Source: Rhodospirillales bacterium 70-18 (GTDB lineage Bacteria > Pseudomonadota > Alphaproteobacteria > Acetobacterales > Acetobacteraceae). From it: a stretch of DNA of 64,000 bases. The stretch is taken from the NCBI GenBank assembly GCA_001899585.1, contig MKWE01000031.1, positions 156,040 to 220,039 of the forward strand, read 5' to 3'. Position numbers and translations under genes: made by a program. Below the pieces are notes generated by a model. It was not told where the DNA came from and ran no database searches. It worked only from the letters and a program-made list of their open reading frames with translations. Every line of letters starts with the position of its first letter. Positions within the stretch are counted from its first letter, which is position 1. Positions 1 through 64,000 of the stretch are shown here, in pieces.

Positions 1-128
1 CGCCATTTCCCCCCGCCGGGGCCGCCGTCGCGCAGCCGATCGACCACAACGGTCTCCAGCCCGCGCCGATACAGCGCCGCGTGAAGATTCGAGCCGATAA
101 AGCCGGCGCCGCCGGTGACCAGGATCAT
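1..128 (-). CDS. hldD: ADP-glyceromanno-heptose 6-epimerase, N-terminal part only (cut by window edge)
   Basis: The minus strand from 128 down to the edge reads 42 codons of an NAD(P)-binding sugar epimerase. The start MILVTGGAGFIGSN holds the Rossmann GxxGxxG motif, followed by a second strand ending in VVVD. An asparagine-rich start of this form with the D-R-L that follows is typical of HldD/RfaD enzymes, which interconvert ADP-D- and ADP-L-glycero-manno-heptose for the lipopolysaccharide inner core in the cytoplasm. Only the dinucleotide-binding start is visible, so another extended-SDR epimerase is possible. It is divergent from the ubiK-like gene at 213. Confidence 0.6.
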   Translation of the reverse strand, partial: MILVTGGAGFIGSNLHAALYRRGLETVVVDRLRDGGPGGGKW

Positions 129-212
129 CCGGGCACGATATACGGGTCTGCGCGCCGTGGCGGAAGCCGCCCAATGCCGGGCCCGCCGGTGCCGCGCCAG
201 AAGGAGCCTGCC

Positions 213-587
213 ATGACCGACCAACCCGCCGCCCATCCGGACCCGCAGCCGGACCATGTCACCCCGCCGGCCGGCCGGCCGCGGCTGATCGACGACCTGG
301 CCGGGGTGGCCGGCGGCGCCGTCTCCGCGCTGATGGGGCTGAAGCAGGAAGCCGGCGCGATCGGCCGCGCCCGCGTGGACGAGGCGATCCGCCGCCTGGA
401 CCTGGTGCGGCGCGAGGAAATGGACGCGGCACTGGAAATGGCCGCCCGCGCCCGTGCCGGGCAGGAGGCCGCCACCGCGTTGCTGGAAGCGATGCAGGCG
501 CGGCTGTCGGCGCTGGAGGAGCGGGTGGCGGCGCTGGAGTCGCAAAATCTGCCGGAGGGTGGCGGCGGGCCTGGTATGATCACTTGA
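213..587 (+). CDS. ubiK: UbiK-family accessory factor (BMFP domain)
   Basis: A 124-residue protein. After a proline-rich start comes a short segment RPRLIDDLAGVAGGA, then a charged helix with RLDLVRREEMDA and a C-terminal coiled coil (LSALEERVAALES). This is the arrangement of the YqiC/UbiK family, small trimeric coiled-coil proteins that help the soluble Ubi complex make ubiquinone and can bind membranes. The start at 213 follows AAGGAG at 201-206; a longer frame opens at 81 but runs back into the divergent epimerase promoter and is unlikely to be used. The end carries a short glycine-rich tail. Confidence 0.82.
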   Translation: MTDQPAAHPDPQPDHVTPPAGRPRLIDDLAGVAGGAVSALMGLKQEAGAIGRARVDEAIRRLDLVRREEMDAALEMAARARAGQEAATALLEAMQARLSALEERVAALESQNLPEGGGGPGMIT

Positions 588-697
588 GGGACGAAGCTGG
601 TACGGCGTATGAAGTAGCCGTGATCTTGGTTTGATGCCCTCTTGCGGCGCGGTTTAACGGGTCGGTAGTCTATCCGTCGTGTCGATTCGGGTTTCCA

Positions 698-713
698 CCC
701 CCATATCCGGGGG
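698..713. other. small GC hairpin between ubiK and the YbjN gene
   Basis: CCCCC (698-702) can pair with GGGGG (709-713) across a six-base loop. It lies in the 202-base gap between two plus-strand genes and could be a weak terminator or part of the next leader; no T-run follows. Nothing else is recognised in this gap. Confidence 0.3.
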
Positions 714-789
714 CCCGGACGCCGCGCTGCTCGTGGCCGTGGCCGCTATTCGGGCTAACAGCGGCCTTCCTTCAGGCGGGAGACCTCGG

Positions 790-1293
790 ATGACAGCTAT
801 GATGAGCTTCGCCCACGACACCGCAGCCAACCCGCTCGACGTGATGGAGCAGATCGTCGCCGCCAACGAATGGGCGTGCGACCGGCGCAGCGACTCGGAA
901 ATGGCGGCCGAAGCGCCCGGAAAATGGTGCGATTACGGGCTTTATTTCAGCTGGTCGCACGAAATCAGCGCCATGCACTTCACCTGCGCCTTCGACCTGA
1001 AGGTGCCCGAGAAGCGCCGGGCGGCGCTGTACGAACTGCTCGCCCTGGCCAATGAGCGGCTGTGGATCGGCCATTTCGGCATGGATGCCGATGACGGCAT
1101 GCCGGTGTTCCGCCATTCGGTGCTGCTGCGCGGGGCGCCGGGCGCCTCGGCGGAAAGCCTGGAGGACATGGTGGACATCGCCATCACCGAGTGCGAGCGC
1201 TTCTTTCCCGCCTTCCAGTTCGTGCTGTGGGGCGGCAAGGGCCCGGCCGAGGCGTTGCAGGCCGCCATGCTGGAATGCGTGGGCGAGGCATGA
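790..1293 (+). CDS. YbjN domain-containing protein
   Basis: A 167-residue protein of the YbjN family (type III secretion chaperone-like fold). Family-typical features are the early segment NPLDVMEQIVAANEW, a beta-strand core with YFSWSHE and ALHF-type strands, a central helix with KRRAALYELLALANERLW, and a C-terminal amphipathic helix. Members are common just upstream of proC in alphaproteobacteria, and here the stop overlaps the proC start (ATGA), so the two are translationally coupled. The start at 790 has GGGAG about eight bases upstream; in-frame ATGs at 799 and 802 are alternatives. The molecular role of the family is not settled. Confidence 0.82.
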   Translation: MTAMMSFAHDTAANPLDVMEQIVAANEWACDRRSDSEMAAEAPGKWCDYGLYFSWSHEISAMHFTCAFDLKVPEKRRAALYELLALANERLWIGHFGMDADDGMPVFRHSVLLRGAPGASAESLEDMVDIAITECERFFPAFQFVLWGGKGPAEALQAAMLECVGEA

Positions 1294-2090
1294 GCGCCAT
1301 TCCTCCGATCCTACTGGTCGGCTTCGGCAAGATGGGCGGGGCCATGCTGGCCGGCTGGCGGGAACGCGGGCTGGAGGCGGCGGTCGCCGTGGACCCCTCG
1401 CTGCCGCCCTCGCCCGGGCCGGAGGTGACCGTGGTGGCCGATGCCGCCGCCATCCCCGCCGGCTTCGCCCCCGCCGCCGTGGTGCTGGCGGTGAAGCCGC
1501 AGAGCGCCGGCGAGGCGCTGCCGTTGTATGCCCGCTACGCCGGCTCGGCGGTGATGCTGTCGATCATGGCCGGGCGGACCATCGGCGGGCTGCGCGGCCT
1601 GCTGGGCGAGCGCGCCGCCATCGTGCGCGCCATGCCGAACACCCCCGCCGCGGTGCGCCAGGGCATCACCGTCGCCTGCGCCGGCCCCGGCGTCTCGGCC
1701 GGCCAGCGCGCCCTGTGCGACGACCTGCTGGCGGCGATCGGCAAGGTCGCCTGGGTGGAGGACGAGGGGCTGATCGACCCGGTCACCGCGGTGTCCGGCG
1801 GCGGCCCGGCCTATGTGTTCCTGCTGGCCGAACTGCTGGAACAGGCGGCGATGGAGCAGGGCATCCCGGCCGACCTCGCCCGCCTGATGGCCCGCCAGAC
1901 GGTCGCCGGCTCCGGCGCGCTGCTGGCCGCCAGCACCGAGGACGCGGCCACGCTGCGCCGCAACGTCACCAGCCCCAAGGGCACCACCGAGCGGGCGCTG
2001 GCGGTGCTGATGGAGAAATCCGCCTGGCCGGAGGCGATTTCCCGCGCCATCGCGGCCGCAACCGAGCGGTCACGCGAACTGGCGGGCTGA
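1290..2090 (+). CDS. proC: pyrroline-5-carboxylate reductase
   Basis: A 266-residue enzyme that reduces 1-pyrroline-5-carboxylate to L-proline with NAD(P)H, the last step of proline synthesis in the cytoplasm. The N-terminus has the Rossmann segment LVGFGKMGGAML. The substrate-binding half contains RAMPNTPA near residue 113 and the family signature VSGGGPAYVF followed by the helical dimerisation domain with SPKGTTERAL. Length matches the family. The ATG overlaps the stop of the preceding YbjN gene. Confidence 0.96.
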   Translation: MSAIPPILLVGFGKMGGAMLAGWRERGLEAAVAVDPSLPPSPGPEVTVVADAAAIPAGFAPAAVVLAVKPQSAGEALPLYARYAGSAVMLSIMAGRTIGGLRGLLGERAAIVRAMPNTPAAVRQGITVACAGPGVSAGQRALCDDLLAAIGKVAWVEDEGLIDPVTAVSGGGPAYVFLLAELLEQAAMEQGIPADLARLMARQTVAGSGALLAASTEDAATLRRNVTSPKGTTERALAVLMEKSAWPEAISRAIAAATERSRELAG

Positions 2091-2141
2091 TTCGGCATCA
2101 CGCGGGGTGACATTCCGGCGCCGAATGCCCATCATCGGTGC

Positions 2142-2837
2142 ATGGACGACACCAGCTTCGACCGCGCCCTGATCGCCGCCGCCTTCGCGCGCATCGGCGC
2201 GTATGGCTGGCACCGGCTCAACTTGGTGGAGGCGGCGCGCAACGCCGGGCTGGACGTGGCGCGCACCCGCGCGCGCTTCCCCGGGCGCTGCGCGCTGCTG
2301 CTGCGCTTCGGCAGCCTGGCCGACCAGGCGGCGCTGACCGGCGCGCCCGCCGAGGGGCCGGTGCGAGACCGGCTGTTCGATATCCTGATGCGCCGCATCG
2401 ACGTGCTGCAAAGCCACCGCGCCGGCGTGGCCGCCCTGCTGCGCGCCCTGCCCACCGACCCCGCCGCGGCGCTGCTGCTGGGCTCGGCCAGCCTGCGCAG
2501 CATGGGCTGGATGCTGGACGGCGCCGGCGCCTCGGCCGCGCCGCCGCTCGGCCTGCTGCGCGCCAAGGCGCTGCTGGCGGTCTGGCTGTGGACAATGCGC
2601 GCGTGGCAGCGCGACGAAAGCGAGGACCTCTCGGCCACCATGGCGGCACTCGACCAGGCCCTGGCCCGTGCCGAGCGCGCCGAGTCATGGCTGCACCGCC
2701 GCCCTCCGGCCGCGCCGCCCGCCCCGGAGCCGCATGCCGATGCCGTGCCCGCCGACCAGCCGCCCGCTGACCACCCGCCCACCAACCACTCGCCTGCCGA
2801 AACCGTGCCGCAAGCCGACCCGGACCCTCCGGGCTGA
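2142..2837 (+). CDS. TetR-like regulator related to COQ9
   Basis: A 231-residue protein with an N-terminal three-helix segment of TetR type (IGAYGWHRLNLVEAARNAGLDVARTRARFP, of which the middle is the helix-turn-helix) and a helical ligand domain with LLRALPTDP and SMGWMLDGAG. This pattern is shared by TetR regulators and COQ9 proteins of alphaproteobacteria. The last 45 residues are a proline-, aspartate- and histidine-rich tail that looks disordered. It sits 12 bases before the phasin gene, so it may control that gene or polyester storage; that role is inferred from position only. Confidence 0.66.
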   Translation: MDDTSFDRALIAAAFARIGAYGWHRLNLVEAARNAGLDVARTRARFPGRCALLLRFGSLADQAALTGAPAEGPVRDRLFDILMRRIDVLQSHRAGVAALLRALPTDPAAALLLGSASLRSMGWMLDGAGASAAPPLGLLRAKALLAVWLWTMRAWQRDESEDLSATMAALDQALARAERAESWLHRRPPAAPPAPEPHADAVPADQPPADHPPTNHSPAETVPQADPDPPG

Positions 2838-2849
2838 AGGAACACAGCC

Positions 2850-3317
2850 ATGCCGAGCGACTTCCCGAACCCCTTCGCCAAGGCGATGGACCAGGCCAAG
2901 ACCGCCACCGAGGAATTCACCAAGCTGTTCGGCCAGATGCCCCAGGCCCCCGACGCCGAGGCGCTGATGACGGCACACAAGCGCAACATGGAAGCCCTGT
3001 CGGCGGCCAACCGGATCGCCCTGGAAGGCGCCCAGGCGGTCGCCAAGCGGCACATGGAAATCATGCAGCAGACCATGGCGGAGCTGACCGAGACGATGCG
3101 CGCCCTCGCCTCGCCGGACGCCCCGCAGGCCAAGGCGGCGCAGCAGGCCGAACTGCTCAAGCGCGCCTACGAACACGCCGTCGCCAACACCCGCGAACTG
3201 TCCGACCTGATCCAGCGCTCCAACGGCGAGGCGCTGGAAACGCTCAACAAGCGCATCGCCGACGCGATGGACGAGGTGAAGTCGCTGGTGGACCAGGCCG
3301 CCGCCGCGAAGAAATAA
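2850..3317 (+). CDS. phasin family protein
   Basis: A 155-residue, almost wholly helical protein with NPFAKAMDQAKTATEEFTKLF at the start, then the segment EALMTAHKRNMEALSAANRIALEGAQAVAKRH that marks the phasin family, and coiled-coil heptads to the end. Phasins coat polyhydroxyalkanoate granules and control their number and size. AAGGA precedes the start, and the regulator gene ends 12 bases upstream, suggesting one transcript. No other PHA gene is in the window. Confidence 0.9.
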   Translation: MPSDFPNPFAKAMDQAKTATEEFTKLFGQMPQAPDAEALMTAHKRNMEALSAANRIALEGAQAVAKRHMEIMQQTMAELTETMRALASPDAPQAKAAQQAELLKRAYEHAVANTRELSDLIQRSNGEALETLNKRIADAMDEVKSLVDQAAAAKK

Positions 3318-3344
3318 GACCGCCGCCGACGGAGCGACCGGCCA

Positions 3345-3430
3345 AGCCAGACAAGACCGGGCTCCGCCCGGACCCGCCAGGGGTTCGGCTCCTGGCGGGG
3401 TGCGGGACAACGCCCCGCCGCTTGCCTTTG
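3345..3430. repeat. multi-hairpin intergenic repeat, copy A
   Basis: A short version of a repeat seen four times in this window (also 4823-5080, 44343-44463, 51935-52050). It holds consecutive GC hairpins: CCGGGC-TCC-GCCCGG (3357-3371), CCGCCAGG (3374-3381) with CCTGGCGG (3391-3398), and a GCGGGG/CCCCGC pair, ending in a CGCTTGCC box. It lies between the converging phasin and kinase genes, so it could act as a two-way terminator. Confidence 0.75.
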
Positions 3431-3454
3431 GCATAAGCCCCACCGGGACGACAC

Positions 3455-4789
3455 CTACACCGGCAGAGTGATCCGCGCCCGCAGCCCGCCCATCGCACTG
3501 TCCTCCAGCACGATATCCCCGCCATGCGCGCGCACGATGTCCAGCGCGATGGTCAGGCCGAGCCCGGTGCCGCCGCCCGGCCCGCTCTCGAACGGGCGGA
3601 ACACTTCCTCCCGCCGGGCCGGCAGGATGCCCGGGCCGTCGTCGTCCACCGTCACCTCCACGGCATGCGGCCCGGCCGTGGCGGCGGCAAGGCGGACATG
3701 GCGGCCGTGCCGGCGGGCATTGTCCACCAGGTTGGTCACCGCCCGGCGGAATCCGTCCGGCCGCAGCATCACCGACAATTCCTCCGGCACCTCCAGCGCG
3801 ATGTCGGCCCCGGCACGGCGGGCACGCGCGGCCACCTCCTCCAGCAGCAGCGGCAGGTCCGCCGGCTGGGCCGGCTCCTCGCCCACCCCGCGCACGAAGG
3901 CGAGATAGCCGCCGATCATGCGGTCCATCTCCTCCAGATCCTCGGTCATGTCGGCGATGTCGCGCTGGGTGTCCTCGCGCACCGGCAGCATGGCCAGCGC
4001 CAGCCGCAAGCGGGTCAGCGGCGTGCGCAGGTCGTGCGACACGCCGGCCAGCATCTCGGTGCGCTGCGCCAGGAAGCGGCGCACGCGGGCCTGCATCAGG
4101 TTGAAGGCCGCCGCCGCCTGCCGCACCTCGGTGGCGCCCTCCGGCTTGATCGGGCCGATGTCGCGCCCGGTGCCGAACGCCTCCGCACCGGCCGCCAGCC
4201 GGCGAATGCCGCGCACCTGGTTGCGCATGAAGACCGCCGCGATGGCGAACAGCAGCATCGCCGAACCGACCAGCCACAGCACGAACAGGTAGATGGTGCC
4301 GGTGTACAGCCGCTTGCGCGGGGCATCGACCACCAGGATCGAGTCGCCCCACTGCACCCGGATCACCACCGAAAGCGGATCGCTGCGCCAGTCCATGGCG
4401 AAGGGCAGGCGCACCCGCTCCTGCAACGCCGCCGCCAGATTGGCCTGCACCGGCGCGAACAACGGCGGCCGTTCATGCTCCGGGCGCACCCGGCCCGGCT
4501 CCAGCCGCATCGTCATCTCGAAATACTCCCAGCCATTGGCCAGAATCCAGGCCTGGTCGTCCGGCGAGGGATAGCGGTCCAGCAACGCCACCGTCACCGC
4601 GATCTCGCCGGCAATGGCACTGGAAAACCGGCGCGACACCACATCCAGATGCGTGCCGTAGAAAATCTGCAGCGCCACCGCCTCGACCAACACCAGCGGC
4701 ACCAGAACAATCAACAGCGACCGCCCCAGGAAACTTCGCGGCACCAGCCGCTTCACCACCCGACTCTGCGGCGGCAACGGCACACGCAT
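3455..4789 (-). CDS. EnvZ-like sensor histidine kinase
   Basis: A 444-residue inner-membrane kinase. Two transmembrane segments (about residues 20-40 and 166-190) flank a periplasmic domain; then come a HAMP linker ending in RRFLAQRTEMLAG, the phosphoacceptor box GVSHDLRTPLTRLRL, and a catalytic domain with the N box NLVDNARRHG, DDGPG and the G box GTGLGL. This matches EnvZ-type kinases that pair with OmpR-type regulators, and the regulator gene at 5086 lies just upstream. ATG at 4789 is preferred; an in-frame ATG at 4822 would add 11 residues drawn from repeat sequence. The gap to its regulator is filled by a large repeat (4823-5080). Confidence 0.9.
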   Translation of the reverse strand: MRVPLPPQSRVVKRLVPRSFLGRSLLIVLVPLVLVEAVALQIFYGTHLDVVSRRFSSAIAGEIAVTVALLDRYPSPDDQAWILANGWEYFEMTMRLEPGRVRPEHERPPLFAPVQANLAAALQERVRLPFAMDWRSDPLSVVIRVQWGDSILVVDAPRKRLYTGTIYLFVLWLVGSAMLLFAIAAVFMRNQVRGIRRLAAGAEAFGTGRDIGPIKPEGATEVRQAAAAFNLMQARVRRFLAQRTEMLAGVSHDLRTPLTRLRLALAMLPVREDTQRDIADMTEDLEEMDRMIGGYLAFVRGVGEEPAQPADLPLLLEEVAARARRAGADIALEVPEELSVMLRPDGFRRAVTNLVDNARRHGRHVRLAAATAGPHAVEVTVDDDGPGILPARREEVFRPFESGPGGGTGLGLTIALDIVRAHGGDIVLEDSAMGGLRARITLPV

Positions 4790-4822
4790 GCTCAGGGTTC
4801 CGAAGGGGTGGGGAGGAAGCAA

Positions 4823-5080
4823 GCAAGGCCAGGGGCGTTGACCCTGGACCCCAGCAGGGCGCTGCCCTGCACCCGCAAGGGGTCAGTGGACCCCTTGACC
4901 CCGCGACTTGGTTGTCTTCGCCAAGGGGGGGCGACCGAGCGGTTGCCGGCGGCACGGTTGCCCCCCCTTGGCGAAGACAACAAAACGAATGGGTCCAGGG
5001 ACCACTGTCCCTGGCGGGGTGCAGGGGCGGCGCCCCTGCCGGGTCCAGGGCAGCGCCCTGGCCTTGCGTCCTTCCTTCCC
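4823..5080. repeat. multi-hairpin intergenic repeat, copy B (largest)
   Basis: About 258 bases made of consecutive inverted repeats between the response regulator and its kinase. At the centre GTTGTCTTCGCCAAGGGGGG (4911-4930, extending to 4932) pairs perfectly with 4960-4981, 22 bp with a 27-base loop. On the right are CCAGGGA/TCCCTGG, GCAGGGGC-GGC-GCCCCTGC and CCAGGGC-AGC-GCCCTGG. The ends carry AAGCAAGCAAGG and CCTTGC(G)TCCTTCC, the same end boxes as copies C and D. There is no coding content. Confidence 0.8.
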
Positions 5081-5085
5081 ACCCC

Positions 5086-5787
5086 TCAGACCCCGGGCTT
5101 GAGCACGTAGCCGCGGCCGCGGACGGTGTGCAGGAAGCGTGGTTCGCGGGGGTCGGCCTCGATTTTGCGGCGCAGGCGGGTCATTTGCACGTCGATGGCG
5201 CGTTCGCCGGCTTCATCCATGTCCAGCGCGGCAGCGATGTCCTCGCGCGACAGCACCTCGTTGGGCCGGGCGGCGAGCGCGCCCAGCAGCGCCGCCTCGC
5301 CCCCGGTCAGCCGCATCGGACCGGCCGGGCCGCGGAGTTCGCCGCGCTCGCGGTCGAAGGACAGCGGCCCCAGCGGTAGCGGGCCGGCGGGCGGGCCGAT
5401 CAGCGGGGCCGGCGGCGCGGCGCGGCGCAGCATGGCGCGGATGCGCAGCACCAGCTCCTTCGGCTCGAACGGCTTGGGCAGGTAGTCGTCCGCCCCCGCC
5501 TCGAAGCCGGCGATGCGGTCTTCCGGGGCGCCGCGCGCGGTCAGCAGCAGCACCGGGATGTCGCTGTTGTCGCGGCGCAGCGACTCGGTGAGTTGCAGGC
5601 CGGTTTCGCCGGGCATCATCACGTCCAGCACCATCAGGTCGGGCTGCACGAAGCGCAGGTGGTCGCGCGCCGCGGCGGCGTTGGCGGCGGCGGTGACGCG
5701 AAAGCCGGTCTCGCCCAGGTAGCGGGCCAGCCGCTCGCGCAGCCGGTCGTCGTCTTCCACCACCAGAATCAGCGCGTCCTCGGCCAT
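5086..5787 (-). CDS. OmpR/PetR-like response regulator
   Basis: A 233-residue regulator. Residues 1-120 form a receiver domain with the acidic pair VVEDDD, phosphoacceptor aspartate in LMVLDVMMPG, the conserved threonine in LLLTARG and lysine in LPKPFEPKEL. Residues 135-233 form a winged helix with LTGGEAALLGALAARP and VQMTRLRRKIE followed by the wing VRGRGYVLKP. It lies between a MarR-family gene and an EnvZ-like kinase beside ilvE, an arrangement like the petP-petR locus of Rhodobacter. GGGAGG sits five bases before the ATG. The target genes cannot be read from the sequence. Confidence 0.9.
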   Translation of the reverse strand: MAEDALILVVEDDDRLRERLARYLGETGFRVTAAANAAAARDHLRFVQPDLMVLDVMMPGETGLQLTESLRRDNSDIPVLLLTARGAPEDRIAGFEAGADDYLPKPFEPKELVLRIRAMLRRAAPPAPLIGPPAGPLPLGPLSFDRERGELRGPAGPMRLTGGEAALLGALAARPNEVLSREDIAAALDMDEAGERAIDVQMTRLRRKIEADPREPRFLHTVRGRGYVLKPGV

Positions 5788-5809
5788 CGCGGCCTCCCTT
5801 TGCTGCGCC

Positions 5810-6391
5810 CTACCGGCTGCGCGGATCGCGGCCGGGCGGGTGCCTCTGGTCCATATAGGCGCGCGCGCCCTCGTCCATGATACCGCGCATCACCCGGCGG
5901 AAGCCGTCCACCGCGCTGCCGCCGGCCTCGCGGTAGGCGGTCACCAGCCGTTCGCGCTGGCGTTCGAACAGCCGGCGCTCCAGCGCCTGGCCGGCCGGCG
6001 TCAGCGTCAGCAGGCGCTGGCGGCGGTCGGCGTGGCCCTGCGTCTGGGCGACGTGGCCCTGCTCCACCAGCGCGCTCAGCACGCGGGCGAGGCTTTGCTT
6101 GGTGATGCGCAGGATGGCCAGCAGGTCGCTGACCGCGATGCCGGGGTTGCGGCCGATGTAGTGCAGCGCCCGGTGGTGGGCCCGGCCCAGCCCGAGTTCC
6201 TCCAGGATCACGTCGGCGGCGTTGGTGAAGTCGCGGTAGGCGAAGAACAGCAGGTCCTGGGCGGCGCGGATCTCCTCCTCGCGCAGGAACAGCAGGCTGG
6301 CGCCCGCCGGGGCTGGCTGGGAGGCGTGCGCGGAGGCGGCGCGGGCATCGATCGGCTTCGGGCCGCCCTTCGGGTCGGGCATATCTGGCAT
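5810..6391 (-). CDS. MarR-family regulator (PetP-like)
   Basis: A 193-residue protein with a disordered first 30 residues, then a dimerisation helix AQDLLFFAYRDFTNAADVILEELGLGRAHHRAL and a MarR winged helix with ISV-type segment VSDLLAILRITKQSLARVLSAL and wing HADRRQRLLTLTPAG. The length and N-terminal extension resemble PetP of Rhodobacter, whose gene also precedes petR. Two in-frame ATGs exist (6391 and 6382); GAGG lies 1 base before the first and 10 before the second, so the second may be used. The stop is 22 bases from the response regulator, so they are likely one operon. Confidence 0.87.
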   Translation of the reverse strand: MPDMPDPKGGPKPIDARAASAHASQPAPAGASLLFLREEEIRAAQDLLFFAYRDFTNAADVILEELGLGRAHHRALHYIGRNPGIAVSDLLAILRITKQSLARVLSALVEQGHVAQTQGHADRRQRLLTLTPAGQALERRLFERQRERLVTAYREAGGSAVDGFRRVMRGIMDEGARAYMDQRHPPGRDPRSR

Positions 6392-6433
6392 ACCTCGTAT
6401 TTACGGCAGGAATATTGACGTAGACGACACTCG

Positions 6434-6463
6434 ATTATAGCTTCCGGCCTTGTAGAGCAACAA
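6434..6463 (-). promoter_or_regulatory. likely sigma-70 promoter of the MarR-regulator-kinase operon
   Basis: On the minus strand TTGTTG (6463-6458) and a perfect TATAAT (6439-6434) are 18 bases apart and about 43 bases before the MarR start. On the opposite strand TTGACG at 6416 with TAGCTT 17 bases on could serve ilvE, so the two promoters would overlap and could share an operator. Transcription start has not been shown. Confidence 0.5.
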
Positions 6464-6482
6464 TCTTGCGAGGAACCATCCC

Positions 6483-7382
6483 ATGGCGCTTGTTCCTTTC
6501 GACGACCGTGACGGCCAGATTTGGCAGGACGGCGTGATGGTCCCCTGGCGGGAGGCCCGGCTGCACGTTCTGTCGCACGGGCTGCACTATGCCAGCGGCG
6601 TGTTCGAAGGCGAGAGGGCATATGCCGGCAACATCTTCAAGCTGCGCATGCACACCGAGCGCCTGTTCAATTCCGCCCGCATCCTGGGCATGGAAATCCC
6701 CTACACGACGGACGAGATCGACGCCGCCTGCATGCAGGTGGTGGCGGCCAACGGGCTGCAGGACGCCTATGTGCGCCCGGTCGTGTGGCGCGGGTCCGAG
6801 ATGATGGCGGTGTCGGCGCAGAATTCGCGCATCCATGTCGCCATCGCTACCTGGGCATGGCCGGCCATGTTCGCCGACCGCATGAAGGGCATCCGGCTGG
6901 ACCTCGCCGAATGGAAGCGCCCGCACCCGGAAACGGCGCCGACCGCCTCCAAGGCCTCCGGGCTGTACATGATCGGCACGCTGTCCAAGCACGCCGCCGA
7001 GGCGAAAGGCTTCCAGGACGCGCTGATGCTGGACTGGCGCGGCCGGGTGGCCGAATCGACCGGCGCCAACATCTTCTTCGTGTTCGACGGCGAGTTGCAC
7101 ACCCCCACGCCGGACTGCTTCCTGGACGGCATCACCCGGCGCGTGGTGATGCAGCTGGCCCGGCGCAACCAGATCAAGGTGGTGGAGCGGCCGATCCTGC
7201 CGGAGGAGCTGCCGCGCGCCAGTGAGGTGATGCTGGTCGGCACCGGCGCGGAAGTGACGCCGGTGCGCGAGATCGCCGGCCAGGTCTACACCCCCGGCCG
7301 GATCACCCAGACGCTGCTGGACGACTACGAGAAGCTGGTGCGAATGAACCCGGCGGACGTGGAAAAGCGGCTGGCCGCCTGA
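6483..7382 (+). CDS. ilvE: branched-chain amino acid aminotransferase
   Basis: A 299-residue fold-type IV PLP enzyme that transfers the amino group between glutamate and the branched-chain keto acids, the last step in making leucine, isoleucine and valine. Signs are SHGLHYASGVFEGERAY near the start, the region KASGLYMIGTLSKHAAEAKG (the PLP lysine region lies here), and the cofactor phosphate-binding segment AESTGANIFFV and GTGAEVTPV. Length is normal. It is divergent from the MarR gene. The last 80 bases overlap the end of the gene on the other strand. Confidence 0.95.
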   Translation: MALVPFDDRDGQIWQDGVMVPWREARLHVLSHGLHYASGVFEGERAYAGNIFKLRMHTERLFNSARILGMEIPYTTDEIDAACMQVVAANGLQDAYVRPVVWRGSEMMAVSAQNSRIHVAIATWAWPAMFADRMKGIRLDLAEWKRPHPETAPTASKASGLYMIGTLSKHAAEAKGFQDALMLDWRGRVAESTGANIFFVFDGELHTPTPDCFLDGITRRVVMQLARRNQIKVVERPILPEELPRASEVMLVGTGAEVTPVREIAGQVYTPGRITQTLLDDYEKLVRMNPADVEKRLAA

Positions 7383-8736
7383 CCAGCCGGGGCAGCAAAG
7401 GCGGCAGCAGCACCAGCCAGGCGATCCGCGCCTGGTAGCGGTGATGCGGCCCCGACAGCGCCCCGCAGGCGAAGGCGTTGGCCAGCAGCGCTGCCAGCAC
7501 CAGTGCCGGCAGCGCCGCGCGGGTGGGGTCCGCGCCGCGCCCGCCATGGGCGTGCAGCGCCCGCCCGAGCTGCCAGGCGGTGGCCAGCGCCGCCGCCAGC
7601 AGCAGCAGGCCCTGGGCGGGGTTCAGCGGCGCCGCCACCGCCTCCAGCCGTCCGTTGGCCTGCAGCGCGGCATGGAAGCGGTCCATCTCGGCAGGCGGGA
7701 AATAGGCGCGCAGGCTGCCGGTGACCGAGGTCTCCAGCCCGTCCGGCTTCAGCACGTCGCCCAGCCGGACCATCGAGAGCTGACGCAGCGTGTTGGCCAG
7801 CGCCGTCCGCGCCACCCAGAGCGGCTCCTCGCGCAGGGTGCGGGCGACGATGGTGCCGGCCTCGGCGGCGAAGCGCTCCGGCCCGCCCGGGGCGGTCCAG
7901 ACCGGGCCTTGCGGGTTCCACATGAAATCGTCGCTGTCGGTCGGCAGCCGGGCGGCGAAGGCGCAGATATGCCAGCCGGCCTGCGGGCAGGACCGGCGGA
8001 TCACCGCGGCGGCCGGGCCGTCGCCCACCAGCCGGGCGAGGGCGAACACCGCACCGAACGGCGAGACTCCGAACCGGCCGAAGCCGACGGCATTGGTCAG
8101 CACCAGCACGGCCAGCGCCGCCAGCAGCGGCAGCGCCATGCGCAGGGTGCGCCGGCCGGGGCGCAGCAGCAGCCCGGCCGCGATGCAGGCGGCGGCGATG
8201 ATCAGGTGCGTCAGGTGGAAGGCGATCGCGGCGGTGGCCAGCACGCCCACCCAGGCGCGCTCGCGGGTAGACAGCCGCACCCCGAAGCCCAGCAGGAACA
8301 GGCACAGCACGGTGACCGGGGCGAAGATGTCGGGCATCAGCAGCGACACGAACCAGGGGGCGGCGGAGCCGGCCGCCAGCACCGCGCACAACAGCAGGTG
8401 CCCGCCGGCGCGCGCCTGGCCCAGCGCCTTGGCCGTCAGCCACAGCAGGTGCGACAGGATCAGCCCCTGTGCCGCCAGCGGCAGCCACAGGCTCACGCCC
8501 TCGTGGAACAGGCGCAGGAACGGGCCGTAGGTGAACGGCTTGTCCCACACCATGCGCGGTTGGCCGGCCTGCACCAGGAAGGCGTGGGTGTCGGTGAACA
8601 GGATCGGGTAGCCGTTCACCAGCGCCGGCCAAACCAGCAGCATCGCCCCGGCCAGGACGGCGAGCGCCACCGCATGCTGTCGAACCCACGCGGCGCCCCA
8701 CAGGGAGCGGGCAGCGGCAACCAACCGGAGCGACAC
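7303..8736 (-). CDS. multi-spanning membrane protein of unknown function
   Basis: A 477-residue protein with about ten hydrophobic helices (for example VALAVLAGAMLLVWPALV, LLLCAVLAAGSAAPWFV, MALPLLAALAVLVLTNAV). Between the first two helices is a loop with LFTDTHAFLVQAG; a longer non-membrane loop lies around residues 240-340. The overall layout is reminiscent of membrane glycosyltransferase-like proteins, but I recognise no family motif, so no function is given. The only start that fits is GTG at 8736. The 3' end runs 80 bases into ilvE on the other strand, so the true stop region may have been reached by read-through. Confidence 0.62.
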   Translation of the reverse strand: MSLRLVAAARSLWGAAWVRQHAVALAVLAGAMLLVWPALVNGYPILFTDTHAFLVQAGQPRMVWDKPFTYGPFLRLFHEGVSLWLPLAAQGLILSHLLWLTAKALGQARAGGHLLLCAVLAAGSAAPWFVSLLMPDIFAPVTVLCLFLLGFGVRLSTRERAWVGVLATAAIAFHLTHLIIAAACIAAGLLLRPGRRTLRMALPLLAALAVLVLTNAVGFGRFGVSPFGAVFALARLVGDGPAAAVIRRSCPQAGWHICAFAARLPTDSDDFMWNPQGPVWTAPGGPERFAAEAGTIVARTLREEPLWVARTALANTLRQLSMVRLGDVLKPDGLETSVTGSLRAYFPPAEMDRFHAALQANGRLEAVAAPLNPAQGLLLLAAALATAWQLGRALHAHGGRGADPTRAALPALVLAALLANAFACGALSGPHHRYQARIAWLVLLPPLLPRLVRRPAAFPRPPGSFAPASRSRPAASG

Positions 8737-9115
8737 TGCGCGGCATCCTTATCGCCTATGCCGTCACCGCCGCCGTGTTCCTCGGGCTGGACGCCGTCTG
8801 GCTCGGCACGATGGCGGGCAGCCTGTACAAGCCCCGCCTGGGCGCGCCGCTGCCGGAGCAGCCGGACCTTCTGGCGACGAGGCTATTCTACGCGCTTTCC
8901 GTCGCCGGTGTCGTGGCTTTCGCGGCGGCGCCGGCTTGGCCGCGTGGCGAGACGCTGGCGGACTGGTCGCTCGCGGCGCCTACGACATGACCAGCCTGGC
9001 CGCGCCGCGCGGCTGGTCGCCACGGGTGGCGGCGATCGGCATGGCCTGGGGCGCGGGGGTCGCGGCGGCGGCCGCGCTGGGCATGCCGGCCACCGCACGG
9101 CTGGCATCCCCGGCG
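8736..9115 (+). pseudogene. broken DUF2177 membrane protein gene
   Basis: Two frames together spell a DUF2177 protein. From about 8736 to 8960 one frame reads GILIAYAVTAAVFLGLDAVWLGTM and then RLFYALSVAGVVAFAAAPAW; it ends in a stop at 8990. From about 8950 the third frame continues with GGLVARGAYDMTSLAAPRGW and IGMAWGAGVAAAAALG, the family's third and fourth helices. A frameshift or small deletion near 8940-8965 separates the halves. No start codon is visible upstream, and no stop follows the second half until 9406, deep inside the opposite gene. The first half abuts the start of the membrane-protein gene at 8736. Confidence 0.72.
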
Positions 9116-10977
9116 GCACCGCAGCGGGCGATCAGGCCGGCGGCGACGCGCGCCGCGACGCTGCCCCAGTCACCGGGCGCCGACTGGCGGAACAGGCGCA
9201 TGCCGGCGTACCAGGGGGAGTCGGCCCGCCCGGCCATCCAGCGCCAGTCCGGCGCGAAGGGCAGCAGCAGCCAGACCGGCTTGCCCATGGCGCCGGCCAG
9301 ATGCGCGACGGCGGTGTCGGCGGCCACCACCAGGTCCAGCCCGTCGATCAGCGCCGCGGTGGCGGCGAAGTCGGTCATGTCGGCGGAGCGGTCGGGCAGG
9401 TCGTAGAGCGCCGCCGCCTCGGCACCACGCGGGCCGTGTTGCAGGCTGGTGAAGCGCAGCCCCGGCGCCGCCTCGGCCGCCGCCAGGATCGCCGCCACGG
9501 CGCGGCCGGGCAGCGAGCGGCGGGTGTCGTTGCGATGGGCGGGGTTGCCGGCCCAGATCAATCCCACGCGGAGCAGCCCCCCACGAGCCAGACCTGCGCG
9601 GGTCACCCGGCGGCCGGGCGGCGGGCACAGGTAGCCCTCGGGCGCGGGTATGGTCTCCGGGCGGGTGCCCAGCAGGTAGGGCAGGCTCAGCAGGTCCGCC
9701 CAGCAATCGGTGGCCGGCAGGTGGCCGGCATTCGGCACGATCTCAGCCGGCAACTGCGCCAGCAGCGATGCCAGGGCGGGGGCGCAGGCCAGCACCACGC
9801 GCGCGCCCATCGCCGCCAGCACCGGCACGTAGCGGGCGAACTGGATGGTGTCGCCCAGCCCCTGCTCGGCGCGCAGCAGGATCGACCGTCCGACCAGCGC
9901 GCCACCATCCCAGGGGGTGCCGTCCAGTGGACGGAAATGCGCGGCGAAGCGCAGATGCCGCTTGCGCCACTCGAAATCCGCCCAGCCGGCGGCGAAATTC
10001 CCCGCCAGCAGATGTGCCACCGCGCGATGCCAGTGCGCCACCGCCATCCCCGGCCGCAACGCCAGCGCCCGGTCGCAGGCGGCCACCGCCGCGGGCAGCC
10101 GCCCCGCCTCGGTGAGTACCGCGCCCAGGCTGGCATGCGCCTCGGCGAGGCCCGGATCGCGGGCGATCGCCTCGTTGAGGTAGTTCTCCGCCGCCGCCGG
10201 CCGGTCCAGGTCGGCGGCGGCATGGCCCAGGTTCATCCAGGCGCGCGCGTGGCCCGCGTCCAGCCGCACCGCACGTTGCAGGCTGTCCAGCGCCTCCCCG
10301 GCACGGCCAAGCGCGCGCAGGGCGGTGCCGGCGACGAACCAGGCCTCGGCCAGCGCCGGGCCGCAAAGGGTCGCCGTGCCGGAGGCATCCAGCGCCTCGG
10401 CGGCCTGCCCGGCATGCAGCAGCGCCATGCCGAGCCCCGTATGCGCCACCGCCGAGTCGGGGCGCAGCGCGACGGCGGCGCGATAGGCGTCCACCGCGCT
10501 GGTGGCATCGCCGGCCGCCAGCAGAATGCTGCCAAGAGTGACGTGCCCTTCCATCAGGTCTGACCGCAGCGCCAGAGCGGCGCGGCACGCCGCCTCCGCC
10601 TCCGCCAGCGCGCCCTCATCGCGCAGCACGTTGGCCAGGTTCACGCCGGCGGCGGCATCGTCCGGCCGGGCCGCCAGCACCGCGCGATAGAGGTCGATCG
10701 CCTCGCCGCGCGCGCCGGTGGCGGCGCAGGCGCGGGCCAGGGCACGGCTGGTGTCGGTGTCGTGCGGCCGCAGCGCCAGGGCGTAGCGCAGCAGCATCTC
10801 CGCCTCCGCGGCGCGGCCGTCGGACAGCGTCAGCAGGCCGAGTAGATAGGGCGCCATCGGTTCGCCGGGCGCGCGGTCGAGCACGCGGCGATACAGCGCC
10901 TCGGCCTCCGCCAGCCGGCCGTCGCGGTGCGCCCGCAGCGCGGCGGCAAGCTCGTCGGCATCGCTCGTGCAGGACAT
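8980..10977 (-). CDS. TPR-repeat glycosyltransferase-like protein
   Basis: About 665 residues. The first 340 are a run of roughly ten tetratricopeptide repeats (such as AEALYRRVLDRAP, AVDAYRAAVALRPDS, YLNEAIARDPGLAEAHASLG). The rest resembles the glycosyltransferase family 9 / heptosyltransferase-like domain found behind TPRs: WKRRH-type segment FEWRKRHLRF, LLRAEQGLGDTIQFARYVP, GLIWAGNPAHRNDTRRSL, and DLVVAADTAVAHLAGAMGKPVWLLLP. Such proteins are linked to protein or surface-polymer glycosylation. ATG 10977 has GGAG 12 bases before it; 10989 is an alternative. The last 40 or so residues (after GLIARCG) are the antisense of the DUF2177 remnant, so the natural end has been lost. Confidence 0.8.
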   Translation of the reverse strand: MSCTSDADELAAALRAHRDGRLAEAEALYRRVLDRAPGEPMAPYLLGLLTLSDGRAAEAEMLLRYALALRPHDTDTSRALARACAATGARGEAIDLYRAVLAARPDDAAAGVNLANVLRDEGALAEAEAACRAALALRSDLMEGHVTLGSILLAAGDATSAVDAYRAAVALRPDSAVAHTGLGMALLHAGQAAEALDASGTATLCGPALAEAWFVAGTALRALGRAGEALDSLQRAVRLDAGHARAWMNLGHAAADLDRPAAAENYLNEAIARDPGLAEAHASLGAVLTEAGRLPAAVAACDRALALRPGMAVAHWHRAVAHLLAGNFAAGWADFEWRKRHLRFAAHFRPLDGTPWDGGALVGRSILLRAEQGLGDTIQFARYVPVLAAMGARVVLACAPALASLLAQLPAEIVPNAGHLPATDCWADLLSLPYLLGTRPETIPAPEGYLCPPPGRRVTRAGLARGGLLRVGLIWAGNPAHRNDTRRSLPGRAVAAILAAAEAAPGLRFTSLQHGPRGAEAAALYDLPDRSADMTDFAATAALIDGLDLVVAADTAVAHLAGAMGKPVWLLLPFAPDWRWMAGRADSPWYAGMRLFRQSAPGDWGSVAARVAAGLIARCGAAGDASRAVAGMPSAAAAATPAPQAMPIAATRGDQPRGAARLVMS

Positions 10978-11110
10978 GTCCACGCCCATCTCCGTCCAGG
11001 CTGCCGGCGAGTATCGGTGCCAACCTTGAACGAAGGGTGAAGACAGGAAAGTATGCCAACCTCTGCGATTGGCCCGTCGAAGCAAGGCAAGGCCGGGCTC
11101 TGCGTTGCCT

Positions 11111-11575
11111 TCAGCCCAGCGCGCCCCACCGGGCGGCGGCCGTGTCGTCCGCCTCGCGGGCGTCCACCCAGCCTTCCTGGCCGTCGGCGAAGCGTTCCTT
11201 CTTCCAGAACGGCGCGCGCGTCTTCAGCCAGTCGATCAGGAAGCCGGTGGCGTCCAGCGCCGCCTGGCGGTGCGCGGCGGCGGCCAGCACCAGCACGATG
11301 CCCTCGCCAGGGCGCAGCTCGCCGACCCGGTGCAGCAGGGTGCAGCCCAGCAGCGCCCAGCGCGCCTCGGCGGCGGCGGCGATGCGGGCCATCGCCTGCT
11401 CGGTCATGCCGGGATAGTGCTCCAGCGTCATCGCGGTGATGGCACGGCCATGCGCCTGGTCGCGCACCGTGCCGACAAAGCAGCCGATGCCGCCGATATC
11501 GGCCCGCCCGGCGCCCAGCGCGGCGATCTCCGCGCCGATGTCGAACGCGCCCTGCTGCACCCGCACGGTGGCCAT
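11111..11575 (-). CDS. moaE: molybdopterin synthase catalytic subunit
   Basis: A 154-residue protein that, with MoaD thiocarboxylate, inserts two sulfurs into precursor Z to make molybdopterin. Family marks are GCFVGTVRD near residue 32, the segment LEHYPGM, HRVGELRPGE, and the active-site stretch KTRAPFWKKE near residue 118. The ATG lies one base after the moaD stop (TGAGATG), so expression is coupled. Confidence 0.94.
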   Translation of the reverse strand: MATVRVQQGAFDIGAEIAALGAGRADIGGIGCFVGTVRDQAHGRAITAMTLEHYPGMTEQAMARIAAAAEARWALLGCTLLHRVGELRPGEGIVLVLAAAAHRQAALDATGFLIDWLKTRAPFWKKERFADGQEGWVDAREADDTAAARWGALG

Positions 11576-11576
11576 C

Positions 11577-11849
11577 TCAGCCGCCCGTGACCGGCGGGAA
11601 GAACGCCACCTCGTCGCCCGGCGCCACCGTCGTGTCGGGGTCGGCGAAGTCCTGGTTGACCGCGCAGCGCACGCTGGCCGCCATCGCGAAGGCGGCCTCA
11701 TGGCGCGGCGAACGGGTGCGCAGCCAGGCGACCAGGGCGGCCACGGTGTCCACCTCGGCCGGCGGCTGCACCGCTTCCTCCCCGGTGCCGACACGCTCGC
11801 GCATCCAGGCGAAATACAGCACGCGCAGCGGGCGGGGCGCGGCGGTCAT
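11577..11849 (-). CDS. moaD: molybdopterin synthase sulfur carrier subunit
   Basis: A 90-residue ubiquitin-like protein ending in FFPPVTGG; the terminal Gly-Gly is adenylated and converted to a thiocarboxylate that supplies sulfur to MoaE. The start VLYFAWMRERVG and the core VNQDFADPDTTVAPGDEVAFFPP match the family. ATG 11849 lies four bases after the lipoprotein stop; an in-frame ATG at 11891 would overlap that gene and is less likely. Confidence 0.93.
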   Translation of the reverse strand: MTAAPRPLRVLYFAWMRERVGTGEEAVQPPAEVDTVAALVAWLRTRSPRHEAAFAMAASVRCAVNQDFADPDTTVAPGDEVAFFPPVTGG

Positions 11850-11853
11850 GGTC

Positions 11854-12384
11854 TCAGCGCGCGGGCGCGGGGACGGTGATGGTGCTGCCATCCGAGCCGA
11901 TCAGGGTCAGGCTGCCATTGGCGTTGGGCATCACGATGCCCTGCTTGCCGTCCGGCAGGGTGTAAGTTTCCACCCCGTTGGCGCCGACGGTGGTGGTGGC
12001 CGGGCCGCCCGGGGTGGTCAGCACGCGGCCATGCGCCGGGGGCGTGAGGGTGGCCGGGATCGGCCGCGGCCCGGCCATGCGCGGGCTGGTGCCGGGCATC
12101 GCCCCGGTGTCGATCGGCGCGCCGGCCTCGCGCTGCAGGTCGGACAGGGTCTTGGCGGGCGGCAGCGGGCCGGGCCAGACATTGCCCGGCTCGGGCAGCA
12201 GCGGCGCGGCGTCGGTGGGCCGGCCCATCACGCGCTGCATGTTCGGGGCATCGCCCACCGGCTCGTTGGGATTGGTGCGCAGGCTGACGGTGTCGGAGAT
12301 GAATCCGCCGAACCCCGCGCCGGGGTTGCCGACATAGTCGCAGCCGGCCAACAGGATAAGGCCGAGCAGGGCAATGCGCCGCAT
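11854..12384 (-). CDS. predicted lipoprotein
   Basis: A 176-residue exported protein. MRRIALLGLILLAGCDYVG is a lipoprotein signal with lipobox LAGC, so cleavage before Cys15 is expected. The mature part is proline- and glycine-rich, with conserved-looking segments VSLRTNPNEPVGDAPNMQRVMGRP and a C-terminal repeat-like stretch TYTLPDGKQGIVMPNANGS. I do not recognise a family. It precedes moaD by four bases and may share its transcript, but nothing in the protein suggests a molybdopterin role. Aspartate at +2 (CDY) would in enterobacteria favour inner-membrane retention. Confidence 0.8.
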   Translation of the reverse strand: MRRIALLGLILLAGCDYVGNPGAGFGGFISDTVSLRTNPNEPVGDAPNMQRVMGRPTDAAPLLPEPGNVWPGPLPPAKTLSDLQREAGAPIDTGAMPGTSPRMAGPRPIPATLTPPAHGRVLTTPGGPATTTVGANGVETYTLPDGKQGIVMPNANGSLTLIGSDGSTITVPAPAR

Positions 12385-12419
12385 GTGTGGGAATTCCTTG
12401 TCGCGAAGTCCTGGTTCGG

Positions 12420-12454
12420 GTCGCTCCGGGCCAAACATCCGGCCCGGGGGCGAC
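12420..12454. other. hairpin between mobB and the lipoprotein gene
   Basis: GTCGC-CCGGGCC (12420-12432, one base bulged) pairs with GGCCCGG-GCGAC (12441-12454, two bases bulged) across loop AAACATCC. It lies in the 106-base gap between two minus-strand genes. Without a T-run on the minus strand it may be a leader structure of the lipoprotein gene rather than a terminator. Confidence 0.4.
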
Positions 12455-12490
12455 CGGTCGCAGGCAATGTGCCCTCTGCGCGGGTCCGGC

Positions 12491-13012
12491 TCAAGCTTCA
12501 TGCTGCGCCGCGGCGGGCAAATCGAGATGGCGGCAGGCCCAGGCGGCCACGGCGGCCGGATCGTTTAGCGGCAGCAACGGCCGGTCGCAGGGTTGTTCGG
12601 GCGGCGCGTCGCAGGCCACGGCGACGATGTCCGCCCGCTCCGACCACAGCGGCGGACGGCCCAAAACGGGGCGAAAAACCTCGATTTTGGGGTGCGGATT
12701 GGCCTTGAATCCCTCCACCAGCACCAGATCCACCGGCGAAAGCCGCGCCAGCAGGTCCGGCAGCCCCGGCTCGGCCTCGTCGCGCAATTCGTGCAGCAGC
12801 GCCCAGCGCCGGCCGGAGCCGATCAGCACCTCCCGCGCGCCGGCCTCGCGGTGGCGCCAGCTGTCCTTGCCGGGCTGGTCCAGGTCGAAGCCGTGATGCG
12901 CGTGCTTGACGGTGGAAACCGCCAGCCCGCGCGCGGCGAAAAGCGGCAGCAGGGCGGTGAGCAGCACCGTCTTGCCACTGCCCGACCAGCCGGTGAGTCC
13001 CAACAGCCTCAT
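12491..13012 (-). CDS. mobB: molybdopterin-guanine dinucleotide biosynthesis adaptor
   Basis: A 173-residue P-loop GTPase: Walker A GWSGSGKTVL at residues 7-16, then VSTVKHAHHGFDLDQPGKDSWRHREAGA, a MobB signature, and DLVLVEGFK in the Walker B region. It assists MobA in attaching GMP to molybdopterin. The start ATG overlaps the pgsA stop (ATGA), and the moaD/moaE genes follow downstream, making a molybdenum-cofactor neighbourhood. The tail is alanine-rich. Confidence 0.92.
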   Translation of the reverse strand: MRLLGLTGWSGSGKTVLLTALLPLFAARGLAVSTVKHAHHGFDLDQPGKDSWRHREAGAREVLIGSGRRWALLHELRDEAEPGLPDLLARLSPVDLVLVEGFKANPHPKIEVFRPVLGRPPLWSERADIVAVACDAPPEQPCDRPLLPLNDPAAVAAWACRHLDLPAAAQHEA

Positions 13013-13590
13013 TCGCGCACGGGTGCCGCGGCGTGGCGCAGGCCGGTGGTCAGGTAGTCCCAGCCGGTCAGCAGCGTGAGCGCCGCCGCCACCCACAGCA
13101 TCGCCTCGCCAATGGTGGACACCGGCAGCCAGGGGATGCCCAGCAGCACCGCCGAGCCGTCGCCGGCCAGCAGCGCGCCCAGCGCGCCCATCTGGAAGCC
13201 GGTCTTCCACTTCGCCAGCCGCGTCACCGGCAGGCCCACGCGCACCCCGGCCAGATATTCGCGCAGGCCGCTGACCAGGATCTCGCGCAGCATGATGACG
13301 ATGGCCGGATACAGCCCCAGCGCGCTGAGATGGCCCATGCCCACCAGCATCATCAGGGCGGCGGCGACCAGCAGCTTGTCGGCGATCGGGTCCAGCATGC
13401 GGCCGAGGTCGGAGGTCTGCTTGCGGTCGCGCGCCAGCTTGCCGTCGAAATAATCGGTGATGCCGGCCAGGCCGAACACCACGCAGGCGGCGAAATCGGT
13501 CGCGGGCGTGCGCAGCGCGGCCAGCACCACCATCAGCGGGATCACCGCGATGCGCGACAGGGTCAGCAGGTTGGGCAGGTCGGTCAGCAT
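13009..13590 (-). CDS. pgsA: CDP-diacylglycerol-glycerol-3-phosphate 3-phosphatidyltransferase
   Basis: A 193-residue integral membrane enzyme that makes phosphatidylglycerol-phosphate from CDP-diacylglycerol and glycerol-3-phosphate. The CDP-alcohol phosphotransferase signature DG-x2-AR-x8-G-x3-D-x3-D is complete: DYFDGKLARDRKQTSDLG followed by RMLDPIADK. The N-terminal LPNLLTLSRI is also typical. It overlaps mobB by four bases. Its promoter must lie in the 102-base gap shared with the divergent gene at 13693. Confidence 0.95.
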   Translation of the reverse strand: MLTDLPNLLTLSRIAVIPLMVVLAALRTPATDFAACVVFGLAGITDYFDGKLARDRKQTSDLGRMLDPIADKLLVAAALMMLVGMGHLSALGLYPAIVIMLREILVSGLREYLAGVRVGLPVTRLAKWKTGFQMGALGALLAGDGSAVLLGIPWLPVSTIGEAMLWVAAALTLLTGWDYLTTGLRHAAAPVRE

Positions 13591-13692
13591 GCGGGCGCAC
13601 AGTAGTGCGTCTTTGGGCCAAGTGAAAACGCCCCGTCGCGCCGCGGCGAGGGAAAGTTGACCGCGCCGCCGGGCTGACCTATCGAATCGGAC

Positions 13693-14586
13693 ATGGAACC
13701 GTCATTCTCCGGCATCTGGCCGATCCTGTACGCCTTCTTCACCGCGCAAAACACGCTGGACCGCGCCGCCATGCGCCGGCAGACCGAGATCTGCGTCGCC
13801 GGCGGCAGCCACGGCCTGGCGGTGATGGGCCTGGCCACCGAGGTCGCCAAGCTGTCGCCGGCGGAACGCCGGCAGGTGGTGGAATGGACCGCCGAGGACC
13901 TGGCCGGCCGGCTGCCGCTGGCCGTCACCATCTTCGGCGCCACGCCGGCCGAGCAGTCCGAGGCGGTGGCGCATGCCGCCGCCAACGGCGCCGCGTGGGT
14001 GATCCTGCAGCCGCCGCGCCAGCCGGGCATCAGCGAGGACGAGCTGCTGGCCTTCTTCGGCACGGTGATCGAGCGGTCGCCGGTGCCGGCCGGCATCCAG
14101 AACGCGCCCGAGCTGATCGGCATCGGCCTGTCGCCCGGCGGCATCGCCGAGCTGGCGCGCCGGCACGCCAATTTCCGCGTGCTGAAGGGCGAGGCGCCGA
14201 CCACGCTGATCGCCCGCGTGGTGGAGGAGACCGGCGGCAAGCTGGCGGTGTTCAACGGGCGCGGCGGGCTGGAGCTGCCCGACAACCTGCGCGCCGGCTG
14301 CGCCGGGCTGATCCCGGCGCCGGACTGCTTCGAGGCGCAGGTGGCGATCTACGAGGCGATGCGGCGCGGCGACGAGGCGGAGGCGGAGCGGCTCTACCGC
14401 GAGATCCTGCCGGCCATCGTGTTCGTGATGCAGTCGGTCGATCACCTGATCTGCTACGGCAAGCGGCTGGTGGCGGCGCGGATGGGCATCGCGGTGCACG
14501 ACCGCGCGCCCGGCCTGCTGCCCAATGCCTTCGGCGAGGCCGCGGTGGGCCGCTTCGCCCGCGCGCTGGGGCCGTATCCGGCCTGA
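13693..14586 (+). CDS. dihydrodipicolinate synthase-family aldolase
   Basis: A 297-residue TIM-barrel protein of the DapA/N-acetylneuraminate-lyase family (for example ICVAGGSHGLAVMGLATEVAKLSPAER and VTIFGATPAEQ). The Schiff-base lysine is present as K165 in FRVLKGEAP. The tyrosine that acts in DapA (in the usual YNxP) is replaced by glutamine: GIQNAPE, Q136. It is therefore probably not the lysine-pathway DapA but a relative acting on another keto acid or sugar acid; the substrate cannot be told. It is alone on the plus strand with no catabolic neighbours. Confidence 0.85.
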   Translation: MEPSFSGIWPILYAFFTAQNTLDRAAMRRQTEICVAGGSHGLAVMGLATEVAKLSPAERRQVVEWTAEDLAGRLPLAVTIFGATPAEQSEAVAHAAANGAAWVILQPPRQPGISEDELLAFFGTVIERSPVPAGIQNAPELIGIGLSPGGIAELARRHANFRVLKGEAPTTLIARVVEETGGKLAVFNGRGGLELPDNLRAGCAGLIPAPDCFEAQVAIYEAMRRGDEAEAERLYREILPAIVFVMQSVDHLICYGKRLVAARMGIAVHDRAPGLLPNAFGEAAVGRFARALGPYPA

Positions 14587-14687
14587 TATCCGCCCCAGCG
14601 GGGGAGCGCCCGGCCCTGTTCGCCCCACAGGATCGAATGGTCAAGCCGCCAGGATGGCATCATTTGATTGTATGCCGTCGTTGCGCC

Positions 14688-14703
14688 GTCAGGCGGGTGT
14701 AAG
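14688..14703 (+). promoter_or_regulatory. 16-bp box upstream of the response regulator gene
   Basis: GTCAGGCGGGTGTAAG ends 41 bases before the ATG at 14745. The identical 16 bases occur on the minus strand at 17699-17684, 49 bases before the PepSY gene. Identical sequence at matching distance before both units of this locus suggests a binding site, most simply for the response regulator itself. Confidence 0.65.
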
Positions 14704-14744
14704 CTTGCGCGGCCAGGATCGCCGATCCTTGCCGAGGAGTGGCC

Positions 14745-15419
14745 ATGCGCCTGCTGGTGATCGAGGACGAACCCAACCTGGCCGCGCTGGTGCGCGCGGC
14801 GCTGGACCGCGCCGGATTCGCGGTGGACCACGCCGCCGGGCTGGCCGAGGCGGATGCCTGCCTGCGCATGGCCGCCTATGACGCGCTGGTGCTGGACCTC
14901 GGCCTGGGCGACGGCTGCGGCCTTACCCTGCTGCGCCGGCTGCGCGCGCGGCATGACGGGGTGCCGGTGCTGATCCTGACCGCGCGCGACGCGCCGGAGG
15001 ACCGGGTGGGCGGGCTGGACACCGGGGCGGACGACTACGTGATCAAACCGTTCCACATGGATGAGCTGGTCTCGCGCATCCGTGCCCTGCTGCGCCGGCC
15101 GAACGCGGCGCTGGGGGTGCGGCTGTCGCTGGGCACGGTGGTGCTGGACACCGTCACGCGCACCACCCAGGTGGGCAGCGAGCCGCTCGGCCTGTCAGCG
15201 CGCGAGACGGCGCTGCTGGAGCTGCTGCTGCGCCGGGCCGGCCGGGTGGTGCCGCGCGAGGCGCTGGACCAGGGGCTGTACGGCATGGACAGCCCGGCCA
15301 CGCCGAACGCCATGGAGGTGCTGGTGCACCGGCTGCGCAAGCGGCTGCAGGATGCCGGGGCGGACGTGGCGATCCATACGCTGCGCGGCGTCGGCTACCT
15401 GCTGGCGGCGGCGGAGTGA
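14745..15419 (+). CDS. OmpR-family response regulator (QseB/TctD-like)
   Basis: A 224-residue regulator: receiver with IEDEPNL, phosphoacceptor aspartate in ALVLDLGLGDG, threonine in LILTARD and lysine in VIKPFHMDEL; winged-helix half with LSARETALLELLLRRAG and EVLVHRLRKRLQ, wing LRGVGYLL. GAGGAG lies six bases before the ATG. Its stop overlaps the kinase start by four bases (GTGA). It faces a cytochrome b561-PepSY operon that carries the same 16-bp box, so autoregulation and control of that operon are likely. Confidence 0.93.
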   Translation: MRLLVIEDEPNLAALVRAALDRAGFAVDHAAGLAEADACLRMAAYDALVLDLGLGDGCGLTLLRRLRARHDGVPVLILTARDAPEDRVGGLDTGADDYVIKPFHMDELVSRIRALLRRPNAALGVRLSLGTVVLDTVTRTTQVGSEPLGLSARETALLELLLRRAGRVVPREALDQGLYGMDSPATPNAMEVLVHRLRKRLQDAGADVAIHTLRGVGYLLAAAE

Positions 15420-16822
15420 TCCGGGCGGAGTGGTGGCTGTGGCGCCGGCTGGCCTGGCGCCAGGCGGCGGCGCTGCTGCTGGCGATCGCGCTGGCCGCCG
15501 GCACGGTGGCGTGGCGCACCGTGGCCACCATCCGCTCGCTGGACGACGTGGCGCTGCAAAGCCAGGCGCGGCTGGTGGCCGACCAGCTTTCCGCCAGCCC
15601 CGACGGGCGGCCGGTGCTGTACATGCCGCCCTCGCTGGCGGCGGCCTTCGCGACCTCGGACGGCGAGAGCCTGTACATGGTGTTTGACGGCGCCAACCGG
15701 GTGCTGCTGGCCTCCAACCCGGCGGCCGAGGCGCTGCTGGCGCCCTACCTGCCGCCGCCGCCGCAGACCGGGCTGTTCCGGGTGCCGCCGTCGGAGCGCT
15801 ATCCCGCCGGGCTGCTGGGCGCGCTGATCACCGCCGGGCCGAACGGCCCGCTGGGGGCGCATCCCTGGCGGGTGGTGGTGGCGCAGGCGCAGGAGCAGCA
15901 GGAGGCGCTGCTGGCCAGCCTGCTGCGCGAATTCCTGGTCAGCACGCTGTGGTTCCTGCTGCCGATCGGCGCGCTGACCGTGCTGGTCGGCGTGCTGACC
16001 ACTCGGCACGGCCTGCGCCCGCTGCGCGACGCCTCGGCCGCCGCCGCGCGGATCGGGCCGCAACAGGCCGGGATGCGCCTGCCCGAGACCGGCCTGCCGG
16101 GCGAACTGGCGCCGCTGGTGGGCGCGATGAATGGCGCGCTGGCGCGGCTGGAGCGGGCGCTGGACGCGCAGCGCCGCTTCGTCGGCGAGGCGGCGCACGC
16201 GCTGCGCACGCCGCTGGCGGTGCTGACCGCGCGCATCGACGCGTTGCCGAAGGACAGCGCCCCGGACACGGCCGCAGCACTGGGGCAGGATGCCGACCGG
16301 CTGGCGCGGCTGGTGGCGCAGATGCTGACCATGGCGCGCCTGGAGGAATTGCCGCTGGACGTGTCCGGCCCGGTCGACCTGGCCGAGGTGGCGGTGGAGG
16401 CGATCAGCGCCCGCGCCCTGCTGGCCATCCGCGCCGGGGTGGAACTGGTGCTGACCCGGCCGGATTCGCCGCCCGCCTGGCAAGGCAACCGCGACGCGCT
16501 GGTGCTGGCGCTGGGCAACCTGATCGACAACGCACTGACCCATGCGCCGCGCGGCACGGTGGTGGAGGTGGTGGTGCGCCCGCCGGCCCGGCTGTCGGTG
16601 CTGGACCGCGGCCCCGGCGTGCCGGAGGCGGAGCGGGCGACGATCTTCACCCGCTTCGGGCGCGGGCGCGGCGCGCCGGCGGGCGGTGCGGGGCTGGGCC
16701 TGGCGATCGTCGCCCGCATCGCCGCCGCGCATGGCGGTTCAGCGCGGGTCGAGCCGCGCGAAGGCGGCGGCGCGGCCTTCGTCATCGACCTCGCCGCGCC
16801 CGCCATCATGCCGGCCGGGTAG
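15416..16822 (+). CDS. sensor histidine kinase (QseC/TctE-like)
   Basis: A 468-residue membrane kinase starting with GTG in the regulator's stop. Two transmembrane helices (about residues 17-34 and 177-197) flank a sensor domain of about 140 residues in the periplasm. Then come a short HAMP, the phosphoacceptor box GEAAHALRTPLAVLTARID, N box NLIDNALTHAP, DRGPGVP and the G box GAGLGLAIV. The N-terminal layout fits the two-component sensor kinase N-terminal family. The last 84 bases overlap the cytochrome gene on the opposite strand. Confidence 0.92.
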   Translation: MIRAEWWLWRRLAWRQAAALLLAIALAAGTVAWRTVATIRSLDDVALQSQARLVADQLSASPDGRPVLYMPPSLAAAFATSDGESLYMVFDGANRVLLASNPAAEALLAPYLPPPPQTGLFRVPPSERYPAGLLGALITAGPNGPLGAHPWRVVVAQAQEQQEALLASLLREFLVSTLWFLLPIGALTVLVGVLTTRHGLRPLRDASAAAARIGPQQAGMRLPETGLPGELAPLVGAMNGALARLERALDAQRRFVGEAAHALRTPLAVLTARIDALPKDSAPDTAAALGQDADRLARLVAQMLTMARLEELPLDVSGPVDLAEVAVEAISARALLAIRAGVELVLTRPDSPPAWQGNRDALVLALGNLIDNALTHAPRGTVVEVVVRPPARLSVLDRGPGVPEAERATIFTRFGRGRGAPAGGAGLGLAIVARIAAAHGGSARVEPREGGGAAFVIDLAAPAIMPAG

Positions 16823-17353
16823 CTCGGCCGGCTTGCGCCCGGTGACCATCGCCGCCACCAGGTTCTCCCGGTGCAGCACGCTGGACACCACCACGCCCAC
16901 CAGATGCAGCCCGATCAGGATCAGCAGCAGATGCGCCGAGATGTGGTGCAGGTGGTCCACCCAGGGCACGCCGAACCAGCGGTCGGTCTCGGTCATCCAG
17001 CCGCTGCCGGCGACCAGCACCAGCATGGCCAGCAGCAGCGCCACCATGGCGCCGCCGGCCGGGTTGTGGCCCAGATAGCGCGGCGCCCGGCCGCGGCGCA
17101 GCGCGCCCAGATACGCCAGCACCGCGCGCGGGCCACGCACGAAATCGGTGAAGCGGGCATGGCGGGTGCCCACCAGGCCCCACAGGATGCGGGCCGACAC
17201 CAGCGCCAGGACGGCATAGCCCAGCGGCTCGTGCAGCCATTTCTCGTCCGGCGAGAGGAAGGTGGCGCTGAACAGCGCCACCGTGCCCCAGTGAAACACC
17301 CGGACGAAGGGGTCCCAGACGCGGATATGCGCGCCGGGAGCGGCCTTCGCCAC
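16739..17353 (-). CDS. cytochrome b561-type membrane protein
   Basis: A 204-residue di-haem b cytochrome with four helices. Candidate haem ligands are His in RVFHWGTVALF, His in LHEPLGYAVL, and the pair in HHISAHLLLILIGLHLVGV. It is the class that passes electrons to or from a periplasmic or secreted partner. It starts five bases after the PepSY gene stop, so the two form an operon; b561/PepSY pairs under a two-component system are common in proteobacteria. The C-terminal 28 residues are charged and overlap the kinase gene antisense. Confidence 0.88.
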   Translation of the reverse strand: MAKAAPGAHIRVWDPFVRVFHWGTVALFSATFLSPDEKWLHEPLGYAVLALVSARILWGLVGTRHARFTDFVRGPRAVLAYLGALRRGRAPRYLGHNPAGGAMVALLLAMLVLVAGSGWMTETDRWFGVPWVDHLHHISAHLLLILIGLHLVGVVVSSVLHRENLVAAMVTGRKPAELPGRHDGGRGEVDDEGRAAAFARLDPR

Positions 17354-17358
17354 CGGGC

Positions 17359-17634
17359 CTACTCCCGGTTCATGATGGCGCCGGTCGCGCCGTTCAGTTC
17401 CAGTTCGAAGCGCTTGCCCTTGCTGTCCAGGCCCTTGGCCTCCCAGCAGCCGTTATGCGTCGACAGGCCGCGAACCTGGGTATAGCCGCGGGAGTGCAGG
17501 CTTTTGGTGATGGCGTCGCGCGTCATCATGGCGCCGGTGATGTGGCAGGACTCCTCGGCCGAGGCGGTGCCGGCGAGGCCGATGGAACCGGCGAGGATGG
17601 CGGCGGCGAAGGCGATCTTGGTCAGGCGGGGCAT
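17359..17634 (-). CDS. secreted PepSY-domain protein
   Basis: A 91-residue protein with a signal peptide (LTKIAFAAAILAGSIGLAGTASA, cleavage after ASA) followed by a single small PepSY-like domain: ITGAMMTRDAITKSLHSRGY, VRGLSTHNGCWEAKG, DSKGKRFELELNGATGAIM. Two cysteines could form a disulfide. Small PepSY proteins are periplasmic and often sit with b-type cytochromes. The promoter region holds the 16-bp box shared with the two-component genes. Confidence 0.88.
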   Translation of the reverse strand: MPRLTKIAFAAAILAGSIGLAGTASAEESCHITGAMMTRDAITKSLHSRGYTQVRGLSTHNGCWEAKGLDSKGKRFELELNGATGAIMNRE

Positions 17635-17683
17635 GCGGAACTCCGATGCGCTGTTGAACACCAGGCCACCCTGCGCCGACCGC

Positions 17684-17699
17684 CTTACACCCGCCTGAC
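17684..17699 (-). promoter_or_regulatory. 16-bp box upstream of the PepSY-cytochrome b561 operon
   Basis: Read on the minus strand this is GTCAGGCGGGTGTAAG, identical to 14688-14703 and 49 bases before the PepSY start. See the entry there. Flanking bases differ between the two sites, which argues against a recent duplication of the whole promoter. Confidence 0.65.
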
Positions 17700-17711
17700 A
17701 GTCTTCCCGCC

Positions 17712-19625
17712 CTATCCCGCACCCTGGACATGCGCGCCCGGATGGAAATGCGCGTAGACCCGCCTTGCAATCTCGCGCGACACGCCGGGGGCCGCCTCCA
17801 GGTCGTGCAGCCCGGCCTGGCGCACCCCGCGCACCGAGCCGAAATGGTTCAGCAGGGCGCGCTTGCGGCCCGGGCCGATGCCGGCGATCTCGTCCAGCTC
17901 GCTGGTCACCAGCGTCTTGGAGCGGCCGGCGCGGTGGGTGGTGATGGCGAAGCGGTGCGCCTCGTCGCGCAGGCGCTGCAGGAAATACAGCACCGGGTCG
18001 CGCGGCGGCAGCTGGAACGGCTCCTTTCCCGCCATATGGAACCATTCGCGGCCGGCGTCGCGGTCCGGCCCCTTGGCGATGCCCACCAGCAGCACGTCGT
18101 CCACGCCCAGCTCCTCCAGCACCGCGGCGGCGGCGGAAAGTTGGCCGAGCCCGCCGTCGATCAGCACCAGGTCGGGCCATTCGGTGGCCTCGCCGGCCGC
18201 CTCCTCCTTCAGCGCGCGGCCGAAGCGGCGGGTCAGCACCTCGCGCATCATGGCGAAATCGTCGCCCGGGGTGATCGGGCCGCGGATGGCGAACTTGCGG
18301 TAGGCCTGCTTGCGGAACCCCTCCGGCCCGGCCACGATCATCACGCCATAGGCATTGGCGCCCATGATGTGGCTGTTGTCGTAGACCTCGATGCGCTCGG
18401 GCGGCGCGGGCAGGCCGAACAGCGCGGCGGTAGCCTCCAGCAGCTTGGCCTGGCCGGCGGTCTCGGCCAGCTTGCGCTCCAGCGCCTCGCGGGCGTTCAG
18501 CTCGGCATGGGCGACCACGGCGTGCTTCTCGCCACGCCTGGGCACCACGATCTCGACACGCTTGCCGGCGCCGAAGGTGTTGGCCTTCAGGCTGAGCGCC
18601 TCGGCCACCAGATCCTGCTCGGGCAGTTCGTGGTTCAGCAGCACCAGCGGCGGCGGCGGCTTGTCGTCGTAGAACTGCGCGACGAAGGCGGCCAGCACCT
18701 CCGGCGCCTCCTCGGCCCTCAGGTGGCTGGGGTAGTAGGCGCGGTTGCCGTTGTTGCGCCCGCCGCGGATGAAGAACACCTGCACGCAGCTTTGCCCGGC
18801 GATCTGCCAGGCGGCGATCACGTCGGCATCGGTCAGGCTGGCCGGGTTGATGATGTCGGTGCCCTGCACATGGGTCAGCGCGCGGATACGGTCGCGGATG
18901 GCGGCCGCGCGCTCGAACTCCAGCGCCTCGGCGGCCTGCTCCATCTCGCCGGCCAGGTCCTTCTGCACGCTGCCGGCCTTGCCGGCCAGGAACGCCTTGG
19001 CCTGGCCGACCAGCCCGGCATAGTCCTCCGGCGAGATCCGGCCCACGCAGGGCGCCGAGCAGCGGCGGATCTGGTGCAGCAGGCAGGGGCGGCTGCGGTT
19101 GGCGAACACCGTGTCGGCGCAGGAGCGCAGCAGGAACACGCGCTGCATCGCCGTCACCGTCTGGTTGACCGCCCAGGCGGAGGCGAACGGGCCGTAATAG
19201 CTGCCCTTGCGCACCCGCGCGCCGCGATGCTTGGCGATCTGCGGGAAGGGGTGGTCCTCGGTCAGCATCAGCCACGGGTACGACTTGTCGTCGCGCAGCA
19301 CGATGTTGAAGCGCGGCTTCAGCCGCTTGATGAGGTTGGCCTCCAGCAGCAGCGCCTCGGCCTCGGTATGGGTGGTGACGATCTCCATCGCCACCGTCTC
19401 GGACACCATCCGCCGCAGCCGCTCGGGCAGCCGGCCGATCTGGGTGTACGACACCACCCGCTTCTTCAGCGAGCGCGCCTTGCCCACGTACAGGGCATCG
19501 CCCTTGGCATCGAGCATGCGGTACACGCCGGGCGACAGCGGCATGGTCTCCAGCGCCGTCTCGATCACCGCGACGCCCTTGATGGCGGGGGCGGCCGGCG
19601 GCTGGTGGGGCGGGGATTCGGTCAT
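17712..19625 (-). CDS. uvrC: excinuclease ABC subunit C
   Basis: A 637-residue nucleotide-excision-repair nuclease that makes both incisions next to UvrB-bound damage. Seen are the GIY-YIG domain ([20 protein letters not shown] near residues 33-52), [13 protein letters not shown], the UVR motif region [21 protein letters not shown], the RNase H-like half with [19 protein letters not shown] and [11 protein letters not shown], and a C-terminal helix-hairpin-helix ([22 protein letters not shown]). Length is normal. The 276-base AT-richer stretch upstream must hold its promoter. Confidence 0.97.
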
Positions 19626-19901
19626 CCGCAGAGCATTATGGGACTGGCTGCCCGCAACTCAAGCGGGGCTGCCGAGGAGGCCCCGAACCATCCACCAGTT
19701 CTGTGGATAAGTTTGTGGGAAACTGCCGGACGGCGGGTCCTATCCCGCGGATTTGCTGCCTTCGCCGGGTATGCACATTTTTGTGGCAGAGAACTTAACC
19801 CACTGAATTCATTGCATTCGAATGTGAAGATGCTGTCACAAACTGAAAACAAGGCTGCATGTGGCTGGAATCAAACGCGCTCGGCGGCGCAGGGGACAAT
19901 T
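19626..19901. promoter_or_regulatory. AT-richer intergenic region upstream of uvrC
   Basis: The 276 bases between folB and uvrC are clearly richer in A and T than their surroundings. They contain TGTGGATAA at 19702-19710, a perfect DnaA box on the minus strand, followed by TTTGTGG, and another TTTGTGG near 19780. No alphaproteobacterial LexA box (GTTC-N7-GTTC) was seen. It should carry the uvrC promoter; I cannot fix the -35 and -10. Confidence 0.4.
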
Positions 19902-20312
19902 TCAGCGGCGCCGGCGCTCGATCTCCACGCCGGCGCTGGTGGCATCGGCGAAGATGTCCAGCTTTTCCACACGTATGCGTGCGGAAACCACCCGCTCATC
20001 GGTCAGGCAGGATTCGGCAATCCGTTCCGCCAACGTCTCGACCAGCCGGACGTGCCCGGCCGCCACGATGCGCCGCACCGCGTCGGCCACCGCGCCGTAA
20101 TCGACCACCCGGGACAGCTCGTCCCGCCCCACCGGGGCGCGCGACAGCGCCAGCGCGCCGTCGTCGGCCACCGCCAGATCGACATTCACGCGGATGCGCT
20201 GGGGCGTGTCATGCTCCTGCGGGTAGACGCCGATGCTGGCCGGCAACACCATATCGCGCACAAAAACATGGCGCAGGCCCAACGCGGCATCGGCGATGCG
20301 CTGCGTTTCCAT
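19902..20312 (-). CDS. folB: dihydroneopterin aldolase
   Basis: A 136-residue enzyme of folate synthesis that cleaves dihydroneopterin to hydroxymethyl-dihydropterin and glycolaldehyde. Family marks are VFVRDMVLPASIGVYPQEH near residue 20 (with the conserved glutamate), the segment DYGAVADAVRRIV and HVRLVETLAERIAE, and VRVEK-type strand RIRVEKLDIF. It starts four bases after the preceding SDR gene. The arginine-rich C-terminus is unusual but short. Confidence 0.92.
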   Translation of the reverse strand: METQRIADAALGLRHVFVRDMVLPASIGVYPQEHDTPQRIRVNVDLAVADDGALALSRAPVGRDELSRVVDYGAVADAVRRIVAAGHVRLVETLAERIAESCLTDERVVSARIRVEKLDIFADATSAGVEIERRRR

Positions 20313-20316
20313 TGTG

Positions 20317-21087
20317 CTACTCCTCCGGCGCCGCGCCGGTCGCGGGCCCCCATTGCAGATGCTGCCCGCCGTCCAGTGCCAGCATCTGCCCGGTGACCGA
20401 GGGCAGCGCCAGCAGCGCCAACGCCGCGCGCGCCACCTCGTCCGGGCTGGTGCCATGCCGCAGCGGCACGGAGCGGGCCTGGCGCTCGAACTGCGCCTGG
20501 GTCTGCCGCGGGCTGGGCAGCGCCGGGCCGGGACCGATCGCGTTCACCCGGATGCGCGGCGCCAGCGCCAGCGCCAGGGACTGCGTCAGCGCCCACAACC
20601 CGGCCTTGGAGACGGTGTAGGAGACGAAATGCGGGGTCAACGACCATACCCGCTCGTCCAGCATGTTCAGCACCATGCCCTCGGCCTGCGCCGGCAGCGC
20701 GCGGGCGAAGGCCTGGGTCAGCACGAAGGGCGCGCGCAGGTTCGGCTCGATATGCCGGTCCCAGCTCTCGCGGGTGGCGTCGTGCCACTCGTCGCGCTCG
20801 AAGGTGCTGGCGTTGTTCACCAGCACGCCGAGCGGCCCGAGTTCGGCCTGCGCCGCCGCCGCCAGCCCGGCCACCGCCGCCTCGTCGCCCAGATCGGCAT
20901 GCAGCACGCAGGCGCCGGCGCCCAGGGCGCGGATGTCGGCCGCGGTCGCCTCGGCCTCGGCGTGGCTGCCGTTGCAGTGCACGGCGACGGCAAACCCGGC
21001 CTCGGCCAGGGCCAGCGCGATCGCCCGGCCCAGCCGCTTGCCGCCGCCGGTGACCAGGGCGACGCGGGGGATGGCGGGGGGGATCAT
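20317..21087 (-). CDS. SDR oxidoreductase, pteridine-reductase (FolM)-like
   Basis: A 256-residue short-chain dehydrogenase. The cofactor motif is TGGGKRLGRAIA: the arginine-containing TGxxxRxG is the pteridine-reductase form rather than the usual TGxxxGxG. Other marks are VLVNNASTF, LNMLDERVW, the catalytic YTVSK and NAIGPGPALPS. It sits four bases before folB, so a role in reducing dihydropterins or dihydrofolate is a reasonable inference. ATG 21087 puts the Rossmann strand at residue 9; an ATG at 21135 would add 16 residues without family likeness. Confidence 0.85.
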   Translation of the reverse strand: MIPPAIPRVALVTGGGKRLGRAIALALAEAGFAVAVHCNGSHAEAEATAADIRALGAGACVLHADLGDEAAVAGLAAAAQAELGPLGVLVNNASTFERDEWHDATRESWDRHIEPNLRAPFVLTQAFARALPAQAEGMVLNMLDERVWSLTPHFVSYTVSKAGLWALTQSLALALAPRIRVNAIGPGPALPSPRQTQAQFERQARSVPLRHGTSPDEVARAALALLALPSVTGQMLALDGGQHLQWGPATGAAPEE

Positions 21088-21152
21088 CGGCGCTCCATGA
21101 CCCGGCGATGTAGAACCGTCGGGGCCGATGTTCAAGCGACGGCGCCGGCGGG

Positions 21153-21767
21153 TCAGCCCATCGCGTCGTAGAGCTTCGGCTGCAACGTGCGGATCATCGT
21201 GTAGTTGAAATATTCCGGCCGGGTCGCGTTATCGACATCGTCGTTCTCGGAATCGACGATGTCGTTCCACATATACGGGGTGGAAACCGGCGGCTCGACC
21301 GCGCCGAACAGCGGCTTGCCCGCCCCCCAGGAATGGCCGGCCGGCCCGCCCAGCGCCTTGTACAGGTCCACCAGCGGCAGGGTCAGCGTGTTGTTGGTCT
21401 CCGCCCACAGCGCGATCATCATCCACTGCACCCGGTGGGTGCTGCGGCCGTGCTGCTTGCCGGCGAAGGCGATGTCGTCGATCGGCTTGCCGGCGGCGAT
21501 ATAGCCCAGGAAAATATCCGGCGAGGCCGGGCCGAGTGGGGACGCGACCTCGAAATTGAAGTTCCGGTCGGTCTCCATCTTGGCGATCGACTGCTTGAAG
21601 CCCTCGAACGACCCGGTATCGAGCGCCTTGGCCAGCGCGTCGAGGGCGGCGGTCACCGCCACCTCGTCGCACAGGAAGTCATAGATCGCCTGGTAATCGT
21701 GGCGCTGGTCGGCGGTCAGCGTGTTGAAGCGTGCAAGCTGGCCCGGATGCGGCCCTGTCCACGGCAT
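21153..21767 (-). CDS. conserved-looking protein of unknown function
   Basis: A 204-residue soluble protein with no signal peptide or membrane helix. It begins MPWTGPHPGQLARFNTLTA and contains an acidic middle, a tryptophan-rich strand VQWMMIALWAETNN, a glycine-rich stretch and a C-terminal tyrosine-rich end (EYFNYTMIRTLQPKLYDAM). It uses more A and T than its neighbours. I do not recognise a family, and the flanking folate and pyruvate genes give no hint. Codon pattern and a clean start after GGAGTTCC-type leader support it being real. Confidence 0.68.
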   Translation of the reverse strand: MPWTGPHPGQLARFNTLTADQRHDYQAIYDFLCDEVAVTAALDALAKALDTGSFEGFKQSIAKMETDRNFNFEVASPLGPASPDIFLGYIAAGKPIDDIAFAGKQHGRSTHRVQWMMIALWAETNNTLTLPLVDLYKALGGPAGHSWGAGKPLFGAVEPPVSTPYMWNDIVDSENDDVDNATRPEYFNYTMIRTLQPKLYDAMG

Positions 21768-21859
21768 GTCGGAACTCCGTTCGGCACGGCCGCAGGCTTA
21801 GCCGAAATCATGCCGAACCCACAACGACACTCACAACATCGTGTAGCCCGCCGCCCGCC

Positions 21860-24541
21860 TCACGCCGTCCGGTCGCCACCCGCCCCCAGCGCCGCCTGGG
21901 CCGCCGCCAGCCGCGCCACCGGCACCCGGTAGGGCGAGCACGACACGTAATCCAGCTCGACCGCCTCGCAGAACGCGATGGAGGCCGGGTCGCCGCCATG
22001 CTCGCCACAGATGCCCAGCTTCAGCCCCGGCTTGGTGGCCCGCCCGCGCTCCACCGCGATGCGCACCATCGCCCCCACGCCCTCGACATCCAGCGAGATG
22101 AACGGGTCCTTCGGCAGGATGCCGGCATCGACATAGGCGGGCAGGAACTTGCCGGCGTCGTCGCGCGACAGGCCGAACACCGTCTGGGTCAGGTCGTTGG
22201 TGCCGAAGCTGAAGAAATCCGCCACCTCGGCGATCTTGTCCGCGGTGATGCAGGCGCGCGGCAGCTCGATCATGGTGCCCACCGAATACTCGATGGTCAT
22301 GCCCGCCTCGGCGAACACCGCGGCCGCCGTGCGCTCCACCTGCGCGCGGGTGATTTCCAGTTCGCGCCGGGTGCCGACCAGCGGGATCATGATCTCGGGC
22401 ACCGGCGCGCTGCCGGTCTCGCGGGTGATGGCGATCGCGCCCTCGAAGATGGCGCGGGCCTGCATTTCGTAGATCTCGGGATAGCTCACGCCCAGGCGGC
22501 AGCCGCGATGGCCCAGCATCGGGTTGGCCTCGGCCAGTTCGCCCGCCCGCTGGCGCATGGCGGCCACATCGGTGCCCAGCGCCTCGGCCACCTCGGCCAG
22601 TTCCGCGTCCGCATGCGGCAGGAACTCGTGCAGCGGCGGGTCGAGCAGGCGGATGGTCACCGGCAGCCCGGCCATGATGCGGAACAGGTCGGTGAAATCC
22701 TGCCGCTGGAACGGCAGCAGCCGCGCCAGCGCCGTCCGCCGGCCGCGCTCGTCGCCGGCCATGATCATCTGGCGCACCGCCAGGATGCGCTCGGGGTTGA
22801 AGAACATGTGCTCGGTGCGGCACAGCCCGATGCCCTCGGCGCCGAATTTCAGCGCCGTCTCGGCGTCCAGCGGGGTTTCCGCGTTGGTGCGCACCTTCAT
22901 CCGCCGGGTCTTGTCGGCCCAGGCCATCAGGGTCGCGAAATCGTCGCTCATCAGCGGCTCGATCATCGCCACCGCGCCCTTGAACACCTCGCCGGTGGCG
23001 CCGTCGAGCGTGATGATGTCGCCGGCGTTCAGCACCATGCCGGCGGCCGTCAGCGTCTGCGCCCCGTAATCGACGGTGATGCCGCCGGCGCCGGCCACGC
23101 AGGGCCGGCCCATGCCGCGCGCCACCACGGCGGCGTGGCTGGTCATGCCGCCGCGGGTGGTCAGGATGCCGCGGGCGGCATGCATGCCGTGGATGTCCTC
23201 GGGGCTGGTCTCGATGCGCACCAGGATCACCGCCTCGCCCTTGCCCGCGCGCATCTCCGCCTCGTCGGCGTTGAACACGATGGCGCCGCTGGCCGCCCCG
23301 GGGCTGGCCGGCAGGCCCTTGGAGAGCAGGACGCGCGCCGCCTTGGGGTCCAGAGTCGGGTGCAGCAGCTGGTCCAGCGAGGCCGGGTTCACCCGCATGA
23401 TCGCCTCGGCATGGTCGATCAGCCCCTCATGCGCCATGTCCACCGCGATGCGCAGGCTGGCCTGGGCGGTGCGCTTGCCGTTGCGGGTCTGCAGCATGTA
23501 CAGCTTGTGCCGCTGCACGGTGAACTCGATGTCCTGCATGTCCTTGTAGTGGCGCTCCAGCGTGGCGCGCACCTGCATCAGCTCGGCATAGGCGGCCGGC
23601 ATGGCCTTTTCCATCGACACTTCGCCCGGCTTGGCGCGCGCCTCGGCCATCGGCTGCGGCGTGCGGATGCCGGCCACCACGTCCTCGCCCTGCGCGTTCA
23701 CCAGGTATTCGCCGTAGAACACGTTCTCGCCGGTCGAGGGGTCGCGGGTGAAGCACACGCCGGTGGCGCAGTCCTCGCCCATGTTGCCGAACACCATCAC
23801 CTGCACGTTTACCGCCGTGCCCCAGTCGGCCGGAATGTCGTGCAGCTTGCGGTAGGTGTTGGCGCGCGGGTTCATCCAGCTGCCGAACACCGCCCCGATG
23901 GCGCCCCAAAGCTGCGCTTCCGGGTCCATCGGGAAGGGCTTGCCGGTCTCGGCCGCCACCATATCCTTGTAGCCGTCCACCACGATGCGCCAGTCGGCGG
24001 CGGTGAGCGCGGTGTCCTCCATCACGTCGCGGTCGAGCTTGATGTGCTCGATGATCTCCTCGAAGCGGTGATGGTCCACGCCCAGCACCACGCCGCCGTA
24101 CATCTGGATGAACCGGCGATACGAATCCCAGGCGAAGCGCGCGTCGCCCGAGGCGGCCTCCAGCCCGGCCACCGTGTCGTCGTTCAGCCCCAGGTTCAGC
24201 ACCGTGTCCATCATGCCGGGCATCGAGACCCTGGCGCCGGAGCGCACCGAGACCAGCAGCGGCTTGTCCTTGTCGCCGAACACATTGCCGGTGGCGGCTT
24301 CCAGCCGCGCCAGCGCCGTCTTCACCTGGCCGGCGAGTTCAGCCGGGTATTGCTGCTGGTTGTCGTAGAAGGCGGTGCAGACCTCGGTGGTGATGGTGAA
24401 CCCCGGCGGCACCGGCAGGCCGATGCTCGCCATCTCGGCCAGGTTCGCCCCCTTGCCGCCCAGCAGGTTGCGCATCTCGGCCCGGCCGTCGTTGACGCCG
24501 GCGCCAAAGCTGTAGACCCACTTCGTTGTGCCCTGGCTCAT
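21860..24541 (-). CDS. ppdK: pyruvate, phosphate dikinase
   Basis: An 893-residue enzyme that interconverts pyruvate, ATP and phosphate with phosphoenolpyruvate, AMP and pyrophosphate. The ATP-grasp start has GGKGANLAEMASIGLPVPPGF and GARVSMPGMMDTVLNLG. The phospho-histidine region is TTRGGMTSHAAVVARGMG. The PEP-binding barrel has LCRTEHMF, GHRGCRLGVSYPEI, FGTNDLTQTVFG and the cysteine in LGICGEHGGDPAS. Length fits the bacterial enzyme. It starts 14 bases after glyS, so it is probably the last gene of that operon. Confidence 0.97.
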   Translation of the reverse strand: MSQGTTKWVYSFGAGVNDGRAEMRNLLGGKGANLAEMASIGLPVPPGFTITTEVCTAFYDNQQQYPAELAGQVKTALARLEAATGNVFGDKDKPLLVSVRSGARVSMPGMMDTVLNLGLNDDTVAGLEAASGDARFAWDSYRRFIQMYGGVVLGVDHHRFEEIIEHIKLDRDVMEDTALTAADWRIVVDGYKDMVAAETGKPFPMDPEAQLWGAIGAVFGSWMNPRANTYRKLHDIPADWGTAVNVQVMVFGNMGEDCATGVCFTRDPSTGENVFYGEYLVNAQGEDVVAGIRTPQPMAEARAKPGEVSMEKAMPAAYAELMQVRATLERHYKDMQDIEFTVQRHKLYMLQTRNGKRTAQASLRIAVDMAHEGLIDHAEAIMRVNPASLDQLLHPTLDPKAARVLLSKGLPASPGAASGAIVFNADEAEMRAGKGEAVILVRIETSPEDIHGMHAARGILTTRGGMTSHAAVVARGMGRPCVAGAGGITVDYGAQTLTAAGMVLNAGDIITLDGATGEVFKGAVAMIEPLMSDDFATLMAWADKTRRMKVRTNAETPLDAETALKFGAEGIGLCRTEHMFFNPERILAVRQMIMAGDERGRRTALARLLPFQRQDFTDLFRIMAGLPVTIRLLDPPLHEFLPHADAELAEVAEALGTDVAAMRQRAGELAEANPMLGHRGCRLGVSYPEIYEMQARAIFEGAIAITRETGSAPVPEIMIPLVGTRRELEITRAQVERTAAAVFAEAGMTIEYSVGTMIELPRACITADKIAEVADFFSFGTNDLTQTVFGLSRDDAGKFLPAYVDAGILPKDPFISLDVEGVGAMVRIAVERGRATKPGLKLGICGEHGGDPASIAFCEAVELDYVSCSPYRVPVARLAAAQAALGAGGDRTA

Positions 24542-24555
24542 GATCCGACGCTCCT

Positions 24556-26598
24556 TCAGCCTTCGATCCGGGAAAAATCCGCCGCGAGGTTCATGGCGGC
24601 GCGAACATGGTGCAGCAGTCGCAGACGATTCCGGCGCAATTCGGGCCGCGGATCGTTCACGGTAACCTTGTCGAAGAACGCGTCGAGCGGCGCGCGCAAT
24701 TCCGCCAGCACGCGCATCGCGGCGGTGAAATCTTCAGCGAGCACAGCAGCACCGACGCGTCGGCGTATCTGCTTGACCGCAGAGGCCAACATCGCCTCTT
24801 CAGCTTGTTCGAGCGCGCTCTCATCGAGTGGCCCATCATGCGGCCCGTCCTTCTTCTCCTCGATGCGCAGGATGTTGGCCGCACGGCGATATGCCGCCAG
24901 CAGGTTGGTGCCGTCCTCGGTGCCGAGCAGGGCGGTCACCGCATCGGTGCGGGCGAGCAGGCGGGTGAGATCGTCGTCGAGCCCCACGCCCAGCACGGCC
25001 GCCAGCACGTCGTGGCGCGCGCCCTCGGCGCGAAGTTGGACGCGCAGGCGTTCGAGCACGAATCCCGTCACCTCGCCCACGTCGCACGGCGCGGTCAGGG
25101 CGGTGCTCGCCGCCGCGACAAGTGGCCGCAACTCCAGCCGCAGCCCCCGCTCACGAATGATCCGAATCACCCCCAGCGCCGCCCGCCGCAACGCATACGG
25201 GTCACCCGACCCGGTCGGCTTCTCGCCAATCGCGAAGAACGCGGCAAGCTGATCGATCTTGTCCGCCAGCGCCACGCTCACCGCCACCGGATGCTCCGGC
25301 ACCGCGTCGCCCGGCCCCTTCGGCTGGTAATGCTGCGCCACCGCCTCGGCGACGGAGGCCGGCTCGCCATCGTGGCGCGCGTAATACCCGCCCATCACCC
25401 CCTGCAACTCGGGGAACTCGCCCACCATGCCGGTGGTCAGGTCGGCCTTGCACAGCCGCGCCGCCCGCCGCGCCACCCCGTCGGCGCGCACCAGCGGCGC
25501 GATCCGCTCGGCCAGCGCCTCGATCCGCCGCACCCGATCCCCCTGGCTGCCCAGCTTGGCGTGGAACGTCACCCCATCCAGCGCCGCCACCCGGCTTTCC
25601 AGCGTCCGCGTCCGGTCCAGGTCCCAGAAATGCCGCGCATCGGCGAAGCGCGCCCGCAGCACCCGCTCATTGCCGGCCACGATTGCCGCCCCGCCGTCGC
25701 TGCCCGGCACATTGGCCACGAAGGCGAAATACGGCGCCGCCCCGAAGGCGTCGCGCAGCGCGAAATAGCGCTGGTTCACCCGCATCGAGACCTGCATCAC
25801 CTCGGCCGGCAAATCCATGTAGGCGGCGTCGATCCGCCCGATCATCGCCACCGGCCATTCCACCAGCCCGGTCACCTCGTCCAGCAGCCCGGCGTCGTCC
25901 ACCACCGCCAGCCCCTGGTTCGCCGCCTTGTCGCGCAGCGCATCGGCGATCAGCCGCCGCCGCTCGGCGGCATCCACGACCACGTGGCGCGCCCGCAACT
26001 CCGCCTGCCATTGCGCGCAGGATGCAACCGCGAAGGTGCCGGGCGACAGGAACCGATGCCCCTCCGTCAGGTTGGACGAAGCAAGCCCATGCCCGTCATC
26101 CGCGCCCTCGCGCAGGTCGAACGACACCACCGCCCCATCCAGCAGGCAGGTGATCCGCCGCAGCGGCCGCACCCAGGTGAACTGGCTGGTGCCGCCCCAG
26201 CGCATGGATTTCGGCCAGGGGAAGCGCCGCAGCAGCCCGGGCAGCGCATCGGCGATCAGCGTCGCCGCCTCCACTCCCGCCACGGCGCGATGCAGCACCC
26301 AGAACTCGCCCTCCTCGCGGAGATCGGCCCGGTCGGCCCCATGCTTGCGTAGGAACCCGGCCAGCGCCTGCTCGGGCGCGCTGCGCCGCGGCCCACGCTC
26401 CACCGACTGGCTCGCCGCCACGCCGGGCGCCATTTCGGCGGCATAGGCGATCCGTCGCGGCCCGTGGAACACGCGCACGGATGCCGGCGACAGCGCCCCC
26501 AGCGCCTCGCCCAGCAGCCGCGCCAGATCCTCCGCCGCACGCGCCTGCATGCGGGCGGGGATTTCCTCGGAGAACAGTTCAATAAAAAATTCGGCCAT
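24556..26598 (-). CDS. glyS: glycine-tRNA ligase beta subunit
   Basis: A 680-residue subunit of the heterotetrameric glycyl-tRNA synthetase. It begins AEFFIELFSEEIPARMQARA, the standard start, and holds KSMRWGGTSQFTWVRPLRRITCLLDG, ALADKIDQLAAFFAIGEKPTGSGDPYALRRAALGVIRI and a C-terminal anticodon-binding DALR-like domain (DKVTVNDPRPELRRNRLRLL). It recognises tRNA-Gly; catalysis is in GlyQ. It is separated from glyQ by a vapBC pair rather than adjacent to it. Confidence 0.96.
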   Translation of the reverse strand: MAEFFIELFSEEIPARMQARAAEDLARLLGEALGALSPASVRVFHGPRRIAYAAEMAPGVAASQSVERGPRRSAPEQALAGFLRKHGADRADLREEGEFWVLHRAVAGVEAATLIADALPGLLRRFPWPKSMRWGGTSQFTWVRPLRRITCLLDGAVVSFDLREGADDGHGLASSNLTEGHRFLSPGTFAVASCAQWQAELRARHVVVDAAERRRLIADALRDKAANQGLAVVDDAGLLDEVTGLVEWPVAMIGRIDAAYMDLPAEVMQVSMRVNQRYFALRDAFGAAPYFAFVANVPGSDGGAAIVAGNERVLRARFADARHFWDLDRTRTLESRVAALDGVTFHAKLGSQGDRVRRIEALAERIAPLVRADGVARRAARLCKADLTTGMVGEFPELQGVMGGYYARHDGEPASVAEAVAQHYQPKGPGDAVPEHPVAVSVALADKIDQLAAFFAIGEKPTGSGDPYALRRAALGVIRIIRERGLRLELRPLVAAASTALTAPCDVGEVTGFVLERLRVQLRAEGARHDVLAAVLGVGLDDDLTRLLARTDAVTALLGTEDGTNLLAAYRRAANILRIEEKKDGPHDGPLDESALEQAEEAMLASAVKQIRRRVGAAVLAEDFTAAMRVLAELRAPLDAFFDKVTVNDPRPELRRNRLRLLHHVRAAMNLAADFSRIEG

Positions 26599-26601
26599 GG
26601 A

Positions 26602-27015
26602 TCACGATCGCAAAGCGGGTTCGATATCGGTCAAGGCGAAGTCGTTGCCCTTGAACAGCAGCGGCGCATTTTCGCTCCTGGCGACGGCATAGGCGATACA
26701 GTCGCCGAAGTTCAGCCCCGCCGGATGCCGTCCCTTGCCATACCGGCGATAGGCACGGCGGGCCAGGAATGCATGCTCGGCAGCAAACGGCACGATGCGC
26801 AGCAGGTCGCCTGTCGTATAGCGGAGTAGCTTGTCATCCGCCGCCGCCGCGGCGGCCTGGTCGTTGCGCACCATGGTTTCGAGCTTCATCGCCACTTCAA
26901 GCCAGTTGGAGGCGGGAATCCGCGGCGATTCGGCCGCGGCGATCGCATCCGCGAACCGCTCCGCCTCCGGCTCGTCCAACAGGATGGCCTGCACGGCGGA
27001 TGCATCGACGATCAT
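26602..27015 (-). CDS. vapC: VapC-family PIN-domain toxin
   Basis: A 137-residue PIN-domain ribonuclease. Acidic residues expected for Mg2+ binding are Asp4 in [12 protein letters not shown], Glu in SNWLEVAMKLE near 40, and Asp in LNFGDCIAYAVA near 104, with LLFKGNDFALTDI close to the end. VapC toxins cut tRNA or rRNA. Its start overlaps the antitoxin stop by four bases, and it ends four bases before glyS, so the whole module fits without its own intergenic space inside the glyQS operon. Confidence 0.88.
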   Translation of the reverse strand: MIVDASAVQAILLDEPEAERFADAIAAAESPRIPASNWLEVAMKLETMVRNDQAAAAAADDKLLRYTTGDLLRIVPFAAEHAFLARRAYRRYGKGRHPAGLNFGDCIAYAVARSENAPLLFKGNDFALTDIEPALRS

Positions 27016-27263
27016 GTCGGCAAGCCGTCCTGGTCATACAGAAAGGAGTGGTCGGATGTCGGCAGCGGCCGCGCGAGTTCGCCACGGATATCCGCGGCGA
27101 TGCCCAGGATGCGGTCGCGCCGGTCCTTCACGGCAAGCCGCCGCTTCACGCCTTCCCGCAACACGTCCAGCACCGCCTCGTTCATCGGCTTGCCGGTGAG
27201 CGCCGCGAGTTCCGAGGCCAGGCGAACCGCGTCGTCGCTCTCGATCCGCAGTTCAGCGCCCAT
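27012..27263 (-). CDS. vapB: VapB-family antitoxin
   Basis: An 83-residue protein of the VapB / plasmid-stabilisation transcription factor type: [38 protein letters not shown] forms a short DNA-binding fold, and the C-terminal [21 protein letters not shown] would wrap the toxin. Its ATG lies 11 bases inside the 3' end of glyQ, so it is read by coupling from the synthetase mRNA. Operon transcription would bypass normal VapB autoregulation; whether an internal promoter exists cannot be seen. Confidence 0.86.
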
Positions 27264-28143
27264 GCGCCACCTCCCCGTCCAGCCAACCCTCGCAACACCC
27301 CTTGGCCAGCGTCCGCACCCGGGCGATGTAGCTCGCCCGCTCGGTCACGCTGATCACGCCGCGCGCGTCCAGCAGGTTGAACAGGTGGCTCGCCTTGATG
27401 CACTGGTCATAGGCCGGCAGCGGCAGGGCGCGCGCCAGCAGGGCGGTGCATTCCTGCTCGGCGTCGGCGAAATGGCGTTGCAGCATCGCGATGTCGGCCT
27501 GCTCGAAATTATAGGCGCTGTATTCGCGCTCGGCGAGCAGGAACACGTCGCCATAGGTCACGCCCCCCGGCTTGCCCTTGAGCCCGTTGAAATCCAGGTC
27601 GTACACCCGCTCCACGTTCTGCACATACATCGCCAGCCGCTCCAGCCCATAGGTCATCTCGAAGCTGGGCAGCACGGTGGCGATGCCGCCGACCTGCTGG
27701 AAATAGGTGAACTGCCCCACCTCCATGCCGTCGCACCACACCTCCCACCCCAGGCCCCAGGCGCCCAGCGTCGGGCTTTCCCAGTCATCCTCCACGAAGC
27801 GGAAATCGTGCAGCAGCGGGTCCAGCCCGATGGCACGGTAGCTGTCCAGCAGCAGCGCCTGCGCGTCCGCCGGGCTGGGCTTCATGATCACCTGGTACTG
27901 GTAGTAGTGTTGCAGCCGGTTCGGGTTCTCGCCATAGCGCCCGTCGGTCGGCCGGCGGCAGGGCTGCACATAGGCGGCGGCCCAGGGCCTGGCACCCAGC
28001 GAGCGCAGCGTGGTGGCGGGGTGGAAGGTGCCGGCGCCCATCTCCACATCGTACGGCTGCAGGATCACGCAGCCCTGGCGCGACCAGTAGGCGTGCAGCC
28101 GCAGGATAAGGTCCTGGAACGAGGGTGGCGTCTGGGTGTTCAT
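27253..28143 (-). CDS. glyQ: glycine-tRNA ligase alpha subunit
   Basis: A 296-residue class II catalytic subunit. Typical segments are [37 protein letters not shown] near the start, then [30 protein letters not shown] (motif 2 region) and [19 protein letters not shown]. It activates glycine and charges tRNA-Gly with GlyS. ATG 28143 gives the usual N-terminus; a frame from 28206 would overlap the divergent gene. The gap to that gene is 61 bases and must hold both promoters. Confidence 0.96.
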
Positions 28144-28204
28144 TATGTGCCGGCGCTGGAGCGGAAAGGTTTGATGCGATGCACAATAGGCCGCAAGCAA
28201 GCCC

Positions 28205-28567
28205 ATGAAAAGGCAGGACCTCGCAGCCCTGCTGCTGCTGGCCGGCTGGCTGGGCGCGCTGCTGGCCTATCGCGCCGCCTATGTGGAGCCGCGCGAATGG
28301 GCCGCCGCCTGCGTCGCCGCCAGCCCGCCGCTGGCCTGCCTGCCTCGCGCCGGGCTGCTGTGGATGCAGCAATACGGGGTATGGGGCGGCGGCGCGCTGG
28401 CGCTGGGCCTGGCCGCCTTCCTGGGCGCGCCGGTGGCGGCGCTGGCCGTGGCGGCCGGCATCGGCGGGGTGGTGAACTACAACGCCAGCTTCGGCATGCT
28501 CGGCCTGGCGCTCGGCGCCTGGGCCTGGATCAGCGCCCGGCCCGCCGGCCCAAGCGCCAAAGCCTGA
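28205..28567 (+). CDS. small membrane protein of unknown function
   Basis: A 120-residue protein with four hydrophobic helices ([66 protein letters not shown]) and a loop with cysteines [15 protein letters not shown] that could form a disulfide in the periplasm. I recognise no named family. It is divergent from glyQ, and its last 38 bases overlap the end of the glycosyl-hydrolase-like gene on the minus strand. Confidence 0.68.
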
Positions 28568-30176
28568 GCAGCGGCGGCGCCGCTAGCACCAGGGCGCAGG
28601 CGGTCCAGGCCAGCGACTGCCGGTTCGCCGCCCCCTCCTGCCAGGCGCCCGCCAGCGCCGCCAGCCCCAGCGTCAGGCCGGCGAACGCCTCCTCCCGCCC
28701 GCCGCCGCCCAGCGGCAGGTCGGCCAGCAGCGTGCGCGCCAGCACCGCCACCAGCGGCACCGCGAACACGCCGATCGGAAAATCGCGGTAGCGCGGGTCG
28801 AACAGCAGCAGCAGTTGCAGCACCGCCGCGGTCCACAGGAACACGAAGCCGAGGTCGTCGAACACCCAGCCGCGCCAGCCCGCCAGCGCCCGCAGGCGCC
28901 CGCGCAGCAGCGCCCGCACCGCCGCCGTCGCCTGCGCTCCGGTTCGCCCCACCTCGTCGCGTGGCGCGCCGGCCAGCAGCCGCGCCACGCGGCGCATCAG
29001 CAGCACCGCCAGCAGCCCCTGCCCGCCCAGGTTGCCGGCGGCCGCCACCCGCAGGTAATCGTCATAGGCGATCGGCACGGTGCTCGCGGCGGCAAAGGCC
29101 AGCGCACCCCCCAGCGCCATCGCCAGCACCGCCAACCACCCCTGCGCGGCCGCCGCCACCCCGGGCACCGTCAACGCCGCCAGCATCAGCGCGAGGCCCG
29201 CCGCCACCCCGCCGGCGGCCCAGCGCGGCCAGTCCGCAGTCTCGGAAACCGGGCCGGAAAACGGGAATTTCGGCTGCCGATCGGCCGTCCACAGGCCCCA
29301 ATTGGCGCCCACGGTGCCCTCGCTGCGGTATTTCCAGCCCTGGTCGAACGCCTCGATCAAATTGTAGTCGATGCCCTCGGTGCGGGCCATGGCGACGAAG
29401 CCGCGGATGAATTTCGCCTGGTTCACCACCCCCGGCGCCGCATCCGCCCGCCAGCGCCCGCGGCTGGGCCAGCCGGTCTCGCCGACCGCGATCGGCTTGC
29501 CGGGGAACAGCGCCGCCATGCGCTTCCAGGTCGCCCGCACATGCGCGATCGCGCCGCCGATGGCGGTCGGGTGGTCCTCCCAGTACGGCAGCAGATGGAT
29601 GGTCACGATGTCCACATGCCGGGCCACCTGGGGGAATTGCTGCCAGAACTCCCACACATCGGCGTAGGTGACCGGCTGCTTCACCGCCGCACGCACCTGG
29701 TCGATATCGGCGATCAGCTCATCCACCGGCAGGTCGCGGCGCAGCAGCACCTCGTTGCCCACCACCACCCGCTCGATCGTGTCGGGATAGCGGTGCGCGA
29801 GCTCGATCGCACGGGCGATCTCGCGCGCGTTCTGCGCCCGGTCGCCACCCAGCCAGATGCCCTGCCACAGCTTCAGCCCGTGCTTCTGCGCCAGCGCCGC
29901 CACGTCGTACTTGCCCTCGATCGCCGCATAGGTGCGGATGGCGCGGACATGGCCGGCCAGCAGGGCGATATCGGCCTCCACCTGCGCCGCCGTCGGGAAG
30001 CGGCCGTCGAACGGCGACTGGCCGTCGCGATACGGCGCGAACGAGACGGAATTCAGCTTGCCGCCGGCGATCGGCGGCCCCGCCGGCACCGGGCGGTTGG
30101 GCAGCCACCACGCCAGCACCAGCAGGCCCGCCAGCACGAGCAGCAGCGGCGGCAGCAAGGGGCTGGGCTTGGACAT
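28530..30176 (-). CDS. membrane-anchored GH17-like beta-glucan enzyme
   Basis: A 548-residue protein. An N-terminal membrane anchor (LLPPLLLVLAGLLVLAWWL) is followed by a periplasmic domain like glycoside hydrolase family 17: FAPYRDGQSPFD, IRTYAAIEGKYD, the acid glutamate in VVVGNEVLLRRD and the nucleophile in VGETGWPSRGRW. The C-terminal 200 residues hold about seven more helices. Proteins of this layout are annotated as beta-(1,6)-glucan synthases in rhizobia, where the GH17 domain branches cyclic or linear glucans; that function is known for relatives and only inferred here. ATG 30176 is chosen because a longer frame runs into the divergent gene. Confidence 0.82.
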   Translation of the reverse strand: MSKPSPLLPPLLLVLAGLLVLAWWLPNRPVPAGPPIAGGKLNSVSFAPYRDGQSPFDGRFPTAAQVEADIALLAGHVRAIRTYAAIEGKYDVAALAQKHGLKLWQGIWLGGDRAQNAREIARAIELAHRYPDTIERVVVGNEVLLRRDLPVDELIADIDQVRAAVKQPVTYADVWEFWQQFPQVARHVDIVTIHLLPYWEDHPTAIGGAIAHVRATWKRMAALFPGKPIAVGETGWPSRGRWRADAAPGVVNQAKFIRGFVAMARTEGIDYNLIEAFDQGWKYRSEGTVGANWGLWTADRQPKFPFSGPVSETADWPRWAAGGVAAGLALMLAALTVPGVAAAAQGWLAVLAMALGGALAFAAASTVPIAYDDYLRVAAAGNLGGQGLLAVLLMRRVARLLAGAPRDEVGRTGAQATAAVRALLRGRLRALAGWRGWVFDDLGFVFLWTAAVLQLLLLFDPRYRDFPIGVFAVPLVAVLARTLLADLPLGGGGREEAFAGLTLGLAALAGAWQEGAANRQSLAWTACALVLAAPPLLRLWRLGRRAGR

Positions 30177-30201
30177 GCCCAACGCACTACATGGTCCCCC
30201 G

Positions 30202-30237
30202 CCTCGAGGAAAGGAGGCGCCTTGAGGAAAGGAGGTC
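30202..30237 (+). repeat. tandem duplication of a strong ribosome-binding site
   Basis: Two 18-base units (30202-30219 and 30220-30237) differ at three or so positions and each contain AGGAAAGGAGG, an extended match to the anti-Shine-Dalgarno. The second lies seven bases before the ATG at 30243 and decides that start. The first has no start codon at the right distance. Confidence 0.8.
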
Positions 30238-30242
30238 GCCGC

Positions 30243-30677
30243 ATGACCATCGACGGGCTGGACGACGAGATCATCCGCCGCGTGCTCACCCGCCACCGCC
30301 GGATCGCCCTGGTCGGCGCCTCGGCCAACCCCGACCGCGCGGCGTGGGAGATCCAGGGCCTGCTGCAACGCCGCGGCTACGAGGTGACGCCGGTCAACCC
30401 GCTGCTGGCCGGGCAGGTGCTGCAGGGCCGCGATGTGGTCGCCCGGCTGGACGACGCGGTGCCGCTGGAAATCGTGGATGTGTTCCGCGCCAGCGCCAAC
30501 GTGCCCCCGGTGGTGGACGACGCCATCCGCCTGGGTGCGAAGGTGGTGTGGATGCAGCTCGGCGTGGTGCACGAGCAAGCCGCCGCCCGCGCCCGCGCCG
30601 CCGGCATCACCGTGGTGATGGACCGCTGCCCCTCCATCGAGTTCCGCCGCCTGGGCATCGAGGTTTCGCCGCTGTAA
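30243..30677 (+). CDS. CoA-binding domain protein (YccU-like)
   Basis: A 144-residue Rossmann protein of the CoA_binding_2 family: RRIALVGASANPDRAAWEIQGLLQRRGYEVTPVNP at the nucleotide-binding start, EIVDVFRASANVPPVVDDAIRLGAKVVWMQLGV in the middle, and the family C-terminal VVMDRCPSIEFRRL. The family resembles the CoA-binding part of succinyl-CoA synthetase, but its role is not defined. It starts after a doubled, near-perfect ribosome-binding site, suggesting strong translation. Confidence 0.9.
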   Translation: MTIDGLDDEIIRRVLTRHRRIALVGASANPDRAAWEIQGLLQRRGYEVTPVNPLLAGQVLQGRDVVARLDDAVPLEIVDVFRASANVPPVVDDAIRLGAKVVWMQLGVVHEQAAARARAAGITVVMDRCPSIEFRRLGIEVSPL

Positions 30678-30760
30678 CTTGAACCGGCGGGGGCGGCGGG
30701 CCACATCGTTGGTGCCCGGGCGCCCTACGCGCGGGTACCCATAGCCGTGGCAGGGGCGAC

Positions 30761-31669
30761 ATGACCAACGAAGAACGCGACCTCATCACCCGCTTCATCC
30801 AGCGCGTCGGCGGCGTGCCGGCGGCCTCCGGCTTCGCCGGCGGCTCGGTGCCCGCCACCACGCCACCGTTGCCGCCGGTCGACCGCGAGGCGGACGCGCT
30901 GATCGCCGACCTGTTCGCCCGCTTCCCGGAGGCGCGCTACCGCATCACCCAGATGGCGTTCGTGCAGGAACACGCCCTGATGGAGGCGCAAAACCGCATA
31001 AACCGGCTGGAATGGGAGCTGAATCAGGCCCGTCAGGAGGCCGCGCCGGCCCAGCCCGCCGCCTCCCCCTGGGGCGCCCCGATGGCGCAGCAGCCGCCGC
31101 CGCCGCCGCCGCAGGGCCGTGGCCTGTTCGGCGGCCTGTTCGGCGGCCGCCAGGCGCCGCCGCCCGGCTATCAGCAGCAGCCGGGCTACCAGCAACCCGC
31201 CTACCAGCAGCCGGCCTATCAGCCGCCGCCGCCGCAATACGCGCCCGGCTACCAGCCCGGCATGTTCCAGCGCCCGGGCGGCTCCGGCTTCCTCGGCTCG
31301 GCGCTGACCACCGCGGCCGGCGTCGCCGGCGGCATGGTGATGGGCAATGCGCTGATGAACATGTTCTCCGGCGGCCACGCCGCCTCGCCCTTCGGCTCGG
31401 CCGCCGCCGTCACCCCGCCGGCCGATGCCTTCGGCGCCTCGCCTTGGTCCGGCACGCCGCAGGCCGACCCCTACGCCCTCGGCGGCCCGCCGAAGGACGA
31501 TGGCGGCTGGTCGGCGCCGCAGCAGGATGGCTGGAGCAACAGCGCCAGCGCGCCCGGCGGCGACACCGGCTGGCAGGACAGCAGCGCGCCGGCCGACACG
31601 CCCACCGACAGCGGCTGGACCGACAGCGCCGGCGATTCGGGCGGCTGGTCCGACACCGACCCCGTCTGA
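30761..31669 (+). CDS. DUF2076 domain protein with proline/glutamine-rich linker
   Basis: A 302-residue protein. Residues 1-100 are the family core (MTNEERDLITRFIQRVGG, LIADLFARFPEARYRITQMAFVQEHALMEAQNRI). Next comes a low-complexity linker of about 70 residues with repeats of the type QQPAYQQPAYQPP, then a glycine/alanine helix GSALTTAAGVAGGMVMGNALMNMF and a disordered tail of serine, glycine and aspartate with three WS/GW motifs. The family's function is unknown; the core is a predicted helical periplasmic or envelope protein in some reports, but no signal peptide is visible here. Confidence 0.88.
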   Translation: MTNEERDLITRFIQRVGGVPAASGFAGGSVPATTPPLPPVDREADALIADLFARFPEARYRITQMAFVQEHALMEAQNRINRLEWELNQARQEAAPAQPAASPWGAPMAQQPPPPPPQGRGLFGGLFGGRQAPPPGYQQQPGYQQPAYQQPAYQPPPPQYAPGYQPGMFQRPGGSGFLGSALTTAAGVAGGMVMGNALMNMFSGGHAASPFGSAAAVTPPADAFGASPWSGTPQADPYALGGPPKDDGGWSAPQQDGWSNSASAPGGDTGWQDSSAPADTPTDSGWTDSAGDSGGWSDTDPV

Positions 31670-31705
31670 CCGCAGCACCGCCAAGCATTTGCGGAATTGA
31701 TCCAA

Positions 31706-31746
31706 CCCCCGGCATCCATCTAGGATCATGGATGGACCGCCGGGGG
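31706..31746. terminator. two-stage hairpin between the DUF2076 and LysR genes
   Basis: CCCCCGG (31706-31712) pairs with CCGGGGG (31740-31746), and inside it CATCCAT (31713-31719) pairs with ATGGATG (31728-31734). CTTT follows. It could end the upstream transcript, though the T-run is short; a LysR-site role is also possible because it lies 10 bases before the next start. Confidence 0.4.
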
Positions 31747-31756
31747 CTTTCGGACC

Positions 31757-32650
31757 ATGCGCTACCCTGACCTGGATATCGACCTGCTGCGCTGCTTCGC
31801 CACCGTGGCCGAGCAGGGCGGCTTTACCGCCGCCGGGCAGGCGCTGGGGCTGACCCAGTCCGCCGTCAGCCTGAAGATCAAGCGGCTGGAGGACCTGCTG
31901 CGCAAGCGGGTGCTGGAGCGCACCAGCCGCCGCCTGTCGCTGACCCCCGACGGCGAGGTGCTGCTGATCTACGCCCGCCGCCTGCTGTCGTTGAACGACG
32001 AGGCGGTGCGCCGGATGATCGCGCCGCCGGTGCGCGGCCATCTGCGCCTGGGGGTGGCCGACCATTTCGTGCCGCAGCACCTGGCGCCCATCCTGGCCCG
32101 CTTCGCCCGCACCTACCCCGATGTGCAGCTGGAGGTGGAGGTCGGCCGCAGCCACGAGCTGCGCACCGCCTGCGAGCGCGGCACGCTGGACCTGGTGATC
32201 GGCAAGCGCCGCGACGGCGAGACCGCCGGCGTGCCGATCTGGACCGAGACCCTGGCCTGGACCGGCGCCAAGGATGCCAGCCCCGCCCGCTGGACGGCCG
32301 ACCACGGCCGCAACGCCCCGCTGCCATTGGCCATGCTGCCGCCCGGCTGCATGTTCCGCGACCGCGCGCTGGCCACGCTGGCCCGCGCCAACGTCGCGCA
32401 CGAGATCGTCTACACCTCGGCCAGCCTGCTCGGCGTGATCGCCGCCGCCGAGGCCGGCTTCGCGGTGACCGTGCTCGGCCGCTCCACCCTGACCCCGGGC
32501 CTGAAGGAAGTCCCTGGCCTGCCGCCGCTGGGCAGCGCGGTGATGGCCATCTTCGGCGACGCCGAGGGCCGCTCCGCCCTGGTCGAACCGCTGGTCGGCT
32601 TCATCCGCGAAAGCCTCGCCGCCACGGTGGCCCTGCGCCCGGCCGCATGA
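31757..32650 (+). CDS. LysR-family transcriptional regulator
   Basis: A 297-residue regulator with the LysR helix-turn-helix at residues 5-65 (LDIDLLRCFATVAEQGGFTAAGQALGLTQSAVSLKIKRLEDLL) and an effector domain starting at about 95 (GHLRLGVADHFVPQHLAPILARFARTYPDVQLEVEVG). The short effector domain and ADHFVPQHL resemble regulators of the DsdC/IlvR-like group, but the ligand is unknown. It is followed after 108 bases by a nickel/cobalt transporter on the same strand; the gap is filled by an AT-rich structured element. Confidence 0.88.
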   Translation: MRYPDLDIDLLRCFATVAEQGGFTAAGQALGLTQSAVSLKIKRLEDLLRKRVLERTSRRLSLTPDGEVLLIYARRLLSLNDEAVRRMIAPPVRGHLRLGVADHFVPQHLAPILARFARTYPDVQLEVEVGRSHELRTACERGTLDLVIGKRRDGETAGVPIWTETLAWTGAKDASPARWTADHGRNAPLPLAMLPPGCMFRDRALATLARANVAHEIVYTSASLLGVIAAAEAGFAVTVLGRSTLTPGLKEVPGLPPLGSAVMAIFGDAEGRSALVEPLVGFIRESLAATVALRPAA

Positions 32651-32662
32651 AGAAAAACGAAC

Positions 32663-32735
32663 AAAGTTTTTTTGCTTCTTTTTGCTCACAAAAAGAAGGG
32701 CAGTTCTTTTTTGAAGAAAAGAACCAAAAAACTTT
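32663..32735. repeat. AT-rich three-stem element before the nickel/cobalt permease gene
   Basis: A 73-base island of A and T. Outer stem AAAGTTTTTT (32663-32672) with AAAAAACTTT (32726-32735); inner stem 1 CTTCTTTTTG (32675-32684) with CAAAAAGAAG (32689-32698); inner stem 2 GTTCTTTT (32703-32710) with AAAAGAAC (32717-32724). All three are perfect. The folded form is a three-way junction. It can end transcription from either side through its T-runs; a mobile or regulatory role is also possible. Confidence 0.75.
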
Positions 32736-32758
32736 TATCCGATAAGGTCTTGCGCCGC

Positions 32759-33787
32759 ATGCAGGCTCACCGACCGCGTCTGGTTTTGTTGTTCGTTTTG
32801 CTGGCGCTTGCGAACTTCTCGGCCTGGGGCTGGGCCTGGTCGGCATTCGCCCAGCGCCCGGCGCTGCTCGGCACCGCGCTGCTGGCCTGGGTGTTCGGCC
32901 TGCGCCACGCGGTGGACGCCGACCACATCGCGGCGATCGACAACGTGGTGCGCAAGCAGGTGCAGCGCGGCGCCGCCGGCCACACCGTCGGGCTGTGGTT
33001 CTCGCTCGGCCATTCCGCCATCGTCATCCTGGCCTGCGTGCTGATCGCCGCCGCCACCGCGCTCAGCACGCGGCTGGAGGCGTTCCACGCCATCGGCGGC
33101 AGCCTCGGCACCGCGGCCTCGGCCGCCTTCCTGCTGCTGATCGCCGCCGCCAACACCGCCATCCTGGCCGATGTCTGGCGCCGCTTTCGCACCGTGCGCA
33201 GCGGCGGCGCCGATACCGGCGGCGACGGCCTGGCCGGCGGCGGGCTGGCCCGGCTGTTCCGCCCGCTGTTCGGCCTGATCCGGCGCAACTGGCACATGTT
33301 CCCGCTCGGCTTCCTGTTCGGCCTCGGCTTCGACACCGCCACCGAGATCGGCCTGCTCGGCATCGCCGCCACCCAGGCGGCGCAGGGGGCGGCGACCGGC
33401 CTATCGCCCTGGGCCTCGCTGGTGTTCCCCGCCCTGTTCGCCGCCGGCATGGCGCTGGTCGATACCGCGGATTCGGCGCTGATGACCGGGGCCTATGGCT
33501 GGGCGATGGTCAACCCGCTGCGCAAGCTGTGGTACAACCTCACCATCACCGCCGCCTCGGTCGCCGTGGCGGTGCTGATCGGGGGCGTGGAGGCGCTGGG
33601 CCTGCTGGCCGACCGGCTGGCGCTGACCGGCCCGTTCTGGCGCGGCGTGGCGGCGCTCAGCGGCGACATGGCGAATTTCGGCTTCGTCGTGGTGGCGATC
33701 TTCGCACTGAGCTGGGCCGCCTCGGCGGCGATCTACCGCTGGAAACGGCTGGGCGAGGCGCCGGTCATCCGTGGATCTCCAGGATGA
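32759..33787 (+). CDS. nickel/cobalt permease (NiCoT family)
   Basis: A 342-residue membrane transporter of the HoxN/NixA type. The signature RHAVDADHIAAIDNVVRK (H-x4-D-H, essential for Ni2+ binding) lies in helix 2, with LWFSLGHSAIV, LGFLFGLGFDTATEIG and a final MANFGFVVV. It imports Ni2+ or Co2+ for enzymes such as urease or for cobalamin. ATG 32759 is chosen; upstream in-frame codons fall within the AT-rich element. Specificity between nickel and cobalt cannot be told. No metalloenzyme gene is nearby. Its last 23 bases overlap the gene on the other strand. Confidence 0.93.
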   Translation: MQAHRPRLVLLFVLLALANFSAWGWAWSAFAQRPALLGTALLAWVFGLRHAVDADHIAAIDNVVRKQVQRGAAGHTVGLWFSLGHSAIVILACVLIAAATALSTRLEAFHAIGGSLGTAASAAFLLLIAAANTAILADVWRRFRTVRSGGADTGGDGLAGGGLARLFRPLFGLIRRNWHMFPLGFLFGLGFDTATEIGLLGIAATQAAQGAATGLSPWASLVFPALFAAGMALVDTADSALMTGAYGWAMVNPLRKLWYNLTITAASVAVAVLIGGVEALGLLADRLALTGPFWRGVAALSGDMANFGFVVVAIFALSWAASAAIYRWKRLGEAPVIRGSPG

Positions 33788-34652
33788 CGCCGCCGGCATA
33801 GGCGGCCGGCACCAGGATGCGCCGCGCCGCCCCCTCCTCCACCCGCACCCCGGCGATGCGCATCGCCGGCACCACGGCGGCATGGAAACGCGCGGTGTGC
33901 ACCGAGATCGCCACCCCGCAGGGCGCCCGCCGCCCCGCCCCCACCGGCAGCCGCATGCCGGGGAAGCGGGCCAGCACCGCCTCCTCGTCCAGCACGTGCA
34001 GCAGCCCCCCGGCCGTCTCCACCCGCCAGCCGCCGGGCTGCTCGGCCACCGCCGCCGCCCCCCAGACCTGCCGCAGCCGCCCGGCCACCGCCGCCGGCTC
34101 GGGCGCCAGGACGGTCACCGCGCTGATCGCGTCGGCCCCGTTGGGGTGCGCCAGCCAGTCCGGGTTCCATACCAGGTGAGGCTTGTGCTGCTGGCACAGG
34201 AACACCCCCAGGCGCGGATGCGCGTCATCCGGCAGCACCGCCAGGCTCACCACCGCCTCGTCCTCGGACCCGTCCGGCAGGCGCACGGCGCGGCGGAATT
34301 CCACCCGCCCGGCGCTCCAGGCCCCGCGCGCCACGGCCGCCGCCTCGTCCGCCGCCACGTCCTTGCTGTGCAGCGCCAGCAGCGAGATGCCCTCGCCCAG
34401 CTTCAGGCTGTCGCGCACCCGGCGGCCGAAGATATGCCCGCCCACCGGATCGGCCTCGATCGCCGCCTCGTCCTCCACCGCGATCAGCTCGATGAAATTA
34501 TCCGCGAACATCACCAGCCGGTTCACCGTGCCCCAGGGGTGCCGCCCGAGCGGCCTGGGCGCGAAGCCCAGCGCCTCGTAGCGCGCCGCCACCGCCGCGA
34601 TGTCGCGCACGGTGACCAGTGGATGCTCGATGCCGAAGGCGGCGTTGGCCAT
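33765..34652 (-). CDS. VOC (glyoxalase-like) family protein
   Basis: A 295-residue protein built from vicinal-oxygen-chelate modules: IEHPLVTVRDIAAVAARYEALGFAPRP at the start, then the strand FADNFIELIAV, LGVFLCQQHKPHLVWNPDWLAHPNGA in the middle and a second module to VPAAYAGGVILEIHG. The N-terminal start, the FADNFIEL strand and the HKPHLVW segment fit the glyoxalase-like PF13468-type group. Metal-binding residues look like His and Glu in each module. No substrate is known. AAGACACC leader is weak, but the start at 34652 gives the family N-terminus. Confidence 0.82.
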   Translation of the reverse strand: MANAAFGIEHPLVTVRDIAAVAARYEALGFAPRPLGRHPWGTVNRLVMFADNFIELIAVEDEAAIEADPVGGHIFGRRVRDSLKLGEGISLLALHSKDVAADEAAAVARGAWSAGRVEFRRAVRLPDGSEDEAVVSLAVLPDDAHPRLGVFLCQQHKPHLVWNPDWLAHPNGADAISAVTVLAPEPAAVAGRLRQVWGAAAVAEQPGGWRVETAGGLLHVLDEEAVLARFPGMRLPVGAGRRAPCGVAISVHTARFHAAVVPAMRIAGVRVEEGAARRILVPAAYAGGVILEIHG

Positions 34653-34712
34653 GGTGTCTTCCTCCCCCACAGGCCATGATCCTGCCCGTACCGGACCCGG
34701 GAGGGGAGTGGG

Positions 34713-35714
34713 ATGCGCCTGCCGCTGCTGATCGCCGCCATGCTGGCCATGCCGGCCGCCCTGGCCGCCCAGCCGGCGCCGCTGCCCCCCGGCCGCATCA
34801 GCGTGCCCGGCCCGCAGGGCGGCAGCGGCCTCGCGCCCGTCTACCTCTCCGCCGACTGGACCGCGCCGCAGCCCGGCGTCACCCGTGCCGTGATCGTCAT
34901 GCACGGCCTGGCCCGCAATGCCGACACCTACTTCGCCGCCGGCCTCGCCGCCCGGCAGGCCGCCGGGCCGGCCGGCGCCGCCACCCTGGTGATCGCCCCG
35001 CGCATCCTGGGCGCGCAGGATGTGGTCGAGCTACACGCGCCGGCCGACATGCTGCGCTGGCGCCACGGCAACTGGGCCGGCGGCGCCGCCGCCACCGCCC
35101 CGGTGCCGGCCAGCAGCTTCGCGGTGTTCGACGCCATCATCGCCCGCCTCGCCGACCGCGCGCTGTTCCCCGCGCTGAGGGAGATCGTGGTCGCCGGCCA
35201 TTCCGCCGGCGGCCAGGTGGTGCAGCGCTACGCCGCCGTGGCGCCCGACAACCCGGCCCTGGCGCGCGAGGGCATCGGCCTGCGCTACGTCGTCGCCAAC
35301 CCCTCCACCTACGTCTATTTCACCCCCGCCCGGCCCTGGCCCACCGCCGCCTGCCCCGGCTACAACGCCTGGAAATACGGCTTCGCCAGCCGCCTGCCCG
35401 CCTATGTCCAGGGCGATCCCGCCAGCCTGGAGCGCCGCTACCGGGGCCGCGACGTCACCTACCTGCTCGGCACGCTGGACACCGACCCGAACCACCCGGC
35501 GCTCGACAAGAGCTGCGCCGCCGAGGCCGAGGGCCCCAGCCGCTACACCCGCGGCCACGCCTATTTCGCCGCCCTCCAGGCCGATGCCGGCGGCCCCCTC
35601 GCCCAGCGCCTGTTCGACGTGCCGGGCGTCGGCCATAATGGCCACCGCATGTTCACCTCACCCTGCGGCCTTGCCGCCCTGTTCGAGACGCCCGGATGCC
35701 CGAAGGACAAGTGA
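34713..35714 (+). CDS. secreted alpha/beta hydrolase
   Basis: A 333-residue protein with a signal peptide (MRLPLLIAAMLAMPAALAAQ). The fold has the oxyanion-type segment VIVMHGLARNADTYF and the nucleophile elbow VVAGHSAGGQVV (Ser near residue 168), an acid candidate in LGTLDTDPNH and the C-terminal histidine in GVGHNGHRMF. Several cysteines (AACPGY, DKSCAAE, SPCGL, TPGCP) could form disulfides. Substrate unknown. GGGAGTGGG-type leader precedes the ATG. The stop overlaps the next start (TGATG). Confidence 0.86.
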   Translation: MRLPLLIAAMLAMPAALAAQPAPLPPGRISVPGPQGGSGLAPVYLSADWTAPQPGVTRAVIVMHGLARNADTYFAAGLAARQAAGPAGAATLVIAPRILGAQDVVELHAPADMLRWRHGNWAGGAAATAPVPASSFAVFDAIIARLADRALFPALREIVVAGHSAGGQVVQRYAAVAPDNPALAREGIGLRYVVANPSTYVYFTPARPWPTAACPGYNAWKYGFASRLPAYVQGDPASLERRYRGRDVTYLLGTLDTDPNHPALDKSCAAEAEGPSRYTRGHAYFAALQADAGGPLAQRLFDVPGVGHNGHRMFTSPCGLAALFETPGCPKDK

Positions 35715-36199
35715 TGCCGCCCCGCGTGCCGTTCGATTCCGGGGAAGGCGAAGTCCTGCCCGCCTGGATCGACTCCAACGACCACATGAACCTCGCCTAT
35801 TACGTGGTGCTGTTCGACCAGGCGACCGACGCCATCTACGACGCCTTCGGCATGGACCGCGGCTACAAGGCGCGCACCAATTGCGGCACCTTCGCCGCCG
35901 AATCGCACAACCTGTACGAGCAGGAGCTTCGCCTGGGCGAACGGGTGCGCGTCACCACCCTGGTGCTGGGGGTGGACGCCAAGCGGCTGCACCTGGCGCA
36001 TGAGATGCACCGCGTGGCCGACGGCGCGCGCGCGGCGACGCAGGAGCTGATGTACCTGCATGTCGATCTCGGCCTGCGCCGCGTGGTGCCCTGGCCGGCC
36101 GATGTGCGCGCGAGGCTGGACGCCTTCGCGGCCGCCCATGCCGCCGCGCCGCGGCCGGACTGGGTGGGCCGGCGCATCGCCATGCCGCCCCCGCGCTGA
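35714..36199 (+). CDS. hot-dog fold acyl-CoA thioesterase
   Basis: A 161-residue 4HBT-type protein: the catalytic-asparagine/aspartate region [22 protein letters not shown], the central strand [24 protein letters not shown] and [15 protein letters not shown]. It resembles thioesterases linked to carnitine/betainyl-CoA breakdown in other proteobacteria, but here it only shares an operon with the secreted hydrolase. AAGGA lies six bases before ATG 35714, which overlaps the previous stop; ATG 35696 is an alternative. Confidence 0.86.
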
Positions 36200-36246
36200 G
36201 TAGCCCCGCGCTGAGCGGCAAGGCTCCTCCGTCCTTCGGCGCCCGC

Positions 36247-36906
36247 CTACGCCGCCGCCCGCAGGCGCCGCAGCAGCACCACCCCCAGCGCCGCCGAGCC
36301 GGCCAGCAGGGCCACGCCCAGCCCGATCTGCGCCATTCCGTCCACCCGCACCCCGGCGCCGATCAGCGCGAACAGCACCGTCTGCGGCACGAAGCCCAGC
36401 GCCGAGCCCAGCAGGAACCGCCACGCCGACACGCCGGAGGCGCCGGCCAGCAGGTTCAGCGCGGTGTTGTTGCCCACCGGCAGCAACCGCAGCAGCAGCG
36501 TGGCGGCGAAGGTGTTGGCCGACAGGAAGCGGTCCAGCCGCGCCAGCCGGCCGTCGCCGCGCAGCCGCCGGCGCGCCCAGTCCCGCGCCACCAGCCGCGC
36601 CCAGGCGAGGTTGGCCACGCAGCCCAGCATCTGCGCCGCCAGCGACAGCGCGCTGCCGCCCCACAGCCCGAACGCATAGCCGCCGGCATAGGCCACCGCC
36701 TGGCGCGGCACCGCCACCGCGCACAGCGCCCCGCCCGCCGCCACGAACCACGCCGCGCCGCCCCCGTTGCCGCCAGCCAGTGCGGCCAGCCGGTCCAGCG
36801 CAGCCTGCGCCCCGCCGCCCGGCAGGTGCAGCAGCGCCAGCCCCGCCGCCACCAGCCCGGCCAGCAGCAGCGCCCCGCGCATGATCGATCGCCACATGGG
36901 CCGCAT
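36247..36906 (-). CDS. TVP38/TMEM64 (DedA-like) membrane protein
   Basis: A 219-residue inner-membrane protein with the VTT domain: [42 protein letters not shown], then [35 protein letters not shown] and [20 protein letters not shown]. Such proteins help move lipids across membranes. The start at 36906 is 48 bases from the divergent ctaA ATG. Confidence 0.88.
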
Positions 36907-36954
36907 GCCCGCTCCGCACCTGTTGCCGCCGTATCGCGTCCTATATGCTGGGCC

Positions 36955-38061
36955 ATGCCGTTCGACACACGCCCCGCCCGCGCCCAAGTCCCGCCCCCCG
37001 ACGCCTCGCCCCCCCCGGATGCGCGGACCCTGCGCAACCGCCGCCTGGTGGCGCTGTGGCTGTTCGCCAGCTGCGCCATGATCCTGGTGATGATCGCCCT
37101 CGGCGGCGCCACCCGCCTCACCGGATCGGGGCTGTCCATCATGGAATGGGCGCCGCTGTCCGGCACCCTGCCGCCGCTCAGCCATGCCGAGTGGGAGCGG
37201 CTTTACCACCTGTACCAGCAGATCCCGCAATACGCGCTGCTGAACAAGGGCTTCGGGCTGGCCGGCTTCCAGCAGATATTCTGGCTGGAATGGACGCACC
37301 GGCTCTGGGGCCGGCTGATCGGGCTGGCCTTCCTGGTGCCGCTGGTGGTGCTGGGGCTGCGCGGCGCCATCCCGCGCCGGCTGGTGCCGCGCCTGGCGCT
37401 GCTGTTCGTGCTCGGCGGGCTGCAGGGCGCGGTGGGCTGGTTCATGGTGGCCTCGGGCTTCCTGCCCGACAGCACCGCCGTCTCGCCATACCGGCTGGTG
37501 GTGCACCTGGTGCTGGCGCTGATCCTCTACGCCGCCATCCTCTGGACCGGCCTGTCCGTGCTGCACCCGCGGCCACGGCCCGGCAGCCCCGCCCTGCCGC
37601 GCCGGCTGGCCAAGGCCACCGTAGCATTGGTGGCGCTGACCATCGTGGCCGGCGGCTTCACCGCCGGGCTGCATGCGGGGCTGGACTACAACACCTTCCC
37701 GCTGATGGACGGCCAGCTGGTGCCGCAGGGCTACGCCATGCTCAGCCCGTTCCTGCGCAACCTCACCGAGAACGTCGCCGCCGTGCAGTTCGACCATCGG
37801 CTGCTGGCCACCCTCACCCTGCTCGCCGCCACCGCCACCGCCGTAGCCGGGCTGCGCGCGGGGGTGGCGCGCGGGCCGATGCTGGCGCTGGCCGCCGCCG
37901 TGGGGGTGCAATATGCCCTCGGCATCGCCACCTTGTTGTCCGTGGTGCGGGTCGATCTGGCCGTCGCCCACCAGACCACCGCCGTGCTGCTGCTCACCGC
38001 GGCCCTGGTCTGCCTGCATCGCCTGCGCCGCGCCGACCCCGTTTCCCAGGAGCCCGCATGA
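36955..38061 (+). CDS. ctaA: haem A synthase (COX15/CtaA)
   Basis: A 368-residue protein with eight helices that oxidises the methyl group of haem O to the formyl of haem A for cytochrome aa3. Conserved blocks are [43 protein letters not shown] (histidine ligand pair), [43 protein letters not shown] and VQFDHRLLA. It lacks the first-loop cysteine pair, so it is the proteobacterial type. Its stop overlaps tldD by four bases. Confidence 0.96.
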
Positions 38062-39500
38062 CCTCCGCTCTCGAAGCCACCGACGCCCTGTTCTTCGCCC
38101 GCGAGGGCGTCACCCTGGGCCGCGACGCCGCCGAGCGGATGACCGCGCGCGCCCTGTCCGAATCCGACGACGGCGAGCTGTACCTGGAATACCGCGAGAG
38201 CGAGTCGATCAGCCTGGACGACGGCCGCATCCGCGCCGCCGGGTTCGACACCACGCTGGGCTTCGGCCTGCGCGCGGTGGCCGGCGAGGCGGCCGGCTAC
38301 GCCCATTCCGGCGAACTGACCGAGGATGCGCTGGCCCGCGCGGCCGCCACCGTCTCGGCGGTCGCCAGCGGCCATTCCGGCACCGTGGCCGAAGCCCCGC
38401 CCGGCCGCAACGACCGGCTGTATTCGGCCGCCAGCCCGCTCTCCGGCATGCCCTTCGCCAGGCGCACCGGCCTGCTGGCCGAGGTCGACGCCTATGCCCG
38501 CGCCCGCGACCCGCGCGTGGTGCAGGTGATGGCCTCGATCTCCGGCGAGTTCCAGGCGGTGCAGATCATCCGCGCCGATGGCGGCCGCGTCGCCGATCTG
38601 CGCCCGCTGATCCGCATGAACGTCGCCGTGGTGGTGGAAAAGGACGGCCGGCGCGAAACCGGCAGCTTCGGCAGCGGCGGCCGCTTCGGCTTCGAGCGGA
38701 TCACCGATGAGGCCTCGTGGAAGGCCGCGGTGGACGAGGCGCTGCGCCAGGCCCTGGTCAACCTCGACAGCCGGCCCGCCCCGGCCGGCGAGATGCCGGT
38801 GGTGCTCGGCAATGGCTGGCCCGGCATCCTGCTGCACGAGGCGATCGGCCACGGGCTGGAAGGCGATTTCAACCGCAAGGGCACCTCGGCCTTCGCCGGG
38901 CTGATGGGAAGCCGCATCGCCTCGCCCGGCGTCACCGTGGTGGATGACGGCACCATCCCCGACCGCCGCGGCTCGCTGACCATCGACGACGAGGGCACGC
39001 CCACCGGCCGCACCACGCTGATCGAGGACGGCATCCTCACCGGCTTCCTGCAGGACCGGCTGAACGCCCGGCTGATGGGCGTGCGCCCCACCGGCAACGG
39101 CCGCCGCCAGTCCTACGCCCACGCGCCGATGCCGCGCATGACCAACACCATCATGCTGGCCGGCGACCGCGCGCCGGAGGAGATCATCCGCTCGGTGAAG
39201 CGCGGCCTCTACGCGGTGAATTTCGGCGGCGGGCAGGTGGACATCACCTCGGGCAAGTTCGTGTTCTCCGCCAGCGAGGCCTATCTGATCGAGGATGGAA
39301 AAATCACCACCCCGGTCAAGGGCGCCACCCTGATCGGCAACGGTCCCGACGCGCTGACCAAGGTGGAGATGGTCGGCAACGACATGGCGCTGGATCCCGG
39401 CGTGGGCACCTGCGGCAAGAACGGCCAGGGCGTGCCGGTCGGCGTCGGCCAGCCCACGCTGAAGCTGTCCGGCCTGACGGTGGGCGGCACGGCAGGCTGA
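38058..39500 (+). CDS. tldD: TldD metalloprotease
   Basis: A 480-residue member of the TldD/PmbA family, which with PmbA forms a heterodimeric zinc protease that trims peptides and processes some modified peptides. The metal motif is [13 protein letters not shown] (HExxxH). Other marks are [22 protein letters not shown]-type [14 protein letters not shown] and a C-terminal [25 protein letters not shown]. The partner PmbA gene is not in the window. ATG overlaps the ctaA stop. Confidence 0.95.
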
Positions 39501-39537
39501 CCGACCGCCTGTCGCCGTCCGCCTGGGCCGCCCCGGC

Positions 39538-40191
39538 TTACGGCGTCACCGTCAGCGGCGTGACCATGCCGGCGGCGTAGTGGCCGGGCACGTTGCAGAT
39601 CAGCAGGTACGAGCCGGCCGCCAGCGTCACGTCCAGCGTCTTGGAGGCGTTGGGCTGCATGTCGCCGGTATCGCCCAGCACCTTCACCTGCTCCTCGGGC
39701 ACCTTGGCGGTGGCGTAGTCATACGGCAGCGGCGCGTTCGGGTGGTCCACCGCGACGATCAGCACCTCGTGCAGCATGCCGCGCGACCAGTTGGTGACGT
39801 CGAAATGCACCGGCCCGGCCTTCACGGTGGACTGATCGATGCGGACGGCCATCATGCCCCCCGCCATCATGCCCCCTCCCATCATGCCCGACCCCATCAT
39901 ACCGGGTCCACCACCGCCCCAGCGCCCGCCCCAGCCGCCGCCCGGCCCCCAGCCGGGACCGCCGCGCTGGCCATCCTCGGTACCCGGCGGCGCGAAGCCG
40001 TAGCCCATCATTCCACGCCCGCCACCCCAGCCCCCGCCGCCCCAGCCGGAACCCGGCCCACCCATGCCCATGGCCGACGACACATCGACCAGCGCAACCT
40101 TCACCGTCACCGGCCCGTCGGCAGCGTGCAGCGGCGCCAGCGGCGCCAGCACCGCCACGGCGGCAAACAGAACCATGGATCTCCGTCGCAT
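39538..40191 (-). CDS. secreted Met-rich cupredoxin
   Basis: A 217-residue protein with a signal peptide (MVLFAAVAVLAPLAPLHA). Residues 35-115 are a glycine/methionine-rich linker with repeats of the form GSGMMGGGMMAGGMM, likely to bind copper(I). The remainder is a single cupredoxin domain with the blue-copper ligands His in GMLHEVLIV and Cys, His, Met in CNVPGHYAAGM. GAGG lies nine bases before ATG 40191; ATG 40200 and 40176 are alternatives. It is likely a periplasmic copper carrier or electron shuttle; no copper exporter is adjacent. Confidence 0.86.
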   Translation of the reverse strand: MRRRSMVLFAAVAVLAPLAPLHAADGPVTVKVALVDVSSAMGMGGPGSGWGGGGWGGGRGMMGYGFAPPGTEDGQRGGPGWGPGGGWGGRWGGGGPGMMGSGMMGGGMMAGGMMAVRIDQSTVKAGPVHFDVTNWSRGMLHEVLIVAVDHPNAPLPYDYATAKVPEEQVKVLGDTGDMQPNASKTLDVTLAAGSYLLICNVPGHYAAGMVTPLTVTP

Positions 40192-40346
40192 CGCTCGCAT
40201 CCTCACCGAGGCGCGGCCCATTGCTGCGCCAAACCTCGGCCAGCAGGCGCGCGATCGCCGGCGGCGGCATTGATGTCGATCAAGCCGGGAAGCGGAGGCA
40301 GGCGACGGGCTTTGCCTCGGCTGCCTTCAACCGATCGTCAGGGGCT

Positions 40347-41216
40347 TCAGGACTGAAACCGTGCCCCCAGCCGGATCGAAGGCGGCGGCAGCCGGTCGCC
40401 GTCGGGGGCGCCGGAGGCATCCAGCCAGCGTTCCGAGGCCGGCAGCAGCAGCGGATACAGCTCGGCACACAGCGCGCGGGCGCGCAGGCCCGCCCAGTCC
40501 GGCGGCAGCAGCGGCACCGGCAGCAGCGGGTCGCGCAGCGCCGCGCGGCGGAATTCGTGCACCAGCAGGATGCGCGCCACCAGCGCATCGCGGTCCGGCA
40601 TGGCGCGGCCGGCGCGCAGCCAGGCGCGCAGCGGCGCGAAGGCGTCCAGCAGCCGCTGGTAGCGCCGCCCGGCCGGCTCCAGCGGCCAGGCCAGGGCGGC
40701 CAGCCGGCGGTGGGCCGCTCCGTCCCCGCCGGCCGCCAGGCACAGCGCATCGGCCGCCTCGGCGGGCAGCGCGGTGTCGTCATGGGCCACGAACAGCCCC
40801 GGCAGCGGGGCGCCGAACCCGGCCGCCAGCAGCGCCTCGCGCGCCGCCTGCCGCATGGCGGGGTCAGGCAGCAGCACCAGCCGGAACCGCCCGCCCCAGT
40901 GCGGCGGGTAGCCGCCATAGATGCGCGCCTCGGCGCCGGCGAAGGTGGCCTGGCCCTTGGCGGACAGGTGGTAGAAGCTGTTGCGCCCCTGCCGCCGCCG
41001 CTCCAGCCAGCCATCGGCCGCCAGCCGCGACATCGCCGTGCGCACCACCCCGCCGCCGATCTCCATGGCGGCCAGGATCGCCTCCAGCGTGCCCAGCCAC
41101 ACCGCGCCGCCACGCGGCACGATCGCATCCCCATAGATGGTGATCACGATCGACCAGGTGCGCGACGGCTCGCGCCTGAGGTGGTCCAGGATCGCCCGCA
41201 CCGGCTGGATGGTCAT
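40347..41216 (-). CDS. PaaX-family transcriptional repressor
   Basis: A 289-residue protein with an N-terminal winged helix (SIVITIYGDAIVPRGGAVWLGTLEAILAAMEIGGGVVRTAMSRLAADGWLERRRQGRNSFYHLS), a Cas2-like middle domain and a PaaX C-terminal domain (LVHEFRRAALRDPLLPVPLLPPDW). In relatives the ligand is phenylacetyl-CoA. Here it is divergent from a CoA-transferase and a hydratase rather than paa genes, so an acyl-CoA from that small pathway is the likelier signal. The 77-base gap should hold its operator. Confidence 0.92.
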   Translation of the reverse strand: MTIQPVRAILDHLRREPSRTWSIVITIYGDAIVPRGGAVWLGTLEAILAAMEIGGGVVRTAMSRLAADGWLERRRQGRNSFYHLSAKGQATFAGAEARIYGGYPPHWGGRFRLVLLPDPAMRQAAREALLAAGFGAPLPGLFVAHDDTALPAEAADALCLAAGGDGAAHRRLAALAWPLEPAGRRYQRLLDAFAPLRAWLRAGRAMPDRDALVARILLVHEFRRAALRDPLLPVPLLPPDWAGLRARALCAELYPLLLPASERWLDASGAPDGDRLPPPSIRLGARFQS

Positions 41217-41293
41217 GCGCCGTCAATAGCCGGGCGGCCGGGCGCGCGAAAGGCCGCACTTGACCATTCCCGCCAACCCGGCAGGCTTGCCCC

Positions 41294-42496
41294 ATGACCG
41301 ACACAGCCAACGACCCGCCGCTCTCCGGCATACGTGTGCTCGACCTCACCTCCGTGGTGGTCGGGCCCACCTGCACGCTGCTGCTGGCCCAGCAAGGGGC
41401 CGAGGTGATCAAGCTGGAACCGCCGGAGGGCGACCTGCTGCGCCGCCTGGGCGGGCGGGCGCGCAACCCCGGCATGGCGCCAAAATTCCTGCATTTCAAC
41501 CGCGGCAAGCGCTCCATCAGCATCGACCTCAAGCAGCCGGCCGGGTTGGCGGTGGCGCGGCGGCTGGCCGGCACGGTGGATGTGTTCGTCTCCAACATCC
41601 GCACCGAGGCGCTGCGCCGGCTGGGGCTGGGCTGGGAGGACCTGGCGCCGGACAACCCGCGCCTGGTGCATTGCGCCATCGCCGGCTTCGGCTCCGGCGG
41701 ACGCTACCGCGACCTGCCGGCCTATGACACCATCATCCAGGGCGCCTCCGGCATGGCGGACGCGATGGCGCGGCGCTACGGCGCGCCCGGATACATGCCC
41801 TTCGTCGCAGCCGACCACATGACTGGGTTCCTGGCCGCCCAGGCGATCTGCGCCGCCCTGGTCGCACGCGCCCGCACCGGGCGGGGGCAGGCGGTGGAGG
41901 TGCCGATGTTCGAGAACATGGCGAGCTTCGTGCTCACCGAGCATATGGGCCAGCGCACCTATGGCCCCGGCGGCGAGATGGGCGATCCGCGCATCCTGGA
42001 CCCGCTCGGCCGGCCGGTGCGGACGCTGGATGGCTGGATCTGCGTGTCACCCAACACCGATGCGCAGGCGTTCGGGTTTTTCGACGCGATCGAGCGGCCG
42101 GAGCTGAAAAAAGACCCCCGATTCTCCTCGGTTTCGGCCCGAACGGCCAATGTACAGGCCTATTTTTCGGTGCGAAGCGAGGGTTTGGCCACCCGAACCA
42201 CCGCCGAATGGCTGGTCCTGCTGCGCGAACGGCAGGTGCCGGCGATGCAGGTGAACACCATGGATGAGCTGTTCGACGACCCGCACCTGCAGGATGTCGG
42301 GCTGATGGTTAAGCAGCATCATCATAGCGAAGGCGAAATCATGGCGCTGAACCCGGCGACCCGTTTTTCCGGCGGCGCGCCCGAGTTGCGCGACGCGCCG
42401 CGCCAGGGGGCCGACGGCCCGGCGATCCTGCGCGAGCTTGGCTATGGCGAGGACGAGATCGCCAGCCTGCTCGCCGGCCCGGTGGTGGCGCCATGA
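41294..42496 (+). CDS. CaiB/BaiF-type (class III) CoA transferase
   Basis: A 400-residue enzyme. Typical segments are GIRVLDLTSVVVGPTCT, LAQQGAEVIKLEPPEGD, RGKRSISIDLKQPAG, the catalytic aspartate in FVAADHMTGFLAAQAI, and C-terminal FDDPHLQDVGL. It moves CoA between acids. It overlaps the next gene by four bases; the pair resembles the mesaconyl-CoA C1-C4 transferase and C4-hydratase combination of the 3-hydroxypropionate and itaconate/glyoxylate routes. That reading is inferred from the neighbour. Confidence 0.93.
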   Translation: MTDTANDPPLSGIRVLDLTSVVVGPTCTLLLAQQGAEVIKLEPPEGDLLRRLGGRARNPGMAPKFLHFNRGKRSISIDLKQPAGLAVARRLAGTVDVFVSNIRTEALRRLGLGWEDLAPDNPRLVHCAIAGFGSGGRYRDLPAYDTIIQGASGMADAMARRYGAPGYMPFVAADHMTGFLAAQAICAALVARARTGRGQAVEVPMFENMASFVLTEHMGQRTYGPGGEMGDPRILDPLGRPVRTLDGWICVSPNTDAQAFGFFDAIERPELKKDPRFSSVSARTANVQAYFSVRSEGLATRTTAEWLVLLRERQVPAMQVNTMDELFDDPHLQDVGLMVKQHHHSEGEIMALNPATRFSGGAPELRDAPRQGADGPAILRELGYGEDEIASLLAGPVVAP

Positions 42497-43323
42497 GCGA
42501 GCCTGCCGGCTGGAGCGGGGCCGGCTGGATCGGGCGCAGCCGCACCCAGCAGGACGAGATCACCCGCCCGGCGCTGCGCCGGATCGCCGCGATGCTGGAC
42601 ATGCAGGCCGATTTCCCGGCCGGTAGCCCGATTCCGCCGCACTGGTACGCGATGTTCTTCCCCGAGATCGCCCGCCAGTCCGAGCTTGGGCCGGACGGGC
42701 ATCCGCGGCGGGGGGATTTCCTGCCGCCGGTGGCGCTGCCGCGACGGATGTTCGCCGGCCGGCGGGTGCGCTTCGCGGCACCGTTGCGAGTGGGCGATGT
42801 CGCAGAGAAGCACAGCGAAATCATCGCCATCACTCCCAAGACCGGGCGCAGCGGGGCGATGGTGTTCGTCACCATCCGCCACCGTATCACCGTGGCCGGC
42901 GCCGAGGTGGTGGAGGAGGAGCAGGACGTGGTCTACCGCGCCGCGCCCGAGCCCGGCGCGCCCCCGCCGCCGCCGGCCCTCGCGCCGGCCGCCGCCTGGT
43001 CCGAAACGGTGGTGCCGGACACCACGCTGCTGTTCCGCTACTCCGCCGTCACCTGGAACACCCACCGCATCCATTACGACGCCGACTACACGCGCGGCGA
43101 GGAGGGCTATCCGGGGCTGGTGATAAATGGCGGGCTGACGCTGCTGCTGCTGCTGGAGGCGGCGGCGCGGGCGCATGGGCGCGCGCCGGCCGGCCTGTCG
43201 GTGCGCAACCTGCGGCCGCTGTTCGCCGGCGGCGCGGTGACCCTGGCGGGCGACGGCGCCGGCGCGGCCTGGGCGGCGGATGCGCAGGGCGCGCTGGCGG
43301 TGAGCGCCGAGTTGCGGTTCTGA
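42493..43323 (+). CDS. FAS1-like dehydratase (mesaconyl-C4-CoA hydratase type)
   Basis: A 276-residue double hot-dog protein. N-terminal half: the FAS1-like dehydratase segment with HWYAMFFPEIARQSELGPDGHPRRGDFLPPVALPRRMFAG. C-terminal half: a MaoC-like active-site stretch FRYSAVTWNTHRIHYDADYTRGEEGYPGLVINGGLT with the Asp/His pair. It matches HTD2/Meh hydratases that hydrate mesaconyl-C4-CoA to citramalyl-CoA. It starts within the stop of the CoA-transferase gene. Confidence 0.9.
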   Translation: MSEPAGWSGAGWIGRSRTQQDEITRPALRRIAAMLDMQADFPAGSPIPPHWYAMFFPEIARQSELGPDGHPRRGDFLPPVALPRRMFAGRRVRFAAPLRVGDVAEKHSEIIAITPKTGRSGAMVFVTIRHRITVAGAEVVEEEQDVVYRAAPEPGAPPPPPALAPAAAWSETVVPDTTLLFRYSAVTWNTHRIHYDADYTRGEEGYPGLVINGGLTLLLLLEAAARAHGRAPAGLSVRNLRPLFAGGAVTLAGDGAGAAWAADAQGALAVSAELRF

Positions 43324-43332
43324 CGCCGGGGC

Positions 43333-44292
43333 TCAGTACCCGGCCGCGCGGTCCACCGCTTCCCTGAGCGGCTGGCCATCCAGGAACCGGCCGAGATTGT
43401 CGGCGAACAGCTTGGCCACCACGGTGTCGCGCTGGGGGTGGCCGCCGCCGATATGGGGCAGCACGAGGATGCCTTCGGTGCCCCAGAACGGGTGCTCGGC
43501 CGGCAGCGGCTCCTGGCGGAACACGTCCAGCACCGCGCCGGCGATGCGTTTGGATTGGACCGCCGCGATCAGGTCGGCATCGGCGATCAGGTGGCCGCGG
43601 CCGAAATTCAGCAGCCAGGCGCCGGGCTTCATCCGCGCCAGCCGGGCGGCGTTGATGAAGTTCTCGGTGTCCGGGGTGGCGGGCAGCAGCAGCAGCACGA
43701 AATCCGACCGCGCCAGCACCTCGTCAGTGCGCTCCGGGGGGAGCACCTCGGCCAGGCCGGGCAGCGCCTCGGGCCGGCGGCGGGTGCCGATGACGGTCAT
43801 GCCCAGCGCGGTGGCCAGGCGCGCGACATCCTGGCCGATGGCGCCGAGGCCGAGGATGCCCAGCGTCTTGCCGTTCAGCGGCGTGGCGACGCGGCGGGTC
43901 CAGGCGTGGCGCTTCTGGTCCTCGACGATCGCGGCGTAGGGCTTGGCGAGGTGGAACAGCGCGCCGAGGATGTTTTCCGGCATCGACTCCCGGTGGGTGC
44001 CGCGCGCGCAGGTGAGCGCCAGCCCGGGCGGCAGGTCGGGCAGCGCCAGCCAGCCTTCCACCCCCGCCGTCAGCGCCTGCACCCAGCGCAGCCGCGGCAT
44101 CACCGGCAGCAGGCCGGCGGGCGCGCCCCAGGCGAGCATGGCCTCGGCGCCGGCGCGCTGCGCCTCGGACGGTGTGTCCTTGCGCGCCAGCGTTTCCACC
44201 GTCACCCGCCCGGCCAGGCCGGCGGCGGCGATCGCGTCGATGTAGGGGGCGGGGGTGTCGGTCCAGAGCAGGACGCTGGTGGCGGGGGGCAT
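43333..44292 (-). CDS. D-2-hydroxyacid dehydrogenase
   Basis: A 319-residue NAD(P)-dependent enzyme of the glyoxylate/hydroxypyruvate reductase class. Cofactor motif GLGAIGQDVAR; catalytic Arg in LLNFGRGHLI, Glu in VFRQEPLPAEHPFW and His in VLPHIGGGHPQRDT. Tryptophan in LRWVQALTAGVEGW is family-typical. AAGGAG lies before ATG 44292. It is convergent with the hydratase gene and followed by the repeat at 44343. The substrate, perhaps a small 2-keto acid, is not determined. Confidence 0.9.
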   Translation of the reverse strand: MPPATSVLLWTDTPAPYIDAIAAAGLAGRVTVETLARKDTPSEAQRAGAEAMLAWGAPAGLLPVMPRLRWVQALTAGVEGWLALPDLPPGLALTCARGTHRESMPENILGALFHLAKPYAAIVEDQKRHAWTRRVATPLNGKTLGILGLGAIGQDVARLATALGMTVIGTRRRPEALPGLAEVLPPERTDEVLARSDFVLLLLPATPDTENFINAARLARMKPGAWLLNFGRGHLIADADLIAAVQSKRIAGAVLDVFRQEPLPAEHPFWGTEGILVLPHIGGGHPQRDTVVAKLFADNLGRFLDGQPLREAVDRAAGY

Positions 44293-44342
44293 GGGGGTCT
44301 CCTTCGGCCGGTTGCCGGGAGAGTGGGGCAGGAAGGGAAGGA

Positions 44343-44463
44343 AGGCCAGGGCTCTGCCCTGGACCCGCCAAGGGACAGTGGCCCCTTGGATCCCATGACT
44401 TAAGGAAGAGGTCCAGGGGCTCGGCCCCTGGCGGGGCACGGGGCAGCGCCCCGCCTTGCTTGC
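44343..44463. repeat. multi-hairpin intergenic repeat, copy C
   Basis: Consecutive hairpins: CCAGGGC-TCT-GCCCTGG (44346-44362), CCAAGGG with CCCTTGG, CCAGGGGC-TCG-GCCCCTGG (44413-44431) and CGGGGC-AGC-GCCCCG (44439-44453), ending in CCTTGCTTGCC. Between the last hairpins is TTAAGGAAGAGG. It lies between two minus-strand genes and shares its layout with copies B and D. Confidence 0.82.
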
Positions 44464-44467
44464 CTTC

Positions 44468-45526
44468 TCAGGCCGCCCGAATAAACCCGCCCCCCAGCAC
44501 CCGATCCCCATCGTACCAGACGCAAGCCTGTCCCGGCGCCGCGCGGGCCGGGGTGGCGAGGCGGACCAGGGCGCCGGTTTCGGTGGGGATCACCTCGGCG
44601 GGGTGGGGGTCTTCGCGGGCGCGGAGCTTCACGGTGCAGGAGAAGGGAGCGGGCGGGACTAGCCAGTTGACCTCGCGCAGATGCACGTCGCGGGAGCCGC
44701 CGGCGGGGGGGCCGACGACCACGCGGCGGCTGTCCGGGTGCAGGGCCACCACCACGCGGCGCTCGCCGTCGGCCTGGGCGGCGGTGCCGAGGCGCCGGGC
44801 CTGGCCCACGGTGTAGCGGCCGACGCCGTCGTGGCGGCCGAGCACCTGGCCGTCCTCGGTGACGATCTCGCCGGGGGCGAGCGCGTCCGGGCGCAGCTTG
44901 CCGAGGATGTCGGCGTAGCCGCCGGTGGGGACGAAGCAGAGGTCCTGGCTGTCCGGCTTGGCGGCGACCGGCAGGCCGAGGCGCTCGGCCTGCGCGCGCA
45001 CGGCGGCCTTGTCGGGCATGCCGCCCAGCGGGAACAGGCTGCGGGCGAGCTGGGCGCGGGTGGTGGCGAACAGGAACCAGCTCTGGTCGCGCGCCGGGTC
45101 GGCGGCGCGGTGCAACTCCGCGCCGTCCGGGCCGTCGAGGCGGCGGACGTAGTGGCCGGTGGCCAGCCGCTCGGCGCCGAGGTCGGCGGCGAGCTGGACC
45201 AGGTCGGTGAACTTCACGCTCTGGTTGCAGCGCACGCAGGGCACCGGAGTTTCGCCGGTGGCGTAGCTGTCGGCGAAATCGGCCATGACGGCGGCGCGGA
45301 AACGCGCCTCCGCGTCGATCACGTAATGCGGGATACCGAGATGGTCGGCCACGCGGCGGGCGTCGTGGATGTCCTGGCCGGCGCAGCAGGCGCCCTTGCG
45401 GCCGGTGGCGGCGCCATGGTCGTAGAGTTGCAGGGTGACGCCGATCACCTCGTGCCCGGCCTCGGCCAGCAGGCCGGCGACGGCGCTGCTGTCCACGCCG
45501 CCGGACATGGCGACCAGCACGCGCAT
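44468..45526 (-). CDS. mnmA: tRNA-specific 2-thiouridylase
   Basis: A 352-residue enzyme that puts sulfur on U34 of Lys, Glu and Gln tRNAs. The PP-loop is SGGVDSS (residues 8-14). The catalytic cysteines are in PCVRCNQSVKF and in DSQDLCFVP. Downstream are GHYVRR, DQSWFLF and GRYTVGQARRLG. It is last in the iscR-iscS-fdx operon, which would supply persulfide sulfur. It starts four bases after the ferredoxin stop. Confidence 0.96.
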   Translation of the reverse strand: MRVLVAMSGGVDSSAVAGLLAEAGHEVIGVTLQLYDHGAATGRKGACCAGQDIHDARRVADHLGIPHYVIDAEARFRAAVMADFADSYATGETPVPCVRCNQSVKFTDLVQLAADLGAERLATGHYVRRLDGPDGAELHRAADPARDQSWFLFATTRAQLARSLFPLGGMPDKAAVRAQAERLGLPVAAKPDSQDLCFVPTGGYADILGKLRPDALAPGEIVTEDGQVLGRHDGVGRYTVGQARRLGTAAQADGERRVVVALHPDSRRVVVGPPAGGSRDVHLREVNWLVPPAPFSCTVKLRAREDPHPAEVIPTETGALVRLATPARAAPGQACVWYDGDRVLGGGFIRAA

Positions 45527-45530
45527 GGGG

Positions 45531-45863
45531 CTATCCGGCCATCATGTTGCGGCTGCCGGCGGGCAGGCGGACGACCAAGCCGTCCAGCGCCTCGGTCATG
45601 ACGATCTGGCAGCCCAGGCGGGAGGTCTTTTCCAGGCCAAAGGCGAGGTCCAGCATGTCTTCCTCGTCCTCGGTGGGCCTGGACAGGCGCGGGAACCAGC
45701 CGGCATCGACGATGACGTGGCAGGTCGAGCAGGCGAGCGAGCCTTCGCAGGCGCCCTCGATGTCGATGCCGTGCTTGTGGGCGATCTCCAGCACCGAGAG
45801 GCCGAGGGGCGCGTCCACTTCACGGCGGGCGCCGTCGCGGTCGATAAAGATCATCTTGGGCAT
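45531..45863 (-). CDS. fdx: [2Fe-2S] ferredoxin
   Basis: A 110-residue adrenodoxin-type ferredoxin. Cluster cysteines are in [13 protein letters not shown] and in RLGCQIV near the end (C-x5-C-x2-C and one distant C). [10 protein letters not shown] and [16 protein letters not shown] match Isc-linked ferredoxins, which feed electrons to Fe-S assembly. It lies between iscS and mnmA. ATG 45863 is preferred; ATG 45854 is a second choice. Confidence 0.93.
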
Positions 45864-45871
45864 TGGCGGGG

Positions 45872-47080
45872 TCAGGCCTCGGTCGGGGTGGGGGCGGCGG
45901 CCGCGTGCGCCTGCACCAGCAGATCGGCGGCCGTGTCGATGTCGGCCGCCGAGGTAAAGCGTCCGATCCCGATGCGCAAGGTGCGCGCCGCCGCGTCGGT
46001 GTCCAGCCCCAGTGCGCGCAGCACATAGGAAGGTTCCACCGCCGCCGAGGAACAGGCCGAGCCGGTGGAGACGCACAGGTCCGGCGCGGCGCGCATCAGC
46101 GCCTCGGCGGTGGCGGCCGGGAAGGTGAGGTTGAGGTTGCCGGGGATGCGCCGCTCGCGGCTGGCGTTGACCGCGAGGCCCGGCAGGGCGGCGGACAGGC
46201 GGGCCAGCAGCCGGTCGCGCAGGGTGGCGATGCGGGCGGCGTCGGCGGCCATTTCCGCGCCGGCCAGCCGGCAGGCCTCGCCGAGGCCGACGATCAGCGG
46301 CGCCGGCAGGGTGCCGGAGCGCAGCCCCCGCTCCTGCCCGCCGCCGGAGAACAGCGGGGCGAGGCGCACGCGCGGGCGGCGGCGGACATACAGCGCGCCG
46401 ACGCCCTTGGGGCCGTAGAGCTTGTGGCCGCTGATCGACAGCAGGTCGATGCCCTGTGCGTTCACGTCCAGCGCGATCTTGCCGGCGGCCTGGGCGGCGT
46501 CGGTATGGAACAGCGCGCCGGCGGCCTTGGCGATGGCGGACAGGGCGGCGAGGTCCTGCACCACCCCGGTCTCGTTGTTCACGGCCATGACGCTGACCAG
46601 CAGGGTGGGCACGGCGAGGGCGGCGCGCAGGGCCTCGGGGTCCAGCAGCCCGTCGGGGCGGACCGGCAGCACCACCGGCTCGAACCCGTCCTCGGCCAGG
46701 TCGGCGACCGATTCGAGCACGCATTTATGCTCGGTGGCGACAGTGACCACGCGGCGGCGGCCGCCCTCGCCCAGGGCGTCATCCCGTGCGTCGCCCATGC
46801 GGGCGGCGAAGCGGGCGGCGCCCTTGATGGCGATGTTGTTGCTCTCGGTGGCGCCGGAGGTGAACACGATCTCCCGCGGGTCGGCGCCGATGAGGGCGGC
46901 GACCTGGGCGCGGGCGGCCTCCACGGCGGCCTCGGCCTGGCGGCCCATGACGTGCTCGGCGCTGTGCGGGTTGCCGTAGGCCTCGGTGAACCAGGGCAGC
47001 ATGGCGGCGAGCACGCGCGGGTCGCAGGCAGTGGTGGCCTGGTTGTCGAGGTAGATCGGGCGGTTGGGGCGGGCGGTCAT
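45872..47080 (-). CDS. iscS: cysteine desulfurase, IscS-type
   Basis: A 402-residue PLP enzyme that takes sulfur from cysteine as a persulfide. Blocks are [66 protein letters not shown], the PLP lysine in [12 protein letters not shown] and the active cysteine in [14 protein letters not shown] (IscS-type flexible loop). A second, different desulfurase lies 16 bases upstream in the same operon. Confidence 0.95.
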
Positions 47081-47096
47081 GGCGTGGATATGGGGT

Positions 47097-48188
47097 TCAG
47101 GCGGCGCGGCGGGACAGCCGGGCGGCCATGGCCTGGTATGCGGCGGCGAAGGCGGCGATGTCGGCCGCGGCGGCGTTCCATGGCAGCGAGACGCGGATGG
47201 CCTCGCCGGCCAGCGCGTCCAGCCCCATCGCGGCCAGCACATGGCTGCGCGCGACCTTGCCGGAGGAGCAGGCGGCGCCGGCCGAGACCTGGATGCCGGC
47301 GAGGTCGAGCGCGATCACCTGGGTATCGGCCCGCACGCCGGGCAGGGCGAGGCAGGTGGTGTTGGGCAGGCGGGGGGCGCCGGCGCCGATGACGATGGCG
47401 CCGGCCGCCAGCGCCGCCTGCTCGGCGGCATCGCGCAAGGGGGCGAGGGCGGCGTGGGGGGCGAGGGGGGGGGCGGTTTGGGCGGCGGCGGCGGCGAGGC
47501 CGGCGATGGCCGGCAAAGCGGGGGTGCCGCCGCGCCGCCCGCGCTCCTGCCCGCCGCCGGCGATCAGCGGCGCCAGGGTATGGCCGGGTGCGAGCAGCAG
47601 CGCGCCGGCGCCTTGCGGGCCGCCGAGCTTGTGGCCGGAGAGCGCCAGGCTGTCGGCGCCGAGGTCGCGCAGGTCCACGCCGATGCGCCCGGCCGCCTGC
47701 ACCGCGTCCACATGCAGGCGCGCGCCGGCGGCGCGGCACAGCGCGGCGGCTTCGCGCACCGGCTGGAGCGTGCCGGTCTCGTTGTTGGCCAGCATCAGGC
47801 AGACCAGCGCCGGCCCCTCGCGCAGCAGGCGGGCCAGCGCGTCGAGATCGGCGACGCCGTGGCCGTCCACCGGCAGCACGGCGGCGCCGGGGGCGGCGGC
47901 GCGCACCGCGTCGTGCTCGGTGGCGCCGACGATCAGGCGCAGGCCGGCGCCGAGGGCGTGGATCGCCAGCGCATTGGCCTCCGTGCCGCCGGAGGTGAAC
48001 ACCAGATCGGCCGGGGCGGCGCCGAAGCGGGCGGCCACGGCCTCGCGCGCCGTCTCCAGCACGCGGCGCGCGGCGCGGCCGGCGGCGTGCACGGAGGAGG
48101 GGTTGCCGGTGAGCGCGAGCGCGGCCAGGACGGCGGCGCGGGCCTCCGGCCGCAGCGGCTGGGTGGCGTTGGCGTCGAGATAGGTCAC
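47097..48188 (-). CDS. second cysteine desulfurase family protein
   Basis: A 363-residue PLP desulfurase, smaller than the iscS product. Marks are TYLDANATQPLRPEA, TSGGTEANALAIHAL, ATEHDAV, MLANNETGTLQPV, DAVQAAGRIGVDL, lysine in ALSGHKLGGPQG and the cysteine in SAGAACSSGKVARSHV. GTG 48188 overlaps the iscR stop by four bases. Two desulfurases in a row are seen in alphaproteobacterial cysE-rrf2 loci, where the first often precedes suf genes; here no suf genes follow. Confidence 0.92.
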   Translation of the reverse strand: MTYLDANATQPLRPEARAAVLAALALTGNPSSVHAAGRAARRVLETAREAVAARFGAAPADLVFTSGGTEANALAIHALGAGLRLIVGATEHDAVRAAAPGAAVLPVDGHGVADLDALARLLREGPALVCLMLANNETGTLQPVREAAALCRAAGARLHVDAVQAAGRIGVDLRDLGADSLALSGHKLGGPQGAGALLLAPGHTLAPLIAGGGQERGRRGGTPALPAIAGLAAAAAQTAPPLAPHAALAPLRDAAEQAALAAGAIVIGAGAPRLPNTTCLALPGVRADTQVIALDLAGIQVSAGAACSSGKVARSHVLAAMGLDALAGEAIRVSLPWNAAAADIAAFAAAYQAMAARLSRRAA

Positions 48189-48673
48189 GCCACCTCGCGC
48201 AGGGCCGGGTCGGCCAGCCGCACGGCGCGGCCAAGCACGCGGCCCTCCAGCACGTCGGCCAGGGTGATGCCGCTGAGGAAGAAATGGATCTGCTGGCCGA
48301 GTTCGTCCCAGAGGTCGTGGGTCTGGCATTTGATCTGGGCGCCGTCGGCGTCGCGCATGCAGCCGCCGCTGCCGTCGGTGCAGCGGGTGGCGCGGAGGGT
48401 TTCGTCCACCGCCTCCACGATCTCGGCGATGGCGACCTGGCCGGCCGGGCGGGCCAGCCGGTAGCCGCCGCCGGGGCCGCGGGCGGAGACCACCAGCCCG
48501 GCCCGGCGCAGGCCGCCGAAAAGCTGCTCCAGGTAGCACAGGCTGAGCTGCTGGCTGGCGGCGATGTCGCCCAGCGTCACCGGCCCGCAGGGGGAGGTGG
48601 CGTCGGGACAGGAGCGGCCGGCGAGTTCGACCATCGCCATGACGGCGTAGCGGCCGCGGGTGGAAAGCTGCAT
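48185..48673 (-). CDS. iscR: Rrf2-family iron-sulfur regulator IscR
   Basis: A 162-residue winged-helix repressor. The start is MQLSTRGRYAVMAMVELAG, then SLCYLEQLFGGLRRAGLVVSARGPGGGYRLARP. Cluster ligands are Cys98, Cys105, Cys116 and His119; the loop between the second and third cysteines is longer than in E. coli. It senses Fe-S demand and would control this operon. ATG 48673 gives the family start. It lies four bases after cysE. Confidence 0.93.
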   Translation of the reverse strand: MQLSTRGRYAVMAMVELAGRSCPDATSPCGPVTLGDIAASQQLSLCYLEQLFGGLRRAGLVVSARGPGGGYRLARPAGQVAIAEIVEAVDETLRATRCTDGSGGCMRDADGAQIKCQTHDLWDELGQQIHFFLSGITLADVLEGRVLGRAVRLADPALREVA

Positions 48674-48677
48674 GGCG

Positions 48678-49373
48678 CTACCCCCCGACCTTGGTTGCGG
48701 TTTGCGGCGCGCGGGGCGCCTCGGTGGGCACGAGGCGGCCGACCCGACACTCAAGCTCCGTCAGCTCGGCGCGCAGGCTCTCGATGTCGCGCAGCAGCGG
48801 GTCGAGCACGCCCTCGGCGGGGGTGCCGTAGGGGTCGAAGCCGCGGCGGCGGTTTTCGCGGCGCTCCACCGGGCGGGCCGGGATGCCGACCATGGTGGCG
48901 CCGGCAGGCACCGCCTCCAGCACCACGGCGTTGGAGCCGATGCGGGCGTTGTCGCCCACGGTGAAGGGGCCGAGGATCTTGGCGCCGGCGCCGATGATGA
49001 CGTTGTTGCCGATGGTGGGGTGGCGCTTGCCGTGCGAGAGCGAGGTGCCGCCGAGGGTGACCTGGTGGTACAGGTACACGTCGTCGCCGATCTCGGCGGT
49101 TTCGCCGATCACCACGCCCATGCCGTGATCGATGATGAGGCGGCGGCCGATGCGGGCGGCGGGGTGGATCTCGATGCCGGTGAAGAAGCGGCCGAGATGG
49201 GAGAACAGCCGGCCCAGCAGGTACATCCGGCGCTGCCACAGCCCATGCGCCATGCGGTGCCAGAGCAGGGCGTGCAGGCCGGGATAGCACAGCAGCACCT
49301 CCAGCCCGGAGCGCGCGGCCGGGTCTTTTTCACGGTAGGCCCGGATGGACTCACGCAAAAACATGAAGGGCAT
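48678..49373 (-). CDS. cysE: serine O-acetyltransferase
   Basis: A 231-residue hexapeptide-repeat enzyme making O-acetylserine for cysteine synthesis. Seen are [84 protein letters not shown] and an extended C-terminus after GIPARPV that lacks the usual GIP-I end. It is first in the iscR operon, tying cysteine supply to Fe-S assembly. ATG 49373 and 49364 are both possible. Confidence 0.94.
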
Positions 49374-49848
49374 GCGACATTTCCATTATGAAAGCCGGTC
49401 TGTCCGACCTATAGTTTGCTCCGCCCGGGTCGGCTGGCCTCGTCCGGGACGATGCCGCGCCGGGACTTGCCGGCGGGGTCTCGTTGGGCACATGGGGCCG
49501 GACATCGCGCGTTCAAACCGTTTGCTTCCGTCTTTTTAAGAGCCGGCTTTTTGTGAGCCGGGATGGGGCTCGGGCATGGACGTGGTCGCAGGCACGTTTG
49601 GCGGGAGGATAGGCAATCCTGAGCGGGTAGGTCAAGAATTCCCGGCGGGTGCGATCACAAGGGAGGCATGCCTTTCCGGCGCTGGTCGCCGGTTGCGCCG
49701 AGGCCCAGCATTGCCCATCTAATCGCCTTGCGGTCGCGGATGTGGGATCAGGGCGATTTTTCGCGGCCGAGTTCCGGCCGCATCATGAGGATGCTATCGC
49801 CCGGCCGCCGCCGGCCGTGAGCAAACAGGGAACGGATTTCGGAACACC
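49374..49848. promoter_or_regulatory. 475-base divergent intergenic region before cysE and the hydrolase
   Basis: No gene fits here. On the minus strand GGTCAA/TTGACC (49635-49630) and TATCCT (49611-49606) are 18 bases apart, a plausible promoter giving a leader of about 230 bases before cysE. GGTC-N5-GACC near 49408-49421 is a small inverted repeat close to the cysE start. T-runs GTCTTTTTAAGAGCCGG and GCTTTTTGTGAGCCGG lie near 49530. On the plus strand, short palindromes CGGCCGAGTTCCGGCCG precede the hydrolase. Confidence 0.4.
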
Positions 49849-50514
49849 ATGCCTGAGGTCATGTTCGCCGGCCCTGACGGCCGGCTTGAAGGTCGCTACC
49901 ACCATTCCAAGGAAACCGGAGCCCCGCTGGCGCTGATCCTGCACCCCCATCCGATGCATGGGGGGACCATGAACAACCGCATCGCCTATACGATGTACCA
50001 GTCGTTCCAGAAGCTCGGCTTCTCGGTGATGCGATTCAATTTCCGGGGCGTCGGCCGCAGCCAGGGCCGCTATGACGGCGGCATCGGCGAAATCGGTGAC
50101 GCGGCGGCGGCGCTGGACTGGATGCAGACGGTCAACCCGAACCATGGCGGGCTGTGGATCTCCGGCTACTCCTTCGGCGCCTTCATCGGCATGCAGCTGC
50201 TGATGCGCCGGCCCGAGATCTCGGGCTGGGTGAGCGTGGCGCCGCCGGCCAACCATTACGATTTCGGCTTCCTGGCCCCCTGCCCCTGCGGCGGCCTGAT
50301 GCTGCACGGCGATTCCGACGAGCTGGTGCCGGAGCCGGCGGTGAAGAAGCTGGTGGACAAGCTGAACACTCAGAAGGGCGTGCAGGTCGATTACCGCATC
50401 CTGGCCGGAGCCGACCATGTCTTCGCCGCCCAGGCCGAGGCGATCGGCGAGGCGCTGGAAGACCACGTGAAAAAGACGATGGCCCGCCGCACCATGGCGC
50501 TGGCCGCCGACTGA
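49849..50514 (+). CDS. alpha/beta hydrolase of unknown substrate
   Basis: A 221-residue hydrolase of a widespread proteobacterial family: [49 protein letters not shown], nucleophile elbow [12 protein letters not shown] (Ser), acid in [10 protein letters not shown], and histidine in [10 protein letters not shown]. No signal peptide; cytoplasmic. It ends before a strong terminator, so it is a one-gene unit. Substrate unknown. Confidence 0.88.
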
Positions 50515-50535
50515 CCTGCCTGCCGCCTCCCCGCC

Positions 50536-50575
50536 GAAGCCCTGGAACCACGCGGTTCCAGGGCTTCGTCGTTTT
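50536..50575 (+). terminator. rho-independent terminator after the hydrolase gene
   Basis: GAAGCCCTGGAACC (50536-50549) pairs perfectly over 14 bases with GGTTCCAGGGCTTC (50554-50567), loop ACGC, followed by GTCGTTTT. It lies 21 bases after the stop at 50514. Confidence 0.92.
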
Positions 50576-50656
50576 GGGGGCTGCCGCGTGCGGCCGGCAT
50601 TCTCATTCCGGCCGCGCTGTGCTAGCCGGGCAGCCGCAATCCGGAACGGGCGAGCC

Positions 50657-51913
50657 ATGACCACCAGCGACTTCCTGCACGAAGCCACCGCGCGCGGCTT
50701 CGTCTTCCAGTGCACCGACACCGAGGGGCTGGACGCCGCGCTGCGCGCCGGCATGGTCAGCGGCTATATCGGCTTCGACGCCACCGCCGACAGCCTGCAT
50801 GTGGGCAGCCTGGTGCAAATCATGCTGCTGCGCCTGCTGCAACGCACCGGCCACCGCCCGGTGACGCTGATGGGCGGCGGCACCACCCGCATCGGCGACC
50901 CCTCGTTCCGCGACGAGGCCCGCCAATTGCTGTCCGACGCGCAGATCGACAGCAACCTCGCCGGCATCCGCCGCTGCTTCGACCCGTTCATCCGCTTCGC
51001 GCCCCCGGGCCAGACGCCGGGGCCGGCCGACGCGGTCATGCCGAACAATGCCGACTGGCTGGACAAGCTCGGCTACATCGAATTGCTGCGCGAGGTCGGC
51101 GTGCATTTCAGCGTCAACCGCATGTTGTCGTTCGACAGTGTGAAGTCGCGGCTGGAGCGCGACCAGGGGCTTACCTTCCTGGAGTTCAACTATTCCATCC
51201 TGCAAAGCTACGATTTCCGCGAACTCAACCGCCGCTACGGCGTCACCCTGCAAATGGGCGGTTCGGACCAGTGGGGCAACATCGTCTCGGGCATCGACCT
51301 TACCCGGCGCACCGACGGCAAGCAGGTGTTCGGGCTGACCACGCCGCTGATCACCACCGCCTCGGGCGCCAAGATGGGCAAGTCGGCCCAGGGGGCGGTG
51401 TGGCTGACCGCTGACCGGTTGCCGGTGTTCGACTACTGGCAGTACTGGCGCAACACCGAGGATGCCGATGTCGGCCGCTTCCTGCGGCTGTTCACCGACA
51501 TGGCGCTGGGCGAGATCGCCCGGCTGGAGGTTCTGCAGGGGGCGGAGATCAACGAGGCCAAGAAGATCCTGGCCACCGAGGCGACCACCCTGGCCCATGG
51601 CCGCGCCGCCGCCGAAGCCGCCGCCGAGGCCGCGCGCCAGACGTTCGAGAGCGGCGAACTGGCCGAGGCGTTGCCGCGGGTGAGCCTGGCGCTGGCTGAA
51701 CTGGGCGTGGCGGTGCCGGCCTTCCGGCTGTTCACGCTCGCCGGGCTGGCCGCCAGCAATGCCGAGGCGCGGCGGCTGATCCGCGGCGGCGGCGCCAGAC
51801 TGGACGACCAGCCGGTGACCGACGAGGGCTTCAGCGTCTCGGCCGAGGCCCTGCGCGGCGGGGTGAAGCTGTCGTCCGGGCGCAAGCACCATCGGCTGGT
51901 GGTGGCCGAATAA
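50657..51913 (+). CDS. tyrS: tyrosine-tRNA ligase
   Basis: A 418-residue class I synthetase. The HIGH-like motif is HVGS at residues 48-51 within [16 protein letters not shown]; the substrate site has YSILQSYDF and GGSDQWGN; the KMSKS-like loop is KMGKS. A C-terminal S4 domain runs from about 350 ([32 protein letters not shown]). It charges tRNA-Tyr. ATG 50657 gives the family start. Confidence 0.97.
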
Positions 51914-51934
51914 TAGAACGAATCAGAATAGCAA

Positions 51935-52050
51935 GGCTGGGCGCTGCCCAGACCCGCAAGGGGCCGAGCCCCTGGACCTCGAATTCTTAAGTTAAGAGGT
52001 CCAGGGGCTCGGCCCCTGGCGGGGTTCGGGGCAGCGCCCCGCGCTTGCTT
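51935..52050. repeat. multi-hairpin intergenic repeat, copy D
   Basis: TGGGC-GCT-GCCCA (51938-51950) comes first. Then a perfect 22-base inverted repeat: 51959-51980 (AGGGGCCGAGCCCC and TGGACCTC) with 51996-52017 (GAGGTCCAGGGG and CTCGGCCCCT), spacer GAATTCTTAAGTTAA. Each arm can also fold on itself. GGGGC-AGC-GCCCC follows, ending in GCTTGCTTCC. It lies after tyrS and may end its transcript. Confidence 0.85.
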
Positions 52051-52117
52051 CCCTCAACACGCGCGCCCCCCGCGCGGCGTTTGCCTAGCGCCGTGCCATT
52101 TCCGGCCGGCGACTGCC

Positions 52118-52867
52118 TTGCCTGTGGGCGGCGGGCACGAGGCGGCCAGCGCGGGCGACATCCTGCTGGCCGGGCGCAACATCACCGAACTGCCGCCGGC
52201 CGCGCGCGGCACGGCGATTATGTTCCAGAGCTCTGCGCTGTTCCCGCATCTGTCCTGCCTGGACAACGTCGCCTTCAGCCTGAAGATGCGCGGGATCGGC
52301 CGTGCCGAGCGGCATGCGGCGGCGCGGCAGATGCTGGCGTGGGTGCATATTGAGGCGTTCGCCGAGCGCCGGCCGGCGCAGCCTTCCGGCGGCCAGCAAC
52401 AGCGCGTGGCGCTGGCCCGCGCGCTGATCACCAACCCGGAGGCGCTGCTGCTCGACGAGCCGCTCTCGGCGCTGAACCCGTTCCTGCGCGGGCGGATGAC
52501 CCAGCCGAAATCCTACGACATCGCCGACATCGAATACTGGATCTGCAAGAAGGTCTTCCCGGCCGGCGTGTTGCAGCCGATGGACGTGAAGAAGATCAAG
52601 TATTTCGACAAGATCGTGCCGATTTTCACCACCTGCAAGCTGACGCCGACCAGCGTGATCGCCCACCCTGTCGTACGACGAATTCGCCCGCACCGTGATG
52701 GCCGCCGGCAGCGACAACACGCTGCCGCTGGAGGTCTACGGCATGACCACCAACGTGACCACGCCGGTACTGTATGCGCTGGGCACGCTGACCACGGCGT
52801 TCTCACTGAGCCTCATCTGTGCTGCCTCGGCGTGCTGGCGCTGGTGCGGCGGCGGCGGGCCGGGTGA
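52118..52867 (+). pseudogene. remnants of a polyamine-type ABC transporter operon
   Basis: Three gene fragments are run together in 750 bases. About 52130-52490 is the middle of an ABC ATPase (IMFQSSALFPHLSCLDNVAF, signature PSGGQQQRVALARAL, Walker B LLLDEPLSALNPFL); the Walker A part and the C-terminus are missing. About 52500-52660, in the same frame, is the end of a spermidine/putrescine-type binding protein (YDIADIEYWICKKVFPAGVLQPMD, KIKYFDKIVPIFTT). From 52662 in another frame is the end of an inner-membrane permease (LSYDEFARTVMAAGSDNTLPLEVYG, TTNVTTPVLYALGTLTTAF), whose tail VLALVRRRRAG is back in the first frame. No product can work. Confidence 0.82.
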
Positions 52868-52874
52868 AGCGGCG

Positions 52875-53789
52875 CTACGCCACCACCTGCCCCAGGATCG
52901 GCGCCAGCGCGCGGTAGTCGGCGGCGCGCGGGGCTTTCGGGCGCCAGGTGAGGCCCAGCGTGCGCCAGGCGCCGGCGCCGGCCAGCCGGCGCAGCACGAT
53001 GCCGGTGCCCTCGGCGATGCCGGCCTGCACCGCGCTGCGCGGCAGCAGGGTGACGCCCAGGCCGCCGGCGACCATCTGCACCAGCGTGTGCAGACTGGTG
53101 GCCGCGAAGCCGTCCATGCCGTCGGCCGGCTGCTCGCCGCGGGTGAAGCCGCAGGCCTCCAGCGCCTGGTCGCGCAGGCAATGGCCGTCCTCCAGCAGCA
53201 GCAGCCGGTCCGCCCGCAGCGCGGCCAGCGGCACCTCGGCATGGGCGGCCAGCGGGTGGTCGGCCGGCAGAGCGGCGAGGAACTCGTCGCGCGCCACCGG
53301 CAGCGTCTCGGCGCCGGCGCAGGCGCAGGGCAGCGCCAGCAGCGCCACGTCCAGCCGGCTGTCGAGCAGGCGCTGCACCAGGCTGTCCGTCACATCCTCC
53401 ATCAGCAGCAGGCGCAGATTGGGGAAGGCCGCCCGCAGCGCCGGCATCAGCCGCGGCAGCAGGAACGGCCCCAGCGTCGGGATCACCCCCAGGCGCAGCC
53501 GCCCGCTCATCGGCGCGCGGGCGGCCTGCGCCGCCTCGGTCACCGCCATGAGGGCCGCCAGCGCGTCGCGGGCGCGCGTCACCATCTCGTGCCCCAGCGC
53601 GGTGAACACCACGCGCTTGCCGGCGGAGCGGTCCAGGATGGCGGCGTCGAGCTGCCGCTCCAGCGCCAGCACGCCGGCGGAGAGGGTGGATTGGGTGACC
53701 GCGCAAGCATCGGCGGCGCGGCCGAAATGCTGGTGCTCGGACAGCGCCAGCAGATAGCGGAGCTGTTGCGGGGTGGGCAGCGGCGTCAT
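52875..53789 (-). CDS. oxyR: peroxide-sensing LysR regulator OxyR
   Basis: A 304-residue LysR protein with helix-turn-helix at residues 5-65 (PTPQQLRYLLALSEHQHFGRAADACAVTQSTLSAGV) and an effector domain holding the redox pair Cys204 and Cys213 in LLLLEDGHCLRDQALEACGF, spaced nine residues apart as in E. coli OxyR. It is divergent from katA, its classical target. The gap of 123 bases should hold its operator. Confidence 0.94.
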   Translation of the reverse strand: MTPLPTPQQLRYLLALSEHQHFGRAADACAVTQSTLSAGVLALERQLDAAILDRSAGKRVVFTALGHEMVTRARDALAALMAVTEAAQAARAPMSGRLRLGVIPTLGPFLLPRLMPALRAAFPNLRLLLMEDVTDSLVQRLLDSRLDVALLALPCACAGAETLPVARDEFLAALPADHPLAAHAEVPLAALRADRLLLLEDGHCLRDQALEACGFTRGEQPADGMDGFAATSLHTLVQMVAGGLGVTLLPRSAVQAGIAEGTGIVLRRLAGAGAWRTLGLTWRPKAPRAADYRALAPILGQVVA

Positions 53790-53794
53790 CGGTT

Positions 53795-53853
53795 CACTCG
53801 ATCAATTCGACCAAAACTATTCATTGGCACGAAATTGACCGCCGCGCCATAAG
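53795..53853 (+). promoter_or_regulatory. likely katA promoter with OxyR region
   Basis: TTGGCA (53824-53829) and CATAAG (53848-53853) are 18 bases apart, a modest sigma-70 promoter for katA. Just upstream are TCGATCAATTCGA (a near palindrome at about 53798) and AAAACTATTC, in the right place for OxyR to touch RNA polymerase. No full ATAG-type OxyR site could be spelled out. Confidence 0.35.
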
Positions 53854-53912
53854 CTTTGGCCCCAGAGGCGGCCATTGGCCGAGCCGTCGCTGGCATCGGT
53901 GAAGGACCCGCC

Positions 53913-55349
53913 ATGAGCAACCCCATCCTGACCACCACCGGCGGCGCGCCGGTGGCCGACAACCAGAACAGCCAGACCGCCGGCCCGCGCGGCCCGGTGC
54001 TGTTGCAGGACTACCACCTGGTCGAGAAGCTGGCGCACCAGAACCGCGAGCGCATCCCGGAGCGGGTGGTGCACGCCAAGGGGTCCGGCGCCTACGGCAC
54101 GCTGACCATCACCGGCGACATCACCCGCTATTCCAAGGCCAGCGTGTTCGCGGCGGTCGGCAAGCAGACGGAGATGCTGGCGCGCTTCTCCACCGTGGCC
54201 GGCGAGCGCGGCGCGGCGGATGCCGAGCGGGACGTGCGCGGCTTCGCGCTGAAATTCTACACCGACGAGGGCAACTGGGACCTGGTGGGCAACAACACCC
54301 CGGTGTTCTTCATCCGCGACCCGCTGAAATTCCCCGATTTCATTCGCACGCAGAAGCGCCATCCGCGCAGCAACCTGCGCTCGCCCACCGCGATGTGGGA
54401 TTTCTGGTCGCTGTCGCCCGAAAGCCTGCACCAGGTGACCATCCTGTTCTCCGACCGCGGGCTGCCGCAGGGCCACCGGTTCATGAACGGCTATGGCAGC
54501 CACACCTATTCGATGCTGAACGCGGCCGGCGAGCGGCACTGGGTGAAGTTCCACTTCAAGACCCTGCAGGGCCACCGCCACTGGACCAACGCCGAGGGCA
54601 ACGCGGTGATCGCCGGCGACCGCGAGAGCGCGCAGCGGGATCTGTACGGCGCGATCGAGGGGGGCGATTTTCCGCGCTGGCGCGCCTGCATCCAGGTGAT
54701 GACCGAGGCGCAGGCGGCGGCGTGCGGCTTCAACCCGTTCGACCTGACCAAGGTGTGGCCGCATGGCGACTACCCGCTGATCGAGTTCGGGGTGATCGAG
54801 CTGAACCGCAACCCGGCGCATTATTTCGCCGAGATCGAGCAGGCGGCGTTCTCGCCCTCCAACATCGTGCCGGGGGTCGGCTTCTCTCCGGACAAGATGC
54901 TGCAAGGGCGGATCTTCGCCTATGCCGACGCGCACCGCTACCGCGTGGGCACGCATTACGAGGCGCTGCCGGTCAACCGCCCGCGCTGCCCGGTGCACAC
55001 CTACCACGCCGACGGGGCGATGCGCTTCGACGCGCCGCAAGGGGGCGATGCGTATTACGAGCCGAACAGCTTCGGCGGCCCGGTGCAGGACCCGGCCCGG
55101 GCGGAGCCGCCGCTGTCGCTGTCCGGCGATGCCGCCGCCTATGACCATCGCGCCGGCAACGACGATTACGGCCAGGTGGCCGCGCTCTACCGGCTGTTCG
55201 ACGACGCCCAGCGCGCCCGGCTGCACGCCAACGTGGCCGCCGCGATGCAGGGGGTGCCGGAGGCGATCGTGACGCGCCAGCTCGGCCATTTCGCCCGCGT
55301 GGACGCGCGCTATGCCGAGGGGGTGCGGGCGGCGCTCGCGGCCGGCTGA
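53913..55349 (+). CDS. katA: monofunctional haem catalase
   Basis: A 478-residue small-subunit catalase. The catalytic histidine is His54 in [12 protein letters not shown], the asparagine is in [13 protein letters not shown], and the proximal haem tyrosine is in [21 protein letters not shown] and the C-terminal helix are family-typical. It breaks down H2O2 and is divergent from oxyR. GAAGGACC precedes the ATG. The stop codon is the first base triplet of a 14-base tandem repeat. Confidence 0.97.
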
Positions 55350-55402
55350 GCATGACCGGCTGGGCATGACCGGCTGGGCATGACCGGACGGGCATGACCG
55401 GA
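55347..55402 (+). repeat. four tandem 14-bp repeats overlapping the katA stop
   Basis: Units TGAGCATGACCGGC, TGGGCATGACCGGC, TGGGCATGACCGGA and CGGGCATGACCGGA stand head to tail; a fifth, weaker unit CGGGCCTTCACCGG follows. The first unit begins with the katA TGA. Each carries ATGACCG. They fill most of the gap before the EAL gene. Confidence 0.9.
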
Positions 55403-55464
55403 CGGGCCTTCACCGGCCCTTAATCCCGGCGGTGGAGCATGCGGTGCAACCGGAAGGGCGCCGC

Positions 55465-57087
55465 ATGACCGTCACCACCGCATCCGCGCCCGCTGCCCGT
55501 GCGGCCAGAGACCGCTTCCTGGCTTTCGCGTTCACTGCGGCGGACGTGCTGGTGGAAGCGGGGACCGATGGCATCATCACGTTCGCCGCCGGGGCGTTCC
55601 GGGTGCGCTTCGGCGACGATGGGGCCCGGTTCGTCGGGCGACATATCGCCAGCCTGATCGCGCCGGGCGACCAGACCACGTTCACCATGGCGCTGTCGGC
55701 GATGCCGCTGCGCGGGCGCATCGCGCCGCTGACGCTGCGGACCAGCGATGCGGCGCAGACGGCCTCGGTGGTGGCGGCGATGCTGGTGCCGGACCCGCCG
55801 GCCCGGCTGTGCTTCACCATCGGCCCGGTGCCCGCCGCGGGCACCGATGCCGTCGCCGAGGGTCCGGCCCGGTTGCAGGATCCGGTTCGCTTCAGGCGGG
55901 AGGCGGAAGCGGTGCTGCGGGCCGGTGGTGCGGCCACGGTCGGGCTGGTGGAGGTGAAAGGCTGGCAAGCCCTGCGCGAGGGGCTGTCGCCGGACGCCCA
56001 GCGCCGCCTGCGCGAGGGCATCGGCGAGGTGCTCGGCGGCGCCGGTGGGCAGGCGCTGGCCAGCGAGGTCGCGGACGGCCGCTATGGCGTGCTGGCGCAG
56101 GGGCGTGCCGATATCGAGGCGACGGTTCGGCAGTTGAGCGCGCTGATGCGCGGCAACCCGGCCACGCGCCAGGCCCGGGTGGAGGGCACCGGCCTGCCGC
56201 TGGATGGCGGTGGGCTGGCTTCGCCCCAGGCCGCACGGGCGTTGCGCTACGTGTTGTCGCGCTTCACCCAGGCCGGCACGGCGGCGGCGGCAGCGGTCGG
56301 CGCCAATGGCGGGCTGGCCGGCATCCTGGCGCAGGCCAGCCTGCGCGCGCGCGCCATGCGCGAGGCAATCGCGGCGCGGCGGTTCCGCCTGGCATTCCAG
56401 CCGGTGGTCGGACTGGCCGACCGTGCGGTGCATCATTACGAGGCCTTGCTGCGGCCGGTCATGACCCCGGGCGGCCCGGCCCAGACCACCCAGGATTTCG
56501 TGACCTTCGCCGAGGCGGTCGGGCTGTCCGGCGAACTGGACTGGGCGGTGCTGGAACTGGCGCTGGGCGCATTGCAGGCGGCGCCACTGGCGCGGGTGGC
56601 GGTCAACATCTCCGGCCTGTCGATGCAAAGTGCGGCGTTCCGCGACCGGGTGCTGGCGCGCATCACGGCGCTGGGCGACCAGCTCGGGGCCAATGGCGGG
56701 GGGCGGCTGCTGATCGAGCTGACCGAGACCGCGGAGATCGACGACATGGCGGGGGCGGCGGAGAGCATCGCCCGGCTGCGCGCCGCCGGCGTGCCGGTAT
56801 GCCTGGACGATTTCGGCGCCGGCGCGGCGGCGTTCCGCTACCTGCGGGCGTTCCAGGTGGATTACGTCAAGATCGACGGCGCCTATGTCCGTGCCGCGGC
56901 GGCGAGCGCGCGGGAGCGTGGGTTCGTCAGCGCGATGGTGGAGCTGGCCGGCTCGGCCGGCGCGGAGGTGATCGCCGAGATGATCGAGACGCCGGAACAG
57001 GCCGACCTGATGCGCACGCTGGGCGTGCAGTACGGCCAGGGCTGGCTGTTCGGCAAGCCGGGCCTGCTGCCGGGGCAGCGCCGCTGA
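55465..57087 (+). CDS. EAL-domain cyclic-di-GMP phosphodiesterase
   Basis: A 540-residue protein. Residues 1-130 resemble a PAS-like sensor (VLVEAGTDGIITFAAGAF, VGRHIASLIAPGDQ); a middle part of about 140 residues may be a degenerate GGDEF-like region; the C-terminal 250 residues are an EAL domain. The catalytic set looks complete: YEALLRP, VAVNIS, LIELTETAEI, CLDDFGAG, VKIDG, IAEMIETPEQ and GQGWLFGKP. It should hydrolyse c-di-GMP. ATG 55465 follows AAGGG by seven bases; a GTG at 55432 is an alternative. Confidence 0.88.
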   Translation: MTVTTASAPAARAARDRFLAFAFTAADVLVEAGTDGIITFAAGAFRVRFGDDGARFVGRHIASLIAPGDQTTFTMALSAMPLRGRIAPLTLRTSDAAQTASVVAAMLVPDPPARLCFTIGPVPAAGTDAVAEGPARLQDPVRFRREAEAVLRAGGAATVGLVEVKGWQALREGLSPDAQRRLREGIGEVLGGAGGQALASEVADGRYGVLAQGRADIEATVRQLSALMRGNPATRQARVEGTGLPLDGGGLASPQAARALRYVLSRFTQAGTAAAAAVGANGGLAGILAQASLRARAMREAIAARRFRLAFQPVVGLADRAVHHYEALLRPVMTPGGPAQTTQDFVTFAEAVGLSGELDWAVLELALGALQAAPLARVAVNISGLSMQSAAFRDRVLARITALGDQLGANGGGRLLIELTETAEIDDMAGAAESIARLRAAGVPVCLDDFGAGAAAFRYLRAFQVDYVKIDGAYVRAAAASARERGFVSAMVELAGSAGAEVIAEMIETPEQADLMRTLGVQYGQGWLFGKPGLLPGQRR

Positions 57088-57182
57088 GGGCGATGGCGGG
57101 GATTGCCGCCAATGTTGCAAAACCTCTCGACGGCCCCGGTTTAATGTGCCTAGGATCGAACAGCAAAGCAGCAGAATACAGA

Positions 57183-57210
57183 TTCGGCGCCCGTTTCTAA
57201 CGGCGCCGAA
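57183..57210. other. hairpin in the leader of the liv operon
   Basis: TTCGGCGCC (57183-57191) pairs with GGCGCCGAA (57202-57210), loop of ten bases. Further on GACCG-GAAAA-CGGTC (57269-57283) lies just before the ribosome site of the binding protein. The first could end the EAL transcript or be a leader structure; no long T-run follows. Confidence 0.4.
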
Positions 57211-57303
57211 AAGGTTACTGTCATTTGCATCCCGTGGGGTGTCATCCAGCCCATGGCCAGAATTAACCGACCGGAAAACGGTCAGATCGGGGAGACACGT
57301 TTA

Positions 57304-58551
57304 ATGGCGAATAAGTCAATACTCGGAATCCGCCGCCGCACCTTGCTACAGGCGGGCGCCACTGTCGGCGGGCTGCAACTTGCCTCGCCTTTCATTCTGT
57401 CCGCCCGCGGCGAGACCCCGGTGAAGATCGGCATGGTCGACCCGCTGACCGGCGTGCTGTCCGCGCTGGCGGCCAGCGAGGTCGAGGGTGCGAAATACGC
57501 GGTGGCGGACCTCAACAAGAAGGGCGGCATCCTCGGGCGGCAGGTGGAACTCCTCGTCGAGGACTCCGCGAATGATGTCGGCACCGGCGTGCAGAAGACG
57601 CGCAAGCTGATCGACCGCGACAAGGTGGACGTGATCTTCGGCGATGTGAACTCGGGCATCGCCTACGCGATGTCGCAGGTCACCAGCGAGAAGAAGGTGT
57701 TCCATATCGTGCCGGGTGGCCATACCGACCCGATCACCGGTACCGATTGCAAGTGGAACGTGTTCCGCATCTGCAACACCACCTCGATGGACGCGGCGGC
57801 GATCACCAAGCAACTGGTGCAGCAGTTCGGCAAGCGCTGGTTCTTCATCACGCCCGACTATGCCTATGGCCACACGCTGCAGGACGCCTTCGTCAAGAAC
57901 CTGAAGGCGGCCGGCGGCGAGTTCGAAGGCGACATGCTGCCGATCAACACCTCCGAGTTCTCCGCGACCCTGATCAAGGCCAAGGCGTACAAGCCCAATG
58001 TGCTGCTCAACAACATGGGCGGGCTGGCGCAGGTCAACTGCATGAAGCAATTCGTGCAGTTCGGCATGAACAAGGACATGGCCCTCGGCGGCGCGCTGTT
58101 CGAATTGGAAGGCGTCGAGGCGCTGCCCGCGGTCGCCCAGTCCGGCTGGTGGTGCTACGAGTGGTGGTGGAACCAGGACCTGCCGGAAGTGAAGGCGTTC
58201 GTGGCCGATTTCCGCAAGGCGACCGGCAAGACGCCGACCGCGCGGCACTGGTTCGGCGTGGTCGCGGTGCACTCGGTGCGGCTTGCCGCGGCCAAGGCGA
58301 AGTCGCTGGACGGGCTCAAGCTGGCCAAGGCGCTGGAAGACCTGGAACTGCCGCCCGACGTGGCGCTGCAGCCGGGCAAAATCCGCTATCGCGCCGGCGA
58401 CCACCAGCTGATGAGCAATATCTTCGTCGGCGAGGTGCACCCGGCGGTCGGCAACAAGGACAACATCTTCACCCCCAAGGTGGTGGTGCCCGGCGAGGAA
58501 GCCGCCGGAACCGTCGCCAATACCGGGTGCGTGATGAAATACCCGGCCTGA
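57304..58551 (+). CDS. branched-chain amino acid/urea-type ABC binding protein
   Basis: A 415-residue periplasmic protein of the Leu/Ile/Val-binding class. The signal is Tat-like (RRRTLLQAGATVGGLQLASPFIL with RRRT-L). The mature fold has KIGMVDPLTGVLSALAASEVEGAKYAVADLNKKGGILGRQVEL and ITPDYAYGHTLQDAFVKNLKAAGGEFEGD. WWWNQDLPEVKAF and the cysteines DCKWNVFRICNT are specific to a subgroup. It starts the liv operon after GGGGAGAC. Whether the ligand is an amino acid or a small amide cannot be read. Confidence 0.9.
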   Translation: MANKSILGIRRRTLLQAGATVGGLQLASPFILSARGETPVKIGMVDPLTGVLSALAASEVEGAKYAVADLNKKGGILGRQVELLVEDSANDVGTGVQKTRKLIDRDKVDVIFGDVNSGIAYAMSQVTSEKKVFHIVPGGHTDPITGTDCKWNVFRICNTTSMDAAAITKQLVQQFGKRWFFITPDYAYGHTLQDAFVKNLKAAGGEFEGDMLPINTSEFSATLIKAKAYKPNVLLNNMGGLAQVNCMKQFVQFGMNKDMALGGALFELEGVEALPAVAQSGWWCYEWWWNQDLPEVKAFVADFRKATGKTPTARHWFGVVAVHSVRLAAAKAKSLDGLKLAKALEDLELPPDVALQPGKIRYRAGDHQLMSNIFVGEVHPAVGNKDNIFTPKVVVPGEEAAGTVANTGCVMKYPA

Positions 58552-58570
58552 GACAGGCTTAGCCGGCATC

Positions 58571-58611
58571 CCCCCGCCCGCCTGCCCGCCACGTGTGGGC
58601 ATGGGCGGGGG
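58571..58611 (+). other. hairpin between binding-protein and permease genes
   Basis: CCCCCGCCC (58571-58579) pairs with GGGCGGGGG (58603-58611); inside it TGCCC (58583-58587) pairs with GGGCA (58597-58601). Such hairpins behind a binding-protein gene often protect its mRNA end or lower read-through so that the binding protein is made in excess. Confidence 0.6.
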
Positions 58612-58662
58612 CGTTGCTGTCGCCCGCGTTGTCCCTGTCCTCCGTGTTGTACTGGACGGCCG

Positions 58663-59532
58663 ATGCTGCAAGTCATCTTCTTCAACGTGACGAACGGGCT
58701 GATCATCGGCGCGTTCTATGTGCTGTTGGCGCTCGGACTGGCGCTGATCCTGAACCTGTCCAACGTGATCAATTTCGCGCATGGCAACTTCCTGGCGCTG
58801 GGCGGCTACTTCGCCTTCGCGATCACGCCGGTGCTGGGATACTGGGGCGCCCTTATCGTGGCGCCGCTGCTGACGGCGGCCCTGGGCTTCGTGGTGGAAC
58901 GGCTGCTGATCAGCCGGGTCTATTCGCGCGACCCGGTCTATAGCCTGCTGCTGACCTTCGGCCTGGCCTTCGTCATCCAGGACGTCTGCCGCTACACCTG
59001 GGGGCCGAATGGCCTGCCCCTCGGCATTCCCGACGCATTGTCGCAGCCGCTGTCGCCGGAGCTGTTCTTCATCACCTGGTACCGCATCTTCATGGTGGCG
59101 ATCGTCATCGTGGCGGTGGCCGGGCTGTTCCTGTTCCTGCGCTACAGCCGGGTGGGCGTGCGCATCCGCGCCGGCACCCTCGACCTCGACACCGTCTCGG
59201 TGCTGGGCGTGAACGTGCGGCTGCTGCGCACCTTCAACTTCTCCATCGGCTGCCTGATGGCCGGGTTGGCCGGCGTGCTGGCGGCCGGCCAGATCGGGCT
59301 GAACCCGAACATGGGCGACGACCTGCTGATGCCGAGCTTCATCGCCATCATCGTCGGCGGCGTCGGCAGCCTGACCGGCACGCTGTTCGGCGGGCTGCTG
59401 ATCGGTCTGGCCGGCGCCATCACCACGGTGTTCTACCCCTCCGCCAGCGAGGCGGTGATCTATATCATCATGGCGGTGGTCCTGCTGCTGCGGCCGCGCG
59501 GACTGATGGGCGAGGAGGGCATGCTGACATGA
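58663..59532 (+). CDS. livH: branched-chain amino acid ABC permease LivH-type
   Basis: A 289-residue inner-membrane permease with about eight helices. Family marks are GLIIGAFYVLLALGLALILNLSNVINFAHGNFLALGGYFAF, VYSLLLTFGLAFVIQDVCR, and GGVGSLTGTLFGGLLIG near the end. It forms the channel with LivM. Its stop overlaps the livM start by four bases. Confidence 0.94.
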   Translation: MLQVIFFNVTNGLIIGAFYVLLALGLALILNLSNVINFAHGNFLALGGYFAFAITPVLGYWGALIVAPLLTAALGFVVERLLISRVYSRDPVYSLLLTFGLAFVIQDVCRYTWGPNGLPLGIPDALSQPLSPELFFITWYRIFMVAIVIVAVAGLFLFLRYSRVGVRIRAGTLDLDTVSVLGVNVRLLRTFNFSIGCLMAGLAGVLAAGQIGLNPNMGDDLLMPSFIAIIVGGVGSLTGTLFGGLLIGLAGAITTVFYPSASEAVIYIIMAVVLLLRPRGLMGEEGMLT

Positions 59533-60527
59533 GCGGGCACGCAACCGAGGCGCCCCCGGTGGCGGCCGCTGCCGCCGGAGGGCTGCCGCGCCGGCTGGCC
59601 GGGCTCGCCGTGTTGTGGCTGGTGCTGGCCACGGCGCCGCTCTGGATGCCGCTGATCGGCGGCTATGACGCGCTGGCGACCCGGGTGCTGGTGCTGGGGC
59701 TGGTGGCGATGTCGTTCAACATCGTGCTTGGCTTCACCGGACAGATGAGCTTCGGGCACGCCGCCTATTTCGGCCTCGGCGCCTACGGGGCGGGGCTGAC
59801 GCTGAAGTTCATCGCCGCCTCCACCCCGCTCGCGCTGCTGTTCGGAACGCTGCTCGGCGGCGTGCTGGGCACGTTGTTCGGGCTGCTGATCGTGCGGCGG
59901 CGGGGCGTGTATTTCGCCATGGTCACCATCGCGTTCGGGCAGGTGTGCTTCTACGTCGCCTATAAATGGAACGACCTGACCGGCGGCTATGACGGCCTGC
60001 GCGGCTTCCAGCGAGCGCCGCTGCACCTGGGGCTGGCGACCATCGACATCGCCGCCTCCTCGCGGGTGTTCTACTATTTCGTGCTGGTGATCTTCGCGCT
60101 GGCGGTGGGCGCGATGGCGCTGGTGCTGCGCTCGCCGTTCGGCCGCACCCTGCTGGCGATCCGCGAGAACGAGCGGCGGGCGCGCTTCCTGGGCATCCCG
60201 GTGGAGCGGCATATCTGGCTCGCCTTCTCGGTATCGTGCTTCTTCGCCGCGCTGGCCGGCTCGCTCTACGCGCTGCTCAACAACTTCGCCGACCCGCTGG
60301 CGCTGCACTACACGCTGTCCGGCGAGATCGTCATCATGACGGTGATGGGCGGCATGCGCGCCTTCTGGGGGCCGCTGCTCGGGGCCGCGGTGTTCGTGGT
60401 GCTGCAGGACTACGTCTCCTCGATGACGGAGAACTGGATGAGCATCATCGGCATCATCTTCATGCTGGTGGTGCTGTTCTTCCCGCGCGGACTGCTCGGC
60501 TTCATGCAGCGGAGGGACGCGCGATGA
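59529..60527 (+). CDS. livM: branched-chain amino acid ABC permease LivM-type
   Basis: A 332-residue permease. Marks are SFNIVLGFTGQMSFGHAAYFGLGAYGAGL, VTIAFGQVCFYVAYKWNDLTGGYDGL, AIRENERRARFLGI and TVMGGMRAFWGPLLGA. It is the second channel subunit. The ATG at 59529 lies in the livH stop; its stop overlaps livG. Confidence 0.94.
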   Translation: MSGHATEAPPVAAAAAGGLPRRLAGLAVLWLVLATAPLWMPLIGGYDALATRVLVLGLVAMSFNIVLGFTGQMSFGHAAYFGLGAYGAGLTLKFIAASTPLALLFGTLLGGVLGTLFGLLIVRRRGVYFAMVTIAFGQVCFYVAYKWNDLTGGYDGLRGFQRAPLHLGLATIDIAASSRVFYYFVLVIFALAVGAMALVLRSPFGRTLLAIRENERRARFLGIPVERHIWLAFSVSCFFAALAGSLYALLNNFADPLALHYTLSGEIVIMTVMGGMRAFWGPLLGAAVFVVLQDYVSSMTENWMSIIGIIFMLVVLFFPRGLLGFMQRRDAR

Positions 60528-61282
60528 GCGGGTCCGCGATGCTGGAGGTGCGCGACCTCAGCAAACATTTCGGCAACCTGCGCGCCGTGCAGGGCGTGTC
60601 GATGACCGTGGCGCATGGCGAGCTGCGCGCCATAATCGGGCCGAACGGGGCCGGAAAAACGACGTTTTTCAACATGATTTCGGGGTTTTTCCCGCCAACC
60701 CAGGGCGAAATCCTGCTCGATGGGCAGGCCATCACCCGCGCGAGCGTCACCGAGCGGGTCGGCATGGGGATGGCGCGCACCTTCCAGATCACCGAGATCT
60801 TCCCCGAATTGTCGGTGCGCGAGAACCTGCGCATCGCGGTGGAGGCGCAGGCCGGCATGATGCGGCGGTTCTGGGCGAGCCGGTCCGAGGCGGCGGCGGT
60901 GGCCGCGGAAACCGACCGGCTGCTGGCCCAGACCGGCCTGACCCCGTCGGCCGACCGCCTGGTGGGCGAGCTGTCGCATGGCGACCAGCGCGCCGCCGAG
61001 ATCGCCATGGCGCTGGCGCTGAAGCCGCGCCTGCTGCTGCTGGACGAGCCGACCGCCGGCATGGGCGAGCACGAAACCTACCAGGTCGCCAGCCTGATCC
61101 GCCGGCTGCACAAGCAGTCCAACTACACCATCGTGCTGATCGAGCACGACATGCGCGTGGTGTTCAACCTGGCCGACCGCATCACGGTGCTGGAACAGGG
61201 CGCCATGCTGGCCGACGGCACGCCGGGCGAGATTGCCGCCAACCCGGCGGTGCAGGCCGCCTATCTGGGGAGTGCCGAATGA
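60524..61282 (+). CDS. livG: branched-chain amino acid ABC ATPase LivG-type
   Basis: A 252-residue ATPase: Walker A GPNGAGKTTFFN, the LivG segment GMARTFQITEIFPELSVRENL, signature LSHGDQRAAEIAMAL, Walker B LLLDEPTAGMGEHE and the switch histidine in VLIEHDM. The signature has SHGDQ, common in the urea/liv subgroup. Overlaps at both ends give tight coupling. Confidence 0.95.
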   Translation: MSGSAMLEVRDLSKHFGNLRAVQGVSMTVAHGELRAIIGPNGAGKTTFFNMISGFFPPTQGEILLDGQAITRASVTERVGMGMARTFQITEIFPELSVRENLRIAVEAQAGMMRRFWASRSEAAAVAAETDRLLAQTGLTPSADRLVGELSHGDQRAAEIAMALALKPRLLLLDEPTAGMGEHETYQVASLIRRLHKQSNYTIVLIEHDMRVVFNLADRITVLEQGAMLADGTPGEIAANPAVQAAYLGSAE

Positions 61283-62007
61283 GCGCGCTGGAGGCCGAGG
61301 GGCTCAACACCTTCTATGGCAAGAGCCATATCCTGCACGATGTCGGCCTCACCGTGGCAGAGGGCAAGATCACCACGCTGCTCGGCCGCAACGGCGCGGG
61401 CAAGAGCACGACGCTGCGCAGCCTGGTGAACCTCACCCCCCCGCGCAGCGGCCGGGTGCGCATCTTCGGCCAGGAAACGACCCGGATGCCGACCTTCCGC
61501 ATCGCGGCGCTGGGCGTCGGCTTCGTGCCGGAGGGGCGCAAGATCTTCCCCAACCTCACCGTGCACGACAATCTGCGCGTGCCGCTGGAGACCGCCGGGC
61601 CGTTCACCATCCCGCGCGTCTACGAGCTGTTCCCCCGGTTGGCGGAGCGGCGCGGCAACCTGGGCCGGCAATTGTCGGGCGGCGAGCAGGAGATGCTGTC
61701 GATCGCCCGCGCCCTGCTGCTGAACCCGCGCCTGCTGATCCTGGACGAGCCGTCGCAGGGGCTGGCGCCGCTGATCGTGCGCGACGTGTTCCGCATCATC
61801 GGCCGGATGCGCGAACAGGGGATGTCGGTGCTGCTGGTCGAGCAGAACGTCCGCATGAGCCTGGAGATCGCCGACAACGCCTATGTGCTGGAAAACGGCC
61901 GCATGGTCTATGCCGGCACGGCCGCCGAGCTGGCGGCCGACGAGGCGCGCATCCAGGCGCTCGCCGGCGCCTCGGCCGAGGAATGGTCGCTGGACGAGGC
62001 GAACTGA
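61279..62007 (+). CDS. livF: branched-chain amino acid ABC ATPase LivF-type
   Basis: A 242-residue ATPase: Walker A GRNGAGKSTTLRS, GFVPEGRKIFPNLTVHDNL (LivF marker), signature LSGGEQEMLSIARAL, Walker B LILDEPSQGLAP and VLLVEQNV. It pairs with LivG at the cytoplasmic face and closes the operon, 12 bases before the convergent hydrolase stop. Confidence 0.95.
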   Translation: MSALEAEGLNTFYGKSHILHDVGLTVAEGKITTLLGRNGAGKSTTLRSLVNLTPPRSGRVRIFGQETTRMPTFRIAALGVGFVPEGRKIFPNLTVHDNLRVPLETAGPFTIPRVYELFPRLAERRGNLGRQLSGGEQEMLSIARALLLNPRLLILDEPSQGLAPLIVRDVFRIIGRMREQGMSVLLVEQNVRMSLEIADNAYVLENGRMVYAGTAAELAADEARIQALAGASAEEWSLDEAN

Positions 62008-62019
62008 GGCCCGCCCCGC

Positions 62020-62889
62020 CTACCGGTGGTTGTAGACGACGAAGCCGGCCACCGCGTCCAGCATCGCCTCCGGCTCGTCGGCACGGATCGAGTGGCTGCT
62101 GTGCTCGAATATGCGCAGGTCGGAGCCGGGGATCAGGCGGTGGATCTCCTCGGAGAATTCGGGCGGGCAGATCCAGTCGTGCCGCCCGGCCAGGATCAGT
62201 GTCGGCGCGGTGATGCGGCCCAGTTCGGGGCGCAGGTCGAAGCTTTGCAGGAAGCCGCCGGGGGCGAATGCGCGGTTCAGCGCCTCGGGCGTGAGGATAC
62301 CGCGGCTGCGCGAGGCGGCGGCGGCTTTCGGGTCGAAGCGGGTGGAGTAGAGCGACCCCATCACGTCGTAGTAGCGGCGTAGCTTCTCCACCGTATCCAG
62401 CTCGCCGGCCCATAGCTGGTCGCATACCGCCTTCTGCTCGGCGCTGCCGCGTTCGGCGACGATCTGGCGGGCGCGCTGGTTGAAGCCGGCATGCGCGGCG
62501 GTCACCACCAGCACCAGATGCGACACCGAGGCCGGGTAGCGCGCCGCATGCGCCATCGCCACCATGCCGCCATAGGAGGTGCCGATGGAGACGATCGGGC
62601 CGAGGCCCAGATGCAGGCGCAGCGCCTCCATGTCCTCCACATTCTCGTCCAGCGTATAGCGCGCGGGGTCGCCCTTGGCCGAGCGCCCCTGGCCGCGATG
62701 GTCGAGGTAGACGAGCTGCATGCGCCTGGCCAGCGGGCTCATGCCCGGCTTGAAGCCGCTATGGTCGCCGCCCGGCCCGCCATGCAGCACGAAGGCCACC
62801 GGCTGCTCGCGCATGCGCTCGCCATCCGGGACCAGGCCGGCACCCTCGATGTCGAAATAGATCTCGGTCTCGCGGATGCGTGCGCGCAT
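62020..62889 (-). CDS. proline-iminopeptidase-like alpha/beta hydrolase
   Basis: A 289-residue S33-type hydrolase: FVLHGGPGGDHSGF (oxyanion segment), LVYLDHRGQGRSAKGDPARY, nucleophile elbow SIGTSYGGMVAMAHA, acid in LAGRHDWICPPE and histidine in FEHSSHSIRADEPE. No signal peptide. Relatives cleave N-terminal proline or short amides; the exact substrate is unknown. It converges on livF and is divergent from the acyl-CoA dehydrogenase, with 90 bases between them. Confidence 0.9.
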   Translation of the reverse strand: MRARIRETEIYFDIEGAGLVPDGERMREQPVAFVLHGGPGGDHSGFKPGMSPLARRMQLVYLDHRGQGRSAKGDPARYTLDENVEDMEALRLHLGLGPIVSIGTSYGGMVAMAHAARYPASVSHLVLVVTAAHAGFNQRARQIVAERGSAEQKAVCDQLWAGELDTVEKLRRYYDVMGSLYSTRFDPKAAAASRSRGILTPEALNRAFAPGGFLQSFDLRPELGRITAPTLILAGRHDWICPPEFSEEIHRLIPGSDLRIFEHSSHSIRADEPEAMLDAVAGFVVYNHR

Positions 62890-62979
62890 GGAAGGCTCCG
62901 GTGCTGCGGGCCGCCCATGCGGCCCTTCTGTCCGGCGCGACGATAGGCTAGATCGAAGGGAGCCGGGAGGGGCGCACGC

Positions 62980-64000
62980 ATGGATTTCGACCTGACCGAG
63001 GACCAGAGGGCCTTCCAGGAAACCGCCCGCGCCTTCGCCCGCGAGCGGCTGCTGCCCTATGCCGGCCAGTGGGACCAAACCCGGCATTTCCCCGCCGAGG
63101 AGCTGCGCGCGGCCGCCGGGCTGGGGTTCGGCGCGATCTATGTGGACGAGGCGCATGGCGGCACCGGGCTGTCGCGGCTGGACGCGGCGCTGATCTTCGA
63201 GGAACTGGCCGCCGCCGACCCCTCCACGGCCGCCTTCCTGTCCATCCACAACATGGTCGCCAGCATGGTCAGCCGTTTCGGCAACGACGACCAGCGCGCC
63301 CGCTTCCTGCCGGACATCATCGCCGGCCGGAAATTCGTCAGCTACTGCCTGACCGAGCCCGGCTCCGGCTCGGACGCGGCGGCACTGAAGACGCGGGCGG
63401 AGGCGACGGCGGACGGGCAGTACCGCGTCAACGGCACCAAGGCGTTCATCTCCGGCGGCGGCATCGCCGACCTCTACGTGACCATGCTGCGCACCGGCGA
63501 CCAGAGCACCGGCGACCAGAGCACCGGCGGCCAGACCGCGCGCGGCATCTCCTGCCTGGTGGCGGAGCGCGGCACCCCCGGCCTGTCGTTCGGCACGCCG
63601 GAGCGCAAGCTGGGCTGGAACAGCCAGCCGACCGCGCAGGTGATCTTCGAGGACTGCCTGGTGCCGCAGGCCAACCGGCTGGGCGCCGAGGGCGAGGGCT
63701 TCCGCTTCGCCATGATGGGGCTGGACGGCGGGCGCATCAACATTGCCGCCTGCTCGCTGGGCGGCGCGCGGGCCTGCCTGGAGGCGGCGCTGGCCTATGT
63801 GCGGGAGCGCCGCGCCTTCGGCCGCAGGCTGGCGGATTTCCAGGCGCTGCAATTCAAGCTGGCCGACATGGCGACCGAGCTGGAGGCGGCCCGGCTGATG
63901 GTGCACCGCGCCGCGGTGGCATTGGACAACGGCGCCACGGACGCCACGCTGCGCTGCGCCATGGCCAAGCGCTTCGCCACCGACATCTGCTTCCGCATCT
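62980..64000 (+). CDS. acyl-CoA dehydrogenase, isobutyryl-CoA type (cut by window edge)
   Basis: The first 340 residues of a flavoprotein that oxidises acyl-CoA. FDLTEDQRAFQETARAFARERLLPYA starts the helical domain; FAD-binding blocks are YCLTEPGSGSDAAAL and FISGGGIADLYV; the last visible part is RRAFGRRLADFQALQFKLADMATELEAARLMVHRAA. IHNMVASMVSRFG and KLGWNSQPTAQVIFEDC point to isobutyryl-CoA dehydrogenase of valine breakdown, which would fit the liv transporter next door. A 15-base tandem repeat sits in the beta domain. The catalytic glutamate would lie beyond the edge. GGGAGGGG precedes the ATG. Confidence 0.9.
   Translation, partial: MDFDLTEDQRAFQETARAFARERLLPYAGQWDQTRHFPAEELRAAAGLGFGAIYVDEAHGGTGLSRLDAALIFEELAAADPSTAAFLSIHNMVASMVSRFGNDDQRARFLPDIIAGRKFVSYCLTEPGSGSDAAALKTRAEATADGQYRVNGTKAFISGGGIADLYVTMLRTGDQSTGDQSTGGQTARGISCLVAERGTPGLSFGTPERKLGWNSQPTAQVIFEDCLVPQANRLGAEGEGFRFAMMGLDGGRINIAACSLGGARACLEAALAYVRERRAFGRRLADFQALQFKLADMATELEAARLMVHRAAVALDNGATDATLRCAMAKRFATDICFRI
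63493..63537 (+). repeat. 15-bp tandem repeat inside the acyl-CoA dehydrogenase gene
   Basis: ACCGGCGACCAGAGC occurs twice (63493-63507, 63508-63522), followed by a diverged third unit ACCGGCGGCCAGACC. It stays in frame and encodes TGDQS-TGDQS-TGGQT in the surface loop after LYVTMLR, where relatives usually have a few residues. Confidence 0.85.

Follow-up and report, generated by a model that had tools for sequence, protein, structure and literature searches.

A GTMAG-N6-GTAAG direct repeat as the probable operator of a two-component system and its facing PepSY–cytochrome b561 operon in the Acetobacteraceae

Two boxes in a 64,000-nucleotide stretch of the Rhodospirillales bacterium 70-18 genome (the window; contig MKWE01000031.1, positions 156,040 to 220,039) are identified as the probable operators of a response regulator (RR). 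On the evidence of gene order, motif conservation and promoter geometry, we are confident that an autoregulated PmrA/QseB-type two-component system (TCS) would act through both boxes to activate a periplasmic and membrane electron-transfer pair. What is conserved is a pair of 5-mers in direct repeat, GTMAG-N6-GTAAG, with an 11-bp period.

Results

The RR is an OmpR/PhoB-family protein with receiver and winged-helix domains (14745..15419, forward strand; assigned with Pfam and NCBIfam), and the start of the sensor histidine kinase gene that follows it (15416..16822, forward strand; 2CSK_N periplasmic, HAMP-like, HisKA and HATPase regions) overlaps the RR stop codon. Facing the TCS on the reverse strand is an operon whose first gene encodes a secreted PepSY_2 protein of 91 aa (PF13670, 17359..17634) and whose second gene encodes a membrane cytochrome b561 (PF01292, 16739..17353). 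The kinase and cytochrome b561 genes overlap tail to tail at their 3' ends by 84 bp (16739-16822).

An earlier sequence-only reading had noticed the 16-mer GTCAGGCGGGTGTAAG 41 nt before the RR ATG and, on the other strand, 49 nt before that of PepSY; in the intergenic sequences that it covered it had seen no further copy. Both placements are correct (the ATG of the RR is at 14745 and the A of the PepSY ATG at 17634), and exact copies occur at these two places only in the 5.05-Mb genome, against ~0.003 expected genome-wide from base composition. The next-best match in a whole-genome search has two mismatches, matches with three mismatches are not above a reversed-pattern control, and the window itself holds no match at up to three mismatches besides the two boxes. 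The site is rare in the genome, not a frequent and randomly placed word. The predicted operators, both of the form GTCAG-N6-GTAAG, are operator A at 14688..14703 on the forward strand (half-sites 14688-14692 and 14699-14703) and operator B at 17684..17699 on the reverse strand.

Orthologous systems were defined by a kinase match at E 1e-75, which was found in 20 of 398 genomes; the resulting locus set, all holding this TCS, comprises 19 same-family relatives and the window (212,728 bases). Scanning the genome contigs with the kinase alignment mainly picked up distant kinases; just two close loci were added, each corresponding to a relative that the set already contained. At a spacer of 6 bp, perfect GTMAG-N6-GTMAG repeats number 28 across the 20 loci; spacers of 3, 4, 5, 7 or 9 bp give none, a spacer of 8 bp gives one, and the reversed-pattern control gives no repeats. 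A putative tandem operator with a period of ~11 bp, a trait of the OmpR/PhoB family, is present. In front of the RR the box is perfect at 8 of the 20 loci, against 0 in 200 shuffles, carries one mismatch at 7 more and is absent from 5, and it lies mostly 35-45 nt before the ATG. When orthologous promoters are compared, the fixed-spacing direct repeat is kept at both kinds of promoter, that of the RR and that of the electron-transfer operon.

The shared 16-bp box of the earlier reading is real in both copies, but the conserved unit is the repeat. Identity over the full 16 bp, spacer included, is found in this genome and in relative G007, which has GTCAGGTGCCTGTAAG at both promoters; at most orthologous loci it is not kept between the boxes. 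The 16-mer itself was rejected as a motif because spacer sequences vary from locus to locus. Half-sites of the PmrA/BqsR type, TTAAG, make up neither the two window boxes nor the 40 aligned sites, all of which have GTMAG instead. In a related clade (L192, L193, L194, L196, L197 and L200) the repeat is mixed: TTCAG-N6-GTCAG, a further variant of the operator, lies 47-48 nt ahead of the RR start, and there PepSY_2 adjoins the RR, divergently in the loci inspected. One orthologous kinase frame (L161, genome G346) contains a single internal TGA, so that either the gene is broken or the sequence has an error.

The repeat stands at a fixed distance from a predicted -10 element. When those 40 sites were aligned on the box alone, an A, which had played no part in choosing the sites, was found exactly 12 nt downstream of the box in 36 of them and a T 16 nt downstream in 20, and the other flanking columns carried little information. 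The chance of an A at +12 in 36/40 sites is ~1e-23 at 17% background, and 2e-12 when just half the sites are counted as independent. By its position this A marks the putative -10 element, whose first base lies 11 nt after the last G of the box. In the window the predicted elements are CAGGAT for the RR promoter (14714..14719, forward strand) and CAGGGT for the PepSY–b561 promoter (17668..17673, reverse strand), each separated from its operator by 10 nt. Neither window promoter has a -35 consensus (at most 2/6 matches), and the place where it would lie falls inside the box. In PhoB-type promoters the bound activator replaces the -35 contact, and a fixed 10-nt distance to the -10 element is what such an activator needs. 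The predicted layout is that expected for a PhoB/PmrA-type activator operator: the repeat ends 10 nt before the -10 element and covers the missing -35, and therefore the RR most likely activates. In the TTAAG-N6-TTAAG operator of the activator BqsR the downstream pentamer likewise overlaps the -35 (PMC4682146).

Nearly all perfect repeats in the 20 loci precede either the RR or the facing electron-transfer operon, which may be PepSY_2–b561, cytochrome c'–b561, b561 alone or a class I cytochrome c; at loci without PepSY_2 the box stands before a cytochrome c'-like gene followed by b561, before b561, or before a cytochrome c. One cytochrome behind a box has CxxCH and no Pfam match. The PepSY–b561 pairing seen by the sequence-only reading holds in the window, but many relatives have cytochrome c' as the partner of b561. 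More distant relatives, with RRs 46-50% identical, retain the same convergent module, and their box is GTCAG-N6-GTCAG or differs from it by one mismatch. Boxes in relatives are divergent or on different contigs and are nearly always in phase with a -10. Two loci (L186, positions 200 and 1303; L187, positions 5610 and 6710) carry two tandem PepSY-like and b561 operons beside one TCS copy, each operon with a GTAAG-N6-GTAAG box and an A at +12.

Boxes are also found away from the TCS. Among PepSY_2 genes elsewhere in the family GTMAG-N6-GTAAG lies upstream of 1 of 60, in genome G301, where the boxed PepSY–b561 operon and the TCS are on different contigs. In G007 an unlinked PepSY–b561 operon has the box GTCAGGTGCCTGTCAG, which agrees with the system's own boxes at 15/16 positions, and in G246 an undirected genome-wide pattern search gave a hit 40 nt upstream of the gene for an RR belonging to this clade. 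Common descent from a local duplication would hardly account for these three finds. The description of the window as a closed module proved too strong, because the boxed PepSY–b561 operons of G007 and G301 lie on other contigs and the window's genome (G000) holds two further candidate sites.

Four sites in that genome combine the box with an A at +12, two of them being the window boxes; since ~3 are expected by chance from composition and the reversed control gives 1, the other two are candidates only. One, GTCAGCGTCCTGTAAG with a GATGGT -10 (contig C9:133668-133699, reverse strand, site position 133684; L188 2685), lies ~90 nt before the gene for a secreted Gly-Asp-His-rich protein with GGDHGGG-type repeats. 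The other, GTAAGGTATCTGTCAG with a -10-like CATCCT (C9:257060-257091, forward strand; L254 2561), is upstream of a DedA-like membrane protein gene, named by eye without a family search, which faces another PmrA-like TCS. Motif counts per genome were rejected as a regulon predictor: the pattern alone is near background genome-wide without promoter position, so it can predict targets only once position is added.

The RR matches PF00072 and PF00486 above the Pfam cut-offs. Its nearest NCBIfam models are PmrA, TctD, RppA and QseB, and it falls far below every equivalog cut-off, scoring 196.7 bits against PmrA (cut-off 330) and 175 bits against QseB (cut-off 345). The closest solved structures are of PmrA/BasR (8jo2 and 4s04), one entry including DNA. 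There are 13 OmpR-type RRs in the genome, and no GTMAG pair was found upstream of the 11 others examined. An OmpR-family RR elsewhere in the window (5098-5769, reverse strand; 41% identical to this RR) is without an upstream GTMAG repeat. Outside the window, a PmrA-like paralog that is 44% identical to the RR (G000 C24:32167-32817, L258) has a perfect TTAAG-N6-TTAAG, the classical PmrA/BqsR operator, 46 nt before its start.

In the recognition helix the window RR has Arg196 at the position which, as aligned in this analysis, is Asn196 in PmrA and Arg201 in PhoB. Among RR promoters with a clear repeat, residue 196 is Arg in 11/11 GTMAG users and Asn or His in 4/4 TTAAG users (Fisher p 7e-4, without correction for relatedness). 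A general rule that Arg reads G was rejected, since CpxR combines Asn at the corresponding position of the helix with a GTAAA half-site, and the correlation was kept as a lead only. Asn196 of PmrA makes base contacts (PMC4660055) and Arg201 of PhoB contacts a guanine (PMC3973317).

The kinase has no RExxE iron site (absent in 6/6 orthologous kinases), and an invariant, juxtamembrane Glu160 lies just before its second membrane helix. Cytochrome b561 matches PF01292 at E 2.3e-22, and its His21, His41, His136 and His150, invariant in 11 sequences, are the likely di-haem ligands; its predicted model shows long helices, and these traits agree with a four-helix b-type cytochrome with four His ligands. 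A function like that of the superoxide oxidase CybB, which oxidises superoxide and reduces quinone, drew no support from the PDB, where b561 had no match by sequence and its model no meaningful one by fold search. In PepSY_2, Cys30, Cys63 and His60 are invariant in 10 sequences, and a fold search shows a weak resemblance to the PepSY proteins YpmB and UipA.

Discussion

The data are brought together in a model in which the kinase would sense an envelope signal and phosphorylate the RR at Asp51. An RR dimer would then bind head to tail on the half-sites of GTMAG-N6-GTAAG and stand in for the -35 contact, turning transcription on as PhoB and PmrA do, and would raise both its own operon, by positive autoregulation, and the facing one. 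The products of the latter, periplasmic PepSY_2 and di-haem cytochrome b561, would together link the quinone pool to a periplasmic partner by electron transfer. That the regulator reads both boxes, as the sequence-only reading had proposed, is supported by their conservation before the RR and the electron-transfer operon, and with the same docking site at such promoters in many relatives the RR very probably turns on both operons.

Repression through the same operator and regulator, with the bound RR blocking polymerase over the -35 until a signal relieves it, would fit the overlap of the operator with the -35 position, but there is no -35 consensus there to block, and a constant gap of 10 nt to the -10 suits an activator of the PhoB kind. 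BqsR, with the same pentamer spacing and its downstream pentamer over the -35, activates (PMC4682146), and repression is considered unlikely. Still less probable is that another OmpR-family regulator, CpxR-like or the paralogous PmrA-like one, reads the boxes and the adjacent RR has other targets. The GTAAA-N6-GTAAA sites of CpxR are similar, CpxR controls a cytochrome b561 gene (yceJ) in Pseudomonas (PMC12802237), and any of the genome's 13 OmpR-type RRs could in principle bind such sites; the box, however, travels with this TCS clade, including to unlinked operons in genomes that have the system, whereas 0/11 other RRs examined are preceded by the GTMAG pair, the PmrA-like one having TTAAG-N6-TTAAG in its place. 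A small mobile element with the boxes as its terminal repeats is scarcely credible: they do flank a four-gene module in inverted orientation, but no transposase lies between them, the identity does not extend past 16 bp, the flanks show no target-site duplication, and the boxes of relatives are divergent or on different contigs. The phasing with the -10 refutes this reading of the inverted boxes.

What PepSY_2 does admits a more serious alternative, in which it is mainly a feedback partner of the kinase and b561 a separate output. The precedent is DbfQ, a PepSY protein that is likewise small and periplasmic, which binds to the DbfS sensor domain and acts as a brake on that kinase, and PepSY genes are more than 60-fold enriched beside TCSs (PMC12714742). 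Here, however, PepSY_2 shares its operon with b561 and not with the TCS, the PepSY–b561 operon lies away from the TCS in G007 and G301, and in relatives the haem protein cytochrome c' takes the place of PepSY_2 before b561; because of this replacement a redox role, as an electron or metal partner of b561, is favoured for PepSY_2. Feedback as its main role is given a minor but real chance, and feedback and electron-transfer roles could coexist.

Each element of the proposed activating system has a known counterpart, in PmrA, BqsRS, DbfQRS and the SHP operons. PmrA (BasR)/PmrB has an OmpR/PhoB-family RR, the closest by solved structure, and the PmrA box also consists of head-to-tail half-sites with an 11-bp repeat, CTTAAG/CTTAAT with 5 bp between (PMC3973317); unlike the present system, PmrA has a TTAAG half-site and Asn196 and targets LPS modification rather than electron-transfer genes, and the RR here scores far below the cut-off of the PmrA equivalog model. 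BqsRS (CarRS) of Pseudomonas aeruginosa shares the tandem pentamers and N6 spacing (PMC4682146), and its PepSY-like bqsP and bqsQ genes adjoin the TCS and belong to its regulon. They lie upstream and in line with the TCS, whereas here PepSY faces the TCS and heads the b561 operon, and BqsS has an E45xxE48 iron site that has no RExxE counterpart in the kinases studied here. DbfQRS of Vibrio cholerae likewise joins a small periplasmic PepSY protein to an autoregulated TCS, and opposite-strand arrangements are reported among PepSY–TCS neighbourhoods; the module as described there has no b561 (PMC12714742). By the rule that defines DbfQRS-like modules, the window has a small secreted PepSY gene (PF13670, 17359-17634) within four genes of the TCS.

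SHP/DHC/cytochrome b operons resemble the present output in that they pair a di-haem cytochrome b in the membrane with a haem protein in the periplasm; a TCS encoded nearby, in some cases QseC-like, is regarded as their likely regulator, and the text consulted describes no operator (PMC2909971). In contrast to those operons the window operon consists of PepSY_2 and b561 only, without SHP or di-haem cytochrome c genes, and the periplasmic partner is PepSY_2 or, in relatives, a mono-haem cytochrome c' or c. The CpxR regulon has the same tandem layout and includes a cytochrome b561 gene (PMC12802237), but the last base of its half-site is A where it is G here, and the clade studied here is PmrA/QseB-like. 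A literature search joining PepSY, cytochrome b561 and two-component found no paper, and the literature searched, which covered few subscription papers, holds no description of a GTMAG operator, a strict promoter phase or an exchangeable carrier–b561 output; these three features of the clade appear to be new.

It is an appreciable possibility, though short of an even one, that this PmrA/QseB-like clade switched its half-site from TTAAG to GTMAG via one Asn/His-to-Arg change in the recognition helix, gaining insulation from the TTAAG paralog in the same cell, and that it governs an exchangeable cassette of PepSY_2 or cytochrome c' with b561, unlinked copies included. One half-site base and one helix residue, with both variants in one genome, would make a simple test case for paralog insulation. 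One repeated 16-mer becomes a testable operator with a fixed promoter geometry, and PepSY–cytochrome b561 modules, for which neither the signal nor the electron partner is well defined, become accessible at the level of their promoters.
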